From: Erysipelotrichaceae bacterium
Lineage (GTDB): Bacteria > Bacillota_I > Bacilli_A > Erysipelotrichales > Coprobacillaceae
DNA: 64,000 nucleotides
NCBI GenBank assembly: GCA_021201315.1
Contig: JAJQFG010000013.1
Coordinates: 1-64,000 of the forward strand
Reading direction: 5' to 3'
The stretch's first letter is position 1; every line of letters begins with the position of its first letter. The position numbers and the translations under genes are program-made. Positions 1-64,000 of this stretch are shown in pieces. A model generated the notes under the pieces. It worked only from the letters and a program-made list of their open reading frames with translations, did no database searches and was not told where the DNA came from.

Positions 1-60
1 ATATTGGCTTTTTATTTGTGGGCTATTTATTGCTTATTTCGTAACAGCCCCTTTTATATG

Positions 61-663
61 TCAAATATTTTTTCTAATAAATGCAAACTGTATATTACCT
101 ATATAAAATACATTTTTGCTTGTATCAACGACAACTCTTGTTGTCATAAACTGATTTTTTTCTACAGCTATAAACAATTGATAATCTTGCTTATCAATCA
201 AATAATATAACTTAGCATTCTTCATAGCATCGATTGTATTTTCTGCACTTTTGAGAAAGAATGTCACATCAGTTGTATAGTATAAGAAATCAATCACTTT
301 TTCAGCTGGATTTCTTTTTTTATCAATATATGTTAATTGGTGTATTGGCGTGTTTGGATAACGTTGCTTAAGCATAGCTTCAAAAGCTATATATTTAGTT
401 TTATATTGATTTTTATCAAAATCATCTAAATCAAAATCTTCAGTTAATACAATCTTAGGTTCATTTTGGATGTTATCCAACAAATAATCAATAGATACAT
501 TAAACAACTTAGCAATAGCCTTTAAATTATCCATATCTGGCATTCCTAAATCATTCTCCCACTTTGTTATGGCTTGTCTAGAAACATGTAAACAATCAGC
601 TAAGGTTTGTTGTGACAAACCGACTTCATTTCTCATTTTTTTAAGTTTTTCTCCAAAAGTCAT
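61..663 (-). CDS. XRE-family HTH transcriptional regulator
   Basis: A cytoplasmic DNA-binding protein of 200 residues. Residues 1-60 form a Cro/C1-type helix-turn-helix with the visible segments LSQQTLADCLHVSRQAITKW and MPDMDNLKAIAKLF, the usual XRE pattern. The remaining 140 residues (for example TDVTFFLKSAENTIDAMKNA) match no domain I recognise and could sense a ligand or mediate dimerisation. The start has a purine-rich Shine-Dalgarno (gggaggaa on the minus strand) just upstream. It is transcribed alone, away from the degenerate region at 0.8 kb. The target is unknown; the HTH is certain, the role is not. Confidence 0.85.
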   Translation of the reverse strand: MTFGEKLKKMRNEVGLSQQTLADCLHVSRQAITKWENDLGMPDMDNLKAIAKLFNVSIDYLLDNIQNEPKIVLTEDFDLDDFDKNQYKTKYIAFEAMLKQRYPNTPIHQLTYIDKKRNPAEKVIDFLYYTTDVTFFLKSAENTIDAMKNAKLYYLIDKQDYQLFIAVEKNQFMTTRVVVDTSKNVFYIGNIQFAFIRKNI

Positions 664-796
664 ATATATTCCTCCCTTTTCTTCATTCTATGATAAAAAT
701 AATAAAACCACAAGCAACTAAGCGTAAAATGCTTGCTACTAATCGTAGCATGTATGAATAATCATAAAATAAAGCGATAAAACGAGTCAATTAAAA

Positions 797-823
797 GCCA
801 CGCCTTTTAGACGTGGTTATTTA
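797..823 (+). mobile_element. Hairpin resembling an IS200/IS605 right end (solo remnant)
   Basis: The stem CCACG (798-802) pairs with CGTGG (812-816) around CCTTTTAGA, followed by TTATTTATA. A CCACG...CGTGG hairpin followed by a T/A-rich tail is the form seen at the right ends of many Firmicutes IS200/IS605 (TnpB-type) elements, where it also forms the 3' end of the omega RNA. No transposase or tnpB gene is present here. The hairpin directly abuts a decayed nuclease tail. The identification is by resemblance only. Confidence 0.35.
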
Positions 824-934
824 TATCAAATAGGTAAAGAACGTTGCGGTGTCGATTTGTCTGGTAAAATTATTCATATAGGAATAGGCGTACATGGTAA
901 AAAAACAGTTATGAAATGGATTGTTAATGCATAA
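824..934 (+). pseudogene. C-terminal remnant of an AAA/PD-(D/E)XK nuclease
   Basis: Thirty-six codons are open up to a TAA stop, and they lack any start codon or ribosome binding site. The peptide ends GVHGKKTVMKWIVNA. This aligns with the end of the intact nuclease at 1385-3001, which ends GHHLKKVAMKWIVRE, so it is the last part of a paralogue on the opposite strand. It begins at the IS200/IS605-like hairpin, which suggests that the rest of the gene was lost in an insertion/deletion event. The remainder of the 664-984 gap shows nothing else I can support. Confidence 0.65.
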
Positions 935-999
935 AACCTTAATTTTTCTTTGTATTATATTTATTTTATGGTAAGATAATACATATGTTGGAGGTTACT

Positions 1000-1371
1000 A
1001 TGTTTGGACGTAAAAAGAATGAATATATAAAATTAGATATTAATAAAGCTTATAGTGAGTTTGCTCATAATAGAGATCATATTATTCTTATTTGTTTGGA
1101 TGAAGATGAAGAGTTTGATAAACGTCATATGTCAGGCGCTGAATGTTTTCCAGGCAGACTTATTGATCAATTCTCTGATTATTTTCCAGATAAAGATATG
1201 GATTACTACTTATATGCTAATAATAAATATGTATCACAAAGAGATACAAAAATATTACTTAAAAAAGGATATAAAGCTTATGATTTAGGTAGTTTTATAG
1301 ATTTTCATGGTAGTGAAAGTGGCACAAATATATCAAGAAAAGAAAAACGTAGAAGAAGACACAATGGTTAA
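1000..1371 (+). CDS. Rhodanese-like protein lacking the catalytic cysteine
   Basis: A small cytoplasmic protein of 123 residues. The start at 1000 is chosen over the upstream ATG at 985 because GGAGG at 990-994 sits 5 bases before it. The core reads like a rhodanese domain: HMSGAECFPGRLI corresponds to the usual HI.GA.N.P segment, and KKGYKAYDLGSFIDF corresponds to the L...GY.VY.L.GG segment. The position of the catalytic loop is YANNKY, with no cysteine, so sulfur transfer is unlikely. It may have a binding or structural role. The tail is strongly basic (RKEKRRRRHNG). It is monocistronic and ends in a terminator shared with the convergent nuclease gene. Confidence 0.65.
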   Translation: MFGRKKNEYIKLDINKAYSEFAHNRDHIILICLDEDEEFDKRHMSGAECFPGRLIDQFSDYFPDKDMDYYLYANNKYVSQRDTKILLKKGYKAYDLGSFIDFHGSESGTNISRKEKRRRRHNG

Positions 1372-1386
1372 TAACCATTGTGTTTT
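1359..1386. terminator. Bidirectional intrinsic terminator
   Basis: ACACAATGGTT pairs with AACCATTGTGT around a short loop, with a T-run on the plus side. The stem lies between two convergent genes and contains the stop codon of the rhodanese-like gene. Confidence 0.75.
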
Positions 1387-3001
1387 ATTCTCTAACAATC
1401 CATTTCATGGCAACTTTCTTGAGATGATGTCCAAATCCAACGAGAATTGTTCGGCCTTCTAAAGGTGCATCATATTTTTCTCTAATGATTTGTTGATAAG
1501 CATCGTCTGCAAGTTTATCTAAATTATCTTTTTCATCTTTACTATATTTAAATTCAAACACATATGATGGATATCTAGGCGCTTTTGATTGCAATACAAT
1601 ATCAGTTCTTCCATATCCCATTTCTCTATTTGATAAAGGTTCATGTGTACCTTGAAGATACAAACACAACGAAAGAAATAACATATGATAACTATTTTCA
1701 CTCTCATAGTCATAATAGGATGGTATTAATAAAATATCCTGATAAGCTTTAAGAAATTCATTTGGTTTTTCTTTTAAAAGACTGTTAGCGAGTTTAGATA
1801 ACAATCTGCTGGATACTTTTAAGTAGCTTGCAACCAAAGATTTGAATTCCTTTACAACCTCATTGTTAGGTATTTCAATACGGTATTCATCATACTCATT
1901 TTCATCAGTAATTGTTAGATAACCGGCATTGATAAATAATCCCCACAATGTATCTGTTTCAGACTGTTCATAAAAGCTTGTTTCCATGTTAACGTTGGTT
2001 TCTAGGTAACCATTTTCTATCAATGATTCAAATTCATCATTGAATGATATATCAGCATCTTTCATGGCATTTACAATCATGGTATTAGCACTTGTATTAA
2101 CCCAGTATGCTTTCAATTTATGATTAGAAGCATAATTAAGAATAGACCATGGATTATATACTTCACTGTTTCCAATATGATAGCCATCATACATATTTTT
2201 AACTTCATCATTTAATTCCAAGCTGAAATATTCCAACAATTGTTTTGTTTCGTCTTTTGTAAAGCCAAAATACTGGGAATATTGATCATCAGCCATGGTG
2301 CAAGTAATAAGATTATTTACTTTGTCAACTTTATGTATACCCGAAAGAACAGCAAAATATAAATGATGATTATCCTTAAGTAATGTTGATAATATTGAAT
2401 TTAAATCAGCACAAATATCTTTATAAAAATCATTTATATGAGCTTTTATGAACGGCTTATCATAATCATCAATCAATACTATAACATTTTTGTTATAGTA
2501 ATTGTGAAGTAATCTGGTTAGAAATGATAAGGCATCAGTTATTTTTGATAAAGAAGTTGTTTTATCATGTAATTCTCTTTGAATATTTTTATAATGATGC
2601 ACATCAAATTCATTCATATTAAGACTATTCAATTCAGTTACATAATAATCATATAAGTCTAATATCTGTTTTTTTATACAAGATATAATATTTTCTTTTG
2701 TATTATTCGCATCTTTGAATGTGATAAAGATAGTAGGGTATTGATTGATGTAAGAAGCATATTCGGTTTTCATAATATTAGTATTCTTAAAGATATCTTT
2801 GGAATCCTTTTTGATATCAAAGAATTCAGCCATCATAGACATATTCAGAGTTTTGCCAAAACGTCTTGGTCTAGTAATTAATGTTACTTTTGATCTGTAG
2901 TTTAGAAAATCTTTAATCATAAGAGATTTATCAATAAAATAATAATTATTTTGTATAAGTTCTCTGTAATCAACTATTCCTATAGGTATGGCTTTATTCA
3001 T
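1385..3001 (-). CDS. AAA-like ATPase / PD-(D/E)XK nuclease family protein (copy 1)
   Basis: A protein of 538 residues in the family with an N-terminal AAA-ATPase-like domain and a C-terminal PD-(D/E)XK nuclease-like domain (DUF1703 group). Visible motifs are RPRRFGKTLNMSM (Walker A-like, about residue 43), NVIVLIDDYDKPF (Walker B, about 175), and GYGRTDIVLQ followed by YVFEFKYS in the last 90 residues, which supply the D and E-x-K of the nuclease fold. The start has GAGGAG in front. The biological role of the family is not established. Paralogues lie at 19984 and 22347, with fragments at 824 and 21749, so this genome has expanded the family. Confidence 0.85.
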   Translation of the reverse strand: MNKAIPIGIVDYRELIQNNYYFIDKSLMIKDFLNYRSKVTLITRPRRFGKTLNMSMMAEFFDIKKDSKDIFKNTNIMKTEYASYINQYPTIFITFKDANNTKENIISCIKKQILDLYDYYVTELNSLNMNEFDVHHYKNIQRELHDKTTSLSKITDALSFLTRLLHNYYNKNVIVLIDDYDKPFIKAHINDFYKDICADLNSILSTLLKDNHHLYFAVLSGIHKVDKVNNLITCTMADDQYSQYFGFTKDETKQLLEYFSLELNDEVKNMYDGYHIGNSEVYNPWSILNYASNHKLKAYWVNTSANTMIVNAMKDADISFNDEFESLIENGYLETNVNMETSFYEQSETDTLWGLFINAGYLTITDENEYDEYRIEIPNNEVVKEFKSLVASYLKVSSRLLSKLANSLLKEKPNEFLKAYQDILLIPSYYDYESENSYHMLFLSLCLYLQGTHEPLSNREMGYGRTDIVLQSKAPRYPSYVFEFKYSKDEKDNLDKLADDAYQQIIREKYDAPLEGRTILVGFGHHLKKVAMKWIVRE

Positions 3002-3169
3002 ATATATCAGCTCCTCTTTGCTTATTGTAACACAATTTAGTATATTTATATAGATATAAAAAAGCGCTCACGAGATGCAAGCAAGTAACGTAGGCTATAA
3101 GCAATCATCCATATTGTTTGTTTAGGCTTTTAAATTATGAGATACTTATAAAAACAAGGAGGTACCAAC

Positions 3170-5470
3170 ATGATTGAATATATAAGAAAAAGAGATGGAC
3201 GTATGGATCCTTTTGATGCCAATAAGATAGCTGGAGCCATCTATAAAGCATTTCAAGCAACTAATGCCAAATATGATTTAGATAAAGCCTTAGAATTAGC
3301 TCATATTGTAGAAGAAAAACTAGAAAACAGACATACTCAATTACCTACAGTTGAATTAGTCCAGGATACAGTTGAAGAAACCCTTATTGAACAAGGTTAT
3401 GTTAGAATAGCTAAGGCCTATATTTTATATCGTGCAGAACGTACACGTTCTCGTGATAGAAAATCTAGGCTTATGAAAACCCTTGAAGAAATTACGTTTC
3501 AAGATGCTAAAGATAGTGATTTAAAAAGAGAAAACGCTAATGTGAATGCTGATGCTCCAATGGGCACTATGCTTAAATATGGGGCAGAAGCAGCCAAACA
3601 ATTCAATGAAATGTTTGTTTTAAATCCTTTACATAGTGCTGCTCATAAAGCAGGGGATATACATATTCATGATATGGATTTTTTAACATTAACGACTACT
3701 TGTACGCAGATAGATATTATTAAGCTATTTAAGGATGGTTTTTCTACAGGACATGGTGTTTTAAGAGAACCGAATAGTATTACGACTTATTCAGCTTTAA
3801 CATGTATTGCGATACAATCCAATCAAAATGATCAACATGGTGGCCAAGCGATTGTGAATTTTGATTATGGTATGGGTGATGGTGTTAGAAAATCATATAA
3901 GAAGTGGTATTTTAAAGCATTAGTTCATGCTTTAGAGTTATTGACTGATTTAGATATTTCTGTTGTCGATGAACTTAAAGCATTGGATATTAATCCTACA
4001 ATGGAAGATCATGGCTATCTAGCAAAAGAAAGAGAAATCCTATTGGAAAAAGGTTTAGATAACGAAATTATCACAAAAATACAAAACTTTACAACCAAAG
4101 ATGCTTATCAACAAACTGATAAAGAAACCTATCAAGCCATGGAAGCCTTAATTCATAACTTAAATACTATGAACTCTAGAGCAGGTGCTCAAGTACCTTT
4201 TAGTTCTATTAACTATGGTATGGATACTTCTCCTGAAGGAAGAATGGCCATGCGTAATGTGTTGCTTGCAACTGAAGCAGGATTAGGTGGTGGTGAAACA
4301 CCAATCTTTCCAATTCAAATCTTTAGAGTCAAAGAAGGTATCAACTATAATGAAGGTGAACCTAACTATGATTTATTTAAATTAGCTTGTCGTGTATCTG
4401 CTAAAAGACTATTCCCTAATTTCTCATTTGTCGATGCTACTTTCAATAAACAATACTATAAAGGCACCCCAGAAACAGAAATAGCTTATATGGGATGCCG
4501 TACAAGGGTTATTGGTAATGTTTATGATCCTGATAGAGAAATATGTCCTGGTAGAGGCAATCTAAGCTTTACATCCATTAACCTTGTACGACTAGCCATT
4601 AAATCTAAAGGTGATATTGATGAATTCTTTGATAAATTAGATGCTATGATTGATCTATGTATTGATCAACTCTTAGAAAGATTTGAAATCCAATGTAAAA
4701 GACGAGCTATGAATTATCCATTTTTAATGGGACAAGGTGTATGGATAGATTCTGAAAAACTAAAACCAACGGATGAAGTTAGAGAAGTATTAAAACATGG
4801 TACATTAACGATTGGTTTTATAGGTTTAGCAGAAACACTTAAATCTCTTATTGGTTATCATCATGGTGAAAGTGAAAAAGCACAAATATTAGGTTTACAA
4901 ATTGTGGCTCATATGCGTAAACGCGTTGATGAAGCATCACAAAAGTATCAACTAAACTTCTCATTAATTGCCACACCTGCAGAAGGTTTAGCAGGTAGAT
5001 TTGTAAAGCTTGATAGAGAACTCTATGGTAAAATAGAAGGAGTAACTGATAGAGAATACTATACCAATAGTTTCCATGTACCTGTCTATTATCCAATCTC
5101 TGCTTATAAAAAGATACAAATTGAAGGTCCTTATCATGAATTAACTAATGGTGGTCATATTAGTTATATTGAAATGGATGGTGATCCTACAAAGAATCTA
5201 CCAGCTTTTGAGAAGATTGTAAGAGCTATGCATGATGCTAATATTGGCTATGGGGCTATTAATCATCCAGTCGATAGAGATCCTGTATGTGGTTATAATG
5301 GTATTATTGATGATGTTTGTCCTAAATGTGGTAGAAAAGAATCAGAACATGAAGGTTTTGAACGTATTAGAAGAATAACAGGATATTTAGTAGGAACTTT
5401 AGATCGTTTCAATGATGGTAAACGTGCTGAAGAAAGAGATAGAGTGAAACATAGTATCAATGAAGATTAG
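3170..5470 (+). CDS. nrdD: Anaerobic ribonucleoside-triphosphate reductase
   Basis: The class III, glycyl-radical enzyme that reduces ribonucleoside triphosphates to deoxy forms without oxygen. An ATP-cone allosteric domain occupies about residues 1-95 (IRKRDGRMDPFDANKI). The active-site region contains SALTCIAIQSNQNDQHGGQ. Near the C terminus is a cysteine-rich metal site (PVCGYNG...DVCPKCGRKE) and the radical motif RRITGYLVGTLDRF, with the glycyl-radical Gly at about residue 738. Its length of 766 residues is normal. The SD aaggaggt precedes the ATG. The downstream nrdG overlaps its 3' end, so the pair is translationally coupled. The preceding 168 bases show no NrdR-box pair that I can identify. 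Confidence 0.97.
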   Translation: MIEYIRKRDGRMDPFDANKIAGAIYKAFQATNAKYDLDKALELAHIVEEKLENRHTQLPTVELVQDTVEETLIEQGYVRIAKAYILYRAERTRSRDRKSRLMKTLEEITFQDAKDSDLKRENANVNADAPMGTMLKYGAEAAKQFNEMFVLNPLHSAAHKAGDIHIHDMDFLTLTTTCTQIDIIKLFKDGFSTGHGVLREPNSITTYSALTCIAIQSNQNDQHGGQAIVNFDYGMGDGVRKSYKKWYFKALVHALELLTDLDISVVDELKALDINPTMEDHGYLAKEREILLEKGLDNEIITKIQNFTTKDAYQQTDKETYQAMEALIHNLNTMNSRAGAQVPFSSINYGMDTSPEGRMAMRNVLLATEAGLGGGETPIFPIQIFRVKEGINYNEGEPNYDLFKLACRVSAKRLFPNFSFVDATFNKQYYKGTPETEIAYMGCRTRVIGNVYDPDREICPGRGNLSFTSINLVRLAIKSKGDIDEFFDKLDAMIDLCIDQLLERFEIQCKRRAMNYPFLMGQGVWIDSEKLKPTDEVREVLKHGTLTIGFIGLAETLKSLIGYHHGESEKAQILGLQIVAHMRKRVDEASQKYQLNFSLIATPAEGLAGRFVKLDRELYGKIEGVTDREYYTNSFHVPVYYPISAYKKIQIEGPYHELTNGGHISYIEMDGDPTKNLPAFEKIVRAMHDANIGYGAINHPVDRDPVCGYNGIIDDVCPKCGRKESEHEGFERIRRITGYLVGTLDRFNDGKRAEERDRVKHSINED

Positions 5471-5969
5471 ATTATATGGAACCATCAACGATTCTATCGT
5501 TGATGGTCCTGGTTTAAGGTATACTATCTTTACTCAAGGTTGTTTGCATCATTGTTTTGGATGCCACAATCCTGATAGTCATGATATGAATGGTGGTTAC
5601 ATCGAAGATACAGATAAAATTATCAAAGAAATTCTAGATAATCCTTTGTTAGATGGTATCACCCTCTCAGGAGGAGAACCCATGTTACAACCATTACCAC
5701 TCATAGAAATCATCAAACACATTAAACCGCTACATATCATGATCTATAGTGGTTACACCTATGAAGAAATACTACAACTAGGAGACAATCAAAAACAACT
5801 ATTATCTCTATGTGATACCTTAGTAGATGGTCGTTTTGACATGTCAAAACGTAGTCTAGAACTTCTATATAAAGGTTCTTCTAATCAAAGAATCATTAAT
5901 ATTCAAGAATCACTCAAAAATAATACAATCATTCTACAACAGATATCAGAATATGGAGAATTTATATAA
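5460..5969 (+). CDS. nrdG: Anaerobic ribonucleotide reductase activating protein (radical SAM)
   Basis: The radical-SAM activase that abstracts hydrogen from the NrdD glycine to form the glycyl radical. The N terminus carries the family's short CxxxCxxC cluster motif in QGCLHHCFGCHNP (about residues 27-39), which binds the [4Fe-4S] cluster, followed by the SAM-contacting GITLSGGEPMLQP. Its length of 169 residues is typical. Its ATG lies inside the last codons of nrdD (11-base overlap), so production of the two partners is coupled. A strong terminator overlaps its stop codon. Confidence 0.96.
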   Translation: MKIRLYGTINDSIVDGPGLRYTIFTQGCLHHCFGCHNPDSHDMNGGYIEDTDKIIKEILDNPLLDGITLSGGEPMLQPLPLIEIIKHIKPLHIMIYSGYTYEEILQLGDNQKQLLSLCDTLVDGRFDMSKRSLELLYKGSSNQRIINIQESLKNNTIILQQISEYGEFI

Positions 5970-5985
5970 TTCTCCATATTTTGTT
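5950..5985 (+). terminator. Terminator of nrdDG
   Basis: AATATGGAGAATT and AATTCTCCATATT form a 13-bp perfect stem with a 5-base loop, followed by TTGTT. The nrdG stop codon lies in the loop. Confidence 0.8.
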
Positions 5986-6044
5986 AAAAATACTTCATAT
6001 TCTATACTTATAATACATAATGTATAAAGAAACGAGGGATTATC

Positions 6045-6683
6045 ATGTTTGCGAAGGGATTCAATATATATAAACTCATATGGATATTTGTGATTACTTC
6101 TTTTATTGGCTCATTGTTTGAAATATTATGGGTATTTGTTTCAGCAGGCAAGCTAATGAGTAGAAGTAGTTTACTTTATGGTCAGTTTTCAGTTATTTGG
6201 GGTTTTGGTTGTGTATTACTGACGATTGTTTTGCATAGGTTAGAAGGTAAAAGAGATTTGTTAGTATTTAGTGTTGGCGTTATAGCCGGTGGATGTTATG
6301 AGTATATTTGTTCTTATTTGAGTGAAAAAGTGTTTGGTGTGATTTTTTGGGATTATAGTGGTTATTCTTTTAATTTGAATGGTAGAATTAATTTACAGTT
6401 TTGTTTCTTTTGGGGTTTGATATCTGTTGTCTGGATTCAAAATATATATCCATTTTTATCCAAACACATAGAAAGTATACCACTTGCTTATGGAAAGCAA
6501 CTTACCTTGATGGTACTCGCTTTCATGATCTTTGATATGAGTATATCAGCTGCAGCCTTAATACGTATGAATCAACGTCAACAAGGTATTACAGCTACAA
6601 ACCCAATATCAGAATTCTTAGATGAACACTATGATGATGAATATCTATCACAACGTTATCAAAATATGAAATTAATGTGCTAA
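6045..6683 (+). CDS. Putative ABC-transporter type IV family membrane protein
   Basis: A polytopic membrane protein of 212 residues with hydrophobic segments near residues 9-32, 45-62, 72-90, 115-133 and 148-170. The signature GSLFEILWVF, SLLYGQFSVIWGFGCVL and VIAGGCYEYICSYLSEKVFGV.FWDYS matches the family annotated as putative ABC transporter permease (PF06541 type), very common in Firmicutes. No ATPase partner is adjacent and its function is not established experimentally as far as I know. An acidic tail (DEHYDDEYLSQRY) is cytoplasmic by inference. A TATAAT element at 6009-6014 and an SD (cgaggga) precede it. Confidence 0.8.
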   Translation: MFAKGFNIYKLIWIFVITSFIGSLFEILWVFVSAGKLMSRSSLLYGQFSVIWGFGCVLLTIVLHRLEGKRDLLVFSVGVIAGGCYEYICSYLSEKVFGVIFWDYSGYSFNLNGRINLQFCFFWGLISVVWIQNIYPFLSKHIESIPLAYGKQLTLMVLAFMIFDMSISAAALIRMNQRQQGITATNPISEFLDEHYDDEYLSQRYQNMKLMC

Positions 6684-6696
6684 AAGCACTTTTTCA
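6677..6696 (+). terminator. Short terminator after the membrane protein gene
   Basis: GTGCT pairs with AGCAC around AAA, followed by TTTTT. The stem overlaps the stop codon. The stem is only 5 bp, so efficiency is uncertain. Confidence 0.5.
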
Positions 6697-6753
6697 TTTT
6701 TTGAAAAAAAAAAAATAAGGCTTTAAATCACGATATTTCATGATGCATAATTA

Positions 6754-6782
6754 TTGACTTTTACACACTTTGATAGTACAAT
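6754..6782 (+). promoter_or_regulatory. Probable sigma-A promoter of the pilus operon
   Basis: TTGACT (6754-6759) and TACAAT (6777-6782) are separated by exactly 17 bases. This is the best promoter upstream of the tip adhesin gene. It would give a leader of about 140 bases that contains two strong palindromes. Confidence 0.65.
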
Positions 6783-6836
6783 TGTATAAATGATTGGTTA
6801 TTTAAATTAATTATTTTTGTGTATACTATTCACAGA

Positions 6837-6867
6837 AATTGAGTTTATGTGCAACATAAATTCAATT
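6837..6867 (+). promoter_or_regulatory. Long palindrome in the pilus leader
   Basis: AATTGAGTTTATGT and ACATAAATTCAATT pair over 14 positions (one G-U) with a GCA loop. No T-run follows, so it is not a terminator. It may be an operator or an RNA stem that stabilises or regulates the pilus transcript. Confidence 0.55.
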
Positions 6868-6884
6868 CTTAGACTTGATATAAT

Positions 6885-6901
6885 GTTGATAGTTTATCAA
6901 C
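6885..6901 (+). promoter_or_regulatory. Second leader hairpin just before the ribosome binding region
   Basis: GTTGATA and TATCAAC form a 7-bp perfect stem with a GTT loop, ending 18 bases before the GGGAG Shine-Dalgarno of the tip adhesin gene. A TATAAT (6879-6884) overlaps its left side and could be an alternative promoter -10. Confidence 0.45.
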
Positions 6902-6931
6902 TTAAGGGATTATAAATTGGGAGAAAAAATT

Positions 6932-9900
6932 ATGAGTGGATTTAGAAAAATAGTCAAGAAGGCACAAAAAACATTATTAAAGTTCATGACTATGATATTG
7001 ACTATGTCTATGATATTTAATATGTTTGGTAGCTATGTAGCTGCTGTTAATAAAGATATATATGGTTTTGAATACACTTCATCTTCTTTAGAAGTTGATT
7101 ATGGTACATCACAAGATGATATTACTTTTCCTACAACAATAACTTCAATCATTGCTTTAGATACATCTGTTTCAAGCGATGATTTTCATCATGTCGATGC
7201 ACCTGAGAGCGATTATGAAATAGTTGATTATGATACATATAAATATGATGCTATCTATGATAATACAGATACTTATGGTTATCGTGTTTATGGTTACATA
7301 GACGATGCAGATAATCCATGTTGGTATGCTTGTAATAGTCTAGGTAGCGTTTATTATGTTATAGATGATTTAGATGCATCTTGGGAATGTGATGATTATG
7401 ATGAATATACATCAGATACTTATACATTTAAATTAAAATATGATACAAACACATATTCTTATTCAGGTATACTACCTAGCATAACTGTAACAGTAGGAGA
7501 AAACCCTATAGCAACTGTAGCTGAAGAAGATGAACCAACGACTGCAACTACAACAACAGTGGATGCCAAAATTGGAGAAACTGTATATTTACCAGCAGGA
7601 TCATATACTGTAGATTATTCTAATAGCACTATGAGTAATTATATTGATATCAATAATATTTATGAAACGGTAACTTCTATTGAAAGTGGTAATAGTTATT
7701 ATATAGTCAATATTCAAAATGCTAATTATACTTTTTTAACAAATCAAACAGGTATTGACGGATCTACTTCTGGTTTGGTATGTGTAACTGATACTAGTGG
7801 GTCAACTGTAACATTATCTGATGATAATAATTATATTACAGACTCTAGTGGAAAAACATATTATAAGGCAAATGTTTCAACTGTTAACGAAGCCACATTG
7901 TGGACTTTTATAGGAAGTAATAACAGTTATTCTATTAATGATGGTTCATTATATATTAATTTTAATAGTAGAAATGTTAATTTATCTGATAGTTCTGCTA
8001 ATTTATCAGTTGTTTTAGTAAGTGGTACATCATATTATACTATTGGCAATGGCGATGGAGAATATTTAGATCGATATAGTACGACTTTTGCAGCAGGATG
8101 GGAAACAGGTTCTTCTAATGTTAATGAAAGATGGTATCTTTTTAATCAAGCAGGTATTGAAGTAAAGATTCCTAATACAGCAAAAGCTACAGGAACAATG
8201 ACTGTAACTTATGATGATGGAAGTACTTATATAATTAATATAGAAGAAACAGGTACTGTTGATTCTGTAACAACTTCTGGTACTGTAATAAACTTATTTG
8301 ATTACTGGATAACAACACAAGATGATGATGACAATCATAATTTTACAAATAGCCGTACAGTGGACGGAACAACATATGATGAAATGGTTAGTGGTATTAA
8401 CGCAAATCATTTATTAAAATTTGCTAAGAATAGAGGACAATACCCTAATTGGTCTTCTTCTACTTATTATGTTGATGCAAATATTTATAGTAATTCTAAA
8501 ACTGTAGTGAGTGGAATTGTATCTGATAAACTTAGTAATGGCTATCCTGTTCTAAGTAATAATAGTAGTATTGTTGGTTCGACAGATTATTCATCAGAAT
8601 CATTGTCTTACTTATTTAATCCTTCTGTTGAAACCAGTGGTAAAGCTTCATATAGTAATGTTACTGGATTGCTTCAAATAGATGAAAAAGGTTATTATTA
8701 TTATGATAGTACTCAAAATTATGCAGAGTATAATGAAGAAACAAATAAATTTATTCTATACGATGATTGGGCAGTTATTTCTCCAAGCAATAAGAATCCT
8801 GGCCAATTCTTTCCATTTGATTCATATAGCGATGTTACAAAAACAACAAATGCTGATCTCACAAATTGTGGACTAAATCATTATTTTGGATTAACTTTAA
8901 CTACAAAATTTATTCAACAATATGGTGGTAAAACATCAAAAGCTGATGACGCTCTTGATACAACTTTTGAGTTTTCAGGTGACGATGATGTTTGGATTTT
9001 TATTGATGATGTTTTAGTGGCTGATTTGGGTGGTATTCATGATAAAGCAAGTGTAGTAATAAACTTTGCTACAGGTGATATTACTATTACAGGTAGAGGT
9101 TCAACAATAACTGATACCATAAAAGGAATGTTTGAAAAAGCAAATGAAGATACAAGTGATTTCAATGGCAATACATTTGCTGATGATACTTACCATACTT
9201 TAAAATTCTATTATTTAGAAAGAGGTAATTCAGCTTCAAACTTAAGCTTGAAATATAACTTAACAGAAATACCTCAAACAAGTATTAGCAAGGTTAATCA
9301 ATATGGAAATCCTGTTGAAGGTGCAGAATTTGCAGTATATCAGGCAAAAATGACTACTGATTCTAATGGCGATAAAGTTTATTATTATAAATTGGATGAT
9401 AGTATTTCAAGTACTCTTTTTGGTAATACATTTACTAATACTGAATTATTAACAACATTAAATGGTGAAAATGGTGTATATATACTTGCAAGTGCTCTTT
9501 CAGAACAAATAAAAGACAGTGATGCTTTTACGATTGATGAATCCTCGGGTAATATTCAGTATACCAACGGAGGCATTACTACTACAATTGTATCAGCAAA
9601 ATATGTTGGCGAAACTGATAGCAATGGTGAAATGGTTTTTAGAGATTCTGACAATATGCTTTATTCTATAAATGAGTTAGAAAAACTATTTGGTACATCG
9701 TTTATTTTAAAGGAAATATCGGTACCTGAAGGCTATCGTTTGGTTTCGGATGATATATTCTTAAGAATTGTTAATAGTAAAATAATGGTATGTGATAATA
9801 CTTATTCTTCAGGTGTTTATGCTACAACTAATGAAGTTGTTTCTGCAACTGACACATTGTATTATTTAGATAATGGTGATACTAAGAGTGCAACATATCA

Positions 9901-11014
9901 TGATGTTCAAAATGATACAGTAAGTGGCACATTGTTTGCAGTGGTTTTGAAGTATAGTGAAGATACTTATGATTCTTCTAAAACTAGTGATGAGTATTGG
10001 TCACCAATATATGGATCTGATGAAGATGGTTATACAGTTGTAGATGCAACTGATACTACTAAATATGATTCATTTATTGATGCTGCAATTGCTACTGCTA
10101 AATTGATGGAATTAAATGGATATAGTGATAGCGTATTTAGTTTAGTTGCTAATGGTTCAATGCAAGTTAACTTAACAGCATTACCTGGTGATATTGAAAC
10201 TTATTATCATATGGCCACTAATAAGAGTGATACGCAATATGCTATAGCGTATTATTGGACTACAGGAACTTTAGATAATGCAACAGCTAGTAATACTTAT
10301 CGTGTGCTGGATGAAGAAAATGCATCATTGAGTTATAATGGTACAAGTATAAATTATGAAGGTTTTTCACGTACTTTTGGTGCTACAATTAATGTACCAA
10401 ACCTTATGAATGCATTGATTGTTCAAAAATTAGATTCAGATGGTACAACTTTGGTTAATGGTGCAACATTTGCTATGTATGAAGTGTCTGAAGTAAGTAA
10501 CGCTATTTATTATGTAGCTAATGATACAAATAAAACACTCATTTATCTTGAAGAAGATGATGATGGTGATAACATAGGCATAGCTTATACAAAAGATGAT
10601 CTAACTACTAAATTAACATATAAAGTTTCGTCGAGTGATGGTGTTATTACTGTCGGTGATTATGATGAAACTAGCAAAACTTTTACAACTACTTTATATA
10701 CAATTAAACCGACAGATTATCAAACAACATCAGAAGCTTCAAATCATACTGAACAAATGGGACAATACGCTGAAGATGGTACAGCTATATTTAAAAATAT
10801 TCTAGAGGGTACATATTATATTAGAGAAGTAAGTGCACCAGATGGATATGATTTAAATACTTCTGAAATAATGGTATTAGTTACAGATGATACGATATAT
10901 GCTAATGCTGGTACAAGAGATGATGGTGTAACTGTTAGTAGATCAGCGGGTTATTTGGTAAGTACATTGGCTCAAATGGCTGTTGAAGGTGATGTTGATA
11001 ATACATTGACCTGA
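6932..11014 (+). CDS. Pilus tip adhesin, N-terminal part (fibro-slime and SpaA domains), ends at an in-frame TGA
   Basis: A secreted surface protein of 1360 residues. The start at 6932 is preferred over TTG at 6917 because GGGAG lies 8 bases upstream. It begins with a basic segment and a hydrophobic stretch ending FGSYVAAV, a signal peptide. Residues about 640-780 form a fibro-slime (PA14-like) domain containing HYFGLTLTTKF, GDDDVWIFIDDVLVADLGG and YHTLKFYYLERG. SpaA/Cna-B-type repeats follow, starting with KVNQYGNPVEGAEFAVYQAK and with E-boxes FILKEISVPEGYRL and YYIREVSAPDGYDL. The protein stops at TGA (11012-11014) with no cell-wall anchor. The same frame continues to 12826, ending in LPKTGG, so this is the first two thirds of a tip adhesin. 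Confidence 0.85.
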   Translation: MSGFRKIVKKAQKTLLKFMTMILTMSMIFNMFGSYVAAVNKDIYGFEYTSSSLEVDYGTSQDDITFPTTITSIIALDTSVSSDDFHHVDAPESDYEIVDYDTYKYDAIYDNTDTYGYRVYGYIDDADNPCWYACNSLGSVYYVIDDLDASWECDDYDEYTSDTYTFKLKYDTNTYSYSGILPSITVTVGENPIATVAEEDEPTTATTTTVDAKIGETVYLPAGSYTVDYSNSTMSNYIDINNIYETVTSIESGNSYYIVNIQNANYTFLTNQTGIDGSTSGLVCVTDTSGSTVTLSDDNNYITDSSGKTYYKANVSTVNEATLWTFIGSNNSYSINDGSLYINFNSRNVNLSDSSANLSVVLVSGTSYYTIGNGDGEYLDRYSTTFAAGWETGSSNVNERWYLFNQAGIEVKIPNTAKATGTMTVTYDDGSTYIINIEETGTVDSVTTSGTVINLFDYWITTQDDDDNHNFTNSRTVDGTTYDEMVSGINANHLLKFAKNRGQYPNWSSSTYYVDANIYSNSKTVVSGIVSDKLSNGYPVLSNNSSIVGSTDYSSESLSYLFNPSVETSGKASYSNVTGLLQIDEKGYYYYDSTQNYAEYNEETNKFILYDDWAVISPSNKNPGQFFPFDSYSDVTKTTNADLTNCGLNHYFGLTLTTKFIQQYGGKTSKADDALDTTFEFSGDDDVWIFIDDVLVADLGGIHDKASVVINFATGDITITGRGSTITDTIKGMFEKANEDTSDFNGNTFADDTYHTLKFYYLERGNSASNLSLKYNLTEIPQTSISKVNQYGNPVEGAEFAVYQAKMTTDSNGDKVYYYKLDDSISSTLFGNTFTNTELLTTLNGENGVYILASALSEQIKDSDAFTIDESSGNIQYTNGGITTTIVSAKYVGETDSNGEMVFRDSDNMLYSINELEKLFGTSFILKEISVPEGYRLVSDDIFLRIVNSKIMVCDNTYSSGVYATTNEVVSATDTLYYLDNGDTKSATYHDVQNDTVSGTLFAVVLKYSEDTYDSSKTSDEYWSPIYGSDEDGYTVVDATDTTKYDSFIDAAIATAKLMELNGYSDSVFSLVANGSMQVNLTALPGDIETYYHMATNKSDTQYAIAYYWTTGTLDNATASNTYRVLDEENASLSYNGTSINYEGFSRTFGATINVPNLMNALIVQKLDSDGTTLVNGATFAMYEVSEVSNAIYYVANDTNKTLIYLEEDDDGDNIGIAYTKDDLTTKLTYKVSSSDGVITVGDYDETSKTFTTTLYTIKPTDYQTTSEASNHTEQMGQYAEDGTAIFKNILEGTYYIREVSAPDGYDLNTSEIMVLVTDDTIYANAGTRDDGVTVSRSAGYLVSTLAQMAVEGDVDNTLT

Positions 11015-11023
11015 ATCTATAGT

Positions 11024-12826
11024 GTGTTAAAAGTTAATACAGATAACATAAATACATTTGAAAATATTGATGGCTATACTGATACATGGAATTATGCAAC
11101 TGATAGTAATGGAAATACTATAGCGTTGAACAGTAGTCAAACAGTAGAAGATATAATTGATGATATATTGCATAATTATTTAGAATATAATGATGATGAT
11201 ACTTTAACAGATGAAAGCCTATTTAATTATATATTAAATTCAGGTAGATCAGGAACGTATACTCATCGATTAGATACGGATGTTGGTTGGTCATATTTGG
11301 AAATATATCAAGATTCTAACTATTATAATAATTTAAAAGATAAAGGTAATTATAATTATACAGACTTAGAAGGTGCAACTATTACGAGTCTTTTCTCAAG
11401 ATCTGTATATATTCAAGTGCAGGATGATGCCGAAACAATAGATACTATATTCACTAAAATAGATGGTGATACTGTAACCAATAATGATCCTGATACAGCT
11501 GATATTTTATCAAATGTAAAGTTTAATATATATTCAGCTTCTGGTGTGACTACTGATAATGGCACAGTTACTTCAGCAATTAAAGGAGACGCACTTACAG
11601 TTACGACGCCATATTATGAAGCAGCTTATTATTTAGTAAAAAACAGTATTGTCATTGATTGGAAAAATGAATTTTCATCAAGTCAATATATTGAAGTGAA
11701 TAGTAAATATTATATATCTGCCTCAGGTCTTTCAACAAAACTTAATGAGGGAATAGAGTTCACAGTTGATAATTCTGGTGATGTTTATTATAACGGAACT
11801 GTAATCACTAATATTCTTGAAAATAGTTCGATATATTATGAAATTGATAATTCTGTAATGGATGTTGCTACTAAATTTTCTATTAATCAATACTTTACTA
11901 GTAATAGTAAATATTATGTCTTAGCGGAAGCTCTATTATCAAATACTGATATAACGATAGATGCTATTGGAAATGTAGAATATAGCAATACAATAATTTT
12001 AACGGCTTTAACTAGTGGAACAACATATACTGTTCAATTAGTTAGTAGTGATTCAAGTGGTATTGTTTATCTTGATAATCTTGAATATGGTAAAACATAT
12101 TGGGTTGAAGAAATAACCACAATAGATGGTTATGATATTTCAACATGGTATTGGTTAGTAACAATAGCAACGGATGGTACTGTTACTTATACAACGAAAA
12201 TAGTTAATACGGAAGATACAAGAGATACTTTATTAACCTATACGGATTCTGAAAATAAAGTTACTTACTATTGGCCTAATTATAAAAAAATAAGTATTTC
12301 ATTTATTAAAATTGATGGCTATAGTGTTGAAACTGATAGTAGTAAATATGTTACTAAATATAATAGTTTAGAAAATGTAATTTTTAATATATTTACAGCA
12401 ACCTATGATGGAGATAATTATGTCAAAGGAACTCAACTAACAAATGCTGATAATACAGTTTATCAAGTAAAGAGTGATTCAGAAGGTAAAGTTACTTTCG
12501 AAAACCTTGAAATAAATACAACTTATTGGATAGAGGAAGTGTCGTCGGTTGATGGATATGAGAAGGCGACATGGCATTGGATAGTTGTGGTTGATTCAAA
12601 TGGAGATGCATCATTTACGAGTATAAGTGATACATCTAATGGAGTAACCAAACTTACAGATAGTAATGGTACGAACTATTGGCCAAACTATACAGTTTAT
12701 ACTTTACCTAAGACTGGTGGTATAGGTATATATTGGTTTGTGATGATAGGAGTATTAATGATGTTATCATCTTCAATGATATGGTTATATAGATATCGTT
12801 ATAGAAGAAAGGATATCAAAATATAA
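11024..12826 (+). CDS. Pilus tip adhesin, C-terminal part with LPKTG anchor (split by in-frame TGA)
   Basis: This 600-codon frame is in phase with the preceding gene and is separated from it only by TGA plus three codons. It has no ribosome binding site and no signal peptide, so on its own it is unlikely to be made or exported. It contains two SpaA-type repeats (FTKIDGDTVTNNDPDTADIL..., SFIKIDGYSVETDSSKYV...) with E-box-like YWVEEITTIDGYDI and YWIEEVSSVDGYEK. It ends in a sortase signal, LPKTGG, a hydrophobic segment and RYRYRRKDIKI. Joined to the upstream part it would give a protein of about 1964 residues. It is either a nonsense-inactivated gene, a sequencing error or a readthrough product. 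Confidence 0.75.
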   Translation: MLKVNTDNINTFENIDGYTDTWNYATDSNGNTIALNSSQTVEDIIDDILHNYLEYNDDDTLTDESLFNYILNSGRSGTYTHRLDTDVGWSYLEIYQDSNYYNNLKDKGNYNYTDLEGATITSLFSRSVYIQVQDDAETIDTIFTKIDGDTVTNNDPDTADILSNVKFNIYSASGVTTDNGTVTSAIKGDALTVTTPYYEAAYYLVKNSIVIDWKNEFSSSQYIEVNSKYYISASGLSTKLNEGIEFTVDNSGDVYYNGTVITNILENSSIYYEIDNSVMDVATKFSINQYFTSNSKYYVLAEALLSNTDITIDAIGNVEYSNTIILTALTSGTTYTVQLVSSDSSGIVYLDNLEYGKTYWVEEITTIDGYDISTWYWLVTIATDGTVTYTTKIVNTEDTRDTLLTYTDSENKVTYYWPNYKKISISFIKIDGYSVETDSSKYVTKYNSLENVIFNIFTATYDGDNYVKGTQLTNADNTVYQVKSDSEGKVTFENLEINTTYWIEEVSSVDGYEKATWHWIVVVDSNGDASFTSISDTSNGVTKLTDSNGTNYWPNYTVYTLPKTGGIGIYWFVMIGVLMMLSSSMIWLYRYRYRRKDIKI

Positions 12827-12879
12827 AGATAACTTAATTTGATATAAATGATAAAAGTTTAAAATGGAGGGAAATTAAA

Positions 12880-14682
12880 ATGAAACTTTTGAAAAAATTT
12901 ATGAGTTTATTGTTTGTAATAGCATTAGCATTCTCTATGTTAACAAATGTAACTGTTGCAAATGCTGAAACTGGATCTTCAACAGCAACTATTACAGTCA
13001 ATGGTATTGTCCAAGATGGAAGTGGCGATGTTATTGTTACTGCTTATCAGATTATCGAATTGGATTCATCAACATCAACTGGTTATAAATATGTAAGTTG
13101 GTTACAAAATGCAATTGATGCTGGTGAAATATCAATTGGTAAAATTGAAAGCCCTACTAAGGACGAATTGACAAAAATAATTACATATATAAAAAATAAT
13201 AAGGATGATACATCAAAAGGTATTAGTGGGATTGATCTAAAAAAAGATAGTGTTGATGAATCTAAATATACTTATACTTTTGATGGTAGCAATGCACCTG
13301 AGAATGTAGGTATGTATGTTATAGTAGTTACTAATACATCAACTGATTATACATCTATGGCTGCAAGTATTGGTGTAACAAAAGAAACAGATGGTTCATT
13401 GACTTATGATTTAACAAATGCCACAATTGATGTTACACAAAAATCTTCTAATATAACTATCGATAAGACAACTACTGATGCCGATAGAGATTTAGCAATT
13501 GGTGATACAGTTGATTTTACAATTACTACAGAAATTCCATCATATACAAATACTGATCAAACATTTGTTAATTCTATTGTTTATACTATAACTGATACGC
13601 TTTCTGAAGGTTTGGATTTAGATACTTCTAGTATAGTAATAAAAATTGGTGATGTTGATACACCAGATTTGCAAATAGACAATTCATCAACAGGTACATA
13701 TGCTTATAATACCATTGTTGATACAACAAATGCTGCACTAGCGACTTTTAAAGTTGATTTATCATCAATTGCTAAAACAATTACAACAGGTACTCCAGAT
13801 AAATATACATATGCTGGTAAAACTGTAACAATTACTTATTCTGCAACACTTAATTCTAATGCTGAAACAGGTTTTGATCCTAATACAAATAAGGCAACAG
13901 TCACATATACTAACACATTAGGAGAAGAAAAAACATATAGCGATACTACATATCATTATACTTTTGAAATCGATGGATATATTTGGAGTGATAAAAATGG
14001 TTCCGAAATTGAAAAAGTAGGTAAGGAAGGTACTAATGGTACTACTACAGCATTAGAAGGTGCTGAATTTAAGTTGTATTCTGATGAGGATTGTACACAA
14101 TCAGTTAATTTTTATACTTGTAAAGTTCTTGATACTACTAGTTTTGATTCATCAACAAGTATGAAAGGCTATTATTTAAAAGAAAATGGTGCTTATATAA
14201 AAATAACTGATGAGGCAACAACATTTGACTCTTCTAAGACATATTATACGTTAGAAAGTTGTTCTTCAACAGTATCAACTAGTGCTGGTATGATTCATAT
14301 TGCTGGTCTTGATGTGGGAACTTATTATTTACAAGAGAGTACAGCTCCTGAAGGCTATACATTAAATAGTACTCCTGTTAAAATTGTCATTTCAGCTAAA
14401 TATAGTGATACAACAGGTAGATTAGAGTCATATACAATAAGTATAGGAGATAGTGAAGCAACAAAATATACTGCTACATATACTGCTGATGATTCTGGTA
14501 CTATTACTGATGTATCAAAGAGTACAACTGCTACATATTTTTTCCAAAATACTACAGTTGCTTCATTACCATCAACAGGTGGTATAGGTACTATGGTGTT
14601 TACAGTTGTTGGTTGTGGTTTGATGATTGCTGCAGCTGCTGCTTTCTTAGTAAGTCGTAGAAGAAGAGAAGAAAAAGAATAG
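12880..14682 (+). CDS. Major pilin (isopeptide-forming, LPXTG)
   Basis: A sortase-polymerised pilus backbone subunit of 600 residues, SpaH/EbpB type by layout. The signal peptide ends at about residue 30 (TVANAETG). A D1-like segment near residues 55-100 (YKYVSWLQNAIDAGEISIG) is followed by Ig-like domains. A Cna-B domain with the E-box TYYLQESTAPEGYTL lies at about residue 485. The C terminus is ASLPSTGGIG, a hydrophobic helix and RRRREEKE, the sorting signal for the class C sortases encoded next. A GGAGGGA site precedes the ATG. A perfect hairpin between this gene and the sortases could make the pilin more abundant than the enzymes. Confidence 0.9.
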   Translation: MKLLKKFMSLLFVIALAFSMLTNVTVANAETGSSTATITVNGIVQDGSGDVIVTAYQIIELDSSTSTGYKYVSWLQNAIDAGEISIGKIESPTKDELTKIITYIKNNKDDTSKGISGIDLKKDSVDESKYTYTFDGSNAPENVGMYVIVVTNTSTDYTSMAASIGVTKETDGSLTYDLTNATIDVTQKSSNITIDKTTTDADRDLAIGDTVDFTITTEIPSYTNTDQTFVNSIVYTITDTLSEGLDLDTSSIVIKIGDVDTPDLQIDNSSTGTYAYNTIVDTTNAALATFKVDLSSIAKTITTGTPDKYTYAGKTVTITYSATLNSNAETGFDPNTNKATVTYTNTLGEEKTYSDTTYHYTFEIDGYIWSDKNGSEIEKVGKEGTNGTTTALEGAEFKLYSDEDCTQSVNFYTCKVLDTTSFDSSTSMKGYYLKENGAYIKITDEATTFDSSKTYYTLESCSSTVSTSAGMIHIAGLDVGTYYLQESTAPEGYTLNSTPVKIVISAKYSDTTGRLESYTISIGDSEATKYTATYTADDSGTITDVSKSTTATYFFQNTTVASLPSTGGIGTMVFTVVGCGLMIAAAAAFLVSRRRREEKE

Positions 14683-14690
14683 AAGTGGAT

Positions 14691-14714
14691 ATAAGGGCGA
14701 AGGCTCGCCCTTAT
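14691..14714 (+). other. Intercistronic hairpin between pilin and sortase genes
   Basis: ATAAGGGCGA and TCGCCCTTAT form a 10-bp perfect stem with an AGGC loop. No T-run follows directly, so it is more likely a stability or processing element, or a partial attenuator, than a full terminator. Placement after the abundant pilin and before the sortases fits differential expression. Confidence 0.7.
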
Positions 14715-14733
14715 ATTAATATATTTGGAGTGT

Positions 14734-15642
14734 ATGATATTGAATGAGAAATTGAAGGATAAATTGATTAACTTTGCTTTGATATTGGTGTTTGTGGGAG
14801 GACTATGTGTGTTGTTGTATCCTGCATTTGCGGATGCTTGGAATACCCATCGCCAACAATTGCTAATATCTGATTATACATCTGAAATAAGTGATATGGA
14901 GGATAGTGGCGAAGTTGAGTATGAAGAGGAATTAGAGAGAGCTTATGCTTATAATGAGGCCTTGTTACCAATGGTGTTACCTGATTCATTTGCGATTGCT
15001 GATAATAGTAATCCTGATGAAGAGTATATGTCATGTTTGAATCTAACAGGTGATGGGGTTATGGGTTATATTTCTATTCCTAAGATTGATCAGGAGATTC
15101 CTATTTGTCATACGACTGAGGAAGATGTTTTACAGCATTATTGTGGCCATTTGGAGGGTAGTTCTTTGCCTGTTGGAGGTGAGAGTACCCATGCGGTTTT
15201 AGCTGCTCATAGAGGGCTTCCGAGTGCAAAATTGTTTACGGATTTAGATTTACTGGAGATAGGTGATCATTTCTATATTTATATATTGGATGAAATATTA
15301 GCGTATGAGGTTGATCAAATATTGGTCGTAGAACCAGATGAAACGGATAGTTTGGCAGTTAAAGAAGGCGAAGATTTAGTAACACTGCTTACTTGTACAC
15401 CTTATGGGGTAAATACGCAGAGATTGTTAGTAAGAGGTCATAGAGTGGCTTATGATGCTGATGTGTTAGAAGAAGAGAGTGATAATAGTAATAGTAGTAT
15501 TTTTACGAATTATGTTTTTTGGATTGTTTTGGGATTGGCTGTTACTGTTATTGTAATTGGTTTTATATATTATTATTATAAGAAGTATAATCGTTTACCA
15601 GGTGTTGATTTGATAAAGAGAATTAAAGAGAAGGGGACTTAA
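14734..15642 (+). CDS. Class C (pilus-polymerising) sortase 1
   Basis: A membrane-bound cysteine transpeptidase of about 302 residues that joins pilin subunits. An N-terminal membrane helix (FALILVFVGGLCVLLYPAFA) is followed by the coiled region seen in pilus sortases. The catalytic His is in AVLAAHRGLPSAKLFTDL, and the Cys and Arg are in LVTLLTCTPYGVNTQRLLVRGHRV, the class C hallmark. A second C-terminal membrane helix (YVFWIVLGLAVTVIVIGFIY) and basic tail are typical. GGAG at 14727-14730 is only 3 bases from ATG 14734, so TTG 14740 could be the real start. The next sortase begins 1 base after the stop. Confidence 0.9.
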   Translation: MILNEKLKDKLINFALILVFVGGLCVLLYPAFADAWNTHRQQLLISDYTSEISDMEDSGEVEYEEELERAYAYNEALLPMVLPDSFAIADNSNPDEEYMSCLNLTGDGVMGYISIPKIDQEIPICHTTEEDVLQHYCGHLEGSSLPVGGESTHAVLAAHRGLPSAKLFTDLDLLEIGDHFYIYILDEILAYEVDQILVVEPDETDSLAVKEGEDLVTLLTCTPYGVNTQRLLVRGHRVAYDADVLEEESDNSNSSIFTNYVFWIVLGLAVTVIVIGFIYYYYKKYNRLPGVDLIKRIKEKGT

Positions 15643-15643
15643 T

Positions 15644-16483
15644 ATGAAACAAAAGTATGCGAATATTTTGTTTGGGTTATTGTTTCTTATTGGGTTTGGT
15701 ATTCTTGTTTATCCAACGGTTGCTGATCAATGGAATACTTATCGTCAGAGTTTATTGATTTCATCTTATGAGTCTATTGTATCTGAAGCTAATGATGATA
15801 CATTAGAGAAAGCATGGAATGAAGCTTATGATTATAATGAAGCTATGGGTAGTTCTAATGTTTATAATGATGCTTTTGATGATGAAGAAGATTTAGAAGA
15901 TTCTACTTATTGGCATGTGCTTAATTTGAATAATGATGGGGTTATGGGTTATATTACGATACCTAAGATTGATATTGAGATACCTATTTATCATGGAACT
16001 TCATCAGAGGTATTAGAGAATGGTGCAGGTCATTTGAGTGGTTCACAGTTACCTATTGGTGGTAGTGGTAATCATAGTGTGATTGCTGCGCACCGTGGTT
16101 TACCTACATCTAAGTTGTTTACGGATTTGGATGAATTGGAGATAGGTGATGTGTTTTATTTAACGATATTGAATGAAACTTTAGCGTATGAGGTTGATCA
16201 GATATTGACGTTTGATAAGGATGATAGTGAGGGTATTAGCGAAGCTTTATCAAGTGTTGAGGGTGAAGATTATGTGACATTGTTTACTTGTACACCTTAT
16301 GGTGTGAATACCCATAGATTATTAGTAAGAGGTAGTAGAGTAGACTATGTTGAAGAAGATATTAAAGAAAATACTGTTGTAGATAGTATTAAGAAATATT
16401 ATATGTTTTATTTGATTATTGGATTGGTTGTAACGTTTGTTGTGATTATGATTATCAGACGGAAGATTAGAAGGGGTGAGTGA
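15644..16483 (+). CDS. Class C sortase 2
   Basis: A second pilus-type sortase of 279 residues, clearly paralogous to the one just upstream. Both share WNTYRQ/WNTHRQ, the motif DGVMGYI..PKI, AAHRGLPTSKLFTDL with the catalytic His, and TLFTCTPYGVNTHRLLVRGSRV with the catalytic Cys and Arg. Membrane helices are at residues about 5-25 and 250-272. Two class C sortases in one operon often divide the work between backbone polymerisation and addition of minor pilins; which does which cannot be told here. It overlaps the next gene region at its stop, which suggests coupled translation. Confidence 0.9.
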   Translation: MKQKYANILFGLLFLIGFGILVYPTVADQWNTYRQSLLISSYESIVSEANDDTLEKAWNEAYDYNEAMGSSNVYNDAFDDEEDLEDSTYWHVLNLNNDGVMGYITIPKIDIEIPIYHGTSSEVLENGAGHLSGSQLPIGGSGNHSVIAAHRGLPTSKLFTDLDELEIGDVFYLTILNETLAYEVDQILTFDKDDSEGISEALSSVEGEDYVTLFTCTPYGVNTHRLLVRGSRVDYVEEDIKENTVVDSIKKYYMFYLIIGLVVTFVVIMIIRRKIRRGE

Positions 16484-16485
16484 TT

Positions 16486-17157
16486 GTGAAGAAGATTTGG
16501 ATGTTTTTGAGTGCATTGCTGTTGTTGTGTTTTATTACGATACCAGTATGTGCTATAAATTTAGATGAAACTGGTTCTATTACAATCAATTTGGTTGATA
16601 GTGATGGAAGTAGTGTTAATGATGGCACATTTACGCTTTATCAAATTGCAACTACTGATGGTAGTAGTTATACTTATACATCTTCTATGGATAATTGTGA
16701 TGTTGTATTAGATATTGATGATAGTTCTTTAGCAGAAACTTTATCTTCATATATTGATGAAAATCATATTAGTGGTAATAGTCAAGCTATTAATAATGGA
16801 AAATTATATTATAGTGATTTAAATGTTGGTTTATATTTAATTAAACAAACCACTAGTAGTGAAAACTATTATGATATATCTCCGATTGTGATTAGTGTAC
16901 CATTAGAAGTTGATGGTGAATACATCTATCATGTTGATGCCTCTCCTAAAGTCGAAGCAGTCACTACAACAACCACTACAACTCCAACTACACCAACTAC
17001 TCCAACTACACCTTCAATTCCAACCATTACACCTAGTGGTAATAGACTACCACAAACAGGGATGCTGTTGGCACCTATAGCTTTAATGGCTATAGGAGGT
17101 ATTATTATCTTTGCGATTGGATGGAAATTGAGTTATGGTCAAAAAAAGTCAATCTAA
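16486..17157 (+). CDS. Minor pilin with LPQTG anchor
   Basis: A secreted surface protein of 223 residues. GTG at 16486 is preferred to GTG 16480 because GGGG at 16473-16476 is better spaced for it. The signal peptide runs to about CAINLDETGS. One pilin-like domain (ITINLVDSDGSSVNDGTFTLY, KLYYSDLNVGLYLIKQT) is followed by a Thr/Pro stalk (TTTTTTPTTPTTPTTPSIPT) that would span the wall. The C terminus is NRLPQTGMLL with a hydrophobic helix and KKSI. The size and the Pro-rich stalk fit a base or anchor pilin. The next sortase overlaps its last 23 bases. Confidence 0.85.
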   Translation: MKKIWMFLSALLLLCFITIPVCAINLDETGSITINLVDSDGSSVNDGTFTLYQIATTDGSSYTYTSSMDNCDVVLDIDDSSLAETLSSYIDENHISGNSQAINNGKLYYSDLNVGLYLIKQTTSSENYYDISPIVISVPLEVDGEYIYHVDASPKVEAVTTTTTTTPTTPTTPTTPSIPTITPSGNRLPQTGMLLAPIALMAIGGIIIFAIGWKLSYGQKKSI

Positions 17158-17704
17158 AATAGGCTTAGCTTTGATGATGATAGGAACATTGCTAGTATGC
17201 ATTGCATTGTTCCTATTTCTATATAATCTTTATATCGGATACCAAGCAGATAAAACGATTGATCATGTTTTAGATAATATAGAAAATATAGAAGTTGATA
17301 ATGATGATGACTTTCCTATTGTAGAGATAGATGGTTATGAATATATTGGTTATTTAAGTGTACCTTCCATTGATTTAACTTTACCAGTTATGGTGGAATA
17401 TAGTGATGAAGGATTAAATATTGCACCAGGAATATATAGTGGTAGTATTTTAGAGGATAATTGTGTTATTGCAGGTCATAATTATAGCAGGCATTTTAGT
17501 CAACTAAAGTATTTGGATGAAGGTACTGAAATCATATTTACATCGTTTAGTGATATAAGTTATCACTATGAAATAGCTTATACAGAAGTACTACAACCGA
17601 GTCAAATTGAAGAAATGTGTGAAGGTGATTGGGATTTGACTTTGTTTACTTGTACAACAGGTGGTAGTAGTCGTTATACTATAAGATGTGATAGAACATC
17701 TTAA
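17135..17704 (+). CDS. Sortase (class not assigned), last gene of the pilus operon
   Basis: A single-pass membrane transpeptidase of 189 residues. An N-terminal helix (IGLALMMIGTLLVCIALFLF) is followed by the sortase barrel: YIGYLSVPSIDLTLPVM, NCVIAGHNYSRHFSQLKYL with the catalytic His, LTLFTCTTGGSSRYTIRCDR with Cys and Arg. It lacks the C-terminal membrane helix and the CTPYGVNT motif of the two class C sortases. It may therefore attach the finished pilus to peptidoglycan rather than polymerise it (inference). The start overlaps the minor pilin gene, so it belongs to the same transcript. Confidence 0.85.
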   Translation: MVKKSQSKIGLALMMIGTLLVCIALFLFLYNLYIGYQADKTIDHVLDNIENIEVDNDDDFPIVEIDGYEYIGYLSVPSIDLTLPVMVEYSDEGLNIAPGIYSGSILEDNCVIAGHNYSRHFSQLKYLDEGTEIIFTSFSDISYHYEIAYTEVLQPSQIEEMCEGDWDLTLFTCTTGGSSRYTIRCDRTS

Positions 17705-17714
17705 TTTCATATTT

Positions 17715-17763
17715 AAAAAAACTTCCTTTTCTTGTATAATGGTGCAAGGGAGGAAGTTTTTTT
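17715..17763 (+). terminator. Terminator of the pilus operon with a promoter -10 inside its loop
   Basis: AAAAAAACTTCCT (17715-17727) pairs perfectly over 13 bp with AGGAAGTTTTTTT (17751-17763), giving a terminator for upstream transcripts. The 23-base loop contains TATAAT (17735-17740), and the right arm contains the GGGAGG Shine-Dalgarno of the next gene. A transcript starting from that -10 would begin after the left arm and could not form the stem. Confidence 0.65.
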
Positions 17764-17764
17764 A

Positions 17765-18547
17765 ATGAAACCAATGTTGTGTTTTGATGTTGATGGAACG
17801 TTACGTGATAATGTCAATCATATCGTTAGACCATTAACTTTAAAAGCTTTACAACAATTAAAAGAAAATGGTTACCATGTCATTATATCTTCTGGAAGAG
17901 GCATAGATTCTTTAAAAGGAACTGGTTTGATGGAACTATTTCCTTGGGATGGTTATGTATTGAATAATGGTCAAGTCATATTAGATGAACATGGTGATAT
18001 TATTTTTAGTGGTCATATGAAAGATGAAGCTGTTAGAGAAGTTATAAGAGTGGCTAATGAACTTAATCTAGCTACTGTTTTAAAAGCTAAAAAGAGAGTG
18101 ATTACTAAAGAACCAGATGAATATGTATTAGAATCACAAAGGTTTTTCAATAATGTGATTCCTGAAGTAGGAGAATATACTGGACAAGATGTTGATGCTA
18201 TGATTGTATATGGTCCTAAAGGTTATGATTATGCTCCATTTCTACATATTGATGGTATCAATGTTTTACCAGGAGAATCAACCTATGCTGATATTACGAT
18301 ACAAGGTTTATCTAAAGCTACTGGTATTCATGTTTTAATGGATAAGTATGGAGATAAAGAATACTGGGCTTTTGGTGACTCTATGAATGATTATGAAATG
18401 TTTAAACATGCTGATTTTTCAATCGCAATGGGTCAAGGTAATGCTAAATTAAAAGCCATTGCATCTTATGTTACTGATCCAATTGATGAAGATGGCTTAT
18501 ATAATGCATGTATTCATTTAGAAATGATAGGAGGAAACAATGAATAA
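17765..18547 (+). CDS. Cof-type HAD-superfamily phosphatase
   Basis: A soluble phosphatase of 260 residues, probably acting on sugar phosphates or other small phosphorylated metabolites. The four HAD motifs are visible: CFDVDGTLRD (nucleophile Asp, about residue 7), VIISSGRG (motif II), a Lys in the SKATGI segment (motif III) and AFGDSMNDYEMF (motif IV). The cap domain lies between motifs II and III. The start at 17765 follows AAGGGAGG by 10 bases. The next small gene overlaps its stop by 8 bases. The substrate cannot be told from sequence. Confidence 0.9.
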   Translation: MKPMLCFDVDGTLRDNVNHIVRPLTLKALQQLKENGYHVIISSGRGIDSLKGTGLMELFPWDGYVLNNGQVILDEHGDIIFSGHMKDEAVREVIRVANELNLATVLKAKKRVITKEPDEYVLESQRFFNNVIPEVGEYTGQDVDAMIVYGPKGYDYAPFLHIDGINVLPGESTYADITIQGLSKATGIHVLMDKYGDKEYWAFGDSMNDYEMFKHADFSIAMGQGNAKLKAIASYVTDPIDEDGLYNACIHLEMIGGNNE

Positions 18548-18779
18548 AGAAGAAGCAATCAAAAAAGCACACAATATGTATGCTTATGAAATAAGTGAAC
18601 AAGCAGATATGGAAAACAATGACTTTGATGCCTTATGGCAAAGCATTTATGATGTTTTACAAGTAGCTACATATGGTATAGTAGATATGGAACAAGACGA
18701 AATTGATGAAGCAATGCAATGGTTAAGAGAAACACAATCTATGACAACGAATTATAAAGAAACGGAAATATGGTTTTAG
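18540..18779 (+). CDS. Conserved small protein of unknown function
   Basis: An acidic protein of 79 residues that I do not recognise. It appears all-helical, with MNKEEAIKKAHNMYAYEI at the start and EQDEIDEAMQWLRETQSM near the end. SD GGAGGAAAC lies just upstream, inside the end of the HAD gene, so it is translationally coupled to it. Four bases separate it from the dipeptidase gene. Codon use is like its neighbours, which supports a real gene. Confidence 0.7.
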   Translation: MNKEEAIKKAHNMYAYEISEQADMENNDFDALWQSIYDVLQVATYGIVDMEQDEIDEAMQWLRETQSMTTNYKETEIWF

Positions 18780-18782
18780 CAT

Positions 18783-19751
18783 ATGAAAGTCATAGACATG
18801 CATTGTGATACCTTATTAGGTATCGCATTAAATAGACAAAAAGGAATAGATTGTAATCTAAGAGATAATGACTTAAATATTAGTTTAGAAAAGATGCTTC
18901 AAGGTGATTATCTCTTGCAAAACTTTGCCATATTTACACATCTAAAAGAAATTAATGAACCAGTTAAGTTTGTCATGGATATGATAGACTTATTCTATGA
19001 TGAAATGGATAAAAACAGTGATATCATCAAACCTATTAGAAACTATCAAGACATCATTGATAATCAAAACAATGGTTTCATGAGTGCTATGCTAACATTA
19101 GAAGAAGGTGCAGTTATAAACAATGATTTAGCTTATCTACGTAATTATTATCGCTTAGGTGTAAGAATGATTACGCTAACATGGAACTTTGAAAATGGTA
19201 TAGGTTCTCCTAACTTCTCCAAAAATGGTTATGGCGAATATGATGATGTTCATGGTTTAACAGATTTTGGAATAGAATATATCAAAGAATGTGAACGTCT
19301 TGGTATTATCATAGATGTCTCTCATTTAAGCGATGCAGGCTTCTATGACGTAGTAAAACACACCAAGGCACCATTTGTTGCATCTCACTCAAATGCACGC
19401 TCCGTGTGCCCTCACGCTCGTAATATGAGCGATGACATGATCAAACAACTTTCCATTCGTGGTGGTGTCATGGGCATCAACTTTGCGGCTGATTTCTTAG
19501 GCGAACATGCTGATATGTCTACAATAGATAATATGGTCAAACATATTAAGTATATAAGAAACATTGGTGGTATAGATTGTATTGGTCTAGGCACTGACTT
19601 TGATGGTATACCACAAAACCTAGAACTTAAAGATGCATCCTATATGCCTATGTTAGAAAAAGCATTGAGAAAAGAAAACTTCAGTAACGAAGAAATAGAA
19701 AAAATATTCTACAAAAACGTCTTAAGAGTCTATCAACAAGTATTACAGTAG
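18783..19751 (+). CDS. Membrane-dipeptidase family (M19) metallopeptidase
   Basis: A peptidase M19 (renal dipeptidase) family protein of 322 residues that hydrolyses dipeptides with a binuclear zinc centre. Ligand motifs are visible in order: MHCDTLLG (HxD, residue about 6), LEEGAV (bridging Glu), IIDVSHLSDAGF and FVASHSNARSVCPHARNM (His ligands), and IGLGTDFDGI (Asp). There is no signal peptide, so it acts in the cytoplasm. It is the last gene of the three-gene unit with the HAD phosphatase. Its final 18 bases are duplicated at 21857-21880 as part of a rearranged segment. Confidence 0.92.
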   Translation: MKVIDMHCDTLLGIALNRQKGIDCNLRDNDLNISLEKMLQGDYLLQNFAIFTHLKEINEPVKFVMDMIDLFYDEMDKNSDIIKPIRNYQDIIDNQNNGFMSAMLTLEEGAVINNDLAYLRNYYRLGVRMITLTWNFENGIGSPNFSKNGYGEYDDVHGLTDFGIEYIKECERLGIIIDVSHLSDAGFYDVVKHTKAPFVASHSNARSVCPHARNMSDDMIKQLSIRGGVMGINFAADFLGEHADMSTIDNMVKHIKYIRNIGGIDCIGLGTDFDGIPQNLELKDASYMPMLEKALRKENFSNEEIEKIFYKNVLRVYQQVLQ

Positions 19752-19798
19752 AAACAAAAATATATTGAAAAAGCCATTTTATATGATATAATGTAAAT

Positions 19799-19896
19799 GA
19801 AAAAGGGAAAAACTAATAGTGGTTTTACCTTAGGAAATTTATTCAAGTTGAAAAAACAACCATCAAAATTTTTCAGGTATCGATGGTTGTTTTTCA
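19799..19896 (+). ncRNA. Antisense RNA of a type I toxin module, copy 1 (toxin decayed)
   Basis: TTGAAA (19765-19770) and TATAAT (19787-19792) with a 16-base spacer predict a start near 19799. The RNA would end at the stem AAAAACAACCATC / GATGGTTGTTTTT (19852-19895), about 95 bases. The whole promoter-RNA-terminator unit is repeated at 21890-22018, where an intact toxin gene lies convergent to it. Here the toxin is truncated, so the RNA may be orphaned. Confidence 0.55.
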
Positions 19897-19971
19897 TTAT
19901 TTCTTCTCGATAAGCTCAAGAAGTAGATCAATCATGATTTTCATTATTGCTAATACTAAGGTTAGTAATGT
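19897..19971 (-). pseudogene. Truncated type I holin-like toxin
   Basis: An open stretch reads LLTLVLAIMKIMIDLLLELIEKK before its stop. This matches the C-terminal half of the intact toxin at 22020-22151 (...VMKIMTGLLLELIKNKN). The N-terminal half beginning MTTYE is missing. The frame is closed upstream by a stop that lies in the terminator of the neighbouring nuclease gene. The module was therefore cut at its 5' side by the junction with the nuclease. Confidence 0.6.
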
Positions 19972-19999
19972 AAAACTAGGATCTTACGATCCTAGTTTT
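19972..19999. terminator. Palindromic terminator of nuclease copy 2
   Basis: AAAACTAGGATC and GATCCTAGTTTT form a 12-bp perfect stem with TTAC as loop. The nuclease stop codon is in the loop. A related palindrome ends nuclease copy 3 (22329-22352). Confidence 0.7.
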
Positions 20000-21627
20000 G
20001 TAACATAACATGTTTTTTTATAAAAAGATATACCATAACCTACAACATAATGATATCCTCTGATATTGAGTCCTTCAATATATTTTTCATCAATAATTTG
20101 TTGCATAGCATCGATGCTGTCAGGAATTAATTTAGCAAACGTTTCAGAATACTTGCATTCTATAACGATTGTTATATCAGAAGCTCGTTTTGGTAATATA
20201 GCAATATCAAATCTGCCATCTCCACTTTCTCTATTAGATTCTATTTTATATTCACTAAATAATCCAATGATAAAACCATGATAAAAAGCTTCATAATTAT
20301 CATAATAACTAATACTGCTTTCTAATATATCATTCAACAAATCCATAGCTTTTTTATCATTTCCATCATTTAATGCGTTTTTAAGATCATACTTTTTGGA
20401 ATCAGTATATTCTTTAAACCATTCATTGAAAGTATTGATATATATTTCTTTGACCTCTCTGTTTGGTATTGTCAGTTCATAGATATCTAAGGATTCATCG
20501 ATAATTTTATGAATCTTTAAATAACCAGTAAACAGTAAGAAACTATAAATATTGCTAATTTGATCCATTTCTCTGTAAGTGAGTTCGGGATTGATTTTCT
20601 TTGTTAGGCAACCACCTTTAATAAGTAATTCAAATTCCTCATGTAATTGATTATCGGCTTTTTCGATATATTCCTTAATAATATAATTGCTACCAGTATT
20701 AAACCAAAATGATTTAGGTTTTGTTTTCCCCATCAATACTCGATTGATATAGTTTAATACACTCCATGGCTTATATATTTCTAAATCACCAAACAAATAA
20801 CCATCATACCATTCTTTAATAACATCAATCTTATCACTAACATTATAATAATGACATAATTCCTGAATTTCATTATAAGTAAAACCAAATCTTGTAGATG
20901 ATTTTATTTCGTTGATAGAATAAACATTAAAATTATTAAGATCAGTAAATATGCTTTCTTTTGCGATTCTTAAGCAACCTGTGAAAACACCTTTTTCTAA
21001 ATAATCATTTGTCTTTAATGCAGCTGAAAAAACTGTAGATATAAATTTAGCCATTTTATCAAAATATCCATAATTATAAGCGTCAGATAAAGGAACATCA
21101 TACTCATCAATAAGGACAAAAACTTTTTTGGAATAATGTTTATATAAATATGATGTAAGGTTTTTTAAAGCATCCATCAAATCATTCATCGAAGCTTTTT
21201 CGAATTTATAATTATTGAGCTTTATTTTTTCTGATTCATCTAAATAAGGACTATCAAATAATTCAGGATATTTTAAAACTGTATCTTTTATAATTGCTCC
21301 AAATTTGTCAATTTGTAACTCATAAGTTTCTCTTTTCATATCTTTTAAAGTAATAAAGATGACTGGATATTGATTTTGGTGTTTCATGATATCTTTATCT
21401 TTAGAGATTTCTAAACCATTAAATAAATATGCATTATCTTTTTCCTTGATAGAATAGAAATAATAAAGCATACTCATATTGAGTGTTTTTCCAAAACGTC
21501 TTGGTCTTGTATATAAAGCGAATTTTTCATTGCTAATATCTTTAATAAGCATGGTTTTATCTACATAATAATAATGGTAATCTATAATTTCTTTAAAGTT
21601 TTCAGTACCAGTTGAAATATCTTTCAT
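19984..21627 (-). CDS. AAA-like ATPase / PD-(D/E)XK nuclease family protein (copy 2)
   Basis: A paralogue of the protein at 1385, 547 residues. The start at 21627 is preferred because AAAGGAG lies 8 bases upstream and overlaps the more distal ATG at 21645. Motifs are TRPRRFGKTLNMSMLYYF (Walker A-like), KVFVLIDEYDVPL (Walker B) and, near the C terminus, SGDGRFDIAILPK followed by IVIECKYSE, giving the D and E-x-K nuclease residues. The ending GYHYVVGYGISFYKKTCYV is duplicated as a fragment at 21749-21859. The role is unknown. It sits inside a rearranged zone flanked by two copies of a type I toxin module, which suggests arrival or amplification by recombination. Confidence 0.85.
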   Translation of the reverse strand: MKDISTGTENFKEIIDYHYYYVDKTMLIKDISNEKFALYTRPRRFGKTLNMSMLYYFYSIKEKDNAYLFNGLEISKDKDIMKHQNQYPVIFITLKDMKRETYELQIDKFGAIIKDTVLKYPELFDSPYLDESEKIKLNNYKFEKASMNDLMDALKNLTSYLYKHYSKKVFVLIDEYDVPLSDAYNYGYFDKMAKFISTVFSAALKTNDYLEKGVFTGCLRIAKESIFTDLNNFNVYSINEIKSSTRFGFTYNEIQELCHYYNVSDKIDVIKEWYDGYLFGDLEIYKPWSVLNYINRVLMGKTKPKSFWFNTGSNYIIKEYIEKADNQLHEEFELLIKGGCLTKKINPELTYREMDQISNIYSFLLFTGYLKIHKIIDESLDIYELTIPNREVKEIYINTFNEWFKEYTDSKKYDLKNALNDGNDKKAMDLLNDILESSISYYDNYEAFYHGFIIGLFSEYKIESNRESGDGRFDIAILPKRASDITIVIECKYSETFAKLIPDSIDAMQQIIDEKYIEGLNIRGYHYVVGYGISFYKKTCYVTKLGS

Positions 21628-21717
21628 ATGAGATGCTCCTTTCATTAGATTTGTTATATGAATTATAACATATAATTCTTATAAAAACCAATATACAATC
21701 ATTTTATAAAAAATAAA

Positions 21718-21742
21718 AGCAGCTGTTTTCATAACAACTGCT
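21718..21742 (-). terminator. Probable minus-strand terminator
   Basis: AGCAGCTGTT pairs with AACAACTGCT (one mismatch) around TTCAT. On the minus strand it is followed by TTTTATTTTTT. It would stop transcripts coming from the nuclease fragment and toxin side. Confidence 0.5.
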
Positions 21743-21748
21743 ATAGTA

Positions 21749-21859
21749 CTATTCACTTTGTAATCTTGTAACATAACATGTCTTTTTATAAAAAGATATA
21801 CCATAACCTTCAACATGCAGATATCCTCTTACATTGAGTCCCTCAATATATTTTTCATC
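21749..21859 (-). pseudogene. 3' fragment of a nuclease gene joined to a dipeptidase-tail copy
   Basis: The minus frame reads ...VEGYGISFYKKTCYVTRLQSE before a TAG stop. It is near-identical to the end of nuclease copy 2 (19984-20092). At 21857-21860 the homology stops at ATCA and continues directly as a copy of the dipeptidase gene end plus the antisense RNA promoter. This is a recombination scar with no start codon and no other domain. Confidence 0.7.
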
Positions 21860-22018
21860 AACAAGTATTACAGTAGAAACAAAAACATATTGAAAAAGCT
21901 AATTTATATGTTATAATGTAAATGAAAAAGGGAATCACTAATAGTGGTTTTGCCTTAGAAATTTTTTCTGATTGAAAAACAACCATCAAAATTTTTCGGG
22001 TATCGATGGTTGTTTTTC
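21857..22018 (+). repeat. Second copy of the dipeptidase-end/antisense-RNA segment
   Basis: The bases TCAACAAGTATTACAGTAGA and the following promoter, RNA and terminator repeat 19733-19896 with scattered differences. The unit ends in the toxin coding region. The duplication brackets nuclease copy 2. Confidence 0.75.
21924..22018 (+). ncRNA. Antisense RNA (antitoxin) of a type I toxin-antitoxin module, copy 2
   Basis: TTGAAA (21890-21895) and TATAAT (21912-21917), spacer 16, predict a start near 21924. The 14-bp stem GAAAAACAACCATC (21974-21987) / GATGGTTGTTTTTC (22005-22018) with U-runs on both strands is a bidirectional terminator. The toxin mRNA comes from the opposite strand and ends in the same stem, so the two RNAs overlap at their 3' ends. 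This is the arrangement known for txpA/RatA and bsrG/SR4 in Bacillus. Confidence 0.65.
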
Positions 22019-22019
22019 G

Positions 22020-22151
22020 TTAATTTTTATTCTTGATAAGTTCAAGAAGTAGACCAGTCATGATTTTCATAACTGATAATATAAATGCTAATATGCTAAT
22101 AACTAATGTTATAATAGCGATAGAAAGCATACATATCTCATATGTTGTCAT
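22020..22151 (-). CDS. Type I holin-like toxin (small hydrophobic peptide)
   Basis: A 43-residue peptide: it starts MTTYEICMLSIAIITLVI, continues through a hydrophobic helix (SILAFILSVMKIM) and ends LLLELIKNKN. A short MTTYE-type start, a single membrane helix and a Lys-rich tail are the pattern of the putative holin-like toxin family (TxpA/BsrG relatives), which damage the membrane when not silenced by an antisense RNA. GGGTGAT lies 6 bases before the ATG. A TATAAT on the minus strand at 22175-22170 is a candidate promoter. The stop codon lies two bases from the shared terminator with the convergent antisense RNA. The family match is by pattern. Confidence 0.75.
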   Translation of the reverse strand: MTTYEICMLSIAIITLVISILAFILSVMKIMTGLLLELIKNKN

Positions 22152-22202
22152 TATGATCACCCTTTCTACATTATATTAAAAAACATATATAAACAAAGGG
22201 TT

Positions 22203-22229
22203 AACGCACCTTTGGAGCATTACTGCGTT
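22203..22229 (-). other. Hairpin upstream of the toxin, with a motif shared with the antisense RNA
   Basis: AACGCA and TGCGTT pair around a 15-base loop. Next to it, the minus strand reads GTGGTTGCCTTAGAA (22242-22228), nearly the same as GTGGTTTTGCCTTAGAA in the antisense RNA (21944-21960). A minus-strand TATAAT at 22275-22270 could start a longer toxin mRNA that carries this structure as its 5' leader. Confidence 0.4.
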
Positions 22230-22328
22230 CTAAGGCAACCACCATCCAATAAAAGTTATTCCCATAAGTATTATATCAAATATAAAGGTTATTTTAAATA
22301 TAGATTTGGGAATTTCGTATGGAATTTA

Positions 22329-22352
22329 AAATAGGATCTTAGGATCCTATTT
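22329..22352. terminator. Palindromic terminator of nuclease copy 3
   Basis: AAATAGGATC and GATCCTATTT form a 10-bp perfect stem with loop TTAG. It contains the stop codon of the nuclease and resembles the palindrome ending copy 2. Confidence 0.65.
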
Positions 22353-23924
22353 GTCTTTTATATATTTTTCGATTTTGGCTATATGTTTCTTTTCACCTTT
22401 GTTATAGGTAATACCTACTAACAATAAATTACCATGATAATGTTTTAAATTACGAGAATAATTTCTTTCTTTAATTTGATCAATAGCTGTTACTACATCT
22501 TTATCATATTTAAGTTCAATAATCATTGCTGGATAATTTGGATGATAAGGAATGAATGCTACATCACAGAAACCTTTACCAGTTGGCAGTTCTCTAAATG
22601 GTGTATAATAATCTTTAGCTGTAAAATATGCTAACATGATTGTTGTATATAATGAATTTTCGTCATTATATTTTAAATTAGAATTGATAAATGAGTCATG
22701 GACTTCTTCTAATCCTGATGCTACTTTTTCTTCATTCATATCCCAAGTAGCCTCCAATAATTCTTGGGATGAACATATAGCTTTATATGTTTGTTCATAT
22801 TTAGATGTTTTGATTGATTGTATAAAAGAATCAATAACTTCTTTATTTGGGATATATACAGATTCAGTTTGTCTGTTATACCCTAAATAACCTAAATGAA
22901 TAAGCATTGTTAAAACATCGTCCTTATTCTTAAAAATAGACATATCGTTTTGGAAACCCGCTGTATCTACTTTAACCTCCTCACCAGCTAATAATTGAAT
23001 AACGGACTCTTTTAAACCATCAAAATTCATAGCTATATGATTAGCTAAATTTTCAAAAGTTCCAGTTTTGCTCCAATAACTTCTACATTGTTTTAAAGTA
23101 ATCGCTTTTGCTATAGATCTAGGACTATATATCGAAGTATTATTAGTAATATGATAACCATCATACCATACTTTCATATCATCGAAATCCATATCATTTT
23201 TCAAACATAAATCTTTGACTTCATCTTCACTAAATCCCATATATTTTTCAAATGGTTCTGGTTCAATCATATTTATTTCATCAAAAGTATTGAGGGCACT
23301 TTCGTCTCCGTATTTTTTTATTGGAAGTATGCCTGTCATATAAGCTAATGTCACATATTCCTTTTCTTTAAGAAATCTATTCATAAACTTTAAAAATAAT
23401 TTTTTATCATCTGAAGTAGCTTCCTTATTTCTTAATACACAGTCCCATTCATCAATGATAAAAATAAAATGTTCATCTAACTCAGCATATATATCATCTA
23501 AGGAATTTGGTAAATCAGTATTATCAAGATAATCAACATTTTTATAAACTTTCAATAAGTCCCTTAAGACAGATTTTGAAAGAAAAGCTAACATATCTTT
23601 AACATTGTTATATTTATCATAAAACTCTAACATATTTATAAATATAACATTATGCTTATTGAGGTGTTCATGGTACATATCTGTTTCTGATATTTTTAAA
23701 TCATTAAATAAAGTTGATGAATCACATCCTTTTGAAAAATAAGCAGCAAGCATCTTAGCATCAGTACTTTTTCCAAATCTTCTTGGTCTTGATATACAGA
23801 TAAACTCATTAGTTTCGATTGCATAGTTATAAACTTTATGAATCAATAAGGATTTATCTACATATATATTTCTTGATTTAATTTTTTTAAATCTTTCATT
23901 TCCTGGATTTAAAAATCTTCCCAT
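22347..23924 (-). CDS. AAA-like ATPase / PD-(D/E)XK nuclease family protein (copy 3)
   Basis: A 525-residue, more divergent member of the same family. The start at 23924 is chosen because AAGGAG directly abuts the upstream ATG 23933 but is 9 bases from this one. Motifs are ISRPRRFGKSTDAKMLAAYF (Walker A-like), FIFIIDEWDCVLR (Walker B), and GFCDVAFIPYHP then MIIELKYDKDV for the nuclease domain, followed by LLLVGITYNKGEKKH. The C-terminal layout is that of DUF1703 proteins. The function of the family is unknown. It is monocistronic and upstream of the candidate small RNA. Confidence 0.85.
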   Translation of the reverse strand: MGRFLNPGNERFKKIKSRNIYVDKSLLIHKVYNYAIETNEFICISRPRRFGKSTDAKMLAAYFSKGCDSSTLFNDLKISETDMYHEHLNKHNVIFINMLEFYDKYNNVKDMLAFLSKSVLRDLLKVYKNVDYLDNTDLPNSLDDIYAELDEHFIFIIDEWDCVLRNKEATSDDKKLFLKFMNRFLKEKEYVTLAYMTGILPIKKYGDESALNTFDEINMIEPEPFEKYMGFSEDEVKDLCLKNDMDFDDMKVWYDGYHITNNTSIYSPRSIAKAITLKQCRSYWSKTGTFENLANHIAMNFDGLKESVIQLLAGEEVKVDTAGFQNDMSIFKNKDDVLTMLIHLGYLGYNRQTESVYIPNKEVIDSFIQSIKTSKYEQTYKAICSSQELLEATWDMNEEKVASGLEEVHDSFINSNLKYNDENSLYTTIMLAYFTAKDYYTPFRELPTGKGFCDVAFIPYHPNYPAMIIELKYDKDVVTAIDQIKERNYSRNLKHYHGNLLLVGITYNKGEKKHIAKIEKYIKDK

Positions 23925-23999
23925 TTTACTCATCTCCTTAAAAAGAATTATATCATAAAATACTTATTTCTTATAGTGAATTTAAGATGTTTTATTAAC

Positions 24000-24108
24000 A
24001 AAAAAGCAGATACAGTGGGAGCCCGTATCTGCTTTCTTATTGATATCAGTTTGGGAAAGGATATCATGAAGTAGTCATATTTGAAGGGAAAACAAAATTT
24101 TGACTACG
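24000..24108 (-). ncRNA. Candidate trans-acting small RNA with three UCCC-loop hairpins
   Basis: On the minus strand, an extended -10 (TGTTATACT, 24121-24114 region) predicts a start near 24108, exactly at the first stem. Hairpin 1: GTAGTCA / TGACTAC, loop containing TTTTCCCTT. Hairpin 2: GATATC / GATATC, loop CTTTCCCAAACT. Hairpin 3: AAGCAGATAC / GTATCTGCTT, loop GGGCTCCCACT, then TTTTTT, an intrinsic terminator. Each loop exposes UCCC, the motif by which several Firmicutes sRNAs (RsaE type, csRNAs) pair with G-rich Shine-Dalgarno sites. No ORF is visible in it. The size is about 108 bases. Confidence 0.6.
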
Positions 24109-24246
24109 TGTATAGTATAACATAAAATTAAGAAAAGGGTTAGTGTAATTTAACAAAAAATTATGTGAAATTATCGTTTTTAATTATATTTTACAATTTA
24201 CTTTTTGTTTTTAGTATGTTAGTCTTAAATAGAGAGAAGGTATTTT

Positions 24247-25071
24247 ATGAAAAGGTTGTTTTATCGTTTGATTATTTTTATCAATACGACGGAGAATCAT
24301 GATACAAATTATAATATAGCTTTGTTTATGGTTCATAATTTTTATCGTATAGGAAATATGCGTATTAATGAGGTAGCTGAGGAGTGTTTTGTTTCACCTG
24401 CGACGGTATCACGTTTTTGTCGTGCTTTGGGATATGAAAACTTTGCTCATTTGAAGCAGGAGTGTATTGATTTTCATTCTCCTGGTAAAATGTTTGATAA
24501 TCTTATTGAGGTTTCTTTGGATACAATGCATGATAATCCAACAGAAGCTACAAAAATACATGTGAATCAAATTATTGATTATTTAAAGGATTTACCTGAT
24601 TATTTGGATTGGAATGAAGTTGATGCTATGTTAGAGTTGATTCATGATCATGATACAGTTGCTTTTTTTGGTACACAGTTTTCTCATAGTGTGGCATTGC
24701 ATTTTCAAACGGATTTGTTGATGTTAGAGAAGTTTGTGATGGCTTATACTACAACTGCTAGACAGGAAGAATGTGCTAAGGGCTTGGATGAGAATAGCGT
24801 TGCAGTTATTTTTAGTGTGAATGGTTATTTTGTTGATGCAGCGAATCGTGTTATGCATTATTTGAAGAAGTCTGGATGTAAGATTGTTTTGATAACGTGT
24901 AATAGTCATATCGATACGTCTTTTAAAATAGATCATATTATATTGTTAGGTAAAGATAATAATAAGAAAATTGGTAAACATAGCTTGTTAACAGCTGTAG
25001 AACTTATGTCATTAAGATATTATTGCTTATATTACCCATCTATTACGGAGTTAAAGGAACATCTTCTTTAA
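24247..25071 (+). CDS. MurR/RpiR-family transcriptional regulator (1)
   Basis: A 274-residue regulator with an N-terminal HTH_6 domain (MRINEVAEECFVSPATVSRF, about residues 38-58) and a C-terminal SIS domain (residues about 130-250, VAFFGTQFSHSVALHFQ, VAVIFSVNGYFVDAANRVM) that usually binds a phosphorylated sugar. The start has gagagaagg in front. It lies directly ahead of the fumarase genes, and a second RpiR regulator follows them, so it probably controls this cluster. The effector is unknown. Confidence 0.85.
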   Translation: MKRLFYRLIIFINTTENHDTNYNIALFMVHNFYRIGNMRINEVAEECFVSPATVSRFCRALGYENFAHLKQECIDFHSPGKMFDNLIEVSLDTMHDNPTEATKIHVNQIIDYLKDLPDYLDWNEVDAMLELIHDHDTVAFFGTQFSHSVALHFQTDLLMLEKFVMAYTTTARQEECAKGLDENSVAVIFSVNGYFVDAANRVMHYLKKSGCKIVLITCNSHIDTSFKIDHIILLGKDNNKKIGKHSLLTAVELMSLRYYCLYYPSITELKEHLL

Positions 25072-25138
25072 TTCTTTTTTTCTTGTCTATAAGCATAAAA
25101 ATGTATATAATGTTGGTAATAAAAAGGTGTGTGATGAT

Positions 25139-25981
25139 ATGAGGAACATAAAATATGATGAAATAGTTGATGCTATTAAAGAAATGTGCATTGAAGCAAA
25201 TATGGTATTACCATCAGATATTACAAATGTGATTGAAGAAGCTTATCAAAATGAGGATTTTAAGCTTGCTAAAGAAACATTAGAAATATTAAAAGAAAAT
25301 GCCCAAATAGCCAAGAGAGAAAATGCGCCTATTTGTCAAGATACAGGTATGGCTTGTGTTTTTGTAGAAATAGGACAGGATGTTCATATAATAGGTGATA
25401 TGAATGAAGCTATCAATGAGGGTGTAAGACAAGGTTATGAAGAAGGATACTTGCGTAAAAGTGTCGTCAATGATCCAATGTTTGATCGCATCAATACAAA
25501 AGATAATACACCTGCTATTATTCATTATGAAATAGTACCTGGAGACAAATTAAAAATTACCTTGGCTCCAAAAGGCTTTGGTAGTGAAAATATGTGTCAA
25601 GTTAAGATGCTTAAGCCTAGTGATGGTGTTGAAGGTGTTAAAGAATTTGTTTTAAAAGTTGTGAAAGATGCAGGACCTAATGCATGTCCACCAATGGTCA
25701 TTGGTGTGGGTATTGGTGGTTCGTTTGATTATGTAGCTTATTTATCAAAGAAAGCTATGCTTCGTGATAGTCATAGTCATCATCAAGATCCACGTTATGC
25801 AGCTTTGGAAGATGAATTATTGGAAATGATTAATCAAACTGGTATTGGACCAGCTGGATATGGTGGTAAAACAACAGCTTTATCACTCAATATTGAAACA
25901 TATCCAACACATATTGCTGGTATGCCAGTAGCAGTGAGTATTTGTTGTCATGTAGCTAGACATAAGGAGGTTATATTATGA
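25139..25981 (+). CDS. Class I fumarate hydratase-type, alpha subunit
   Basis: The catalytic subunit of the two-subunit iron-sulfur hydro-lyases (fumarase or L-tartrate dehydratase, TtdA/FumA N-terminal type), 280 residues. ATG 25139 fits GGTG 9 bases upstream. Cluster and active-site segments are APICQDTGMACVFVEIG (first Cys), DAGPNACPPMVIGVGIGGSFD (second) and GIGPAGYGGKTTAL, then ISICCHVARH-like VSICCHVARH with the last Cys. In an anaerobe it interconverts fumarate and malate, or acts on tartrate; sequence alone does not separate these. The stop overlaps the beta subunit start (ATGA). Confidence 0.9.
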   Translation: MRNIKYDEIVDAIKEMCIEANMVLPSDITNVIEEAYQNEDFKLAKETLEILKENAQIAKRENAPICQDTGMACVFVEIGQDVHIIGDMNEAINEGVRQGYEEGYLRKSVVNDPMFDRINTKDNTPAIIHYEIVPGDKLKITLAPKGFGSENMCQVKMLKPSDGVEGVKEFVLKVVKDAGPNACPPMVIGVGIGGSFDYVAYLSKKAMLRDSHSHHQDPRYAALEDELLEMINQTGIGPAGYGGKTTALSLNIETYPTHIAGMPVAVSICCHVARHKEVIL

Positions 25982-26541
25982 TAAAAATAACGACTCCTTT
26001 TACCAGTCAGGATGCTTTAAAACTAAAAGCTGGTGATCAAGTTTTGATTAGTGGTGTTATCTATACGGGTAGAGATGCTGCTCATAAACGCTTGATTCAA
26101 TTAATCAAAGATAATCAACCATTACCATTTGATGTTAAAGATCAAATCATTTATTATGTTGGACCAACCCCAGCCAAACCAGGACATGTTTTTGGTAGTG
26201 GTGGACCAACAACATCAGGAAGAATGGATGCTTATGCTCCAGAACTTCTAAAATTAGGCTTACGTGGTATGATTGGTAAAGGTTATAGAAATGATAATGT
26301 CAAACAAGCAATCAAAGATTATCAAGGTATTTATTTTGGTGCAATAGGGGGTGCAGGTGCTTATATATCGCATTGTATTAAAGAATGTGAAGTGATTGCT
26401 TTTGAGGATTTAGGAACAGAAGCAATACGTCGTTTATATGTAGAAGATTTACCAGTAACGGTATTAATAGATTGTCAGGGAAACGATTTATATGAATTGG
26501 GACAAATTCAATACTTAAAGGAGCACAACTATGGCAATTAG
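25978..26541 (+). CDS. Class I fumarate hydratase-type, beta subunit
   Basis: The C-terminal-type subunit (TtdB/FumA C-terminal domain) of the same hydro-lyase, 187 residues. Diagnostic segments are DQVLISGVIYTGRDAAHKRL, YYVGPTPAKPGHVFGSGGPT and YFGAIGGAGAYISHCIK, which shape the substrate pocket. The 4-base overlap with the alpha gene implies equal production of the two chains. The next regulator gene overlaps it by 11 bases, so the enzyme and regulator share a transcript. Confidence 0.92.
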   Translation: MIKITTPFTSQDALKLKAGDQVLISGVIYTGRDAAHKRLIQLIKDNQPLPFDVKDQIIYYVGPTPAKPGHVFGSGGPTTSGRMDAYAPELLKLGLRGMIGKGYRNDNVKQAIKDYQGIYFGAIGGAGAYISHCIKECEVIAFEDLGTEAIRRLYVEDLPVTVLIDCQGNDLYELGQIQYLKEHNYGN

Positions 26542-27355
26542 AAATTATAATGAGGTAGATATTTTGTATACATTGATGTCATTTGTTAATGTATCTTCAG
26601 TACAGGATATGTATTATACAATTGCACAAACCATTCTATCCCATTTAGACAAAATACCTGATATTAGCATTAATGATCTAGCTGATCTTTGTTACACATC
26701 ACCAGCAACCATTTCACGCTTTTGTAAAGATTTAAATTGTAAAAACTTTGTTACTTTCAAAAAAGAAATTGCGGTAGCTTTAGAACAATCTAAAAACGAA
26801 GTTCATCTGTCTACCAAAGATGAAGAAGAATGCATAAAAAATCCAGATTACTTAGTAGATAAAATGTATAACGAAGCAACAGAATCATTACAAATGGTGC
26901 AAAAAAGCATCAACATGCATGAAATTGACAAAATATGTGAAATGATATACACTGCTAAAAGTGTCCAAATGATAGGATATCAATTTAACAAAATCATATC
27001 CAATGATTTCCAAATGAAAATGCTTAAACACAGGAAAATGGTATATGCCTTTGTAGAACGTGGTGATGAAATAGGACACTTAGATATGATTAATAAAGAT
27101 ACATTAGTTATGATTATTAGTGTACGTGCAAGAGCACAGCTAATGGATGCTTTGTTAAGAAAAATAAGTGAACATCATCCAAAAATTATTTTATTAACAA
27201 TGAATAAAGAATATCATCATCATCTGATTGATTATATTTATTGTATTGATGGAACAGAAAGTAATTATACGGAATCATCATTACAAGGAACCATGAATTT
27301 TTTAAGTTTATTAAATCTTATTTATGTAAGGTACGGATTACTATATAGAAAGTAG
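26531..27355 (+). CDS. MurR/RpiR-family transcriptional regulator (2)
   Basis: A second RpiR-type regulator of 274 residues. The HTH contains ISINDLADLCYTSPATISRF (about residues 39-58), and a SIS-like domain follows (KSVQMIGYQFNKIISNDFQM, VMIISVRARAQLMDALLRKI). It differs enough from the regulator at 24247 to be an independent copy, although length and layout match. It overlaps the fumarase beta gene and is followed after 7 bases by the aldolase gene. The pair of regulators may respond to two different effectors or act as partners. Confidence 0.85.
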   Translation: MAIRNYNEVDILYTLMSFVNVSSVQDMYYTIAQTILSHLDKIPDISINDLADLCYTSPATISRFCKDLNCKNFVTFKKEIAVALEQSKNEVHLSTKDEEECIKNPDYLVDKMYNEATESLQMVQKSINMHEIDKICEMIYTAKSVQMIGYQFNKIISNDFQMKMLKHRKMVYAFVERGDEIGHLDMINKDTLVMIISVRARAQLMDALLRKISEHHPKIILLTMNKEYHHHLIDYIYCIDGTESNYTESSLQGTMNFLSLLNLIYVRYGLLYRK

Positions 27356-27362
27356 GGATAAA

Positions 27363-28379
27363 ATGTATAGTTTTTTAAATGATTATAGTGAAGGTGCGCA
27401 TCCATTGGTTATGGATGCTTTACTTGAAACTAATAAAGTTCAAAGTGTTGGTTATGGTATGGATGAATATTGTCGTAAGGCAGGTGATGCTATATATAAA
27501 AGAATTGGAACATTAGCTCCTGATATTCATTTTTTAGTTGGCGGAACACAAACAAATATGACGTTTATTTCTCATTGTTTAAAAGATTATCAAGCAGTGA
27601 TTGCCTGCGATGCAGGACATATTAATGTTCATGAAACAGGGGCTGTTGAAGCTACGGGACATAAGATTTTAACAAGAGAACATCAATATGGTAAAGTAAC
27701 AGTTGAAATGATAGAAGATATTGTTAAATGTCAAGTAGATGAACATATGGTAGAGCCAAAGATGGTTTATATTTCCCAAACAACAGAATGGGGTACTTAT
27801 TATACTTTATCAGAATTAGAAGATATCTATGCATGTTGTCAAGAGAATGATTTATATTTGTTTATGGATGGGGCTAGACTTGGTAGTGCTTTGGTTTTGG
27901 AAGGTGCACCAACAATGAAGCAAATAGCTCAAAATGTGGATGCTTTTTATATTGGTGGTACCAAGATGGGCGCTTTATTTGGTGAAGCTTTAGTGATTTG
28001 TAATGATGATTTAAAAGAAGGTTTTCGTTATCAATTAAAGAATAAAGGTGCAATGCTTGCAAAAGGTAGACTTTTAGGCGTTCAATTTTATGAATTATTA
28101 AAAGATAATCTATATGAAGAAATAGGTTTATTTGAAAATAAAATGGCTGATAAATTAAGAACTGCTTTAAAAGAAAAATATCCTTTATACTTACCTAGTA
28201 CAACTAATCAAATCTTCGTAGACTTACCTAATAATGATTTAAAAGAAATAGAAAAAGAATTCATGGTAACTCATATGAATACATTAGATAAATCACATAC
28301 AAGAATACGATTAGTTACTAGTTGGGCAACGGATGAAAAACAAGTAGATAAATTTATAGAATTAATTAATAATATTTAA
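27363..28379 (+). CDS. Threonine aldolase family (beta-eliminating lyase fold) enzyme
   Basis: A PLP-dependent fold-type I enzyme of 338 residues, most like low-specificity L-threonine aldolase (L-threonine to glycine plus acetaldehyde). The N terminus MYSFLNDYSEGAHPLVMDAL, VGGTQTNMTFISHCL (PLP phosphate loop), LFMDGARLGSAL (Asp pairing with the pyridine N) and DAFYIGGTKMGALFGEALV (Schiff-base Lys) are the family's motifs. It is the last metabolic gene of the RpiR-fumarase transcript. Other beta-eliminating or aldol substrates are possible. Confidence 0.85.
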   Translation: MYSFLNDYSEGAHPLVMDALLETNKVQSVGYGMDEYCRKAGDAIYKRIGTLAPDIHFLVGGTQTNMTFISHCLKDYQAVIACDAGHINVHETGAVEATGHKILTREHQYGKVTVEMIEDIVKCQVDEHMVEPKMVYISQTTEWGTYYTLSELEDIYACCQENDLYLFMDGARLGSALVLEGAPTMKQIAQNVDAFYIGGTKMGALFGEALVICNDDLKEGFRYQLKNKGAMLAKGRLLGVQFYELLKDNLYEEIGLFENKMADKLRTALKEKYPLYLPSTTNQIFVDLPNNDLKEIEKEFMVTHMNTLDKSHTRIRLVTSWATDEKQVDKFIELINNI

Positions 28380-28393
28380 AAGGAGCTGATATT

Positions 28394-28570
28394 ATGTCAA
28401 CAAAAAGTTTCACTAATACTATTTACATTGAACATGAAGATGTTGAAACACTTTATAAAATTATGAATGACAAGTCTACTGAAGTGAAATATCAACAAGT
28501 TTTGAACCATCAGGAGGTTAAGGGAAAAGATATTTTAGATATGTTGAGTATAAAAGAAAATGATATATAA
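28394..28570 (+). CDS. Small protein, probable antitoxin for the following GNAT protein
   Basis: A 58-residue gene. It starts at ATG 28394 with AGGAG 8 bases upstream, and runs MSTKSFTNTIYIEHEDVETL to SIKEN and a TAA stop at 28568. The first residues (FTNTIYIEHEDVETLYKIM) resemble a short strand plus helix such as a small DNA-binding or toxin-neutralising head. It overlaps the next gene by 11 bases. A small gene immediately before and overlapping a GNAT gene of this type is the normal arrangement of acetyltransferase toxin-antitoxin pairs. I cannot name its family. Confidence 0.6.
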   Translation: MSTKSFTNTIYIEHEDVETLYKIMNDKSTEVKYQQVLNHQEVKGKDILDMLSIKENDI

Positions 28571-29198
28571 AACAATTTCATTATATGATTTAATGAAGCA
28601 AAATGTTGATAAAAAATATATAATGCAAATTCTTTTGAATTTCACATGTCCTTTAAATCCTGATGTTGAAAATTTCGTTCATAACAAAGCATTTGAATTC
28701 GAAAGAGTTGGGTTGTCAAGAACTTATTTGGTTTATGCACAAATGTCATATGGAGAAACATATTTAGTTGCTATATTTTCTTTAGGACAGAGCAGTGTGG
28801 AATTAAGTAGTAGTTTAACACGCAAAGATAAAAAAATGATATTTGGTACAACATATCCAATTGGCAAGAATATAAAGACTCTTTTGATTGGTCAATTATC
28901 AAAAAATTATACAAATGGATATAATCAATATATTAATGGAAACACACTAATGAATCTGGTTTTTTCGAAAATAAAAGATGTACATTCAATATTTCCAAGT
29001 GTTGTTACACATATTGACTGTAAAGATGATATTCATTTAAGAAAATATTATGAAAAGTTTGGATTTAGATTATTTAAAGAAGCTGATGGAGATTTGATAT
29101 ATTTGTTACCTAGTAATAAAATTTATGATGCTGTTACAGAAAAGCAGACTTTATATAGTCCTATAGATGAGTATTCGATAATGATTCATTTGTCATGA
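28560..29198 (+). CDS. GNAT-family acetyltransferase, possible toxin
   Basis: A 212-residue protein with GNAT features: KNIKTLLIGQLSKNYTNGYN before an acetyl-CoA-binding helix (NGNTLMNLVFSKIKDVHSIF), and IHLRKYYEKFGFRLFKE, the conserved YYEK.GF near the end. Proteins with LLIGQL.KNY and YYEKFGF are widespread in Firmicutes and often follow a small overlapping gene. Some GNAT toxins acetylate aminoacyl-tRNA. The substrate here is not known. The 11-base overlap with the 58-residue gene supports a two-gene unit cotranscribed with the aldolase operon or from a nearby promoter. Confidence 0.7.
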   Translation: MIYKTISLYDLMKQNVDKKYIMQILLNFTCPLNPDVENFVHNKAFEFERVGLSRTYLVYAQMSYGETYLVAIFSLGQSSVELSSSLTRKDKKMIFGTTYPIGKNIKTLLIGQLSKNYTNGYNQYINGNTLMNLVFSKIKDVHSIFPSVVTHIDCKDDIHLRKYYEKFGFRLFKEADGDLIYLLPSNKIYDAVTEKQTLYSPIDEYSIMIHLS

Positions 29199-29211
29199 TG
29201 GTATAAATAAC

Positions 29212-29240
29212 TGTACAATATATATTTAATGTATTATAAT
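29212..29240 (+). promoter_or_regulatory. Promoter of the HU gene
   Basis: TGTACA (29212-29217) and TATAAT (29235-29240) with a 17-base spacer, 42 bases before the HU start codon. Confidence 0.6.
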
Positions 29241-29281
29241 ACCTATGGGGTTACCCAAATATAAAGAAAAGAGGCGTTTTT

Positions 29282-29557
29282 ATGAATAAAACAGAATTAG
29301 TAAATAAAGTAGCCAGCAGTGCTGGTATAACTAAAGTCGATGCAGAAGCAGCTATTAATGCTTTCACTGCAACAATCACAGATGCGTTAAAAGAAGGCGA
29401 CAAAGTCGTATTAAAAGGTTTTGGTACTTTTGAAGTACGTCAACGTAATGAAAGAGTAGGACGTAATCCTCAAACTGGTGAATCTGTTGTCATTCCAGCT
29501 AGTAAAACACCAGCTTTTAAAGCAAGCACAGTTTTAAAGAAAACTGTTAATGAATAG
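29282..29557 (+). CDS. hup: HU-family nucleoid protein
   Basis: A 91-residue DNA-bending protein of the HU/IHF family. The dimerisation helices (MNKTELVNKVASSAGITKVD...) are followed by GDKVVLKGFGTFEVRQRNER and the DNA-gripping beta arm VGRNPQTGESVVIPASKTPAF, ending in the usual FKASTVLKKTVNE. Length and motifs are fully typical. It has its own promoter and terminator. It compacts the chromosome and assists recombination and replication. Confidence 0.97.
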   Translation: MNKTELVNKVASSAGITKVDAEAAINAFTATITDALKEGDKVVLKGFGTFEVRQRNERVGRNPQTGESVVIPASKTPAFKASTVLKKTVNE

Positions 29558-29572
29558 TTATATTGAGATATG

Positions 29573-29598
29573 AAGAATCACGATGTGATTCTTTTTTA
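29573..29598 (+). terminator. HU terminator
   Basis: AAGAATCAC / GTGATTCTT, a 9-bp stem with GAT loop, then TTTTA. Confidence 0.85.
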
Positions 29599-29656
29599 TT
29601 GAAAATAATATAAATAACTAATTGCAAGGAAATGTTAAATATGATATATTTAAAGC

Positions 29657-29739
29657 GGAAAAAGGATATACTTTTATGGATATGGTTTTCTGGTGTCTTG
29701 TCGTTGGATGTGCAGATTGATGCGGGACCATATCTTTTT
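29657..29739 (+). ncRNA. Candidate short RNA or attenuated leader between HU and phd
   Basis: TTGCAA (29622-29627) and TATATT (29645-29650), spacer 17, predict a start near 29657. GATATGGT (29679-29686) pairs perfectly with ACCATATC (29727-29734), followed by TTTTTGTTTG. This is a terminator-like structure enclosing a 40-base G/T-rich loop whose composition differs from the AT-rich surroundings. It could be an independent small RNA of about 80 bases or a leader controlling the Phd antitoxin gene downstream. I match it to no known RNA family. Confidence 0.35.
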
Positions 29740-29781
29740 GTTTGAGCTTATGATTTAATATGCACTTAGGAGGTGAGCATT

Positions 29782-30027
29782 ATGGTTAATATGAACATTA
29801 CTAATTTTAGAAAAAATATATTTGAATTGTTAGAACAAACCATAAAATTTAATGAACCTATTAATGTTAGTACTAAATCTGGAAATGTTGTTATTCTTAG
29901 TGAGGATGATTATAATGGATTAATAGAAACATTATATATTTCTTCTTCAATGATGAAAGAAAAAATAACTGAAGGTTTAAATACATCTCTTGATGAATGT
30001 ATTTTAGAAGAAGAGGTAGAATGGTAG
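29782..30027 (+). CDS. Phd/YefM-family antitoxin, no toxin adjacent
   Basis: An 81-residue DNA-binding antitoxin. The N-terminal Phd fold (MVNMNITNFRKNIFELLEQT, INVSTKSGNVVILSEDDYNG) is followed by the toxin-binding tail (LDECILEEEVEW). The start at 29782 is preceded by TAGGAGGTGA. YefM antitoxins normally precede a RelE/YoeB or Doc toxin gene, but here a terminator (30062-30081) and the unrelated sulfhydrylase gene follow. Either the toxin was lost or the antitoxin now acts as a regulator. Confidence 0.85.
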   Translation: MVNMNITNFRKNIFELLEQTIKFNEPINVSTKSGNVVILSEDDYNGLIETLYISSSMMKEKITEGLNTSLDECILEEEVEW

Positions 30028-30061
30028 TGTATTAGCTCCATTATGAGTTTTAGAAAATATT

Positions 30062-30081
30062 AGTGCCATTGGCACTTTTTT
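30062..30081 (+). terminator. Terminator after phd
   Basis: AGTGCC / GGCACT stem with ATT loop, then TTTTT. Confidence 0.75.
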
Positions 30082-30114
30082 ATGTTACAATGATTTCCAA
30101 GGAGATGAATGAAC

Positions 30115-31386
30115 ATGAATAATTATAAATTTGATACTTTAACAATCCATGCAGGACAACAAACTGATCCTACTACAAAGGCTATAGGTGTTCCTATTAC
30201 TTTGGCTAATGCTTATACATTTGATAGTGCTGATCAGGCAAAAAATATTTTTGCTTTAGAAGAAGAAGGATATTTTTATACAAGATTATCTAATCCAACA
30301 GTGACAGTCTTACAAGATCGTATGGCCGCTTTAGATGGTGGCGTTGGAGCTGTTGCTTTTTCAAGTGGTACAGCTGCTATTATGGGACTTATTATGACAG
30401 TATGTCAATGTGGTGATGAAATAGTTGCTGCAAATAATTTATATGGTGGAACTATTGGTTCTTTATCTGGTACTATGGAAGGTATGGGATTTAAGACTAG
30501 ATTTGTTGATCCAAGAAATTTAGATGAAATTGAAAATGCTATTACGGATAAGACTAAGATTTTATTTTTTGAATCAGTTGGTAATCCTAATGGGGATATG
30601 TTTGATTTTGAAGAAGTAGCTAAGATTGCCCATAAATATCATATTTTATATGTTATTGATAATACGACTTGTACACCTTATTTGTTTAAACCATTAGAAC
30701 ATGGTGCTGATGTGGTTGTTTATTCTACTACAAAGTATATTGCTGGTCATGGTAATGTGACTGGTGGGGTTGTTGTTGATGGCGGTAAGTTTGATTGGAC
30801 AAGTGGTCGTTATCCTTTATTCACTAATCCTGATAAAGCTTATCATGATATTGTATACGCTGATATGAAAGAAAAAGCATTATGTACAAAGATGGTTGCT
30901 AAAACATTAAGAGATTTAGGTGGATGTATGTCACCATTTACAGCATATATGACTTTAATTGGTTTAGAAACATTATCATTAAGAATGAAAAAACATGTAG
31001 AAAATTCACGTGCTATCGCTAAGTTCCTTGATGAATGTGAAGATGTTACATGGGTGAGTTATGCAGAATTAGAAAATCATGAATCTCATGCTTTATGTGA
31101 AAAGTATTTCCCTAATGGATTTGGTGGTTTGTTTACATTTGGTGTAAAAGGTGGTAGTGAAGGTGGTAAAACAGTTATCAACAATATTAAGCTCTTTATC
31201 CATGCTACTAACTTTGCTGATTCACGTAGCTTATTAACACATCCTGCTTCTACAACTCATGCGCAAATGAGTGAAGAAGAAAGATTAGCAGGTGGGGTTA
31301 AACAAGAAACCATACGTATTTCTGTTGGCTTAGAAGATCCTGAAGATCTCATCAATGATTTAAAACAAGCATTTGCAAAAATATAG
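30115..31386 (+). CDS. metY: O-acetylhomoserine sulfhydrylase (aminocarboxypropyltransferase)
   Basis: A PLP enzyme of 423 residues that makes homocysteine from O-acetylhomoserine and sulfide, and can also act in cysteine synthesis; Cys/Met metabolism family. Visible segments are TLTIHAGQQTDPTTKAIGVP, YTRLSNPTVTVLQDRMAALD, VAFSSGTAAIM, and VVVYSTTKYIAGHGNVTGGV with the PLP Lys, then SLLTHPASTTHAQMS near the end. Its length fits MetY rather than the shorter cystathionine synthases. ATG 30115 is 10 bases and ATG 30109 is 4 bases after AAGGAG; the former seems more normal. No SAM riboswitch or T-box is visible upstream. Confidence 0.92.
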   Translation: MNNYKFDTLTIHAGQQTDPTTKAIGVPITLANAYTFDSADQAKNIFALEEEGYFYTRLSNPTVTVLQDRMAALDGGVGAVAFSSGTAAIMGLIMTVCQCGDEIVAANNLYGGTIGSLSGTMEGMGFKTRFVDPRNLDEIENAITDKTKILFFESVGNPNGDMFDFEEVAKIAHKYHILYVIDNTTCTPYLFKPLEHGADVVVYSTTKYIAGHGNVTGGVVVDGGKFDWTSGRYPLFTNPDKAYHDIVYADMKEKALCTKMVAKTLRDLGGCMSPFTAYMTLIGLETLSLRMKKHVENSRAIAKFLDECEDVTWVSYAELENHESHALCEKYFPNGFGGLFTFGVKGGSEGGKTVINNIKLFIHATNFADSRSLLTHPASTTHAQMSEEERLAGGVKQETIRISVGLEDPEDLINDLKQAFAKI

Positions 31387-31391
31387 AAAAT

Positions 31392-31416
31392 AAAAAGCAG
31401 ATTGAATCTGCTTTTG
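31392..31416. terminator. Bidirectional terminator between metY and pduL
   Basis: AAAAGCAGATT / AATCTGCTTTT with a 1-2 base loop and flanking A/T-runs, between convergent genes. Confidence 0.8.
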
Positions 31417-31418
31417 TT

Positions 31419-31985
31419 TTACTTAATAATTGTTCCTTCTGTTGGTCCACCAGCTGCATTTGATTCATCAGTATCAATATGCATTGCTAAAGCATAGCTA
31501 TCGCTAACACGACAAACCACATCACCAAAAATAAGTGAACGACCATCTGTTTTAACTTCAACGCTAACGATTTGCTTATCAACAATACCAAATTTTTTAG
31601 CATCAGCTTCAGTCATATGAATATGACGTTTTGCAGCAATAACACCCTTGCTAATTTCAATTTCACCAGCAGGCCCAATGATTTTACATCCACTTGTACC
31701 TTCAATATCGCCAGATTCTCTTACTAATGCAGTAACACCAATAGATCTTGCATCAGTTAATGAAACTTCTACTTGTGTTTCTTTTCTAACTGGTCCCAAA
31801 ATAGACATCTTAGTTTGACCTTTAGCGCCTACAACAGTCACTTTTTCTGCACATGCAAATTGACCAGGTTGTGAAAGATTCTTTTTATTTGTAAGTTGAT
31901 AACCTTCACCAAATAAAACATCTAAATCTGCTTGTGATAAATGCACATGTCTTGCAGAAGTTTCTACTAAAATAGTTTTTCCCAT
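31419..31985 (-). CDS. pduL: PduL-type phosphate acyltransferase
   Basis: A 188-residue zinc enzyme that interconverts acyl-CoA (acetyl- or propionyl-CoA) and acyl phosphate, the non-Pta type of phosphotransacetylase. The start at 31985 follows GAGGAGG. The two conserved zinc-histidine motifs are VETSARHVHLSQADLD near the start and VIAAKRHIHMTEADAKKF in the second half, with LGPVRKETQVEVSLTDAR and GPAGEIE between. No microcompartment genes are adjacent and there is no N-terminal encapsulation peptide, so it probably works in cytosolic acetate or propionate metabolism. Confidence 0.93.
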   Translation of the reverse strand: MGKTILVETSARHVHLSQADLDVLFGEGYQLTNKKNLSQPGQFACAEKVTVVGAKGQTKMSILGPVRKETQVEVSLTDARSIGVTALVRESGDIEGTSGCKIIGPAGEIEISKGVIAAKRHIHMTEADAKKFGIVDKQIVSVEVKTDGRSLIFGDVVCRVSDSYALAMHIDTDESNAAGGPTEGTIIK

Positions 31986-32177
31986 ATAAATCCTCCTCGT
32001 ATTATTATTAATATCATACAACTTTTTCCAATATTTTTAAAGATGTAAGATAAAAGAAATTATTATTTGATAAAATTTATTAAAATAATAAAAAATAATT
32101 TATATGAAAAAATTAATCCAAATTAAGAAAAAATGCAAAACCCTTTAAAACCAAGGATTTTGAGGCATTTTAAAGAA

Positions 32178-32207
32178 AATTATTGTTTAAAATAATAAAC
32201 AATAATT
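32178..32207. promoter_or_regulatory. Perfect inverted repeat upstream of gltB (possible operator)
   Basis: AATTATTGTTTA and TAAACAATAATT, 12-bp arms with a 6-base centre, located 30 bases upstream of the predicted gltB -35. The position suits binding by a nitrogen or carbon regulator. Confidence 0.45.
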
Positions 32208-32236
32208 TAGAAAAAACATAAAAATAAAACAAAAGC

Positions 32237-32265
32237 TTTACAAAATAAACAAAGTATAGTATCAT
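32237..32265 (+). promoter_or_regulatory. Promoter of gltBD
   Basis: TTTACA (32237-32242) and TATCAT (32260-32265) with a 17-base spacer, about 29 bases before the start codon. Confidence 0.5.
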
Positions 32266-32293
32266 AGAATCACATTTAAAGGGGGTTATGAGC

Positions 32294-35200
32294 ATGGAAG
32301 CAGAAAAAAAGAACTGTAAAGGACTATATGATCCGAGTTTTGAACATGACAATTGTGGAATTGGAGCAGTAGTCAATATTAAGGGTGTTAAGACACATTT
32401 AACAGTTTCTAATGCTTTGAAAATTGTTGAACAATTAGAGCATCGTGCTGGTAAAGATGCAAAAAGTGAGACGGGTGATGGTGTTGGTATTTTAACCCAA
32501 GTACCTTATGCTTTTTTTAAGAAAACAATTCATGAGTTTACATTGCCTAGGGAAGGACATTACGGGGTAGGAATGTTTTTCTTCCCACAGAATCAATTTC
32601 AAAGACATCAGGCAATGCGCATGTTTGAATCAATTGTGAAAAAAGAAGGCCAAACTTTTTTAGGGTGGCGTGAAGTACCTACAACACCAGATGTTTTAGG
32701 TAGCAAGGCCTTGAGTGCTATGCCTTGTATTATGCAAGGATTTATTAAAAAACCAATGGGGGTTAATGTTGGTTTGGATTTTGATCGTCAATTATATGTT
32801 GTAAGAAGAATATTTGAACAAAGTAATGAAGAGGATACATATGTTTGTTCATTGTCTTCACGTACAATTGTTTATAAAGGAATGTTTTTAGTAGGTCAGT
32901 TACGTAATTTCTTTAATGATTTACAGGATGAAGATTATAAGAGCGCGATTGCGATAGTGCATTCTCGTTTCTCTACGAATACAATGCCTTCTTGGCAAAG
33001 AGCTCATCCAAATCGTTTGATTGTTCACAATGGTGAAATTAATACGATTCGTGGTAATGCCAACAATATGTTATGTCGTGAAGAAATTATGCAATCTGAT
33101 GTATTGGATATGGATAAGGTTTTCCCAGTTATTAGTGCTAGTGGTTCTGATTCAGCTATGCTGGATAATACTTTGGAATTTTTAATGATGGCTGGTATGG
33201 ATTTACCAAGAGCTGTGATGTTATGTATTCCTGAACCTTGGGAAAATAATGAAAGCATGTCTAAATTAAAGCGAGATTTCTATGCTTATAATTCAACCAT
33301 GACGGAACCATGGGATGGTCCTGCCTCTATTTTATTTAGTGATGGTGAGATTATGGGGGCTGTTTTGGATAGAAATGGTTTACGTCCATCACGTTATTAT
33401 ATTACTAAAGATGATTATCTTATTTTATCAAGTGAAGTAGGATCTTTAGATATTCCTGATGAGGATATTGTGGTTAAGGATCGTTTACGTCCAGGTAAGA
33501 TGTTATTAGTAGATACTAAAAAAGGTGAATTGATTAAAGATGAGGATTTAAAGAACGAATATGCTTCTAAAGAACCTTATGGTGAATGGTTGGATAGTCA
33601 ATTGATTCAATTACAGGATATTAAAATACCTAATCAAAAAGTCACTTTATATCAGGGTGAAGAATTAGTAAGATTACAAAAAGTATATGGATATGGTTAT
33701 GAAGATATTAAGGATTATATTATTCCTATGGCTTTAAATGGTACGGAACCAGTTATTGCGATGGGAAATGACGCTCCTTTAGCTGTATTATCTAAACGTC
33801 ATCAACCATTGTTTAATTATTTTAAACAACTATTTGCTCAAGTTACCAATCCACCTATTGATGCTATTCGTGAAGAAATTGTGACATCTACATCTTTATG
33901 TATTGGTACAGAGGGTAATATTTTAAAAGATGATGCCATTAATTGTAAATTATTAAAAATTAAGAATCCAATATTATCTAATACCGATATATTAAAGTTA
34001 AAAACATTGTCTAAAGAAGGTTTTAAATCAGCTACATTATCTATGTTGTATTATAAGAATACATCATTAGAAAAAGCTATTGATCGTTTGTTTGTAGAAG
34101 CTGATAAAGCTTATCATAGTGGTGCTAATATATTGATATTATCTGATAGAGGTGTTGATGATAACCATGTAGCTATTCCTTCATTACTTGCTACAGGAGC
34201 ATTAAATCAATATTTAGTAAAAACAAAGAAACGTATGAAGGTAGCGTTGATTGTTGAAAGTGGTGAACCTAGAGAGGTGCATCATTATGCAACATTGTTA
34301 GGTTATGGAGCAAGTGCTGTTAATGGTTATTTGGTACAGGATACGATTTTTGATGCAATTATGAGTGGTACTTTGGAGAAGGATTATTATGCTGCAGTAG
34401 AGGATTATAATGATGCTGTTTTACATGGTATTGTTAAGATTGCATCTAAGATGGGTATTTCTACAATTCAATCTTATCGTGGATCACAGAATTTTGAAGC
34501 GATTGGTATTAATAAAGATGTGATTGATAAGTATTTCCCTAATACTGTTAGTAGAATTGAAGGTATTTCAATTTTAGATATTCAAAATGATGTTGATTTT
34601 AGACATAGACAAGCTTATGATCCATTAGGAATGGAAATGAATCTAACGATTGATTCACAAGGTAATCATAAAGAAAGAAGTGGTAAAGAAGAACGCTTAT
34701 ATAATCCTAAAACTATTCATTTATTACAGAAATCTACAAGAACTGGAGATTATGCATTATTTAAAGAATATACACATTGTATCGATGAAGAATCAAAAGA
34801 TACAAATCTTAGAGGTTTATTAGATTTTAAATTTGATAGAAAACCTATACCTATTGAAGAAGTAGAAAGTGTTGATAGTATTGTTCAAAGATTTAAGACA
34901 GGAGCTATGTCTTATGGTTCTATTTCGCAAGAAGCACATGAAACAATGGCTATTGCAATGAATATATTAAAGGGTAAATCTAATAGTGGTGAAGGTGGCG
35001 AGGATCCTGAAAGATTTATTATTGGTAAGGATGGATCTAATCGTTGCTCTGCAATTAAACAGGTAGCATCAGGAAGATTTGGTGTAACTAGTGAATATTT
35101 ATGTTCTGCTAAAGAAATTCAAATAAAGATGGCCCAAGGTGCTAAACCAGGTGAAGGTGGACAATTACCTGCAGGTAAAGTTTATCCATGGATTGCTAAA

Positions 35201-36805
35201 ACAAGACATTCTACACCAGGTGTTGCTTTAATATCACCACCTCCTCATCATGATATTTACTCAATTGAAGACTTAGCACAACTTATCTATGACTTAAAGA
35301 ACGCTAATCAAGATGCCCGTATATCTGTTAAACTTGTATCTGAAGCAGGGGTGGGAACAGTCGCTGCTGGAGTAGCCAAAGCTGGGGCTGGGGTTATCCT
35401 CATCTCAGGCTATGATGGAGGTACTGGAGCAGCTCCTAAAAACTCAGTCTATAATGCTGGACTTCCTTGGGAATTAGGTTTAGCCGAAGCTCATCAAACA
35501 TTACTTATGAATGGGTTAAGAAATCGTGTTGTGATTGAAACTGATGGAAAATTGATGACAGGTAGAGATTTAGCTATTGCTACTTTACTTGGGGCAGAAG
35601 AATATGGTTTTGCGACAGCACCGTTAGTTACGATGGGCTGTGTCATGATGCGTGTATGTAACTTGGATACTTGTCCAGTAGGTGTAGCTACGCAAAATCC
35701 AGAATTAAGAAAACGTTTTACAGGTAAACCTGAATATGTAGTGAATTTTATGCGATTCATTGCTCAGGAATTAAGAGAATATATGGCTAAGCTTGGATTT
35801 AAGACTGTGAATGAAATGGTTGGACATAGTGAATACTTAAAAATGAGAGATTCTTCTTCTAAGATTGATTTATCACCATTGCTTCAACCTAGTGATGAAA
35901 AGAATCAGCATTATATGAGTAGTGCAGCTTATGATTTTAAGTTAGATACAGTGAAAGATACAACTGTTTTATTAAAGAACTTTGAATCAGCTATTATTCG
36001 TGGTGAAAAAGCAGAAATTGAATTAGAGATATCTAATATTGATCGTTCTTTTGGAACAATGTTAGGGTCTAAGATTACTAAGTCATTAGGAAATGATGTT
36101 GAAGATGATAGTTATGTTGTGAATTGTTATGGTGCTGGTGGACAAAGTTTTGGTGCATTTATTCCTAAAGGTTTAACTATGAATATTTATGGTGATTCTA
36201 ATGATTATTTTGGTAAAGGTTTATCTGGTGGTAAATTGATTATTAGACCACCTCTAGAATCAATTTTTAAAGCTGAAGATAATATCATTATTGGTAACGT
36301 GGCTTTATATGGTGCAACAAGTGGTGAAGCTTATATTAATGGTGTAGCTGGAGAAAGATTCTGTGTTAGAAATAGTGGTGCTAAGGCTGTTGTGGAAGGC
36401 GTTGGTGATCATGGCTTGGAATATATGACAGGTGGTATGGTTGTTATACTAGGTGAAACCGGACGAAATTTAGCTGCTGGTATGAGCGGTGGTACAGCTT
36501 ATGTATATGATCCAGATAATAAATTATATGAAAGATTGAATAGTGAGCTTGTTAAATATACAAGATTAGCAACTCAATATGATAAACAGGAATTACGTGA
36601 AATGATTGAAAATCATTATCATTATACTAAGTCTCAAAAAGCTAAAGATATTTTAGATGATTTTGATAATCAAGCATTAAAATTTAAGAAAATTATTCCT
36701 TATGATTATGAAAGAATGATTAATTTAATAGCTAATTATGAAAAACAAGGATTAAACGTAGAACAAGCTAAAATTGAAGCGTTCTATGCAGTTAAGAAAG
36801 GATAG
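32294..36805 (+). CDS. gltB: Glutamate synthase large subunit
   Basis: The 1503-residue large subunit of glutamate synthase, making glutamate from glutamine and 2-oxoglutarate. ATG 32294 is 8 bases from AGGGGG and is preferred over ATG 32288. The class II amidotransferase domain begins after a short propeptide at Cys-21 (HDNCGIGAVVNIKG). The central and FMN-binding synthase domains follow (TGAMSYGSISQEAHET, KPGEGGQLPAGKV, ISGYDGGTGAAPKNS). The iron-sulfur motif CVMMRVCNLDTCPVG is followed by the GxGxG beta-helix domain (GAGGQSFGAF... GGMVVILGETGRN). It is cotranscribed with gltD 6 bases downstream. Confidence 0.96.
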   Translation: MEAEKKNCKGLYDPSFEHDNCGIGAVVNIKGVKTHLTVSNALKIVEQLEHRAGKDAKSETGDGVGILTQVPYAFFKKTIHEFTLPREGHYGVGMFFFPQNQFQRHQAMRMFESIVKKEGQTFLGWREVPTTPDVLGSKALSAMPCIMQGFIKKPMGVNVGLDFDRQLYVVRRIFEQSNEEDTYVCSLSSRTIVYKGMFLVGQLRNFFNDLQDEDYKSAIAIVHSRFSTNTMPSWQRAHPNRLIVHNGEINTIRGNANNMLCREEIMQSDVLDMDKVFPVISASGSDSAMLDNTLEFLMMAGMDLPRAVMLCIPEPWENNESMSKLKRDFYAYNSTMTEPWDGPASILFSDGEIMGAVLDRNGLRPSRYYITKDDYLILSSEVGSLDIPDEDIVVKDRLRPGKMLLVDTKKGELIKDEDLKNEYASKEPYGEWLDSQLIQLQDIKIPNQKVTLYQGEELVRLQKVYGYGYEDIKDYIIPMALNGTEPVIAMGNDAPLAVLSKRHQPLFNYFKQLFAQVTNPPIDAIREEIVTSTSLCIGTEGNILKDDAINCKLLKIKNPILSNTDILKLKTLSKEGFKSATLSMLYYKNTSLEKAIDRLFVEADKAYHSGANILILSDRGVDDNHVAIPSLLATGALNQYLVKTKKRMKVALIVESGEPREVHHYATLLGYGASAVNGYLVQDTIFDAIMSGTLEKDYYAAVEDYNDAVLHGIVKIASKMGISTIQSYRGSQNFEAIGINKDVIDKYFPNTVSRIEGISILDIQNDVDFRHRQAYDPLGMEMNLTIDSQGNHKERSGKEERLYNPKTIHLLQKSTRTGDYALFKEYTHCIDEESKDTNLRGLLDFKFDRKPIPIEEVESVDSIVQRFKTGAMSYGSISQEAHETMAIAMNILKGKSNSGEGGEDPERFIIGKDGSNRCSAIKQVASGRFGVTSEYLCSAKEIQIKMAQGAKPGEGGQLPAGKVYPWIAKTRHSTPGVALISPPPHHDIYSIEDLAQLIYDLKNANQDARISVKLVSEAGVGTVAAGVAKAGAGVILISGYDGGTGAAPKNSVYNAGLPWELGLAEAHQTLLMNGLRNRVVIETDGKLMTGRDLAIATLLGAEEYGFATAPLVTMGCVMMRVCNLDTCPVGVATQNPELRKRFTGKPEYVVNFMRFIAQELREYMAKLGFKTVNEMVGHSEYLKMRDSSSKIDLSPLLQPSDEKNQHYMSSAAYDFKLDTVKDTTVLLKNFESAIIRGEKAEIELEISNIDRSFGTMLGSKITKSLGNDVEDDSYVVNCYGAGGQSFGAFIPKGLTMNIYGDSNDYFGKGLSGGKLIIRPPLESIFKAEDNIIIGNVALYGATSGEAYINGVAGERFCVRNSGAKAVVEGVGDHGLEYMTGGMVVILGETGRNLAAGMSGGTAYVYDPDNKLYERLNSELVKYTRLATQYDKQELREMIENHYHYTKSQKAKDILDDFDNQALKFKKIIPYDYERMINLIANYEKQGLNVEQAKIEAFYAVKKG

Positions 36806-36811
36806 AGGACT

Positions 36812-38290
36812 ATGGGAAAAATAAACGGATTTTTAGAAATCGATAGACAAAATGCAGAAGCAATTGAACCACTTGATAGAATCCAAAACTTCTTGGAATT
36901 TCATATTCCTTTATCTAAGGAACAACAAGCACTTCAAGGGGCTCGTTGTATGGATTGTGGTGTACCATTTTGTCAATATGGACAAGTTATTAATGGTATG
37001 GTATCAGGTTGTCCATTAAACAACCTGATTCCTGAATGGAACGATCTTGTATATCATGGTAACTATGAAGCTGCTTTAAAGAGATTACTTAAAACAAGCA
37101 ACTTTCCAGAATTTACATCAAGAGTATGTCCAGCTTTATGTGAAAAAGCTTGTACTTGTTCACTTAATGGAGATGCTGTTTCAGTTAGAGAAAATGAACA
37201 TGCGATTATTGAATATGGCTATGAACATGGTTTAATGGAACCACATCCACCAGTTAATCGTACAAATCATAAAATTGCTATTGTAGGTAGTGGTCCTGCA
37301 GGATTAGCAGCTGCCGATCAATTAAATCAAAGAGGCTATAATGTGGATGTCTATGAACGTGATGATCGTTTAGGTGGATTATTAATGTATGGTATTCCAC
37401 AAATGAAGATTGAAAAAGAAATCATCGATAGACGTATTGATAAGATGACGAAAGAGGGTATTCATTTCTTTACGAATCATCCAATCGAAAACAAAAAACA
37501 AGCTAATAAGTTATTAAAAGATTATGACGCCATTGTTTTAGCATGTGGTGCAAAGCAAGCTAGAGATATTAAAGTTCCAGGACGTGAAGCATCTAATATC
37601 TATTTTGCGGTTGATTATTTAACACAAGTAACGAAATCATTATTAAATAGTGATTTTAAAGATGGGAAATATCCAAATGCCAAGAATAAAAATGTTTTAA
37701 TTATTGGTGGTGGCGATACAGGTAATGACTGTGTTGGTACAGCTATACGTCATGGTTGTAAGAGTGTGACACAACTTGAAATGATGGGTGAACCACCTTT
37801 AGAAAGAGCACAAAGCAATCCTTGGCCAGAATGGCCTCTTGTTAAGAAAATTGATTATGGACAAGAAGAAAGTATTGCAGTATTTAATAAAGATCCACGT
37901 ATTTATCAAACAACAGTTAAAGAATTTATTGTTAATGATAAGGGTCTTGTTGAAAAAGCAGTACTTATCAAACTGACACCTAAAAAAGAAAATGGTCGCA
38001 CAATGATGGTTCCTATTGAAGGTAGTGAACAGACGATTGATTGTGACTTGGTTTTAATTGCAGCCGGTTTTGTTGGTTGTGAAAAACCTATTACAAAAGC
38101 TTTTGGTGTTAATCTTACAAATAGAGGTAATGTTGCTACAGAAGAAAATCAATATGCTACAAATGTAGATAAAGTCTATACAGCAGGTGATATGCATCGT
38201 GGTCAATCATTGGTTGTCTGGGCTATTAGAGAAGGTAGAGAAGTAGCAAGAAATATCGATAAAGACTTAATGGGCTTTACAAATTTATAG
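36812..38290 (+). CDS. gltD: Glutamate synthase small subunit
   Basis: A 492-residue flavoprotein that passes electrons from NAD(P)H to GltB. The N-terminal cysteine clusters for [4Fe-4S] centres are CMDCGVPFCQYG, GCPLNNLIPEWN and CPALCEKACTC. An FAD dinucleotide fold (KIAIVGSGPAGLAAADQL) and an NAD(P) fold (VLIIGGGDTGNDCVGTA) follow, then the AGD segment VYTAGDMHRGQSLVVWAI. Length and order are typical for GltD. It ends in a strong terminator. Confidence 0.96.
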   Translation: MGKINGFLEIDRQNAEAIEPLDRIQNFLEFHIPLSKEQQALQGARCMDCGVPFCQYGQVINGMVSGCPLNNLIPEWNDLVYHGNYEAALKRLLKTSNFPEFTSRVCPALCEKACTCSLNGDAVSVRENEHAIIEYGYEHGLMEPHPPVNRTNHKIAIVGSGPAGLAAADQLNQRGYNVDVYERDDRLGGLLMYGIPQMKIEKEIIDRRIDKMTKEGIHFFTNHPIENKKQANKLLKDYDAIVLACGAKQARDIKVPGREASNIYFAVDYLTQVTKSLLNSDFKDGKYPNAKNKNVLIIGGGDTGNDCVGTAIRHGCKSVTQLEMMGEPPLERAQSNPWPEWPLVKKIDYGQEESIAVFNKDPRIYQTTVKEFIVNDKGLVEKAVLIKLTPKKENGRTMMVPIEGSEQTIDCDLVLIAAGFVGCEKPITKAFGVNLTNRGNVATEENQYATNVDKVYTAGDMHRGQSLVVWAIREGREVARNIDKDLMGFTNL

Positions 38291-38318
38291 GATACCAAGT
38301 GGTATCCTATTTTTTTTA
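38288..38318 (+). terminator. Terminator of gltBD
   Basis: AGGATACCA / TGGTATCCT stem with AG loop, then ATTTTTTTT. Confidence 0.85.
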
Positions 38319-38409
38319 AAAATTTTTTAAAGATTTTTTTGATGTTATTTTCACACAAAATAAAATTTTTGTTTTATTTCTCATACTTTCAGCAAATTTA
38401 GGTGACATT

Positions 38410-38438
38410 TTAAACAAAATTGATGCCATTTTGTTTAA
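38410..38438. promoter_or_regulatory. Inverted repeat upstream of the Rpn-type nuclease
   Basis: TTAAACAAAAT and ATTTTGTTTAA, perfect 11-bp arms with 7-base centre TGATGCC, 30 bases before the predicted -35. It may be an operator. Confidence 0.4.
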
Positions 38439-38468
38439 TTTTGGCTGATTTATGTCAATTTGAGCAAT

Positions 38469-38497
38469 TTGTCTTTTATTTTTTTGTGTGATACAAT
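38469..38497 (+). promoter_or_regulatory. Promoter of the Rpn-type nuclease transcript
   Basis: TTGTCT (38469-38474) and TACAAT (38492-38497), spacer 17. It gives a leader of about 225 bases containing a strong stem. Confidence 0.55.
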
Positions 38498-38505
38498 CAA
38501 ATTGT

Positions 38506-38555
38506 GATTTTACTTCTTCTCAAAGATTAGAGGGTGCTTTGAGAGAGGTAAAATC
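38506..38555 (+). other. Structured leader hairpin
   Basis: GATTTTAC...TCTCAAAG (38506-38525) pairs with CTTTGAGA...GTAAAATC (38537-38555) in two 8-bp blocks separated by a small internal loop, with an 11-base apical loop ATTAGAGGGTG. It starts within a few bases of the predicted transcript start. I match it to no known riboswitch. The rest of the gap to 38728 shows nothing more. Confidence 0.5.
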
Positions 38556-38728
38556 ATGCTATAGGATGATTTTGGTTTTTGTAGACAAAGTACATTTTAT
38601 TTTAAAAACTATTAATGATTCAATGCAAGTGATTATACATAGTGATACTTTAATCATAACATCTTATTTTGCATCTTTCGGACATTTCATATTTCACTAC
38701 CTATAAAACAACGAAAGGAGTGGAAAAG

Positions 38729-39559
38729 ATGAATGATGAAAAGTTAAAAGCTATTCAAGCTTTTCGTTTGGTTGATGATACTTTTGCTATGGTCGCATTA
38801 AATAAAGAAGCTATTGAATTGATATTACGTGTATTTTTAGACAATCATCTTGTTCAACTTGATAATTTAAAAAAGGAAGTTTTTATTAAGGATCTTTTTG
38901 GTAGAGATATTCGTTTGGATTTTTTAGCTAAACAAGGTAAAAATATGTATTTTAATTTTGAGCTTCAGTTTTATAAAGATGGTGCAGCCCAAGAAAGAGC
39001 ACAATATCATGCCAATGCTATAAGTATACAATTTTCTAACCATGGTGATAAGTGGATAGAATTACCATATGTTGTTGTTATATTTCTAGTTGATTTTGAT
39101 TTGTTTAAAAATAATCAACCAATATACACTTTTGATCCTTATGCTAAAGAGTGTATCAATGTCGATAAAAATGGACAAATTATAACTCCAGTAAAACTTC
39201 AAGGAAGAACAATTGTATATGTTAATACGAGTGCTTATCAAGATGAGAATAGTGAAAAAGGAAAGTTGATACATGATTTGTTGTGCAGTGATCCAGATGA
39301 AATGTATTTTGATATTTTAAAAGAATGCGTTTATAAGTATAAACGTACTAAGGAGGGGACAAAAACTATGTGTGAAATTATGGATAATCTTATTCAAAAA
39401 GGCAGAGCTGAAGGTAGAGATGAAGCTACTTATGAAACTTCAGTTAATATTGCCATAGATATGTTAATTGATGGTTTACCTGTTGATTTTGTTACAAAAT
39501 ATTCCAAATTACCGATAGAGACTGTTCTAAAACTACAAAATAATCTGATTTTAGCTTAA
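38729..39559 (+). CDS. Rpn-type PD-(D/E)XK nuclease family protein (putative transposase/recombination-promoting)
   Basis: A 276-residue protein of the PD-(D/E)XK nuclease family transposase / Rpn group (PF12784 type). The start at 38729 follows AAAGGAG by 8 bases. The N terminus (AIQAFRLVDDTFAMVAL) and the core FGRDIRLDFLAKQGKNMYFNFELQFYKDGAA supply the Asp and E-x-Q active-site residues. The C-terminal AEGRDEATYETSVNIAIDML... LPIETVLKLQ is the usual linker and helix region. Related Rpn proteins nick DNA and promote RecA-independent recombination. The last 290 bases of the gene are repeated in tandem downstream. Confidence 0.85.
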   Translation: MNDEKLKAIQAFRLVDDTFAMVALNKEAIELILRVFLDNHLVQLDNLKKEVFIKDLFGRDIRLDFLAKQGKNMYFNFELQFYKDGAAQERAQYHANAISIQFSNHGDKWIELPYVVVIFLVDFDLFKNNQPIYTFDPYAKECINVDKNGQIITPVKLQGRTIVYVNTSAYQDENSEKGKLIHDLLCSDPDEMYFDILKECVYKYKRTKEGTKTMCEIMDNLIQKGRAEGRDEATYETSVNIAIDMLIDGLPVDFVTKYSKLPIETVLKLQNNLILA

Positions 39560-39562
39560 GGG

Positions 39563-39590
39563 AAAACGTAGATGAAATCTACGTTTTTAA
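39563..39590 (+). terminator. Terminator of the Rpn-type nuclease
   Basis: AAAACGTAGAT / ATCTACGTTTT with GAA loop, then TTAA. A near-copy follows the tandem repeat at 39966-39992. Confidence 0.7.
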
Positions 39591-39670
39591 CATAGCGTTT
39601 ATTTGCTCATAGTTGATTATTGAATGAAATTGTGATATTATTTGCATATAGTATAAATAAAAATGAATTG

Positions 39671-39961
39671 GTACATGATTTGTTGTGCAGTGATCCAGAT
39701 GAAATGTATTTTGATATTTTAAAAGAATGCGTTTATAAGTATAAACGTACTAAGGAGGGGACAAAAACTATGTGTGAAATTATGGATAATCTTATTCAAA
39801 AAGGCAGAGCTGAAGGTAGAGATGAAGCTACTTATGAAACTTCAGTTAATATTGCCATAGATATGTTAATTGATGGTTTACCTGTTGATTTTGTTACAAA
39901 ATATTCCAAATTACCGATAGAGACTGTTCTAAAACTACAAAATGATCTGATTTTAGAGTAA
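39671..39961 (+). pseudogene. Tandem truncated copy of the Rpn-type nuclease 3' end
   Basis: From TACATGATTTGTTGTGCAG onward, this stretch repeats the last 290 bases of the gene just upstream, almost base for base through the stop and terminator. The encoded peptide starts at HDLLCSDPDEMYFDILKE and lacks the nuclease core. An ATG at 39620 opens a 113-codon frame through unrelated sequence into it, but no convincing ribosome binding site precedes it. The very low divergence points to a recent duplication. Confidence 0.75.
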
Positions 39962-40060
39962 GGAGAAACGTAGATGAAAATCTACGTTTTTTAATGAATT
40001 AAAATTTACTATTGTTTAATTTGTGGTCAAGCGTTATACTAAGGCTAGGAGATGATCAAT

Positions 40061-40834
40061 ATGAAAACAAATAACCCATTAAGAAACGAACGTAAACAAA
40101 AAGCTCTTAGTCATACAAAACTAATGCAACAAAATTATAATCAAGAAATTACATATGCTATTGAACATACACATATATATGATGAAAACAATTATTTTAA
40201 ACATATTTATTCAAATCATCAAAGTATCATTAAAGTTCTTGATTGTACTACTACTCAAGCAATCATTGATGCTAATCATGCAAAACATATATGTGCTTTA
40301 AATTTTGCATCTTTTAAAAATCCAGGAGGTGGGTTTTATAATGGTGCTATGGCTCAAGAAGAAGCTTTATGTCATGATAGTTTCTTATATAATGTTCTTA
40401 GTCAATTTGTTGATGCATATTATAGAATTAATCGTAAAGATTTAAATCATTCTTTATACTATAATAGAGCTTTATATAGTCAAAATATATTTTTCTTTGA
40501 TGAAGTAAGTAATCATTATCAAACTGATATATTAACATGTGCTGCTCCAAATTATCGTGAAGCTTCTAGACAGGGTATATCTAAAGAAGTCAATAATGAT
40601 ATTTTAAAAAAAAGAAGTCAATATCTTTTAGATATTGCTTCTAAGGAAAAGGCAGAAGTATTGATTCTAGGTGCTTGGGGATGTGGTGTGTTTCAACAAG
40701 ATCCTTATACTATGGCAACTATATTTAAAGAATTGATTGCTGATTATGATTTTGATGAAATTATCTTTGCAGTTCCTAAGGGTCGTAATCATAATTATGA
40801 AGCTTTTAAAGAGATAATTGATGAGAAATTTTAA
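40061..40834 (+). CDS. Bacterial-type poly(ADP-ribose) glycohydrolase-like macrodomain protein
   Basis: A 257-residue protein of the TIGR02452/microbial PARG family. The start at 40061 is preferred to ATG 40052, which overlaps the TAGGAG. The PARG signature GGG-x(6)-QEE is clear in NPGGGFYNGAMAQEEALC (about residue 87). The macrodomain core continues with ILTCAAPNYRE and VLILGAWGCGVFQQDP. Family members remove ADP-ribose chains or single ADP-ribose from proteins or nucleic acids. No ADP-ribosyltransferase (DarT or similar) is next to it, so its substrate is unknown. It stands alone between the Rpn-type nuclease copies and a convergent kinase gene. Confidence 0.85.
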   Translation: MKTNNPLRNERKQKALSHTKLMQQNYNQEITYAIEHTHIYDENNYFKHIYSNHQSIIKVLDCTTTQAIIDANHAKHICALNFASFKNPGGGFYNGAMAQEEALCHDSFLYNVLSQFVDAYYRINRKDLNHSLYYNRALYSQNIFFFDEVSNHYQTDILTCAAPNYREASRQGISKEVNNDILKKRSQYLLDIASKEKAEVLILGAWGCGVFQQDPYTMATIFKELIADYDFDEIIFAVPKGRNHNYEAFKEIIDEKF

Positions 40835-40849
40835 TATGAGCTAATATGA

Positions 40850-41740
40850 TCATGGTACAAAAATGTTAAGTGCGTTTGGAATAGCACTAACATGTATTGG
40901 AAATTCATGACCTTCTTCACCATCTACATCATAAATAATATCTTCTTGACATTCTATTGTCATGTTTTTGGCTTGTATATAACGAACAAATGGACTGTTT
41001 TGATGATCTTGCAAAGCATAGTCTTTAAGTACGGATATAAAATCAGTCGTTGAACAATCACGAATAATTAATAAATCCATTTGACCATCAGAAACGCTTG
41101 CATCAGGAACAATATCTTTGAAACCACCAACTTGTGATGTGTTAGTAACCATAAAGAGTTTGGCTTCTTCTAAAAATGTTTCATTTTCAGTTATGATTTT
41201 TAAATGTAATGAAGTATGAAGCTGTTCAGGTAATTGTCTAATGCCAGTTGCATAATAAGCTAAAGGTCCAAACTTTTCTTTTTCATTTTTAGGTACCTGA
41301 AAACTAATATCACTAAACATACCTCCAGCAATAACATTGGCAAAATAACGATCATTTACTTTTCCTACATCTACTTTCATTGTTTTATGATTTTGAATCA
41401 TCTTTATAATTTCATGATTATGGGTTGGTAAATGAAAATGATTAGCAAAATCATTAACAGTACCACCAGGTATAATAACAATTGGTAGAGAAAGATTTGC
41501 TTCAACATAACCACTAATAATTTCATTAACAGTACCATCACCACCAACACTAACTATAAAATCATAATCAGAATCACGAACTGTTAATGTTCTATAATAA
41601 GCATCATCTTTCTTTTGAGTATAAAAAACATCTACTGTAGAAACAATTTGTTTTAAAACCATTTTTCCAATTAATCTATCTAAATTTCTTTGAACTTGTT
41701 TTGTTCCAGAACTAGGATTAATAATAAATAAACAACGCAT
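40850..41740 (-). CDS. Diacylglycerol kinase family lipid kinase
   Basis: A 296-residue protein of the DgkB/YegS-type family that phosphorylates diacylglycerol or related lipids. The start at 41740 follows AGGAAG and begins MRCLFIINPSSGTKQVQRNL, the normal N terminus. The catalytic, nucleotide-binding motif is DFIVSVGGDGTVNEIISGY, with IVIIPGGTVNDFANHF after it and a C-terminal IYDVDGEEGHEFPI. In Gram-positives these enzymes return diacylglycerol from teichoic acid synthesis to phospholipid. It is monocistronic and convergent with the PARG gene. Confidence 0.9.
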   Translation of the reverse strand: MRCLFIINPSSGTKQVQRNLDRLIGKMVLKQIVSTVDVFYTQKKDDAYYRTLTVRDSDYDFIVSVGGDGTVNEIISGYVEANLSLPIVIIPGGTVNDFANHFHLPTHNHEIIKMIQNHKTMKVDVGKVNDRYFANVIAGGMFSDISFQVPKNEKEKFGPLAYYATGIRQLPEQLHTSLHLKIITENETFLEEAKLFMVTNTSQVGGFKDIVPDASVSDGQMDLLIIRDCSTTDFISVLKDYALQDHQNSPFVRYIQAKNMTIECQEDIIYDVDGEEGHEFPIHVSAIPNALNIFVP

Positions 41741-41856
41741 ATAAACACTTCCTTTTTGATAAAATATCATATTTTTATGGATATTAAATGAACAATGATA
41801 ATTTATACTAGCAAAATGATTCATTTATGATTATAATACTTTTTGGAGGTTTTAAG

Positions 41857-42438
41857 ATGGCTAAGTATTATGCAGTAAAAAAAGGAAGACAAATAGGCAT
41901 TTTTTCTAGTTGGGAAGAATGTGAAAAGCAAATTAAAGGATATAGTGGAGCAAGCTATAAATCTTTTTCTTCTTTAAACCAAGCTAAAGATTTTCTTGAT
42001 GATGAGAAAATTGTATCAGTTTCTGGATTGATTGCTTATGTGGATGGCAGTTATAATAATAAAACTAAAGAATATGGTTATGGATGTGTTTTACTTAAAA
42101 ATCAACAAGTCTTAGAAAGTTTTTATGGTAAAGGTAATCATCCCAATTATGTATCAATGAGAAATGTGGCTGGAGAGATAGCGGGTGCACAAGTTGCTGT
42201 TAATTATGCTTTGGATAATCATTATACCCATATTTGGATTTATTATGATTATGAGGGTATTGAAAAATGGGCTAATGGTAATTGGAAAGCCAATAAAGTA
42301 GGAACTAAGGCTTATCAGCAGTTTATTAAAGATAGTAGAAGTGTTATTGATATAGATTTTGTAAAGGTACTTGCTCATAGTGGTGATCAATACAATGATG
42401 AAGCAGATAAGTTAGCTAAGAAAGCGGTGGGATTATGA
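41857..42438 (+). CDS. Ribonuclease H with N-terminal RHBD (viroplasmin) domain
   Basis: A 193-residue protein. The start at 41857 follows GGAGG. Residues 1-45 (MAKYYAVKKGRQIGIFSSWE, GYSGASYKSF) form the hybrid-binding domain. The RNase H domain has the four acidic catalytic residues: AYVDGSYN, VAGEIAGAQVAV, IWIYYDYEGIE and SGDQYNDEADKLAKKA. It removes RNA from RNA-DNA hybrids (R-loops, primers). The next exonuclease gene overlaps by 4 bases. Confidence 0.92.
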   Translation: MAKYYAVKKGRQIGIFSSWEECEKQIKGYSGASYKSFSSLNQAKDFLDDEKIVSVSGLIAYVDGSYNNKTKEYGYGCVLLKNQQVLESFYGKGNHPNYVSMRNVAGEIAGAQVAVNYALDNHYTHIWIYYDYEGIEKWANGNWKANKVGTKAYQQFIKDSRSVIDIDFVKVLAHSGDQYNDEADKLAKKAVGL

Positions 42439-43340
42439 AAGAACATATAACTGTTTTTGATATTGAAGTTTTAAATCAAGATCCTGCTAGTATTTGTTCT
42501 ATTGGCATTGTTGAACTTGTTGATCAACACATTGTTTCTACTTATTATTCACTTATCAAACCTAAAAACTTAAGCTTTGATCCTTGTCGTTATAAAATCC
42601 ATAAAATAAGACCTCAAGCACTTTATAAAGAAAAAAACTTTAAACAAGTATGGCACGAAATTCAACATTATTTTAAAGATTGTATCGTTGTATCTCATGA
42701 TATTCAAGGAGACATGATGAATTTGCGTGCAGCTTTATATCAAGAACATATACCTTATCCACATCTCTATATGTCATGTACCAATGTTTTAGCACATCTT
42801 ATTTATCCTGATATTCAGAAATATAATATTAAAGAACTATCAAATATGATTGGTTATTCTTTTCAAGCACATCAGGCAATGGGGGATGCATTGGCTTGTG
42901 CTCATGTTTTAGTTGCCATGATAAATAAGCAAGGCGTTGATACTTTACAACAATTGCATCAACATTTTCATTTGGAATTTGGTGAAATGAAAGAAAACTA
43001 TTATCGTAATATTATTTCTCCTGAATCAGCACATCAATTATTAGATATGGTTGCAAGGGAAGATGCTTTATTGTATCATCAATCTGTATGCTTTGCTGGT
43101 AAACTTTCAATGCCAAAAGAAGTACTTGCTCAAAAAGCTAAAGAAGTTAGTGCTTTACCAATGCATAGTGTATCCACTCAAACTAATTATTTAGTTATAG
43201 GTGATGAAGGATATGGACGTGTTAGATTTGGCAAGGAAAATAAGAAGGTTTTAAAAGCATTAAAACTTATGCGTCAAGGACAAGATTTGCGTATTATTAA
43301 AGAAATGGAGTTTTTAAAGCTATTAGAAGAAAAAAAATAA
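42435..43340 (+). CDS. DnaQ-family 3'-5' exonuclease with C-terminal BRCT domain
   Basis: A 301-residue protein. The DEDDh exonuclease domain occupies about residues 1-165: TVFDIEVLN (Asp, Glu), IVVSHDIQGDMMNLR (Asp), and HQAMGDALACAH (His, Asp). A BRCT domain follows at about 210-290 (SVCFAGKLSMPKEVLAQKAK, VSTQTNYLVIGDEG, GKENKKVLKA). This architecture resembles DNA polymerase III epsilon-like repair or proofreading nucleases with a BRCT tail. Coupling by 4-base overlap with RNase H suggests both work on replication or repair intermediates. Confidence 0.88.
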   Translation: MKEHITVFDIEVLNQDPASICSIGIVELVDQHIVSTYYSLIKPKNLSFDPCRYKIHKIRPQALYKEKNFKQVWHEIQHYFKDCIVVSHDIQGDMMNLRAALYQEHIPYPHLYMSCTNVLAHLIYPDIQKYNIKELSNMIGYSFQAHQAMGDALACAHVLVAMINKQGVDTLQQLHQHFHLEFGEMKENYYRNIISPESAHQLLDMVAREDALLYHQSVCFAGKLSMPKEVLAQKAKEVSALPMHSVSTQTNYLVIGDEGYGRVRFGKENKKVLKALKLMRQGQDLRIIKEMEFLKLLEEKK

Positions 43341-43406
43341 CATATTTTTACAAGTTTACTTAAATGGTATTATGTGGTAAAATAAGCAACGACTAAGGAG
43401 GACAAT

Positions 43407-44423
43407 ATGAAATATTTAACAGTTACAATTCCATGTTACAATAGTGAAGCTTATATGGCTAAAGCTATTGAATCATGTTTAATTCTTAAAGATGATATAG
43501 AAATAATTATTGTAGATGATGGTTCTACAGATGGTACAGCAGAGATTGGGGCATCTTATGTTAAGATGTATCCTGAGACAATTCGTTGTATTCATCAAAA
43601 AAATGGTGGTCATGGGGAAGCTGTTAATACAGGTTTAAGACATGCTACAGGATTATATTTTAAGGTATTGGATAGTGATGATTGGTTTGATCAATCTGCT
43701 TTTGTGAAAGTCGTTAATACTTTAAAGGATTTACATAGTAAAGATGAAGATGTAGATATGATGATAGCTAATTATGTTTATGAAAAACCTAGTGAAAACA
43801 AAACATCAGTGATCAAATATACCAATGCTTTACCTCAAAATCGTGTGTTTAGATGGTATGATGTTAAACACTTTTATCCTCAACAAAATTTATTGATGCA
43901 TAGTGTTATTTATCGAACACAATTATTAAGAAATTGTAATCTTGAATTACCTAAACATACTTTCTATGTAGATAATATCTTTGTTTATGAACCATTGCCA
44001 CATGTTACAACACTTTATTATTTAAATGTTGATTTATATCGTTATTATATTGGTAGAGAGGATCAATCAGTTAATGAAAAAGTGATGATTTCACGTATTG
44101 ATCAGCAATTAAAAGTTACTAAGATAATGATTGATTCTTGTGATGTTATGAATTTGAAGAGTCGAAAATTGAGAAATTATATGGTTAAATATTTATCAAT
44201 GATTATGACTGTTTCAAGTGCTTTGTGTGTTAAATCAAATACTGAAGAAAATTTAGAAAAGCGTAGGGAACTTTGGGCTTATTTGAAAACTCAAAATAAG
44301 GATTTATATAAGGCAGTTAAACATACAGTTTTAGGAACTTTTATGGAGATGGATAGTAAAGCAGGTAGAAAAGCTATTACAATTGGTTATTCTATTTCTC
44401 AAAAAATATTTGCATTTAATTAG
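43407..44423 (+). CDS. Glycosyltransferase family 2
   Basis: A 338-residue GT-A fold enzyme transferring sugar from a nucleotide donor, probably for cell-surface polysaccharide or glycolipid. It starts MKYLTVTIPCYNSEAYMAKA, with EIIIVDDGSTDGTAEIG binding the nucleotide and FKVLDSDDWFDQSAF carrying the metal-binding DxD. The C-terminal 120 residues are helical and lack membrane segments. It is monocistronic with SD aaggagg and its own terminator. Donor and acceptor are unknown. Confidence 0.88.
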   Translation: MKYLTVTIPCYNSEAYMAKAIESCLILKDDIEIIIVDDGSTDGTAEIGASYVKMYPETIRCIHQKNGGHGEAVNTGLRHATGLYFKVLDSDDWFDQSAFVKVVNTLKDLHSKDEDVDMMIANYVYEKPSENKTSVIKYTNALPQNRVFRWYDVKHFYPQQNLLMHSVIYRTQLLRNCNLELPKHTFYVDNIFVYEPLPHVTTLYYLNVDLYRYYIGREDQSVNEKVMISRIDQQLKVTKIMIDSCDVMNLKSRKLRNYMVKYLSMIMTVSSALCVKSNTEENLEKRRELWAYLKTQNKDLYKAVKHTVLGTFMEMDSKAGRKAITIGYSISQKIFAFN

Positions 44424-44442
44424 GAGAGCAATCTCCTTTTTA
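44422..44442 (+). terminator. Terminator of the glycosyltransferase gene
   Basis: AGGAGA / TCTCCT stem with GCAA loop, then TTTTT. Confidence 0.8.
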
Positions 44443-44449
44443 TAATACA

Positions 44450-44478
44450 TTGAATTATTTGATAAAGCATGATAAAAT
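44450..44478 (+). promoter_or_regulatory. Promoter of the tRNA-Arg locus
   Basis: TTGAAT (44450-44455) and TAAAAT (44473-44478), spacer 17, upstream of the degenerate tRNA and the intact tRNA-Arg. Confidence 0.5.
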
Positions 44479-44498
44479 ACTAATGCTATATGCAATAT

Positions 44499-44560
44499 GC
44501 CCACGTACCTCAGTAGGATAGAGGGTTTGCCTCCTAAGCAGCAGGTTGACCACCTGCCAA
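44499..44560 (+). pseudogene. Degenerate tRNA-Arg(CCT) copy
   Basis: It shares CCACGTACCTCAG, GGATAGAGG and the anticodon loop CTCCTAA with the intact tRNA 82 bases downstream. The anticodon stem is mismatched, and the T-arm region reads GCAGGTTGACCACCTGC, without TTCGAAT. There is no 3' acceptor strand to pair with GCCCACG. It is a decayed duplicate, possibly a scar of earlier integration events at this tRNA. Confidence 0.6.
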
Positions 44561-44580
44561 AATGAATATTTTTTTTACTT

Positions 44581-44654
44581 GTCCACGTACCTCAGATGGA
44601 TAGAGGAGTCGCCTCCTAAGCGACCTGCCGCAGGTTCGAATCCTGTCGTGGACG
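44581..44654 (+). tRNA. tRNA-Arg (anticodon CCT)
   Basis: The cloverleaf is complete. Acceptor GTCCACG pairs with CGTGGAC and the discriminator base is G. The D arm is CCTC...GAGG, the anticodon stem GTCGC/GCGAC encloses loop CTCCTAA (anticodon CCT), and the T arm GCAGG TTCGAAT CCTGT has one G-U pair. CCA is not encoded and a T-run follows. The integrase gene downstream points toward it, so its 3' half is the likely attachment site of the adjoining element. Confidence 0.93.
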
Positions 44655-44729
44655 CTTTTTTATGCTCAAATTTACCTTTATTTATCAATGTTTTTTGATT
44701 TTGATGATTTTTAGACCTGGTTAAATTTC

Positions 44730-44877
44730 TTGCTAACAATCTGCTAACAGATTTGGCAACTGCTTTATCCAGTTGAGTAAATCTCATGAAATTCTTGCTA
44801 ACAAGATTTTTCAAAATTTTGGCATTTTGGGGTTTTGCTAACAACCTTGCTAACAACCTTTGAAATTTTGCTAACAA
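44730..44877 (+). repeat. Direct repeats TTGCTAACAA, probable integrase arm-type sites
   Basis: Five exact copies of TTGCTAACAA start at 44730, 44795, 44835, 44847 and 44868. A sixth, CTGCTAACAG, lies at 44741. All are in the same orientation between the tRNA and the integrase stop codon. Such clusters next to an attachment site are the arm-type binding sites of lambda/Tn916-class integrases. Confidence 0.6.
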
Positions 44878-44888
44878 AGGCATCAGGT

Positions 44889-46328
44889 CTACTTGCTTTT
44901 TTTCAGCTTTTTTATAAGTTTTTCCTTATCTTCATCAGACATGTTTTTCAGCAGTTCAAGAAGGACAGCATTGTTTTCAGCTTCCTTGGCTTTTGCTTCA
45001 TTATCCACATCCAAGCTTGAATAAAACTCCTGATCCATCTTTTGGGCATTGTATCTTCGATCCTCATCGAGTATTCGTGAATAAACATCAGTAACCATTT
45101 CAGCTTCAGCATGACCTGTATCACCCTGAACTGATTTAACATCACCGTTTGTAAGCTTAAGCTTATAGCCTGTGCTTAAATGTCTTAGACTATGGAATAC
45201 AACTTTTTCAAATCCATTGTTTTCACATAAAACTCGAAATCTTTTTCTGACTATTGATCCTTCTGTAGGATTGCCGTTATCCATTGCAATCACGAGATTA
45301 TAATCAATATATTCATCACCTAAAAATTCCTTGAGCTCATCCTGATTGTGCTTGTATTCCACAAGCAGTCTTGCAACGGTCTTGGGAAGCCAAACGGTTC
45401 TATTGCTGGTTTCGGTTTTAGGCGTTTTTAAGACAAGTCTTGTAGTACAGTGAGGCTGATGAGTCGGAAAAATCTTGATGATTTCCTTTTCTTTAAGCTT
45501 CTGGATATTTTCATAATTAAGTCTGGTTAATTCCTTGTTGATGATAACTCTAGCATTATTTGTAGCAATAGCAGTTTCATCAATAATAACATCATCCCAT
45601 GTAAGACCTAGTATCTCGCCTATACGCATGGAACATGAGAAGGCAAGATGCATGCAAATGACCAATAAATCATCATCTGCGACCGTAACAGCCTGGCGAA
45701 AAGTTTCAATGTTCCATACTGCTCTTGGGTTCTTTTGCATCTTTGGCAGTGTGACAAGCGTTGCTGGATTTCTCTTGCTTTGGTCAAGATATTCCCAGCG
45801 AATGGCCTGATTCAGTGCACATCTGATAATATCGTGTATTTTTTTAACACCTGCAGGCTGAACACATTTGCCAGTTGGACCTTTAAAATTGTTTGGTACC
45901 TGTGGTACACTTAACAACTGATTGTAATATTCAGTGAGCATCTTTGTAGTAATATCCTTTAGCTTTACATCACCAATATAAGGCTTGATGTAATTTTCAA
46001 TTTCTGCCTTTTTAACAGTATAGGTACTGACTGACCATTTGTTCGTTCCATAAAGATTGACAAATATATCAAGGAATTCACCAAATGTAATACTATCATC
46101 TGAATCTTCCTTTTTAGACTGGGCATCTTTTATTTCACCAGCATGTTGTTCATTTAGAGGCACAATAACTAAGCCATGTTCACTTTGATAGTATTCAATA
46201 AATGTTTTTCTTTTATTGGCTTCCTTATTGGACAGAAATTTTTCCCATTTCTGCTTTCTTTCTCCATTTTCATTTTTATACCAGTAAATAACCGAATAAC
46301 TGTTTTTTCTTTGCTTAACGGTAGCCAT
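44889..46328 (-). CDS. int: Tyrosine-family site-specific integrase
   Basis: A 479-residue tyrosine recombinase that inserts and excises the element at tRNA-Arg. The N-terminal arm-binding region starts MATVKQRKNSYSVIYWYKNE. A SAM-like core-binding domain follows at about residues 80-190. The catalytic domain has the first Arg in SMRIGEILGLTWDDV, HSLRH with His and the second Arg, TGHAEAEMV with the third His, and the nucleophile Tyr in TDVYSRI. An extra insertion (about residues 265-300) and a Glu/Lys-rich tail (KEKLIKKLKKSK) make it longer than the 400-residue norm. Next upstream is the excisionase. Confidence 0.93.
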   Translation of the reverse strand: MATVKQRKNSYSVIYWYKNENGERKQKWEKFLSNKEANKRKTFIEYYQSEHGLVIVPLNEQHAGEIKDAQSKKEDSDDSITFGEFLDIFVNLYGTNKWSVSTYTVKKAEIENYIKPYIGDVKLKDITTKMLTEYYNQLLSVPQVPNNFKGPTGKCVQPAGVKKIHDIIRCALNQAIRWEYLDQSKRNPATLVTLPKMQKNPRAVWNIETFRQAVTVADDDLLVICMHLAFSCSMRIGEILGLTWDDVIIDETAIATNNARVIINKELTRLNYENIQKLKEKEIIKIFPTHQPHCTTRLVLKTPKTETSNRTVWLPKTVARLLVEYKHNQDELKEFLGDEYIDYNLVIAMDNGNPTEGSIVRKRFRVLCENNGFEKVVFHSLRHLSTGYKLKLTNGDVKSVQGDTGHAEAEMVTDVYSRILDEDRRYNAQKMDQEFYSSLDVDNEAKAKEAENNAVLLELLKNMSDEDKEKLIKKLKKSK

Positions 46329-46345
46329 AGTATAACTACCTCATC

Positions 46346-46543
46346 TCATGGATTAAGCCATTTATCAAATGACGGCTTTGATATTCTAATCATTCTACCT
46401 GTTCTGACATAAGCGAATTGTCCACTTTTTACAAGGTCATAAGCTAAATGAGTACTTATATCAAGTATCTGGGCAATTTCATCAACAGTATAGGTTCTTT
46501 TTTCTAATTTTGGTTTTACAGTAGCATTTGTTTCATTTGACAT
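46346..46543 (-). CDS. Excisionase-like helix-turn-helix protein
   Basis: A 65-residue MerR/excisionase-type DNA-binding protein: RTYTVDEIAQILDISTHLAY is the HTH, and AYVRTGRMIRISKPSFDKWL is the wing typical of excisionase-family domains. AAAAGGAGG precedes its ATG. It lies 17 bases upstream of the integrase gene in the same direction, the usual xis-int order, and probably steers recombination toward excision. Confidence 0.88.
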   Translation of the reverse strand: MSNETNATVKPKLEKRTYTVDEIAQILDISTHLAYDLVKSGQFAYVRTGRMIRISKPSFDKWLNP

Positions 46544-46649
46544 GAAAAATACCTCCTTTTAATATTTTTAATTGTTTGTGATAATCATGCTTGTCACATG
46601 ATTATCATATAATAGTTTTGTTAAGGCATCGAATGTGCAAAAAAGTATG

Positions 46650-47012
46650 TTACACATTTGACACACTGGAACATAGACTTATATCAAGACTATGATCAAT
46701 CATATTCATTTCTGTTGGACTTAGAACACATATTTTTTTAATGATTCTTGATTTGTCAATAGTTCTTATTTGCTCTAAAAGCACAACGGAATGGGCCAGT
46801 AATTCCTCTCTGGCTTCAATTTCAACGTGGGTAGGCATTCTTGCCTTGTTTGTGATTCGTGATGTTATACAGGCTACAATAGTTGTTTGACTATGCATAT
46901 TGCCTATATCATTCTGTATAATAAGTACTGGTCTGATACCACTCTGTTCAAATCCAACTGAAGGATCAAGATCAGCTAAGTAAATCTCTCCTCGTTTAAT
47001 ATCATTTATCAC
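46650..47012 (-). CDS. MazF/PemK-family endoribonuclease toxin
   Basis: A 120-residue toxin-fold protein. GTG 47012 is chosen because AGGAGG lies 8 bases upstream. Family motifs are [45 protein letters not shown] and [20 protein letters not shown]. Members cut mRNA at short sequence motifs. No MazE-like antitoxin is adjacent. In integrative elements such genes may serve to maintain the element, with the antitoxin encoded elsewhere. Confidence 0.85.
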
Positions 47013-47013
47013 C

Positions 47014-47247
47014 TCAAACACCTCCTTCCTTATATGTATGACAAACAGCATCTATAAAAACAATAGATGCTGTTTTAGAATTACTTTTACAACTTTTATG
47101 CATTGTTAATAGACTGCTTTGCCTGCAGTTCCACAAGTTATCTAAATTTAAAGGCATTAGATATTGCTTATAGGGTTCCCACCTATATGGTGTCTTGCCT
47201 GCGACAGGATCAATACTGCTCGGACTGAGACGCACCATGTGTATCAT
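47014..47247 (-). CDS. Possible small protein upstream of the MazF-like gene
   Basis: An open frame of 77 codons from ATG 47247, immediately upstream of the toxin gene and overlapping its ribosome binding region. It reads [20 protein letters not shown], then [20 protein letters not shown]. Codon use is richer in G+C than in surrounding genes. I do not recognise it. Its position would suit an antitoxin, but the residues do not look like MazE. It may be non-coding. Confidence 0.3.
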
Positions 47248-47369
47248 TATTCTTCCTGCACTGTCATCGCCAGATAAGTGCAACCTTATCTTTTAATCAA
47301 ATATCTATCGCTCGATTGTTTTAACCAATGTCATGGCGTATTCATTAATGGGCTCAAATACAGGGAACG

Positions 47370-47460
47370 TTATTAACAATTGCTATTCAATTTTCAATGT
47401 TCCTTTTTAAGGAAAATTAAATCCCTTCACTTATTAGCCACCGAAAACGGCCAAAAGGGG
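47370..47460. repeat. Element-specific repeat, copy R1
   Basis: It contains TTGCTATTCAATTTTCAATG, a small stem TTCCTT/AAGGAA, and CCCTTCACTTATTAGCCAC followed by GAAAACGGCCAAAAGGGG. It shares its left part with R2 and R4, and its right part with R3. Confidence 0.65.
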
Positions 47461-47477
47461 TAATTTTTTTTCAAAAA

Positions 47478-47897
47478 TTATGAATTTATTTTTTTTCGAG
47501 CTTTTTTTAGATAATATTTAACAGAATCAAAAGTCATATCCAGTTCTTTAGCTATTTCTCTTCTGGAATAACCATTAATTCTTAAACGAAGAATTTCAAA
47601 AGTAAGTTTATGATTTATTTTCTTCATAGCTTTATATAATTCTTCATTATCCAATAGTGATAAAATATCATCTATGCTATCAACAGGAAGTTCAATAGTT
47701 GTAACAGCATTTTCAACAAGATAGCTATCTACATACTGTTTTGTTTTATAAATGCGCTCAGCTTTAAAAACATCCCAATCATAATCATGTAATATTTGAA
47801 TACTTTCTTCGCTCATACCATTTTCTCTTAAAATCTCTTCTTCTTTTTCTTTCATTTGTTTCCACTTGTTTACCTCTGAATTTTTGTTGTAAGACAT
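47478..47897 (-). CDS. Sigma-70 region 4-like regulatory protein of the element
   Basis: A 139-residue protein with a C-terminal helix-turn-helix (EILRLRINGYSRREIAKELD, then SVKYYLKKARKKI) of the sigma-70 region 4 / LuxR-like type. The N terminus is a charged helical region (KWKQMKEKEEEILRENGMSE). No region 2 is present, so it is not a full sigma factor. Similar proteins occur in integrative elements, where they are annotated as sigma factor-like and probably regulate mobility genes. AAGGAG precedes its ATG. Confidence 0.75.
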   Translation of the reverse strand: MSYNKNSEVNKWKQMKEKEEEILRENGMSEESIQILHDYDWDVFKAERIYKTKQYVDSYLVENAVTTIELPVDSIDDILSLLDNEELYKAMKKINHKLTFEILRLRINGYSRREIAKELDMTFDSVKYYLKKARKKINS

Positions 47898-47990
47898 TGT
47901 TCATTTCTCCTTTCATTATTTATTTGAAAGAAGAAACGGTGGTGCTCTTATAAAACAAATCATTGATTAATGTCTATAATCAGAAAATAA

Positions 47991-48335
47991 TTAGAGATTT
48001 ATGATATCTTTTAACTGTTGATATGTCATGAGCTTTACATGACACATATCACAGAACATCATAAATTCATCAAGAATATTCTTATCTGTTGATATACGTT
48101 CTTTGGTATAAACAAATATTGCATCAACTTTTTGTGTTCTAATAGCATGATTCATGGCATTGATCTGATAAAGACTATTACTATTGTCATTTGAAATAAT
48201 CTTACTAACGCCAATGATATTTAAATTACATTGATAAGCTAATTCACATAGTGCGTGTTCCTGGTAGTTCAAAAGTTCCATACTATCTCTGCCGACTACA
48301 CGACAATGAATCCATACATTTTTTACATTATTCAT
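47991..48335 (-). CDS. Serine-recombinase-like N-terminal domain protein, probably catalytically inactive
   Basis: A 114-residue protein resembling only the catalytic domain of resolvases/serine recombinases: VWIHCRVVGRDSMELLNYQE at the start, AIRTQKVDAIFVYTKERIST in the middle (matching the usual d.vvv..ldRlsR) and FMMFCDMCHVKLMTYQQL at the end. The nucleophilic Ser expected in the YvRvSt segment is not in place (CRVVGRDS), and the DNA-binding C-terminal domain is missing. It may be a regulator or a decayed recombinase. The ribosome binding site is good. Confidence 0.6.
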   Translation of the reverse strand: MNNVKNVWIHCRVVGRDSMELLNYQEHALCELAYQCNLNIIGVSKIISNDNSNSLYQINAMNHAIRTQKVDAIFVYTKERISTDKNILDEFMMFCDMCHVKLMTYQQLKDIINL

Positions 48336-48630
48336 TTCCTTTTCTCCCTCTGAAGGTTTTCTGCCTTCACTTCAAAATGACAAAATTGATGGATTTATCT
48401 CAATGAACTTAATGATGTAATTATTATTGGTTTATCTTTATGCTGATTAGATACTATAGTGAATCATATAAAATCCTTATGAGTGTTTATAAAATCCATA
48501 ACAATTTTGTAAATAGCAGCTATTATGACGTACTATTTTTGATTTGGTTGTTGTTATGCAAGGTTAATAGCTTGAACTATAATATATTGAATTGCTCGCT
48601 TTAATAAAAGGTCATGGCAATAATCTAAAG

Positions 48631-48730
48631 TTATTAACTTTGCTATTCAGTTTTCAATGTTCTTATTGAAGGAACATTTAATCCCCTCACTAATAACGGG
48701 GAAAATAGTTAGCAAATCGTTCACTTTTTT
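48631..48730. repeat. Element-specific repeat, copy R2
   Basis: It begins TTATTAACTTTGCTATTCAG and continues TTTTCAATGTTCTTATTG, AAGGAACATTTAATCCC, and a CCCC/GGGG stem around TCACTAATAACG. It ends AATAGTTAGCAAA. TTTGCTA (48639) and TAGCAAA (48710) bound a 78-bp unit as inverted ends. Confidence 0.7.
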
Positions 48731-48767
48731 TTAAAATTTGTTGAAATTTTTTAATGAGTGATTTATA

Positions 48768-48806
48768 ATCCTTCACTTATTAGCCACTGAAAACACCCAA
48801 AAGGGG
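48768..48806. repeat. Element-specific repeat, partial copy R3
   Basis: TCCTTCACTTATTAGCCACT then GAAAACACCCAAAAGGGG, nearly the same as the right half of R1, without the left half. Confidence 0.6.
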
Positions 48807-48880
48807 TAAATTATTTTTATTTTTTTAAATTTTGCTAAATGCTGCTAATAACATTAAATATGCTCTTAATTACCAAGATT

Positions 48881-48983
48881 GCTATTAACCTTGCTATTCA
48901 ATTTTCAATGTTCTTATTTGAAGGAGCATTTATATCCCTTCACTAACCACGGAGCAAATAGATAGCAAACTGCTCAAACTTTT
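48881..48983. repeat. Element-specific repeat, copy R4
   Basis: TTGCTATTCAATTTTCAATG, TTCTTATTTGAAGGAGCATT, CCCTTCACTAACCACGGAGC and AATAGATAGCAAACTGC follow the order of R2. CTTGCTA and TAGCAAA bound an 80-bp unit. Between the repeats, the 48336-49207 gap shows no gene I can support. Confidence 0.7.
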
Positions 48984-49016
48984 TCATAATTTGAAAGAAA
49001 TTTTTTTAGATAACAT

Positions 49017-49061
49017 AAAAAAAGCAAGTAAATCATCAAGAATGATGAAAATACTTGCTAG
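49017..49061. terminator. Possible terminator hairpin
   Basis: AGCAAGTA pairs with TACTTGCT and an inner ATCATC/GATGAT stem lies between, with A-runs on the left that read as T-runs on the minus strand. Confidence 0.5.
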
Positions 49062-49207
49062 TATTATTTGATTATCTATATACTTAATATAAATAATATG
49101 AAATTAATTTGATTTTGTAATCTTTTTTTGCTTTAAATTAAAACGTAATTATGATAGCCTTTAATTGGATAGTAAATTATTTATTAATTAGAAGGGAAAG
49201 GTATAAA

Positions 49208-49831
49208 ATGAAATTTAAAAAAGTTGTTATTGTTCTATGTTTAGTGTTTGTATTAGGTATAATAAGTTCTTGTGATGTAGATGATACTGAAACATCGTTG
49301 ACAGATGAAACAAGTGAGATTGAAACGGTAGATACAAATGAAGGTAATAATGAAGTTAAAGATGAAAATACAGGCGAAGATGAATCAAAATCCGAAAATA
49401 ATAATACTGAAGTTGAAAATGCAATATCAACAAATGATCCTGAAAGCACTTCTTTTATAAAGGCTTTTAACAAAAAATATCCTAATGAAAAAATTACACA
49501 AGATCAATTAACGGTATATGCACGTGGAACAACCATAAAAGTTAACGATAATATTACTTATGAAGTATCAGAAAGCGATGGTTCTACTATATATAATTGT
49601 TCTAGTAATACGAAATATAATGAAAAAAATAAAAAAGTATTTTTTGAATATGTAGATAGAATGATTGATTTAGGAATTTATAGTATATCATATAATTTTA
49701 GCAGTGATTATCCTACAAGTGAGTATAATTATGATGAAACTCAAAAATTGTATATATGGTATAATGCAAGAGAAGATGGAACTGAACAGTACCCTACTTT
49801 TGAAGTACGTATATATAAAAAAACATGGTGA
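49208..49831 (+). CDS. Putative lipoprotein of unknown function
   Basis: A 207-residue protein. ATG 49208 follows GGGAAAGG. The N terminus MKFKKVVIVLCLVFVLGII with SSC is a lipoprotein signal with Cys at about residue 22. A low-complexity acidic linker (Asp/Glu/Thr/Asn-rich, residues 24-80) leads to a folded C-terminal domain (ESTSFIKAFNKKYPNEKITQ, YPTFEVRIYKKTW) that I do not recognise. It is the only plus-strand gene between the mobility genes and the OLD nuclease. Its role on the element is unknown; surface exclusion or a signalling role is possible but unsupported. Confidence 0.65.
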   Translation: MKFKKVVIVLCLVFVLGIISSCDVDDTETSLTDETSEIETVDTNEGNNEVKDENTGEDESKSENNNTEVENAISTNDPESTSFIKAFNKKYPNEKITQDQLTVYARGTTIKVNDNITYEVSESDGSTIYNCSSNTKYNEKNKKVFFEYVDRMIDLGIYSISYNFSSDYPTSEYNYDETQKLYIWYNAREDGTEQYPTFEVRIYKKTW

Positions 49832-49911
49832 TGAAAATAACTAACTATCAATTATTTATAAGATATTTATATTAATTTTGATATATTACATAGTAATATT
49901 ATATTTATATA

Positions 49912-49943
49912 AGAAAAAAAGGAATCCATTGAGATGGATTCCC
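49912..49943. terminator. Terminator of the OLD-family gene
   Basis: GGAATCCAT / ATGGATTCC with TGAG loop. On the minus strand it is followed by TTTTTTTCTT. Confidence 0.8.
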
Positions 49944-49980
49944 ATTTAGCGTTTCTATATACGAGTAAATTTTGATTGAT

Positions 49981-51831
49981 TTATTCTTCTTCGTTCAATA
50001 ATTTTTGAACTAAAATTATGCGGTCATACAAACCTTGAAAATTTTCTTTTGTTTTATCAGGAATATTGATTGTATTTGCCTCAATCTCATTACACAACAT
50101 CTTTGCTTTTAACTTTTTACCATATGATTTTGACTCTTCATTAGTTTGTACATATTGCTCAATATATTCTTTTCCTACTAAATCTTCTATAACAAAAGGT
50201 GTATTTAAAAAGGTTTTTTGCTCCTCAATATCTTCATTTGAAACATTAGAAACGAAAATATAATTGTGATTAAGTTCTAAAAACAATTTATCTTTCAATT
50301 GAGCAGCTTCTTGAATCCCGGCACTATCGTAATCTAATAATGCTATAAATTTACATCCCCATCCCAATAATATAGAGCAAATATTAACCACATTTTTTAC
50401 ACCTGTACATGGAATAAAATTAAATTCTGAAATATTTAAATCTAATTTATTAAAAATAGTAGTAATATAAATATAGTCACTTATTCCTTCTACGACTATA
50501 TTAGTTTTTTCTGCAACTGGATATATACCATATGTTGCTGATGTTCCAATAGCTTGTAAAACAGGAGCTATTGTATCTTGAGATTGTTCTCCAGTAACCC
50601 TTTGATCATATGCATTTTTAAAGATATGTGTATTTCCATCAGAATCTTTTTTTACAGCTCTTATTCTATGCAAGCCTGTCTCTTCTATATCAAGCATCGA
50701 AGGCAAATGGGTTGTGTATATCACTTGATTTCCCTTTTCAGAGTTACATAAATCTTTAAATAAATTTAACAATTCCTTTTGCGCATTTATATGTAAGAAA
50801 ACTCCAGGTTCATCTAAAAGATAAATTACTTTTTTATTTTCTAAATCATTTGCTAAAATATCAATATAGTGATTTATGTACCATCTTAATCCATTACTTC
50901 TTTCAGAAAGTGACATATTGTTATCATCATCGGATGTAATGGTAAATTCTATTGTTTTATTAGGCATATATTCAAGACCTAAAGAAATTGTTTCAGTATT
51001 ATAAAACTTTTCAAAAGGTCTATTTATATTATTTTGTATAGACTTTTGTATAGCACCTCGTTTTGTAATCGTAATACGGTCTTGAGAAGTTATAGAACTG
51101 ATTAATTCTTCTTTAGAAAAACCTATCACCTTTAAAAAATCAATAATCAAGTCTGTTTTCTGATTTGCAGTTTTTATTTCATCAATCGTATATTTGCTTT
51201 TTAATATTTTGTTTGAATTTCGATAATGAAATATAGGTAATGATTCTGCTATTTGAGAAAACTCTTTATCTACTTTATTTAATAAAGTCTTTATTTGATC
51301 GTTATCATTTTTAAATTTTGAATCTAAATCTTTAAGATATTTTATACATTTTAGAATGTTTGGTATATTTAGATCATCATTTTTTAAACATTGGATTTTT
51401 TTTAAAAATAATTCTTTATCACTTTGTCCCATATTATAAGGCATTTTTCTTAAAAGCCCATATAAATTATTTGCATCATTCTTAATATATTTATCATAAT
51501 AAATAGTTAAACCACCAGAAATTTTATAGTAATCTTTTGAAATTTCTATAGCAGTTGCTTTTTCACAATTATATGGATCATTTACGTCTTTTTTAAAATA
51601 TGCTGTTATTCTCATCTCTTCAGTATTATTAACATTTCTATTACAATTTTCATTTTTAAAAAAATCCTTATTAGATTCTGTAAAAGAGACTTGTGACAAG
51701 CCCATTAAAATATTGCTTTTTCCACTTTCATTCATACCGATAATTGTGGTTATTCCAGGTTCAATAATTAGCTTACTATCTTCAGTACCTATTGATTTAT
51801 AATTAATTAATTCTATTGATTCTAATTTCAT
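49981..51831 (-). CDS. OLD-family ATPase with TOPRIM nuclease domain
   Basis: A 616-residue overcoming-lysogenization-defect type protein. The ABC/SMC-like ATPase domain has Walker A in TTIIGMNESGKSNILMGLSQ, the signature SLSERSNGLRWYINHY and Walker B in VIYLLDEPGVFLHINAQKEL, followed by YTTHLPSML. The C-terminal TOPRIM domain has the Glu in NIVVEGISDYIYI and the DxD in FIALLDYDSAG. Such proteins are nucleases; the best known defence relative is GajA, but its helicase partner GajB is not present here. It lies next to, and divergent from, the BREX operon on the same island, which suggests an independent or accessory anti-phage role. Confidence 0.88.
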   Translation of the reverse strand: MKLESIELINYKSIGTEDSKLIIEPGITTIIGMNESGKSNILMGLSQVSFTESNKDFFKNENCNRNVNNTEEMRITAYFKKDVNDPYNCEKATAIEISKDYYKISGGLTIYYDKYIKNDANNLYGLLRKMPYNMGQSDKELFLKKIQCLKNDDLNIPNILKCIKYLKDLDSKFKNDNDQIKTLLNKVDKEFSQIAESLPIFHYRNSNKILKSKYTIDEIKTANQKTDLIIDFLKVIGFSKEELISSITSQDRITITKRGAIQKSIQNNINRPFEKFYNTETISLGLEYMPNKTIEFTITSDDDNNMSLSERSNGLRWYINHYIDILANDLENKKVIYLLDEPGVFLHINAQKELLNLFKDLCNSEKGNQVIYTTHLPSMLDIEETGLHRIRAVKKDSDGNTHIFKNAYDQRVTGEQSQDTIAPVLQAIGTSATYGIYPVAEKTNIVVEGISDYIYITTIFNKLDLNISEFNFIPCTGVKNVVNICSILLGWGCKFIALLDYDSAGIQEAAQLKDKLFLELNHNYIFVSNVSNEDIEEQKTFLNTPFVIEDLVGKEYIEQYVQTNEESKSYGKKLKAKMLCNEIEANTINIPDKTKENFQGLYDRIILVQKLLNEEE

Positions 51832-51872
51832 TTATACTCCTTTTATATTTTTGTTATATTCTATATAAGAAA

Positions 51873-51901
51873 ATTATAGGATCTTTAAATTTAAAATACA
51901 A
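51873..51901 (-). promoter_or_regulatory. Promoter of the OLD-family gene
   Basis: On the minus strand, TTGTAT (51901-51896) and TATAAT (51878-51873) are separated by 17 bases. The rest of the 51832-52160 divergent gap is very AT-rich. A TATAAT at 52090-52095 is a candidate -10 for the BREX operon but lacks a good -35. Confidence 0.6.
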
Positions 51902-52160
51902 GTTAATATTCTTTTTCATATATACTAATTCAAAGTAATTTTTCTCAATTGTACTGGTATTTTATTAATATAATAATATTACTTATATAGTATACTTAGT
52001 TTATCATCCAGTTTATAAAATGTCATTGATAATATGAAAAAAAGATCTCGTTTTTTAAAAATTATATTTTAATTATTATTAATACAAGTTATAATTAGTC
52101 ATATGATGTTCAAAGGCTATTTTAGTGTATTGGTATTTGAAAAAGAGAGGAAAATGTTGA

Positions 52161-52769
52161 ATGAAAAGAATCAAAAGCAAATATGCAGCTTCTCTTACAA
52201 GAGAACAGTTTTTATATTATGAAATGCGTACAACTGCTAAGTTATTTTTAGATAATTTAACAGATGATGAAATATATGAAAAAATAAAAAATGAAAACTT
52301 ATATCAATTACCAAGTGAAAAATCTATTAGAATGATTTTCAATGGATGTATAAAGAGAATTCATATTTTGGATAATAAAGATATTATTAATATTATTGCA
52401 TATGGTAATGCTGATGATGCAAAACAAGCTTGTTTATATGCTTTTATGAAACATTATTTAATAGTTTTTGAATTTATGGTTTTTGTTATTGGTGAAAAAT
52501 ATAGAATGAAAGATTATCATTTTGATAAAAGTGAATTAAATGGTTTTATAAATCAATTACAAGAACAAGATGAAGGTATGGCTTCTTGGAGCGATGCTAC
52601 AATTAAGAAAATAAAACAAGTATTAATGAAGTTGTTAGTTGATACAGGCTATTTGGATAATAGAAATTCTAATGAATTGAATCAAGTTATGCTATGTTAT
52701 TCTTTAGAAGAGATATTAGTTAATTATGAAGATGATAAAGTGTTATCAGCTTTTAATTATTTTAGGTAG
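52161..52769 (+). CDS. brxA: BREX protein BrxA
   Basis: A 202-residue BrxA (DUF1819) family protein, the first gene of the type 1 BREX phage-defence operon. It starts MKRIKSKYAASLTREQFLYY, with FNGCIKRIHILDN and DAKQACLYAFMKHYLIVFEF characteristic of the family. BrxA is a small, largely helical DNA-binding protein needed for BREX in some hosts. The SD (gagagg) and the absence of a BrxR regulator directly upstream are noted. BrxB follows 8 bases later. Confidence 0.9.
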   Translation: MKRIKSKYAASLTREQFLYYEMRTTAKLFLDNLTDDEIYEKIKNENLYQLPSEKSIRMIFNGCIKRIHILDNKDIINIIAYGNADDAKQACLYAFMKHYLIVFEFMVFVIGEKYRMKDYHFDKSELNGFINQLQEQDEGMASWSDATIKKIKQVLMKLLVDTGYLDNRNSNELNQVMLCYSLEEILVNYEDDKVLSAFNYFR

Positions 52770-52777
52770 GTGGAAGC

Positions 52778-53350
52778 ATGGAAGATATTAATGAGAGATT
52801 GGATAAACTAAAACAACATATTCAAACTGAAGATTACCTTTATTCAAGAGGATTAAGTAATGAGGTTAATTATTCTGTGTTCTGTTACCATAGCAATGAA
52901 GAAATGACTGTAAGACATTTCTTGGATATGATTCTAAATGATCAAACTTTAAAATGTCATATAGTTTATTTTGATTTATATGAATTAATGCTTGAAATAT
53001 GTCAACAAAGAAATATATTAGATAGAATTCCAAAAATGGAACAACTAAAGGGATCTGAAGTTCTTAGAACTAATTTAGATAAAATATGTGATGCAAAGCA
53101 TTTTGTAGATATTATCCATAAAAAATATGGAGAACATCATCAAAATGATGTTCTTATAATAGGTGGTGTTGGGAAGGTATTTCCTTTTTTAAGAGTTCAT
53201 GTATTGTTAGAAGCTATGCAAACACATTTTAATGATATACCTGTTTTGGTAATGTATCCAGGTAGTTATGATGGACATAATATACGATTGTTTAATAAAA
53301 TTGAACCTGAAGGTCATTATAGATCATTTAATATAATAGAGGGAGATTAA
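52778..53350 (+). CDS. brxB: BREX protein BrxB
   Basis: A 190-residue BrxB (DUF1788) family protein. Segments are MEDINERLDKLKQHIQTEDY, FCYHSNEEMTVRHFLDMI, DVLIIGGVGKVFPFLRVHVL and PVLVMYPGSYDGHNIRLFN, all typical. It is an essential BREX component; it probably bridges BrxC and PglZ in the complex (inference from the literature on BREX). Spacing to brxC is 4 bases, and the SD AGGGAG overlaps its end. Confidence 0.92.
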   Translation: MEDINERLDKLKQHIQTEDYLYSRGLSNEVNYSVFCYHSNEEMTVRHFLDMILNDQTLKCHIVYFDLYELMLEICQQRNILDRIPKMEQLKGSEVLRTNLDKICDAKHFVDIIHKKYGEHHQNDVLIIGGVGKVFPFLRVHVLLEAMQTHFNDIPVLVMYPGSYDGHNIRLFNKIEPEGHYRSFNIIEGD

Positions 53351-53354
53351 TAAA

Positions 53355-56300
53355 ATGCAGATAAAAGATATGTTTGAGGATGATATCGAAAGAAAAATTA
53401 ATGGTGTCATTCAAGTACAACAAGATGAAGAAAAGATACTATTAACAGAAGTCAAAGAATATGTAGTTACAAAAGAATTAAGAAGGCATTTTATTGATTT
53501 TTTTGATGCTTATAGTGAATCATTTGAATCAACAAATAATGACATAGGTGTTTGGATTACTGGCTTTTTTGGTAGTGGTAAATCTCACTTCCTTAAGATG
53601 CTTTCATATCTATTAGAAAATAAAGAATTAGATGGCAAGAAAGTTGTTGAATATTTTAGAGATAAATTTGATGATCCAGCAACTTTTATGAAAATTGAAA
53701 AAGCAACAAGTGTTGAAACAGAAACAATATTATTTAATATTGATGTTGAAAGTTCAGGAGATAAAGACGGTTCGGCAGTTACAAGAGTTTTTCGTAAAGT
53801 ATTTTATAATCATTTAGGTTTTTATGGAAACGATACTAAAGTTGCTCAATTAGAAAAATATCTAACAAAGATTGGAAAATATGAAGAATTTTGCAAAGTC
53901 TTTGAAGAAACTACTATGTTTTCATGGAAAGAATCAAGAGATACTTTTCTTTTCATTCAAGAAGAAATTGTAGATGTTTTAAGTCAAGTGACTGACATGA
54001 GTCAAAATACTGCTTTATCATGGATTAATGATGATAATCTTATTGATGATAGTGTTAGTTCCTTAGTTTCAGAAATTAAAGAATATGTGGATTCTAAAGA
54101 TGACGATTTTAGATTGTTATTTATGATTGATGAAGTTGGTCAATATGTTGGTACAAATACCAATATGCTATTAAATTTACAATCAATTGTAGAAGAATTG
54201 GGTAGTAGATGTAGAGGTAAAGTTTGGGTTGTTGCTACAGGACAGGAAGCACTAGATGAAATTATTAAATTAAGATCAAATGAGTTTTCACGTATTCAAG
54301 CGAGATTTCATAAGCATCTTTCATTAACATCTTCATCAGTTGATGAAGTTATAGAAAAACGTCTATTAACCAAAACAGATGAAGCCAATAAAATATTAAC
54401 TAATGTCTATGATAATAATGCCAATGTCATTAGAAATTTATATACATTTACTAATGCTAAATCTGATTTAAAGGGATACTCATCAGCAGATGAATTTTGT
54501 AGAATCTATCCTTTTGTACCATATCAGTTTATTACAATTCAAACAGTTTATAATGAGGTTAGGAAAAGCGGCCAGGCTGGTAGTCATCAATCAAGTGGTG
54601 AAAGATCAATGCTTAGTGGTTTTCAAGAATCAGCTATTAAATTAGAAGATAAAAATGAATTATCTATTGCACCTATGTATCTATTCTATGATGCAATTCA
54701 TGGCTTTTTGGATCGTTCCATTAGAGGTGTAGTAGAACGTGCACAAAGAGCTGCTGATAATCACGAAGGTTTAGAGGATTATGATATCAATGTTTTAAAG
54801 CTTCTATATTTAACTTTACATATTGATGATATTCCTTCAACTATTGATAACTTAACAGTTTTGATGGCTGATACCATTAATGTAGATAAAATTGCATTAA
54901 AAGCAAAAGTAAGAGATAGTCTAGAAAGATTGCTAGCTCAAAACTATATTTCTTATTATAGTGGTGTATATAAGTTTTTAACTGATGATGAGCAACAGGT
55001 TGCTAGAGAAATAAGAAATACTGATGTTAATTCATCTGAAGTAGTTAATAAAATAGGATCTATTATTTACGATTCCATTTTTGAAGGTAAGAAATTTAGA
55101 TATGATAACAATGATTATGAATTTAATCGTTTTATTGATAACCAGTCTTACAGTGTTGGTAGTGTTCCTAATGGTATACGTTTGACATTTATAACAATAG
55201 CATATAATATTGATTCATCTTTTGATAAAACAAAGATAAAAAGTGATTCAAAATCATTAAAATCAGCAACTTGTATTCTTTCGGATTCTAATACAAATTA
55301 CTATCAGGATGTTGAAAAAGCTTTAAAGATTTCAAAATATATTAATAAGAAAAATGTTAACTCATTATCTGACCAAATACAAGATATTATAAAAAGACAG
55401 AATATAGATGCCACGAATTTATTAAATAAGGCCAAAGAAGAAATAGCTGATGCTATTGTTGACGGTGAATGGCTTATTTATGGAGAAAATGAAACAGTTA
55501 ATGGTGGGACAGCATCTTCTAAAATAAATAATGCTTTAAATAAACTTGCAGAAGAAGTTTATGATAATCATTATATGATCAATAAGCATTATGCAAGTGA
55601 AGAAGAAATAGTTTCAATTTTAAAAAGTGAGAATCCAATATCAGAGGATATTAACCAAGAAGCTTTAAATTCTATATATCGATACATTGACATGCAATTT
55701 AGAAAAAATATTCCCCTAACAATAAAAGATATCGTAGACCGTTATACTTCTATTCCATATGGTTGGAAGGAAATTGATATAGTTGGATTGATGACTGTCT
55801 TAATTAAAAATCAAAAAATAAATATTGAAAGAAATGGTTCTAAAGTTGATACTAATAATCCGAATATGATTACATATCTTCGTAAAAGAACAGAGGTAGT
55901 TTCTACTAAAGTTATTTTTAGAGAATCACTTGATGAAAAATTATTAAGATATTCAAGAAATTTCATAAGAAAATATTTTGATATAATGAGTGTCCCTGAA
56001 GATGAAGATAGTATTGTAAAATATATCAATGATAATTTTACAGCCAAACGTGATGAACTCTATAATTTAAGGAAAATTTATTATAATAATTATGTTTATC
56101 CAGGACAGAATGTTGTAGATGATGGCATAGAACTTATAGGTAGTATTCTTAAAAAAGTTGGAGATCACAAATCATTCCTGGAATATATTAAATCCCTAGA
56201 AGAAGATTTATATGATTTTAAGGAAGATATTGAAGAAGTCGATGAGTTTTTTGACAATCAAGTTAAATTATTTGATAATGCAAGAAAATTGTATAATTCA

Positions 56301-56915
56301 TTACAAGATGAACAAATGTATTTCATAAGCAATGTTAAATTAACAACAGCTTTATCAGATATCAACGATGTTATTACAATAAAAGATCCGTATAATTATT
56401 CAAAAATTTCAAGATTGAATAATTATATAGCTACTATTAATGAGGAATATGGTATCCTTTTAAAGGTTAAAAGGAAAGAATTATCAGAGCTTATTGATCA
56501 ATGTAATGAAATTATTGAAACATATAAAAATGATAAATCTGGTTGTGATACTATTATATATAATACTCAAACTAAATATGATTGTATAAATAAATCATTA
56601 ACAAATTATAAGAAGGTATTGAGGATAGAACAAGAAAAAGATAACGTTTTAAATCTTAAAGATGAAACAATTAAAGAAATAAATAAATTAAAATCATCAG
56701 TTATAAAGGATAAATCAGTTCCTTATAATGCAGTAGAGCCAGAAATTGTAAATGATACTGCGAATAAACAGAAAATTGTAGAATATCAACGAAATGTTAT
56801 ATTTAGAAATGGTGTTACATTAACATCAGAACAACAAGTTGATAATTATCTTAAAGAAGCGAAAGACTATCTTATGAAGATAATTGATAAAAATGGTGGA
56901 GTAAAAATAGAATAG
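53355..56915 (+). CDS. brxC: BREX P-loop ATPase BrxC
   Basis: The large BREX ATPase, 1186 residues (family about 1100-1250). Walker A is in GVWITGFFGSGKSHFLKM (about residue 70), Walker B in FRLLFMIDEVGQYV (about 255), and a sensor-like ARFHKHLSLTSSS follows. The middle region (ERSMLSGFQESAIKLEDKNE) is family-typical, and the last 350 residues are rich in charged helices and coiled coil. BrxC is required for both DNA modification and phage exclusion. It is 9 bases from pglX in the same operon. Confidence 0.95.
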   Translation: MQIKDMFEDDIERKINGVIQVQQDEEKILLTEVKEYVVTKELRRHFIDFFDAYSESFESTNNDIGVWITGFFGSGKSHFLKMLSYLLENKELDGKKVVEYFRDKFDDPATFMKIEKATSVETETILFNIDVESSGDKDGSAVTRVFRKVFYNHLGFYGNDTKVAQLEKYLTKIGKYEEFCKVFEETTMFSWKESRDTFLFIQEEIVDVLSQVTDMSQNTALSWINDDNLIDDSVSSLVSEIKEYVDSKDDDFRLLFMIDEVGQYVGTNTNMLLNLQSIVEELGSRCRGKVWVVATGQEALDEIIKLRSNEFSRIQARFHKHLSLTSSSVDEVIEKRLLTKTDEANKILTNVYDNNANVIRNLYTFTNAKSDLKGYSSADEFCRIYPFVPYQFITIQTVYNEVRKSGQAGSHQSSGERSMLSGFQESAIKLEDKNELSIAPMYLFYDAIHGFLDRSIRGVVERAQRAADNHEGLEDYDINVLKLLYLTLHIDDIPSTIDNLTVLMADTINVDKIALKAKVRDSLERLLAQNYISYYSGVYKFLTDDEQQVAREIRNTDVNSSEVVNKIGSIIYDSIFEGKKFRYDNNDYEFNRFIDNQSYSVGSVPNGIRLTFITIAYNIDSSFDKTKIKSDSKSLKSATCILSDSNTNYYQDVEKALKISKYINKKNVNSLSDQIQDIIKRQNIDATNLLNKAKEEIADAIVDGEWLIYGENETVNGGTASSKINNALNKLAEEVYDNHYMINKHYASEEEIVSILKSENPISEDINQEALNSIYRYIDMQFRKNIPLTIKDIVDRYTSIPYGWKEIDIVGLMTVLIKNQKINIERNGSKVDTNNPNMITYLRKRTEVVSTKVIFRESLDEKLLRYSRNFIRKYFDIMSVPEDEDSIVKYINDNFTAKRDELYNLRKIYYNNYVYPGQNVVDDGIELIGSILKKVGDHKSFLEYIKSLEEDLYDFKEDIEEVDEFFDNQVKLFDNARKLYNSLQDEQMYFISNVKLTTALSDINDVITIKDPYNYSKISRLNNYIATINEEYGILLKVKRKELSELIDQCNEIIETYKNDKSGCDTIIYNTQTKYDCINKSLTNYKKVLRIEQEKDNVLNLKDETIKEINKLKSSVIKDKSVPYNAVEPEIVNDTANKQKIVEYQRNVIFRNGVTLTSEQQVDNYLKEAKDYLMKIIDKNGGVKIE

Positions 56916-56924
56916 GAGTAGAAG

Positions 56925-59900
56925 ATGAACAAGAACGCAATAAAAAAATATGCTATATGGGCAAGAACAGAGCTTATTAAAAAGGTTTCCGAGAAAGCTG
57001 AGCAATATGGTGTAAGTGAAAATGAAATTTTAGAATTAGAAAATGATTCAGTTAAAGGAAAAATTCTTAATTCTAATGAAATTGATCAAAGAAATAAATT
57101 AATCATTAAAATAAAAAATTATGGATATACTAATGTTATTGAAGAAGTAGCATATACTTGGTTCAACCGTTTTATTGCGTTAAGATTTATGGAAGTTAAT
57201 AATTATTTACCTTATGATTATAAGATATTTACCGATTCTGATAATAATTTTAAACCTCAAATACTTACTGAAACAATGAATTTAAATTTTGATTCAGGAC
57301 TTAAAAATTTAAACGAAGAATCAGTTTTTGAGTTTATTGAAAGCAATGATAAAGAAGGCTTGTATAAATATTTATTAATAAAAATATGTAATGATATGGG
57401 AAATTATTTACCTGGAATGTTTACACGTATTTCTGATTATAAAACCTTATTATTTCCTGAAAATCTTTTAAGATCTGGAAGTGTCCTTGAACAAATGATT
57501 AATTTAATTGATGAAAATGATTGGAAAGATGCTGTTCAGATTATTGGTTGGTTATATCAGTATTACAATAGTGAATTAAAAGCCGAAGTTGATGCTGAGG
57601 TAAAAAAAGGAATTAAGGTCACTAAAGAAAATTTACCTGCTAAAACACAATTATTTACCCCTGACTGGATTGTAAAATATATGGTGGAGAATAGTCTTGG
57701 TAGATTGTGGATTGAAGGACATCCTAGTAATATAAAAGATAATTGGAAATATTATGTGGATGAAGCCAAACAAGAAGAGCAAGTTGAAGAACAATTAAGA
57801 AAAATAAGACAAGATTATTCAAAGCTAGAACCAAAAGATATAAAAATCATAGATCCATGTATGGGTTCAGGGCATATTTTAGTTTATGCTTTTGATGTTT
57901 TAATGCAAATTTATACTGATTATGGTTATAGAGCTAGAGATGCCGTTAAATCAATAATAGAAAATAATATATATGGTTTAGATATAGATGAACGTGCAAC
58001 ACAATTAGCATATTTTGCAATAATGATGAAGGCTATGGAATATGATTCTAGATTCTTGAAAAGAAAAATAAAACCTAATTTATACGAAATAAAAGAAGTT
58101 AGTTTAGATAATTTAGATTATTTTAATTTATTGGGTGAAGATAAAGATATAGCTTTAAGATTATATTCATCATTTGTGAATGCCAAGGAATATGGAAGTA
58201 TTATTGAGCCTAATGTTACCACTGAAGAATTAAATAAACTTGAATCAAAATTGTATAATATTAGCGAAGGTTCTTTTGACAACATTATAGATATTGCAAG
58301 AAGTGCTGAATTGATAGATATTTTAACTGATATTCTTCCTCAAGCACGTATTCTAACTACAAAATATCATGTGGTTATAACAAATCCACCATATTTAGGA
58401 AATAAACCTATGAATACTTTACTATCAAACTATTTATCAAATAATTATGATATGGGTAAAATGGATTTATCTACTGTATTTTTGATGAGAGGACTATCGT
58501 TATCACAAAATAAGATTGCTTTAGTAACACCTGAATCATGGATGTTTTTGGTTGTATTTAATAAGTTAAGAGATGATATTTTAAATAACTATAATATTGA
58601 AACATTGGCACAATTAGGGAAAAATGCCTTTGATTCTGGTTTTGGTACGTGTGCTTTTGTGCTTGATAAAAATTATTGTGAAAATAAAATTGGTAATTAT
58701 ATAGATTTAAAAAATTTTGTCCCTGATAAAATAAATAATATAGAAATAGAAAAAAGACTTTATAAACGAGATAATTCATTCTTTTTATGTATGCCTAATA
58801 AAGTTTTAGCATATTGGTGTCCTAAGGATATAGTTAAACTATATTCATGTCATAAAGAAATTAATTATAGTTATACTCTTTCCTGTGGCATAAAAACAGG
58901 AAGAAAAGAAGATTTTATTAGACTATGGTTTGAGGTACCTATAACGGAAGTATGTTTGAATCCAAAAATAGAATCATTGTATAATTCTTCTTATAAATGG
59001 TTTAAGTATAACAAAGGAGGAGGATTTAAAAAATGGTATGGTAACATGTTATGTGTAATTAACTTGCAAAATAATGCAAAGGATATTAAAGAAACTGTTC
59101 CCGCTTCAACATATAGACTAAGAAATCCTGATAATTATTTCAAAAAAGGAATTATGTGGCCTCTTACTGGTGGCGACGCATTTAGTTGTAGATTGCTAGA
59201 TAATGATGTTTTGATTGATGTTGCTTCAAATGCTATTTATATTGAAGATGAAAAGGATTTGTATTCCCTAATGGGATATATGAATACAAATTTATTTAAT
59301 AGAATGTTAAATATGATTAATCCAACAGTCAGTTTTCCAATTGATACTATTTCAAAATCTCTTGATTTAGTCATAAAAAGAGATGATATAATAAATTTAG
59401 CTAAAGAGAATGTTGATATTAGTAGAAAAGAATGGAATCAAAATGAAATTTCTTGGAATTTTAAAATGCATCCTTTAATCAATTATGAAGAAAATAATAT
59501 TTCTACTGTGATTTCAAATTATAAAAAAGAAAAATTGTCAATGTCTAATAAAATAAATAATAATGAAGATCTTATAAATGATATTTATAATAGATATTAT
59601 AATATATATGATAAATCACAAAAAAAGATGGTTAATATTTCAGAAAATAATAAAACTATTATTGCATCATTTATATCATATTCAGTCGGATGTATGTTTG
59701 GAAGATATTCTTTGGATGAAGAAGGTTTAGTTTATGCTGATGGGGCGTTTGATATATCAAGATATCAGATATTTGAAGCTGATAAAGATAATATCTTACC
59801 TATATGTGATCAAGAATATTTTGATAATGATATAGTCAGTAGATTTGTTGAGTTTGTTAGAACTGTTTATGGTCAAGATGCTTTAGAAGAAAATCTTAAC

Positions 59901-60374
59901 TTTATTGCTGGTGCAGTAAATACAAATGGATCAACTTCAAGAGAAAAAATTAGAAACTATTTTATTAATGATTTCTTTAAAGACCATTGCCAAACGTATT
60001 CAGCTACAGGTTTTGGCAAAAGACCAATTTATTGGCTATTTGATAGTGGAAAGAAAAATGGATTTAAGGCTTTGATCTATATACATAGATATGAGCCAGA
60101 TCTAATCGCAAGGATGAGAACTGAATATATTCTTAAGCTACAAGCTACTTATAGAAACTTAATTGCTATTAAGAGTGAAAATTTAGAAAATGTTCAAGGT
60201 AAAGAAAAAGTTAGATTGAATAAAGAAATAAAGGATTTAAAAGATCAGGCAGAAGAATTAAGGATCTATGAAGAAAAAATACATCATGCTGCTGATCAAA
60301 TGATAGAAATTGATTTAGATGATGGTGTGAAACATAACTATGCCCTCTTTGGTGATTTGTTAGCAAAAATTTAA
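56925..60374 (+). CDS. pglX: BREX-1 adenine-specific DNA methyltransferase PglX
   Basis: A 1149-residue N6-adenine methyltransferase that marks self DNA at a specific non-palindromic site and is needed for defence. The SAM-binding motif is IIDPCMGSGHILVYAFDV (about residue 310) and the catalytic motif IV is VVITNPPYLGNKPMN (about 485). The C-terminal half contains target-recognition and helical regions (SATGFGKRPIYWLFDSGKKN). SD ATAGGAGTAG precedes the ATG. Length fits type 1 PglX. The stop overlaps the possible upstream ATG of the next gene. Confidence 0.95.
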   Translation: MNKNAIKKYAIWARTELIKKVSEKAEQYGVSENEILELENDSVKGKILNSNEIDQRNKLIIKIKNYGYTNVIEEVAYTWFNRFIALRFMEVNNYLPYDYKIFTDSDNNFKPQILTETMNLNFDSGLKNLNEESVFEFIESNDKEGLYKYLLIKICNDMGNYLPGMFTRISDYKTLLFPENLLRSGSVLEQMINLIDENDWKDAVQIIGWLYQYYNSELKAEVDAEVKKGIKVTKENLPAKTQLFTPDWIVKYMVENSLGRLWIEGHPSNIKDNWKYYVDEAKQEEQVEEQLRKIRQDYSKLEPKDIKIIDPCMGSGHILVYAFDVLMQIYTDYGYRARDAVKSIIENNIYGLDIDERATQLAYFAIMMKAMEYDSRFLKRKIKPNLYEIKEVSLDNLDYFNLLGEDKDIALRLYSSFVNAKEYGSIIEPNVTTEELNKLESKLYNISEGSFDNIIDIARSAELIDILTDILPQARILTTKYHVVITNPPYLGNKPMNTLLSNYLSNNYDMGKMDLSTVFLMRGLSLSQNKIALVTPESWMFLVVFNKLRDDILNNYNIETLAQLGKNAFDSGFGTCAFVLDKNYCENKIGNYIDLKNFVPDKINNIEIEKRLYKRDNSFFLCMPNKVLAYWCPKDIVKLYSCHKEINYSYTLSCGIKTGRKEDFIRLWFEVPITEVCLNPKIESLYNSSYKWFKYNKGGGFKKWYGNMLCVINLQNNAKDIKETVPASTYRLRNPDNYFKKGIMWPLTGGDAFSCRLLDNDVLIDVASNAIYIEDEKDLYSLMGYMNTNLFNRMLNMINPTVSFPIDTISKSLDLVIKRDDIINLAKENVDISRKEWNQNEISWNFKMHPLINYEENNISTVISNYKKEKLSMSNKINNNEDLINDIYNRYYNIYDKSQKKMVNISENNKTIIASFISYSVGCMFGRYSLDEEGLVYADGAFDISRYQIFEADKDNILPICDQEYFDNDIVSRFVEFVRTVYGQDALEENLNFIAGAVNTNGSTSREKIRNYFINDFFKDHCQTYSATGFGKRPIYWLFDSGKKNGFKALIYIHRYEPDLIARMRTEYILKLQATYRNLIAIKSENLENVQGKEKVRLNKEIKDLKDQAEELRIYEEKIHHAADQMIEIDLDDGVKHNYALFGDLLAKI

Positions 60375-60391
60375 TGACTTTGAGGTGTTAT

Positions 60392-61273
60392 ATGATATCA
60401 ATAAATATTGCAGAAAAATATAAAGAAATAGATTATCCATATAAAAAGAAAGACGAATTAATTAAATCATTATTAACAGATTATAAAGTCATAAAACATA
60501 CAAATAAAGAAACTGACTATGATTATTTAGAAGAAAATGATGTAACATTAGAAATAATTAATCCTAATAATGACATAAATCTTTTTGTTGAGTTATCTGG
60601 TGAGTTTACGATATATTATAGTGATTATCATGCTCATTATTTTTCTTATGAGGATGAGTATGAAGCATTAAAGAATGATATAAAAAATATTATTGAAGAT
60701 AAATATGGAGCAGCAAGTTTTTATGTAAATAACAAATGGCTTGCAAGTTATCTGGAAAAGGACGAAATATCATTTTTAACAAATCCTTGGGATTTAGTTA
60801 AAAAAATGAATCTACCTAAGGAACACCTACAAACAATTCATGATGAAGGTATTGTTATCAAAGTAGATTATTGGAATAAAGGTCACTGTTTGGAATTTGA
60901 GATAAAAAAAGATTCAGAAGTTTCTGAAATCAGTCATCCAAGACAATATAATGTCAGATTTGTTGTTAAGGATGGATATCCATATGGTAGTGGTTCAGTA
61001 CATAAATATGATGACGAAAAAGCGTATATAAAATATGCATTAGTAACAGATATTGAAGATGCCGAAGAGTTAACTAAAGAGTTGATAGAAGTTCTTGAAG
61101 ATGATGCTAAAAGATTTGGTGCAAGTAAAATATTTGCCAATGTAGGTTCCCCTATTGATAAACCTTTCGCTGATTTAGGATATGTAGAAGTTGATAAAAT
61201 TTATGATGAACGAATTCGTCGAATAGATGGAGTAAAAGTTATTTTCGAAAAGACAGTAATGAAGGATTTGTAG
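60392..61273 (+). CDS. Unrecognised protein inside the BREX operon
   Basis: A 293-residue gene between pglX and pglZ that I do not recognise. ATG 60392 is preferred to ATG 60374 because GAGGTG lies 6 bases upstream. The first 115 residues are charged with strand-rich stretches (INLFVELSGEFTIYYSDYHA). The last 90 residues (IKYALVTDIEDAEELTKELI, KRFGASKIFANVGSPIDKPF, DLGYVEVDKIYDER) look like the second half of a GNAT-type acetyltransferase fold, ending with a ..LGYVEV segment. Standard type 1 BREX operons go straight from pglX to pglZ. It may be an accessory effector, regulator or modification factor. Confidence 0.75.
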   Translation: MISINIAEKYKEIDYPYKKKDELIKSLLTDYKVIKHTNKETDYDYLEENDVTLEIINPNNDINLFVELSGEFTIYYSDYHAHYFSYEDEYEALKNDIKNIIEDKYGAASFYVNNKWLASYLEKDEISFLTNPWDLVKKMNLPKEHLQTIHDEGIVIKVDYWNKGHCLEFEIKKDSEVSEISHPRQYNVRFVVKDGYPYGSGSVHKYDDEKAYIKYALVTDIEDAEELTKELIEVLEDDAKRFGASKIFANVGSPIDKPFADLGYVEVDKIYDERIRRIDGVKVIFEKTVMKDL

Positions 61274-61302
61274 TTTACACATAAGTTAAGGAGGAAGTGC
61301 AA

Positions 61303-63909
61303 ATGGATTTAGAAGATATTATTGAGGATTTGAATAGAAGATTTTCACTTCCTTTAAAAGAATATTATAAGCGAAAAATTATATTCTGGAATGATGAAAA
61401 AAGAGAAAATGAAGACATCATTGATCAAATAGAATTAAAAAATGCTAAGATTGTAAAATTAACAGGGTCTAATAATTTTGAAATAAAAAAATTAATAAAT
61501 GTTGACGATACTGAAAGCAATTACTTGATTTATAATCCTTTGGTTATTAATAATTTAAAAAATGACTGGTTTTTAGATGTTAAACTATATAGTGAAGAAT
61601 TTAGATCAGACAGAACATCAAGGTGGATGAATTCATTAAATATACCACAATTACCAGAATTAAGAAAAAGAGTTGAACAATATCAAGGATTCTTTAATAG
61701 TGAATCAAGAAGAAAAGTTTTTGTATCTTATAATTATTCTATAACAAAGCCAGTAGAAATAGATATGATCATTTTATCAACTCTATGTAAGACTAAGAAA
61801 GTAAGCACTAAAGAAATTATAAAAGCTGTTTTATCTGATTCATTGGATTTTGATAATAAATACATGAAATCATTTCTAAAATATGGTGCTAGTACTACTT
61901 TTTGGGAGATTGTCAGAAGAACAATTGGTTATGATGAAGAAAAACAATCAGTTGAACAACTAGCTAATCATATTGTTATAAATGCTTCTTTTAGGACTTT
62001 AAATGAAAAATTATTAAAGGGATTAGAAAGATATTATGATAATGTCAGTGAGGAACAAGAAAATTTCTGTTATGAATTAATCGATGAATGGCTACATAGT
62101 GACAAAATACAAGATGTAAGAGAAGTTATAAGAGTAGTTGAAGATAAATTAGAATTATATACACGTTTTGATAAGGCAGAAATTAATGAATTATTAGAAA
62201 ATAATCTATTTGAATGTATTGATGAATTGATTTTAAGAAACACTATGTTTAATATTTATAATAATAATTATATTGATAGTATCAATATTAGAAGAATTGT
62301 TGATGCAAGAAAATCTAAAATTTACTATTCTACATATGAAAATTATTATAAGGGATTGCTAGAAATTGCTAATATGGCAGATTTCCATCAAAAATATAAT
62401 GAAGGATTTCATGAAACAGATGCTAATGAATTATGGAATAATTATATAGATCATTATTATTTAATGGATACATATTATCGTCATTTTATGCTTTGCTATC
62501 ATAATATTCTTATGAATAGCAATGATGCCTTAGATGATTCTTTTAAGGAGATTGTTGAATACGTTGATAATGAATATAAGAACTGGTATTTATATAAATT
62601 GGATTCTAAATGGTACGATCTCATTAAAGAGCCATTAAAAGAAACTGGTAGAATAAATGGAGTTAATTATCAAGAAGATTTTTATAAGAATTATGTAAGC
62701 GATAAAAAAGTAAGAACATATGTCATTATCTCTGATGGATTAAGATATGAGGTAGCTACATCTTTAGTAGAAGAATTAAAACAAGATTTCCAAGCTGATG
62801 TGAAACTCAATGCACAACAATCTATTTTTCCTGCTGATACAGAATATGGAATGCCTGCCCTTTTACCACATAAACAACTCACTATAAAAAATGTTAATGG
62901 AAAAATTCAGGTCCTTGCTGATGGTCAATCAACAGATAGTAGTAATAGACAAAATGTATTACAAAAGTATGATGAAGCTAGTGTTGCCTTAAAATTTAAT
63001 GATGTTGTTAATATGACAAGAGCTGAAAGAAATAATGCAATACAAGGTAAAAATATTGTTTATATTTATCATGATTGTATTGATAATACTGGTCATAAAG
63101 ATACAGATTCTACTTTTGAGGCATGCGATAAGACTATTAATGATATCAAGAATTTAATTCAAATATTAGTGAATAATTTTACAGCAAAAAATATTCTTAT
63201 TACAGCTGATCATGGTTTCTTATATAACAATTCTCCTTTAACTGAAGTTGATAAATTAGATAAGTCTAATTTTAGAAAAGATATTGTTGTAAGTGATAAG
63301 AGATATGTGCTAACTGATAAGAAAATAGATTTAGACTTTTTGGTCAATGTTAAAGGTATATATAATGAATATGGTTATGAAGGATATGCTACAAAAGGCA
63401 GTATCAGAATTAAGAAACAAGGTGGCCAAAACAATTATGTACATGGAGGCTTAAGTCTTCAGGAAATGGTTATACCAGTAGTACAATTTACTAATGTACG
63501 TAGTAATTCAAAAACATATATGAGAAATAAAAAAAGATATGATACGAAACCAGTTGAAATTGATTTAGTTAATCAATCTAGAACGATAAGAAATAAGATA
63601 TTTAACCTTAGTTTTTATCAAAAAGATCCTGTTTCTACTAATAACACATCTTGTATTTATGAAACTTATATGGTTGATTCAAAAGACAATGTTGTTAGTG
63701 ATACACAAAGAATTGTTGCTGATAATACAAGTAAAGATAACAAGGATAGAGAAATTAAATGTACTTTTAATTTAAAATCTCTTACTTTTAGTAAGTTGGA
63801 AGCATATTATTTAGTCATTGTTGATGAAAAGCATTTACAAGCACCTAAAAAGATTGAATATACAATAGATATTCTTGTTTCTACTGATGAATTTGATTTC
63901 TTTAGCTAA
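61303..63909 (+). CDS. pglZ: BREX alkaline-phosphatase-superfamily protein PglZ
   Basis: An 868-residue PglZ type A protein. ATG 61303 follows AGGAGG by 8 bases, and GTG 61297 is less likely. The PglZ phosphatase domain occupies about residues 460-760: TYVIISDGLRYEVATSLVEE (metal Asp), IVYIYHDCIDNTGHKD and NILITADHGFLYNNSPL (metal Asp-His). The N-terminal 450 residues are helical. PglZ is a nuclease/phosphatase-like core component required for BREX modification and defence. Its presence with BrxA, BrxB, BrxC and PglX identifies the system as type 1 BREX. Confidence 0.95.
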   Translation: MDLEDIIEDLNRRFSLPLKEYYKRKIIFWNDEKRENEDIIDQIELKNAKIVKLTGSNNFEIKKLINVDDTESNYLIYNPLVINNLKNDWFLDVKLYSEEFRSDRTSRWMNSLNIPQLPELRKRVEQYQGFFNSESRRKVFVSYNYSITKPVEIDMIILSTLCKTKKVSTKEIIKAVLSDSLDFDNKYMKSFLKYGASTTFWEIVRRTIGYDEEKQSVEQLANHIVINASFRTLNEKLLKGLERYYDNVSEEQENFCYELIDEWLHSDKIQDVREVIRVVEDKLELYTRFDKAEINELLENNLFECIDELILRNTMFNIYNNNYIDSINIRRIVDARKSKIYYSTYENYYKGLLEIANMADFHQKYNEGFHETDANELWNNYIDHYYLMDTYYRHFMLCYHNILMNSNDALDDSFKEIVEYVDNEYKNWYLYKLDSKWYDLIKEPLKETGRINGVNYQEDFYKNYVSDKKVRTYVIISDGLRYEVATSLVEELKQDFQADVKLNAQQSIFPADTEYGMPALLPHKQLTIKNVNGKIQVLADGQSTDSSNRQNVLQKYDEASVALKFNDVVNMTRAERNNAIQGKNIVYIYHDCIDNTGHKDTDSTFEACDKTINDIKNLIQILVNNFTAKNILITADHGFLYNNSPLTEVDKLDKSNFRKDIVVSDKRYVLTDKKIDLDFLVNVKGIYNEYGYEGYATKGSIRIKKQGGQNNYVHGGLSLQEMVIPVVQFTNVRSNSKTYMRNKKRYDTKPVEIDLVNQSRTIRNKIFNLSFYQKDPVSTNNTSCIYETYMVDSKDNVVSDTQRIVADNTSKDNKDREIKCTFNLKSLTFSKLEAYYLVIVDEKHLQAPKKIEYTIDILVSTDEFDFFS

Positions 63910-63927
63910 TATGATGGGGGAATAGTT

Positions 63928-64000
63928 TTGGAAGAAGATAATAATAAAAATATTAATATTAAAATGGATGGTGTTGTTGAAGCTTTAAGTAGTGTTTCTG
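63928..64000 (+). CDS. Start of a further gene of the BREX operon (partial)
   Basis: TTG 63928 is 7 bases after GGGGG and opens a frame that runs off the window: MEEDNNKNINIKMDGVVEAL. In canonical type 1 BREX the next gene is brxL, but these 24 residues are too few and not clearly BrxL-like. It could instead be another accessory gene. Confidence 0.5.
   Translation, partial: MEEDNNKNINIKMDGVVEALSSVS

Follow-up and report, generated by a model that had tools for sequence, protein, structure and literature searches.

RsaE/RoxS of Staphylococcus and Bacillus is an RNA of about 100 nt whose UCCC seeds are complementary to Shine-Dalgarno sequences, and LhrC of Listeria has a length of ~110 nt. In Listeria monocytogenes, the multicopy RNAs LhrC1-5 carry three UCCC-bearing contact sites and have a promoter of their own that includes a response element lying upstream of -53 (residues near -55 to -75); the UCCC sites contact the GGGAG of lapB mRNA, and Hfq is dispensable for both LhrC stability and target interaction (PMC4132741). 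Among sRNAs of low-GC Gram-positive bacteria, contact of UCCC with a Shine-Dalgarno region, shown for LhrC, is cited in the same work for RNAIII, RsaE, SprD and FsrA (PMC4132741), and 48% of the bona fide sRNAs of S. aureus contain UCCC (PMC5826253). The CiaR-dependent csRNAs of streptococci hold anti-Shine-Dalgarno sequences within unpaired regions, form paralogue families and possess an upstream activator site in their promoters (PMC3091779).

Here we describe a locus of Coprobacillaceae gut bacteria that is very probably a genuine, so far uncatalogued gene for a small regulatory RNA; it lies in a 64,000-nucleotide stretch of an Erysipelotrichaceae bacterium contig (the window, i.e., the whole stretch analysed). 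Similar in length to LhrC and RsaE/RoxS, the RNA exposes three conserved UCCC loops in its fold, so that, as in LhrC, UCCC is accessible and, as in the csRNAs, anti-Shine-Dalgarno sequences (UUCCC/CUCCC) are unpaired. However, LhrC is composed of two stem-loops plus a single-stranded UCCC site, whereas the window sRNA devotes one hairpin to each UCCC; the conserved unpaired region of typical csRNAs lies between two stem-loops, whereas here the motif sits in the loops; and RsaE/RoxS has another architecture and belongs to another clade. The CiaR repeat NTTAAG-N5-TTTAAG (TTTAAG-N5-TTTAAG) is absent upstream of the -10 in the upstream sequences read, where a different box is conserved. The original prediction had not recognised the family. 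In Rfam searches no family, including LhrC, the csRNAs and RsaE/RoxS, matched the window region at gathering score or E<=5, or 8 homologue loci at E<=1, and matches at relaxed thresholds (rli61, psbA, mir-246) were dismissed as chance. A literature survey of partial coverage found no sRNA studies of Coprobacillaceae. Because Rfam gives no match and the sequence or promoter hallmarks of LhrC, csRNAs and RsaE are missing, the window sRNA is best explained as a new RNA family that works like these three but does not belong to them. Our preferred reading, to which we assign a probability of about two in three, is a trans-acting, Hfq-independent antisense sRNA of ~108 nt whose UCCC loops pair with Shine-Dalgarno regions.

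Fold and promoter of the small RNA gene

The features of the locus are as follows, with the basis of each in brackets.

24000..24107, minus strand: small RNA gene, ~108 nt, three hairpins (fold, covariance model, Coprobacillaceae homologues)
24071..24107, minus strand: hairpin 1, outer stem GUAGUC/GACUAC, inner stem UUUG/CAAA, loop UUUUCCCUU at 24092-24084 (fold)
24041..24066, minus strand: hairpin 2, stem UGAUAUC/GAUAUCA, loop CUUUCCCAAACU at 24059-24048 (fold)
24000..24037, minus strand: hairpin 3, the intrinsic terminator, loop GCUCCCA at 24022-24016, T6 tail at 24005-24000 (fold)
24114..24122, minus strand: extended -10 TGTTATACT (sequence; TATA-type -10 similarly placed in relatives)
24147..24170, minus strand: conserved upstream box TTTCACATAATTTTTTGTTAAATT, about -63 to -40, probable activator site (between-genera identity, fixed distance)
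24247..25071, plus strand: divergent neighbour, RpiR/SIS-family regulator (Pfam HTH_6 and SIS; synteny)
22347..23933, minus strand: co-directional downstream gene, AAA-ATPase_like/PDDEXK_9 protein (Pfam; synteny)

Sequence and fold confirm the original prediction of three minus-strand hairpins with UCCC loops, the last being a terminator with six Ts. The minimum free energy is -34.6 kcal/mol, as against -13.2 ± 2.7 in 200 dinucleotide shuffles (z -7.9; none of the 200 equalled it), and covariance model R1 scores the window sRNA at 124 bits. Transcription probably starts at G24107, where the first stem begins. The arrangement exceeds chance: when 2.53 Mb of the genome of a relative was scanned on both strands for neighbouring stems with TTCCC/CTCCC loops, three places were found, one being the sRNA and the other two looking like chance. 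A plus-strand match of the covariance model at 23950-24037 in the window was discarded as the terminator's mirror image. The predicted lack of an ORF extends to the relatives: the sole sizeable frame, which opens at an ATG 5' of hairpin 2, shifts among them and has no ribosome-binding site, and its ATG is missing in one locus (L014), leaving no conserved ORF.

Upstream, the extended -10 is present as predicted, but its placement "exactly one turn" before the first stem is loosely worded, because 6 nt separate the -10 hexamer from that stem. The first reading overlooked a 21-bp box, which reads TCACATATTTTTTGACAA in most genomes; its 3' end lies 40-41 nt upstream of the RNA in 14/14 loci, and its identity between genera is 0.87 versus 0.62 for the spacer. 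Since this conserved box stands at a fixed distance and the sRNA promoter has no good -35, the arrangement has the anatomy of an activated promoter, comparable to that of LhrC with its element upstream of -53 (PMC4132741). In 2.53 Mb (86%) of genome G034, the only box site above 30 bits is the sRNA's own, which led us to reject the box as the mark of a large regulon; the second-best site (22 bits) lies upstream of an mraZ-like cell-division cluster.

Homologues, covariation and synteny

A BLAST search with 146 bases against 60 related genomes found strong matches in 13 genomes besides that of the window, and weaker variants in additional ones. A covariance model built from 14 sequences found matches at E <= 0.05 in 29/43 family genomes, among which L058 and L059 are terminators without the loop set; G015 was added through synteny, its model match (6181-6285, expected strand) sitting between an RpiR gene (5260-6060) and a dipeptidase gene (6292-7260). 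By both methods together, 14 further genomes are high-scoring and about 13 divergent, all of them Coprobacillaceae, and the named records with the exact pattern, from which we derive the family name Coprobacillaceae, are Massilimicrobiota, Longibaculum, Candidatus Stoquefichus and Erysipelotrichaceae MAGs. No convincing homologue was found outside the family, 316 genomes of the order giving two terminators only. L072 and L073 (outside the family), together with L058, L059 and L081, were not counted, being terminators of similar appearance in which the UUCCC loop set is missing.

In the 15 distinct sequences of the close set, pairing holds in 98.2% of pair cells and both sides have changed in 8 pairs, compared with 2.9 ± 1.0 after shuffling (0/500 shuffles as high), counts that lean towards structure because the alignment was fitted to it, with slid controls falling to 33-50% paired. 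Seven of the 8 two-sided changes lie in the terminator stem and one in hairpin 1; hairpin 2 is almost invariant in this set and is therefore uninformative for covariation by itself. Between genera, identity is 0.94 in loop 1, 0.98 in hairpin 2 and 0.85 in loop 3, as against 0.62-0.65 in spacer and flanks (0.62 in the upstream spacer, 0.64 in the downstream flank), hairpins 1 and 2 being better conserved than the terminator. The third loop is the least constrained: its UCCC is missing from the terminator loops of L088, L080, L049, L082, L083 and the second G006 copy, the losses affecting one close relative as well as several paralogues. The original prediction had set compensatory changes around conserved UCCC loops against the opposite outcome of lost stems and random UCCC; in the relatives, the two-sided changes and the conserved loop regions (0.85-0.98) agree with the former, and stems are either kept or swapped whole with UUCCC mostly kept.

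Most relatives have the RNA flanked by a convergent M19-type dipeptidase gene, identified by its DMHCDT motif, on one side and by divergent lipoprotein, RpiR and fumarase genes on the other. In the window, the AAA-ATPase_like/PDDEXK_9 gene occupies the dipeptidase's place and the lipoprotein gene is absent beside the sRNA; RpiR and fumarase are confirmed by Pfam. Since most relatives have neighbours in divergent or convergent orientation, the RNA is an independent unit and not a leader. A cis-acting leader or riboswitch of a neighbouring gene could be argued from the co-directional downstream gene in the window, but is contradicted by the synteny of most relatives, and the terminator closes the unit, so we regard it as barely credible. 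Nor is there consistent complementarity to the sRNA in the neighbours' ribosome-binding sites, on which ground a cis-target among these genes was rejected; together with the neighbours' orientation, this speaks for a trans role.

The conserved gene order, along with A and T runs flanking the third hairpin that could act both ways, would also suit a non-regulatory element, i.e., a complex terminator working in both directions or a structured spacer that separates convergent genes, with UCCC there by inheritance. We consider this very improbable: such an element does not account for the sRNA's own promoter and box at a fixed distance, for hairpins 1 and 2 outlasting the terminator in conservation, for copies of genera g4 and g18 at other loci without an adjoining dipeptidase, or for loops that survive stem changes. 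Homologues, compensatory changes, synteny and the unit's own promoter and terminator all support an independent small RNA gene that conserves its UCCC loops.

Two further arrangements were observed around these loci. Two AAA-ATPase_like/PDDEXK_9 genes stand close together on the minus strand of the window (19984-21645 and 22347-23933), and similar-looking genes occur near 82005 in G034 and adjoining an sRNA copy in L055/L083. At 24247-27355 of the window, fumarase alpha and beta genes are flanked by two RpiR/SIS regulators, and the RpiR-fumarase arrangement repeats beside the sRNA in relatives.

Proposed pairing with ribosome-binding sites

As a trans-acting antisense RNA, the sRNA would extend from a promoter of its own (extended -10, lacking a good -35, putative activator box about -63 to -40) to its own terminator, and its stable stems would keep the short C-rich loops single-stranded. 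Each UUCCC/CUCCC loop may then make the first contact with GGGA/GGAG in an mRNA ribosome-binding site, and such pairing would block ribosome entry and probably speed decay. By analogy with the described systems, we infer that the sRNA represses translation. Several equivalent loops could allow one molecule to address several sites or mRNAs without Hfq; Hfq (PF17209) was found in 0/6 family genomes searched (G000, G034, G008, G021, G035 and G020), with E. coli and B. subtilis controls positive. The same anatomy would presumably serve an RNA sponge or decoy, whose loops would capture, by pairing, small RNAs or mRNA 5' ends that carry GGGA and so free other transcripts, with net activation, but no GGGA-looped partner RNA was identified, and we hold this improbable.

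The original prediction had cast the RNA as a multi-target regulator acting at Shine-Dalgarno sites, to be followed by target prediction. In a scan of one genome, 29 genes have a perfect match of at least 8 nt to loop 1, versus 20 ± 11 with permuted flanks, which is not significant, and loops 2 and 3 likewise give no significant excess; multi-target action at Shine-Dalgarno sites is thus a prediction. The sole repeated candidate, picked after seeing the data, is a single PTS EIIC orthologue: in four of the examined genomes (L239, L240, L249, L233), its Shine-Dalgarno reads GAAGGGAGG and complements part of loop 1. GAAGGGAGG is a good Shine-Dalgarno in its own right, the orthologues of G031 and G009 differ at this site, and a short N-terminal query for the orthologue in the window's own genome gave no match. 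An apparent theme of PTS targets, which shrinks to this one post hoc orthologue group, was therefore dropped.

Loops and stems in divergent members

In divergent members the stems differ or a hairpin is added, yet the UUCCC loops are mostly retained; these members provide the strongest evidence. Genus g18 has completely different second and third stems (AUUCAUGA/UCAUGAAU and CCUAGAU/AUCUAGG), yet the loops are still CUUCCCAAA and AUUCCCA, with loops 2 and 3 reading CAACUUCCCAAAUAA and CAUUCCCA on unrelated stem sequences. In L054/L056, the stem of hairpin 2 is replaced and its loop motif retained. In genus g4, several genomes hold 2-4 gene copies, and some copies have an additional, fourth hairpin with arms UUAUUAGUAUC and GAUAACUAAUAA around the loop CUUUCCCU. 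Such natural variants, differing in loop number, make the worth of loop redundancy testable.

A hairpin array that repeats one loop motif in variable number is also the build of CsrB/RsmZ. CsrA binds GGA, whereas the motif here is UUCCC, and GGA is absent from the hairpin loops of the core set (UUCCC/UCCC loops); for the window sRNA, unlike CsrB/RsmZ, no protein partner was identified. A sponge of this type, titrating an RNA-binding protein that recognises UUUCCC hairpin loops with pairing not its main role, would agree with the repeated motif, the differing number of motif-bearing hairpins, the convergence of g4 loops on the same CUUUCCCU, the paralogues in several genomes and the weak target statistics. 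We nevertheless judge this main rival unlikely, as the close-set loops keep their own flanks (loop 2 AAACU nearly throughout), which a common protein site would not need, the loop motif complements Shine-Dalgarno sequences, and we know of no protein with UUUCCC-loop specificity. Slightly more doubtful is an RNA built of UUCCC hairpin modules, each gained, lost or given a new stem as a whole, that bind a putative UUUCCC-loop protein; such an RNA would be a CsrB-like sponge with a new specificity, in a lineage in which the search found no Hfq.

We favour antisense pairing with Shine-Dalgarno regions. With its several swappable UUCCC hairpins, the conserved sRNA family offers a clear entry point, in that it suggests that C-rich-loop regulation reaches this branch of Bacillota, through either convergence or old descent.

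Some individual copies deserve mention. At L078 (G006:C1:2183590-2184267), the entire sRNA gene is duplicated in tandem along with the region upstream of it, and UCCC has been lost from loop 1 and the terminator loop of the second copy; one G035 copy (L075) appears degenerate. In addition, a second sRNA subtype occurs in g4 genomes (L046, L048, L049, L050, L077, L079, L080, L083), in which the loop of the first hairpin contains UCCUUUCUC, a sequence resembling the 16S anti-Shine-Dalgarno tail CCUCCUUUCU.
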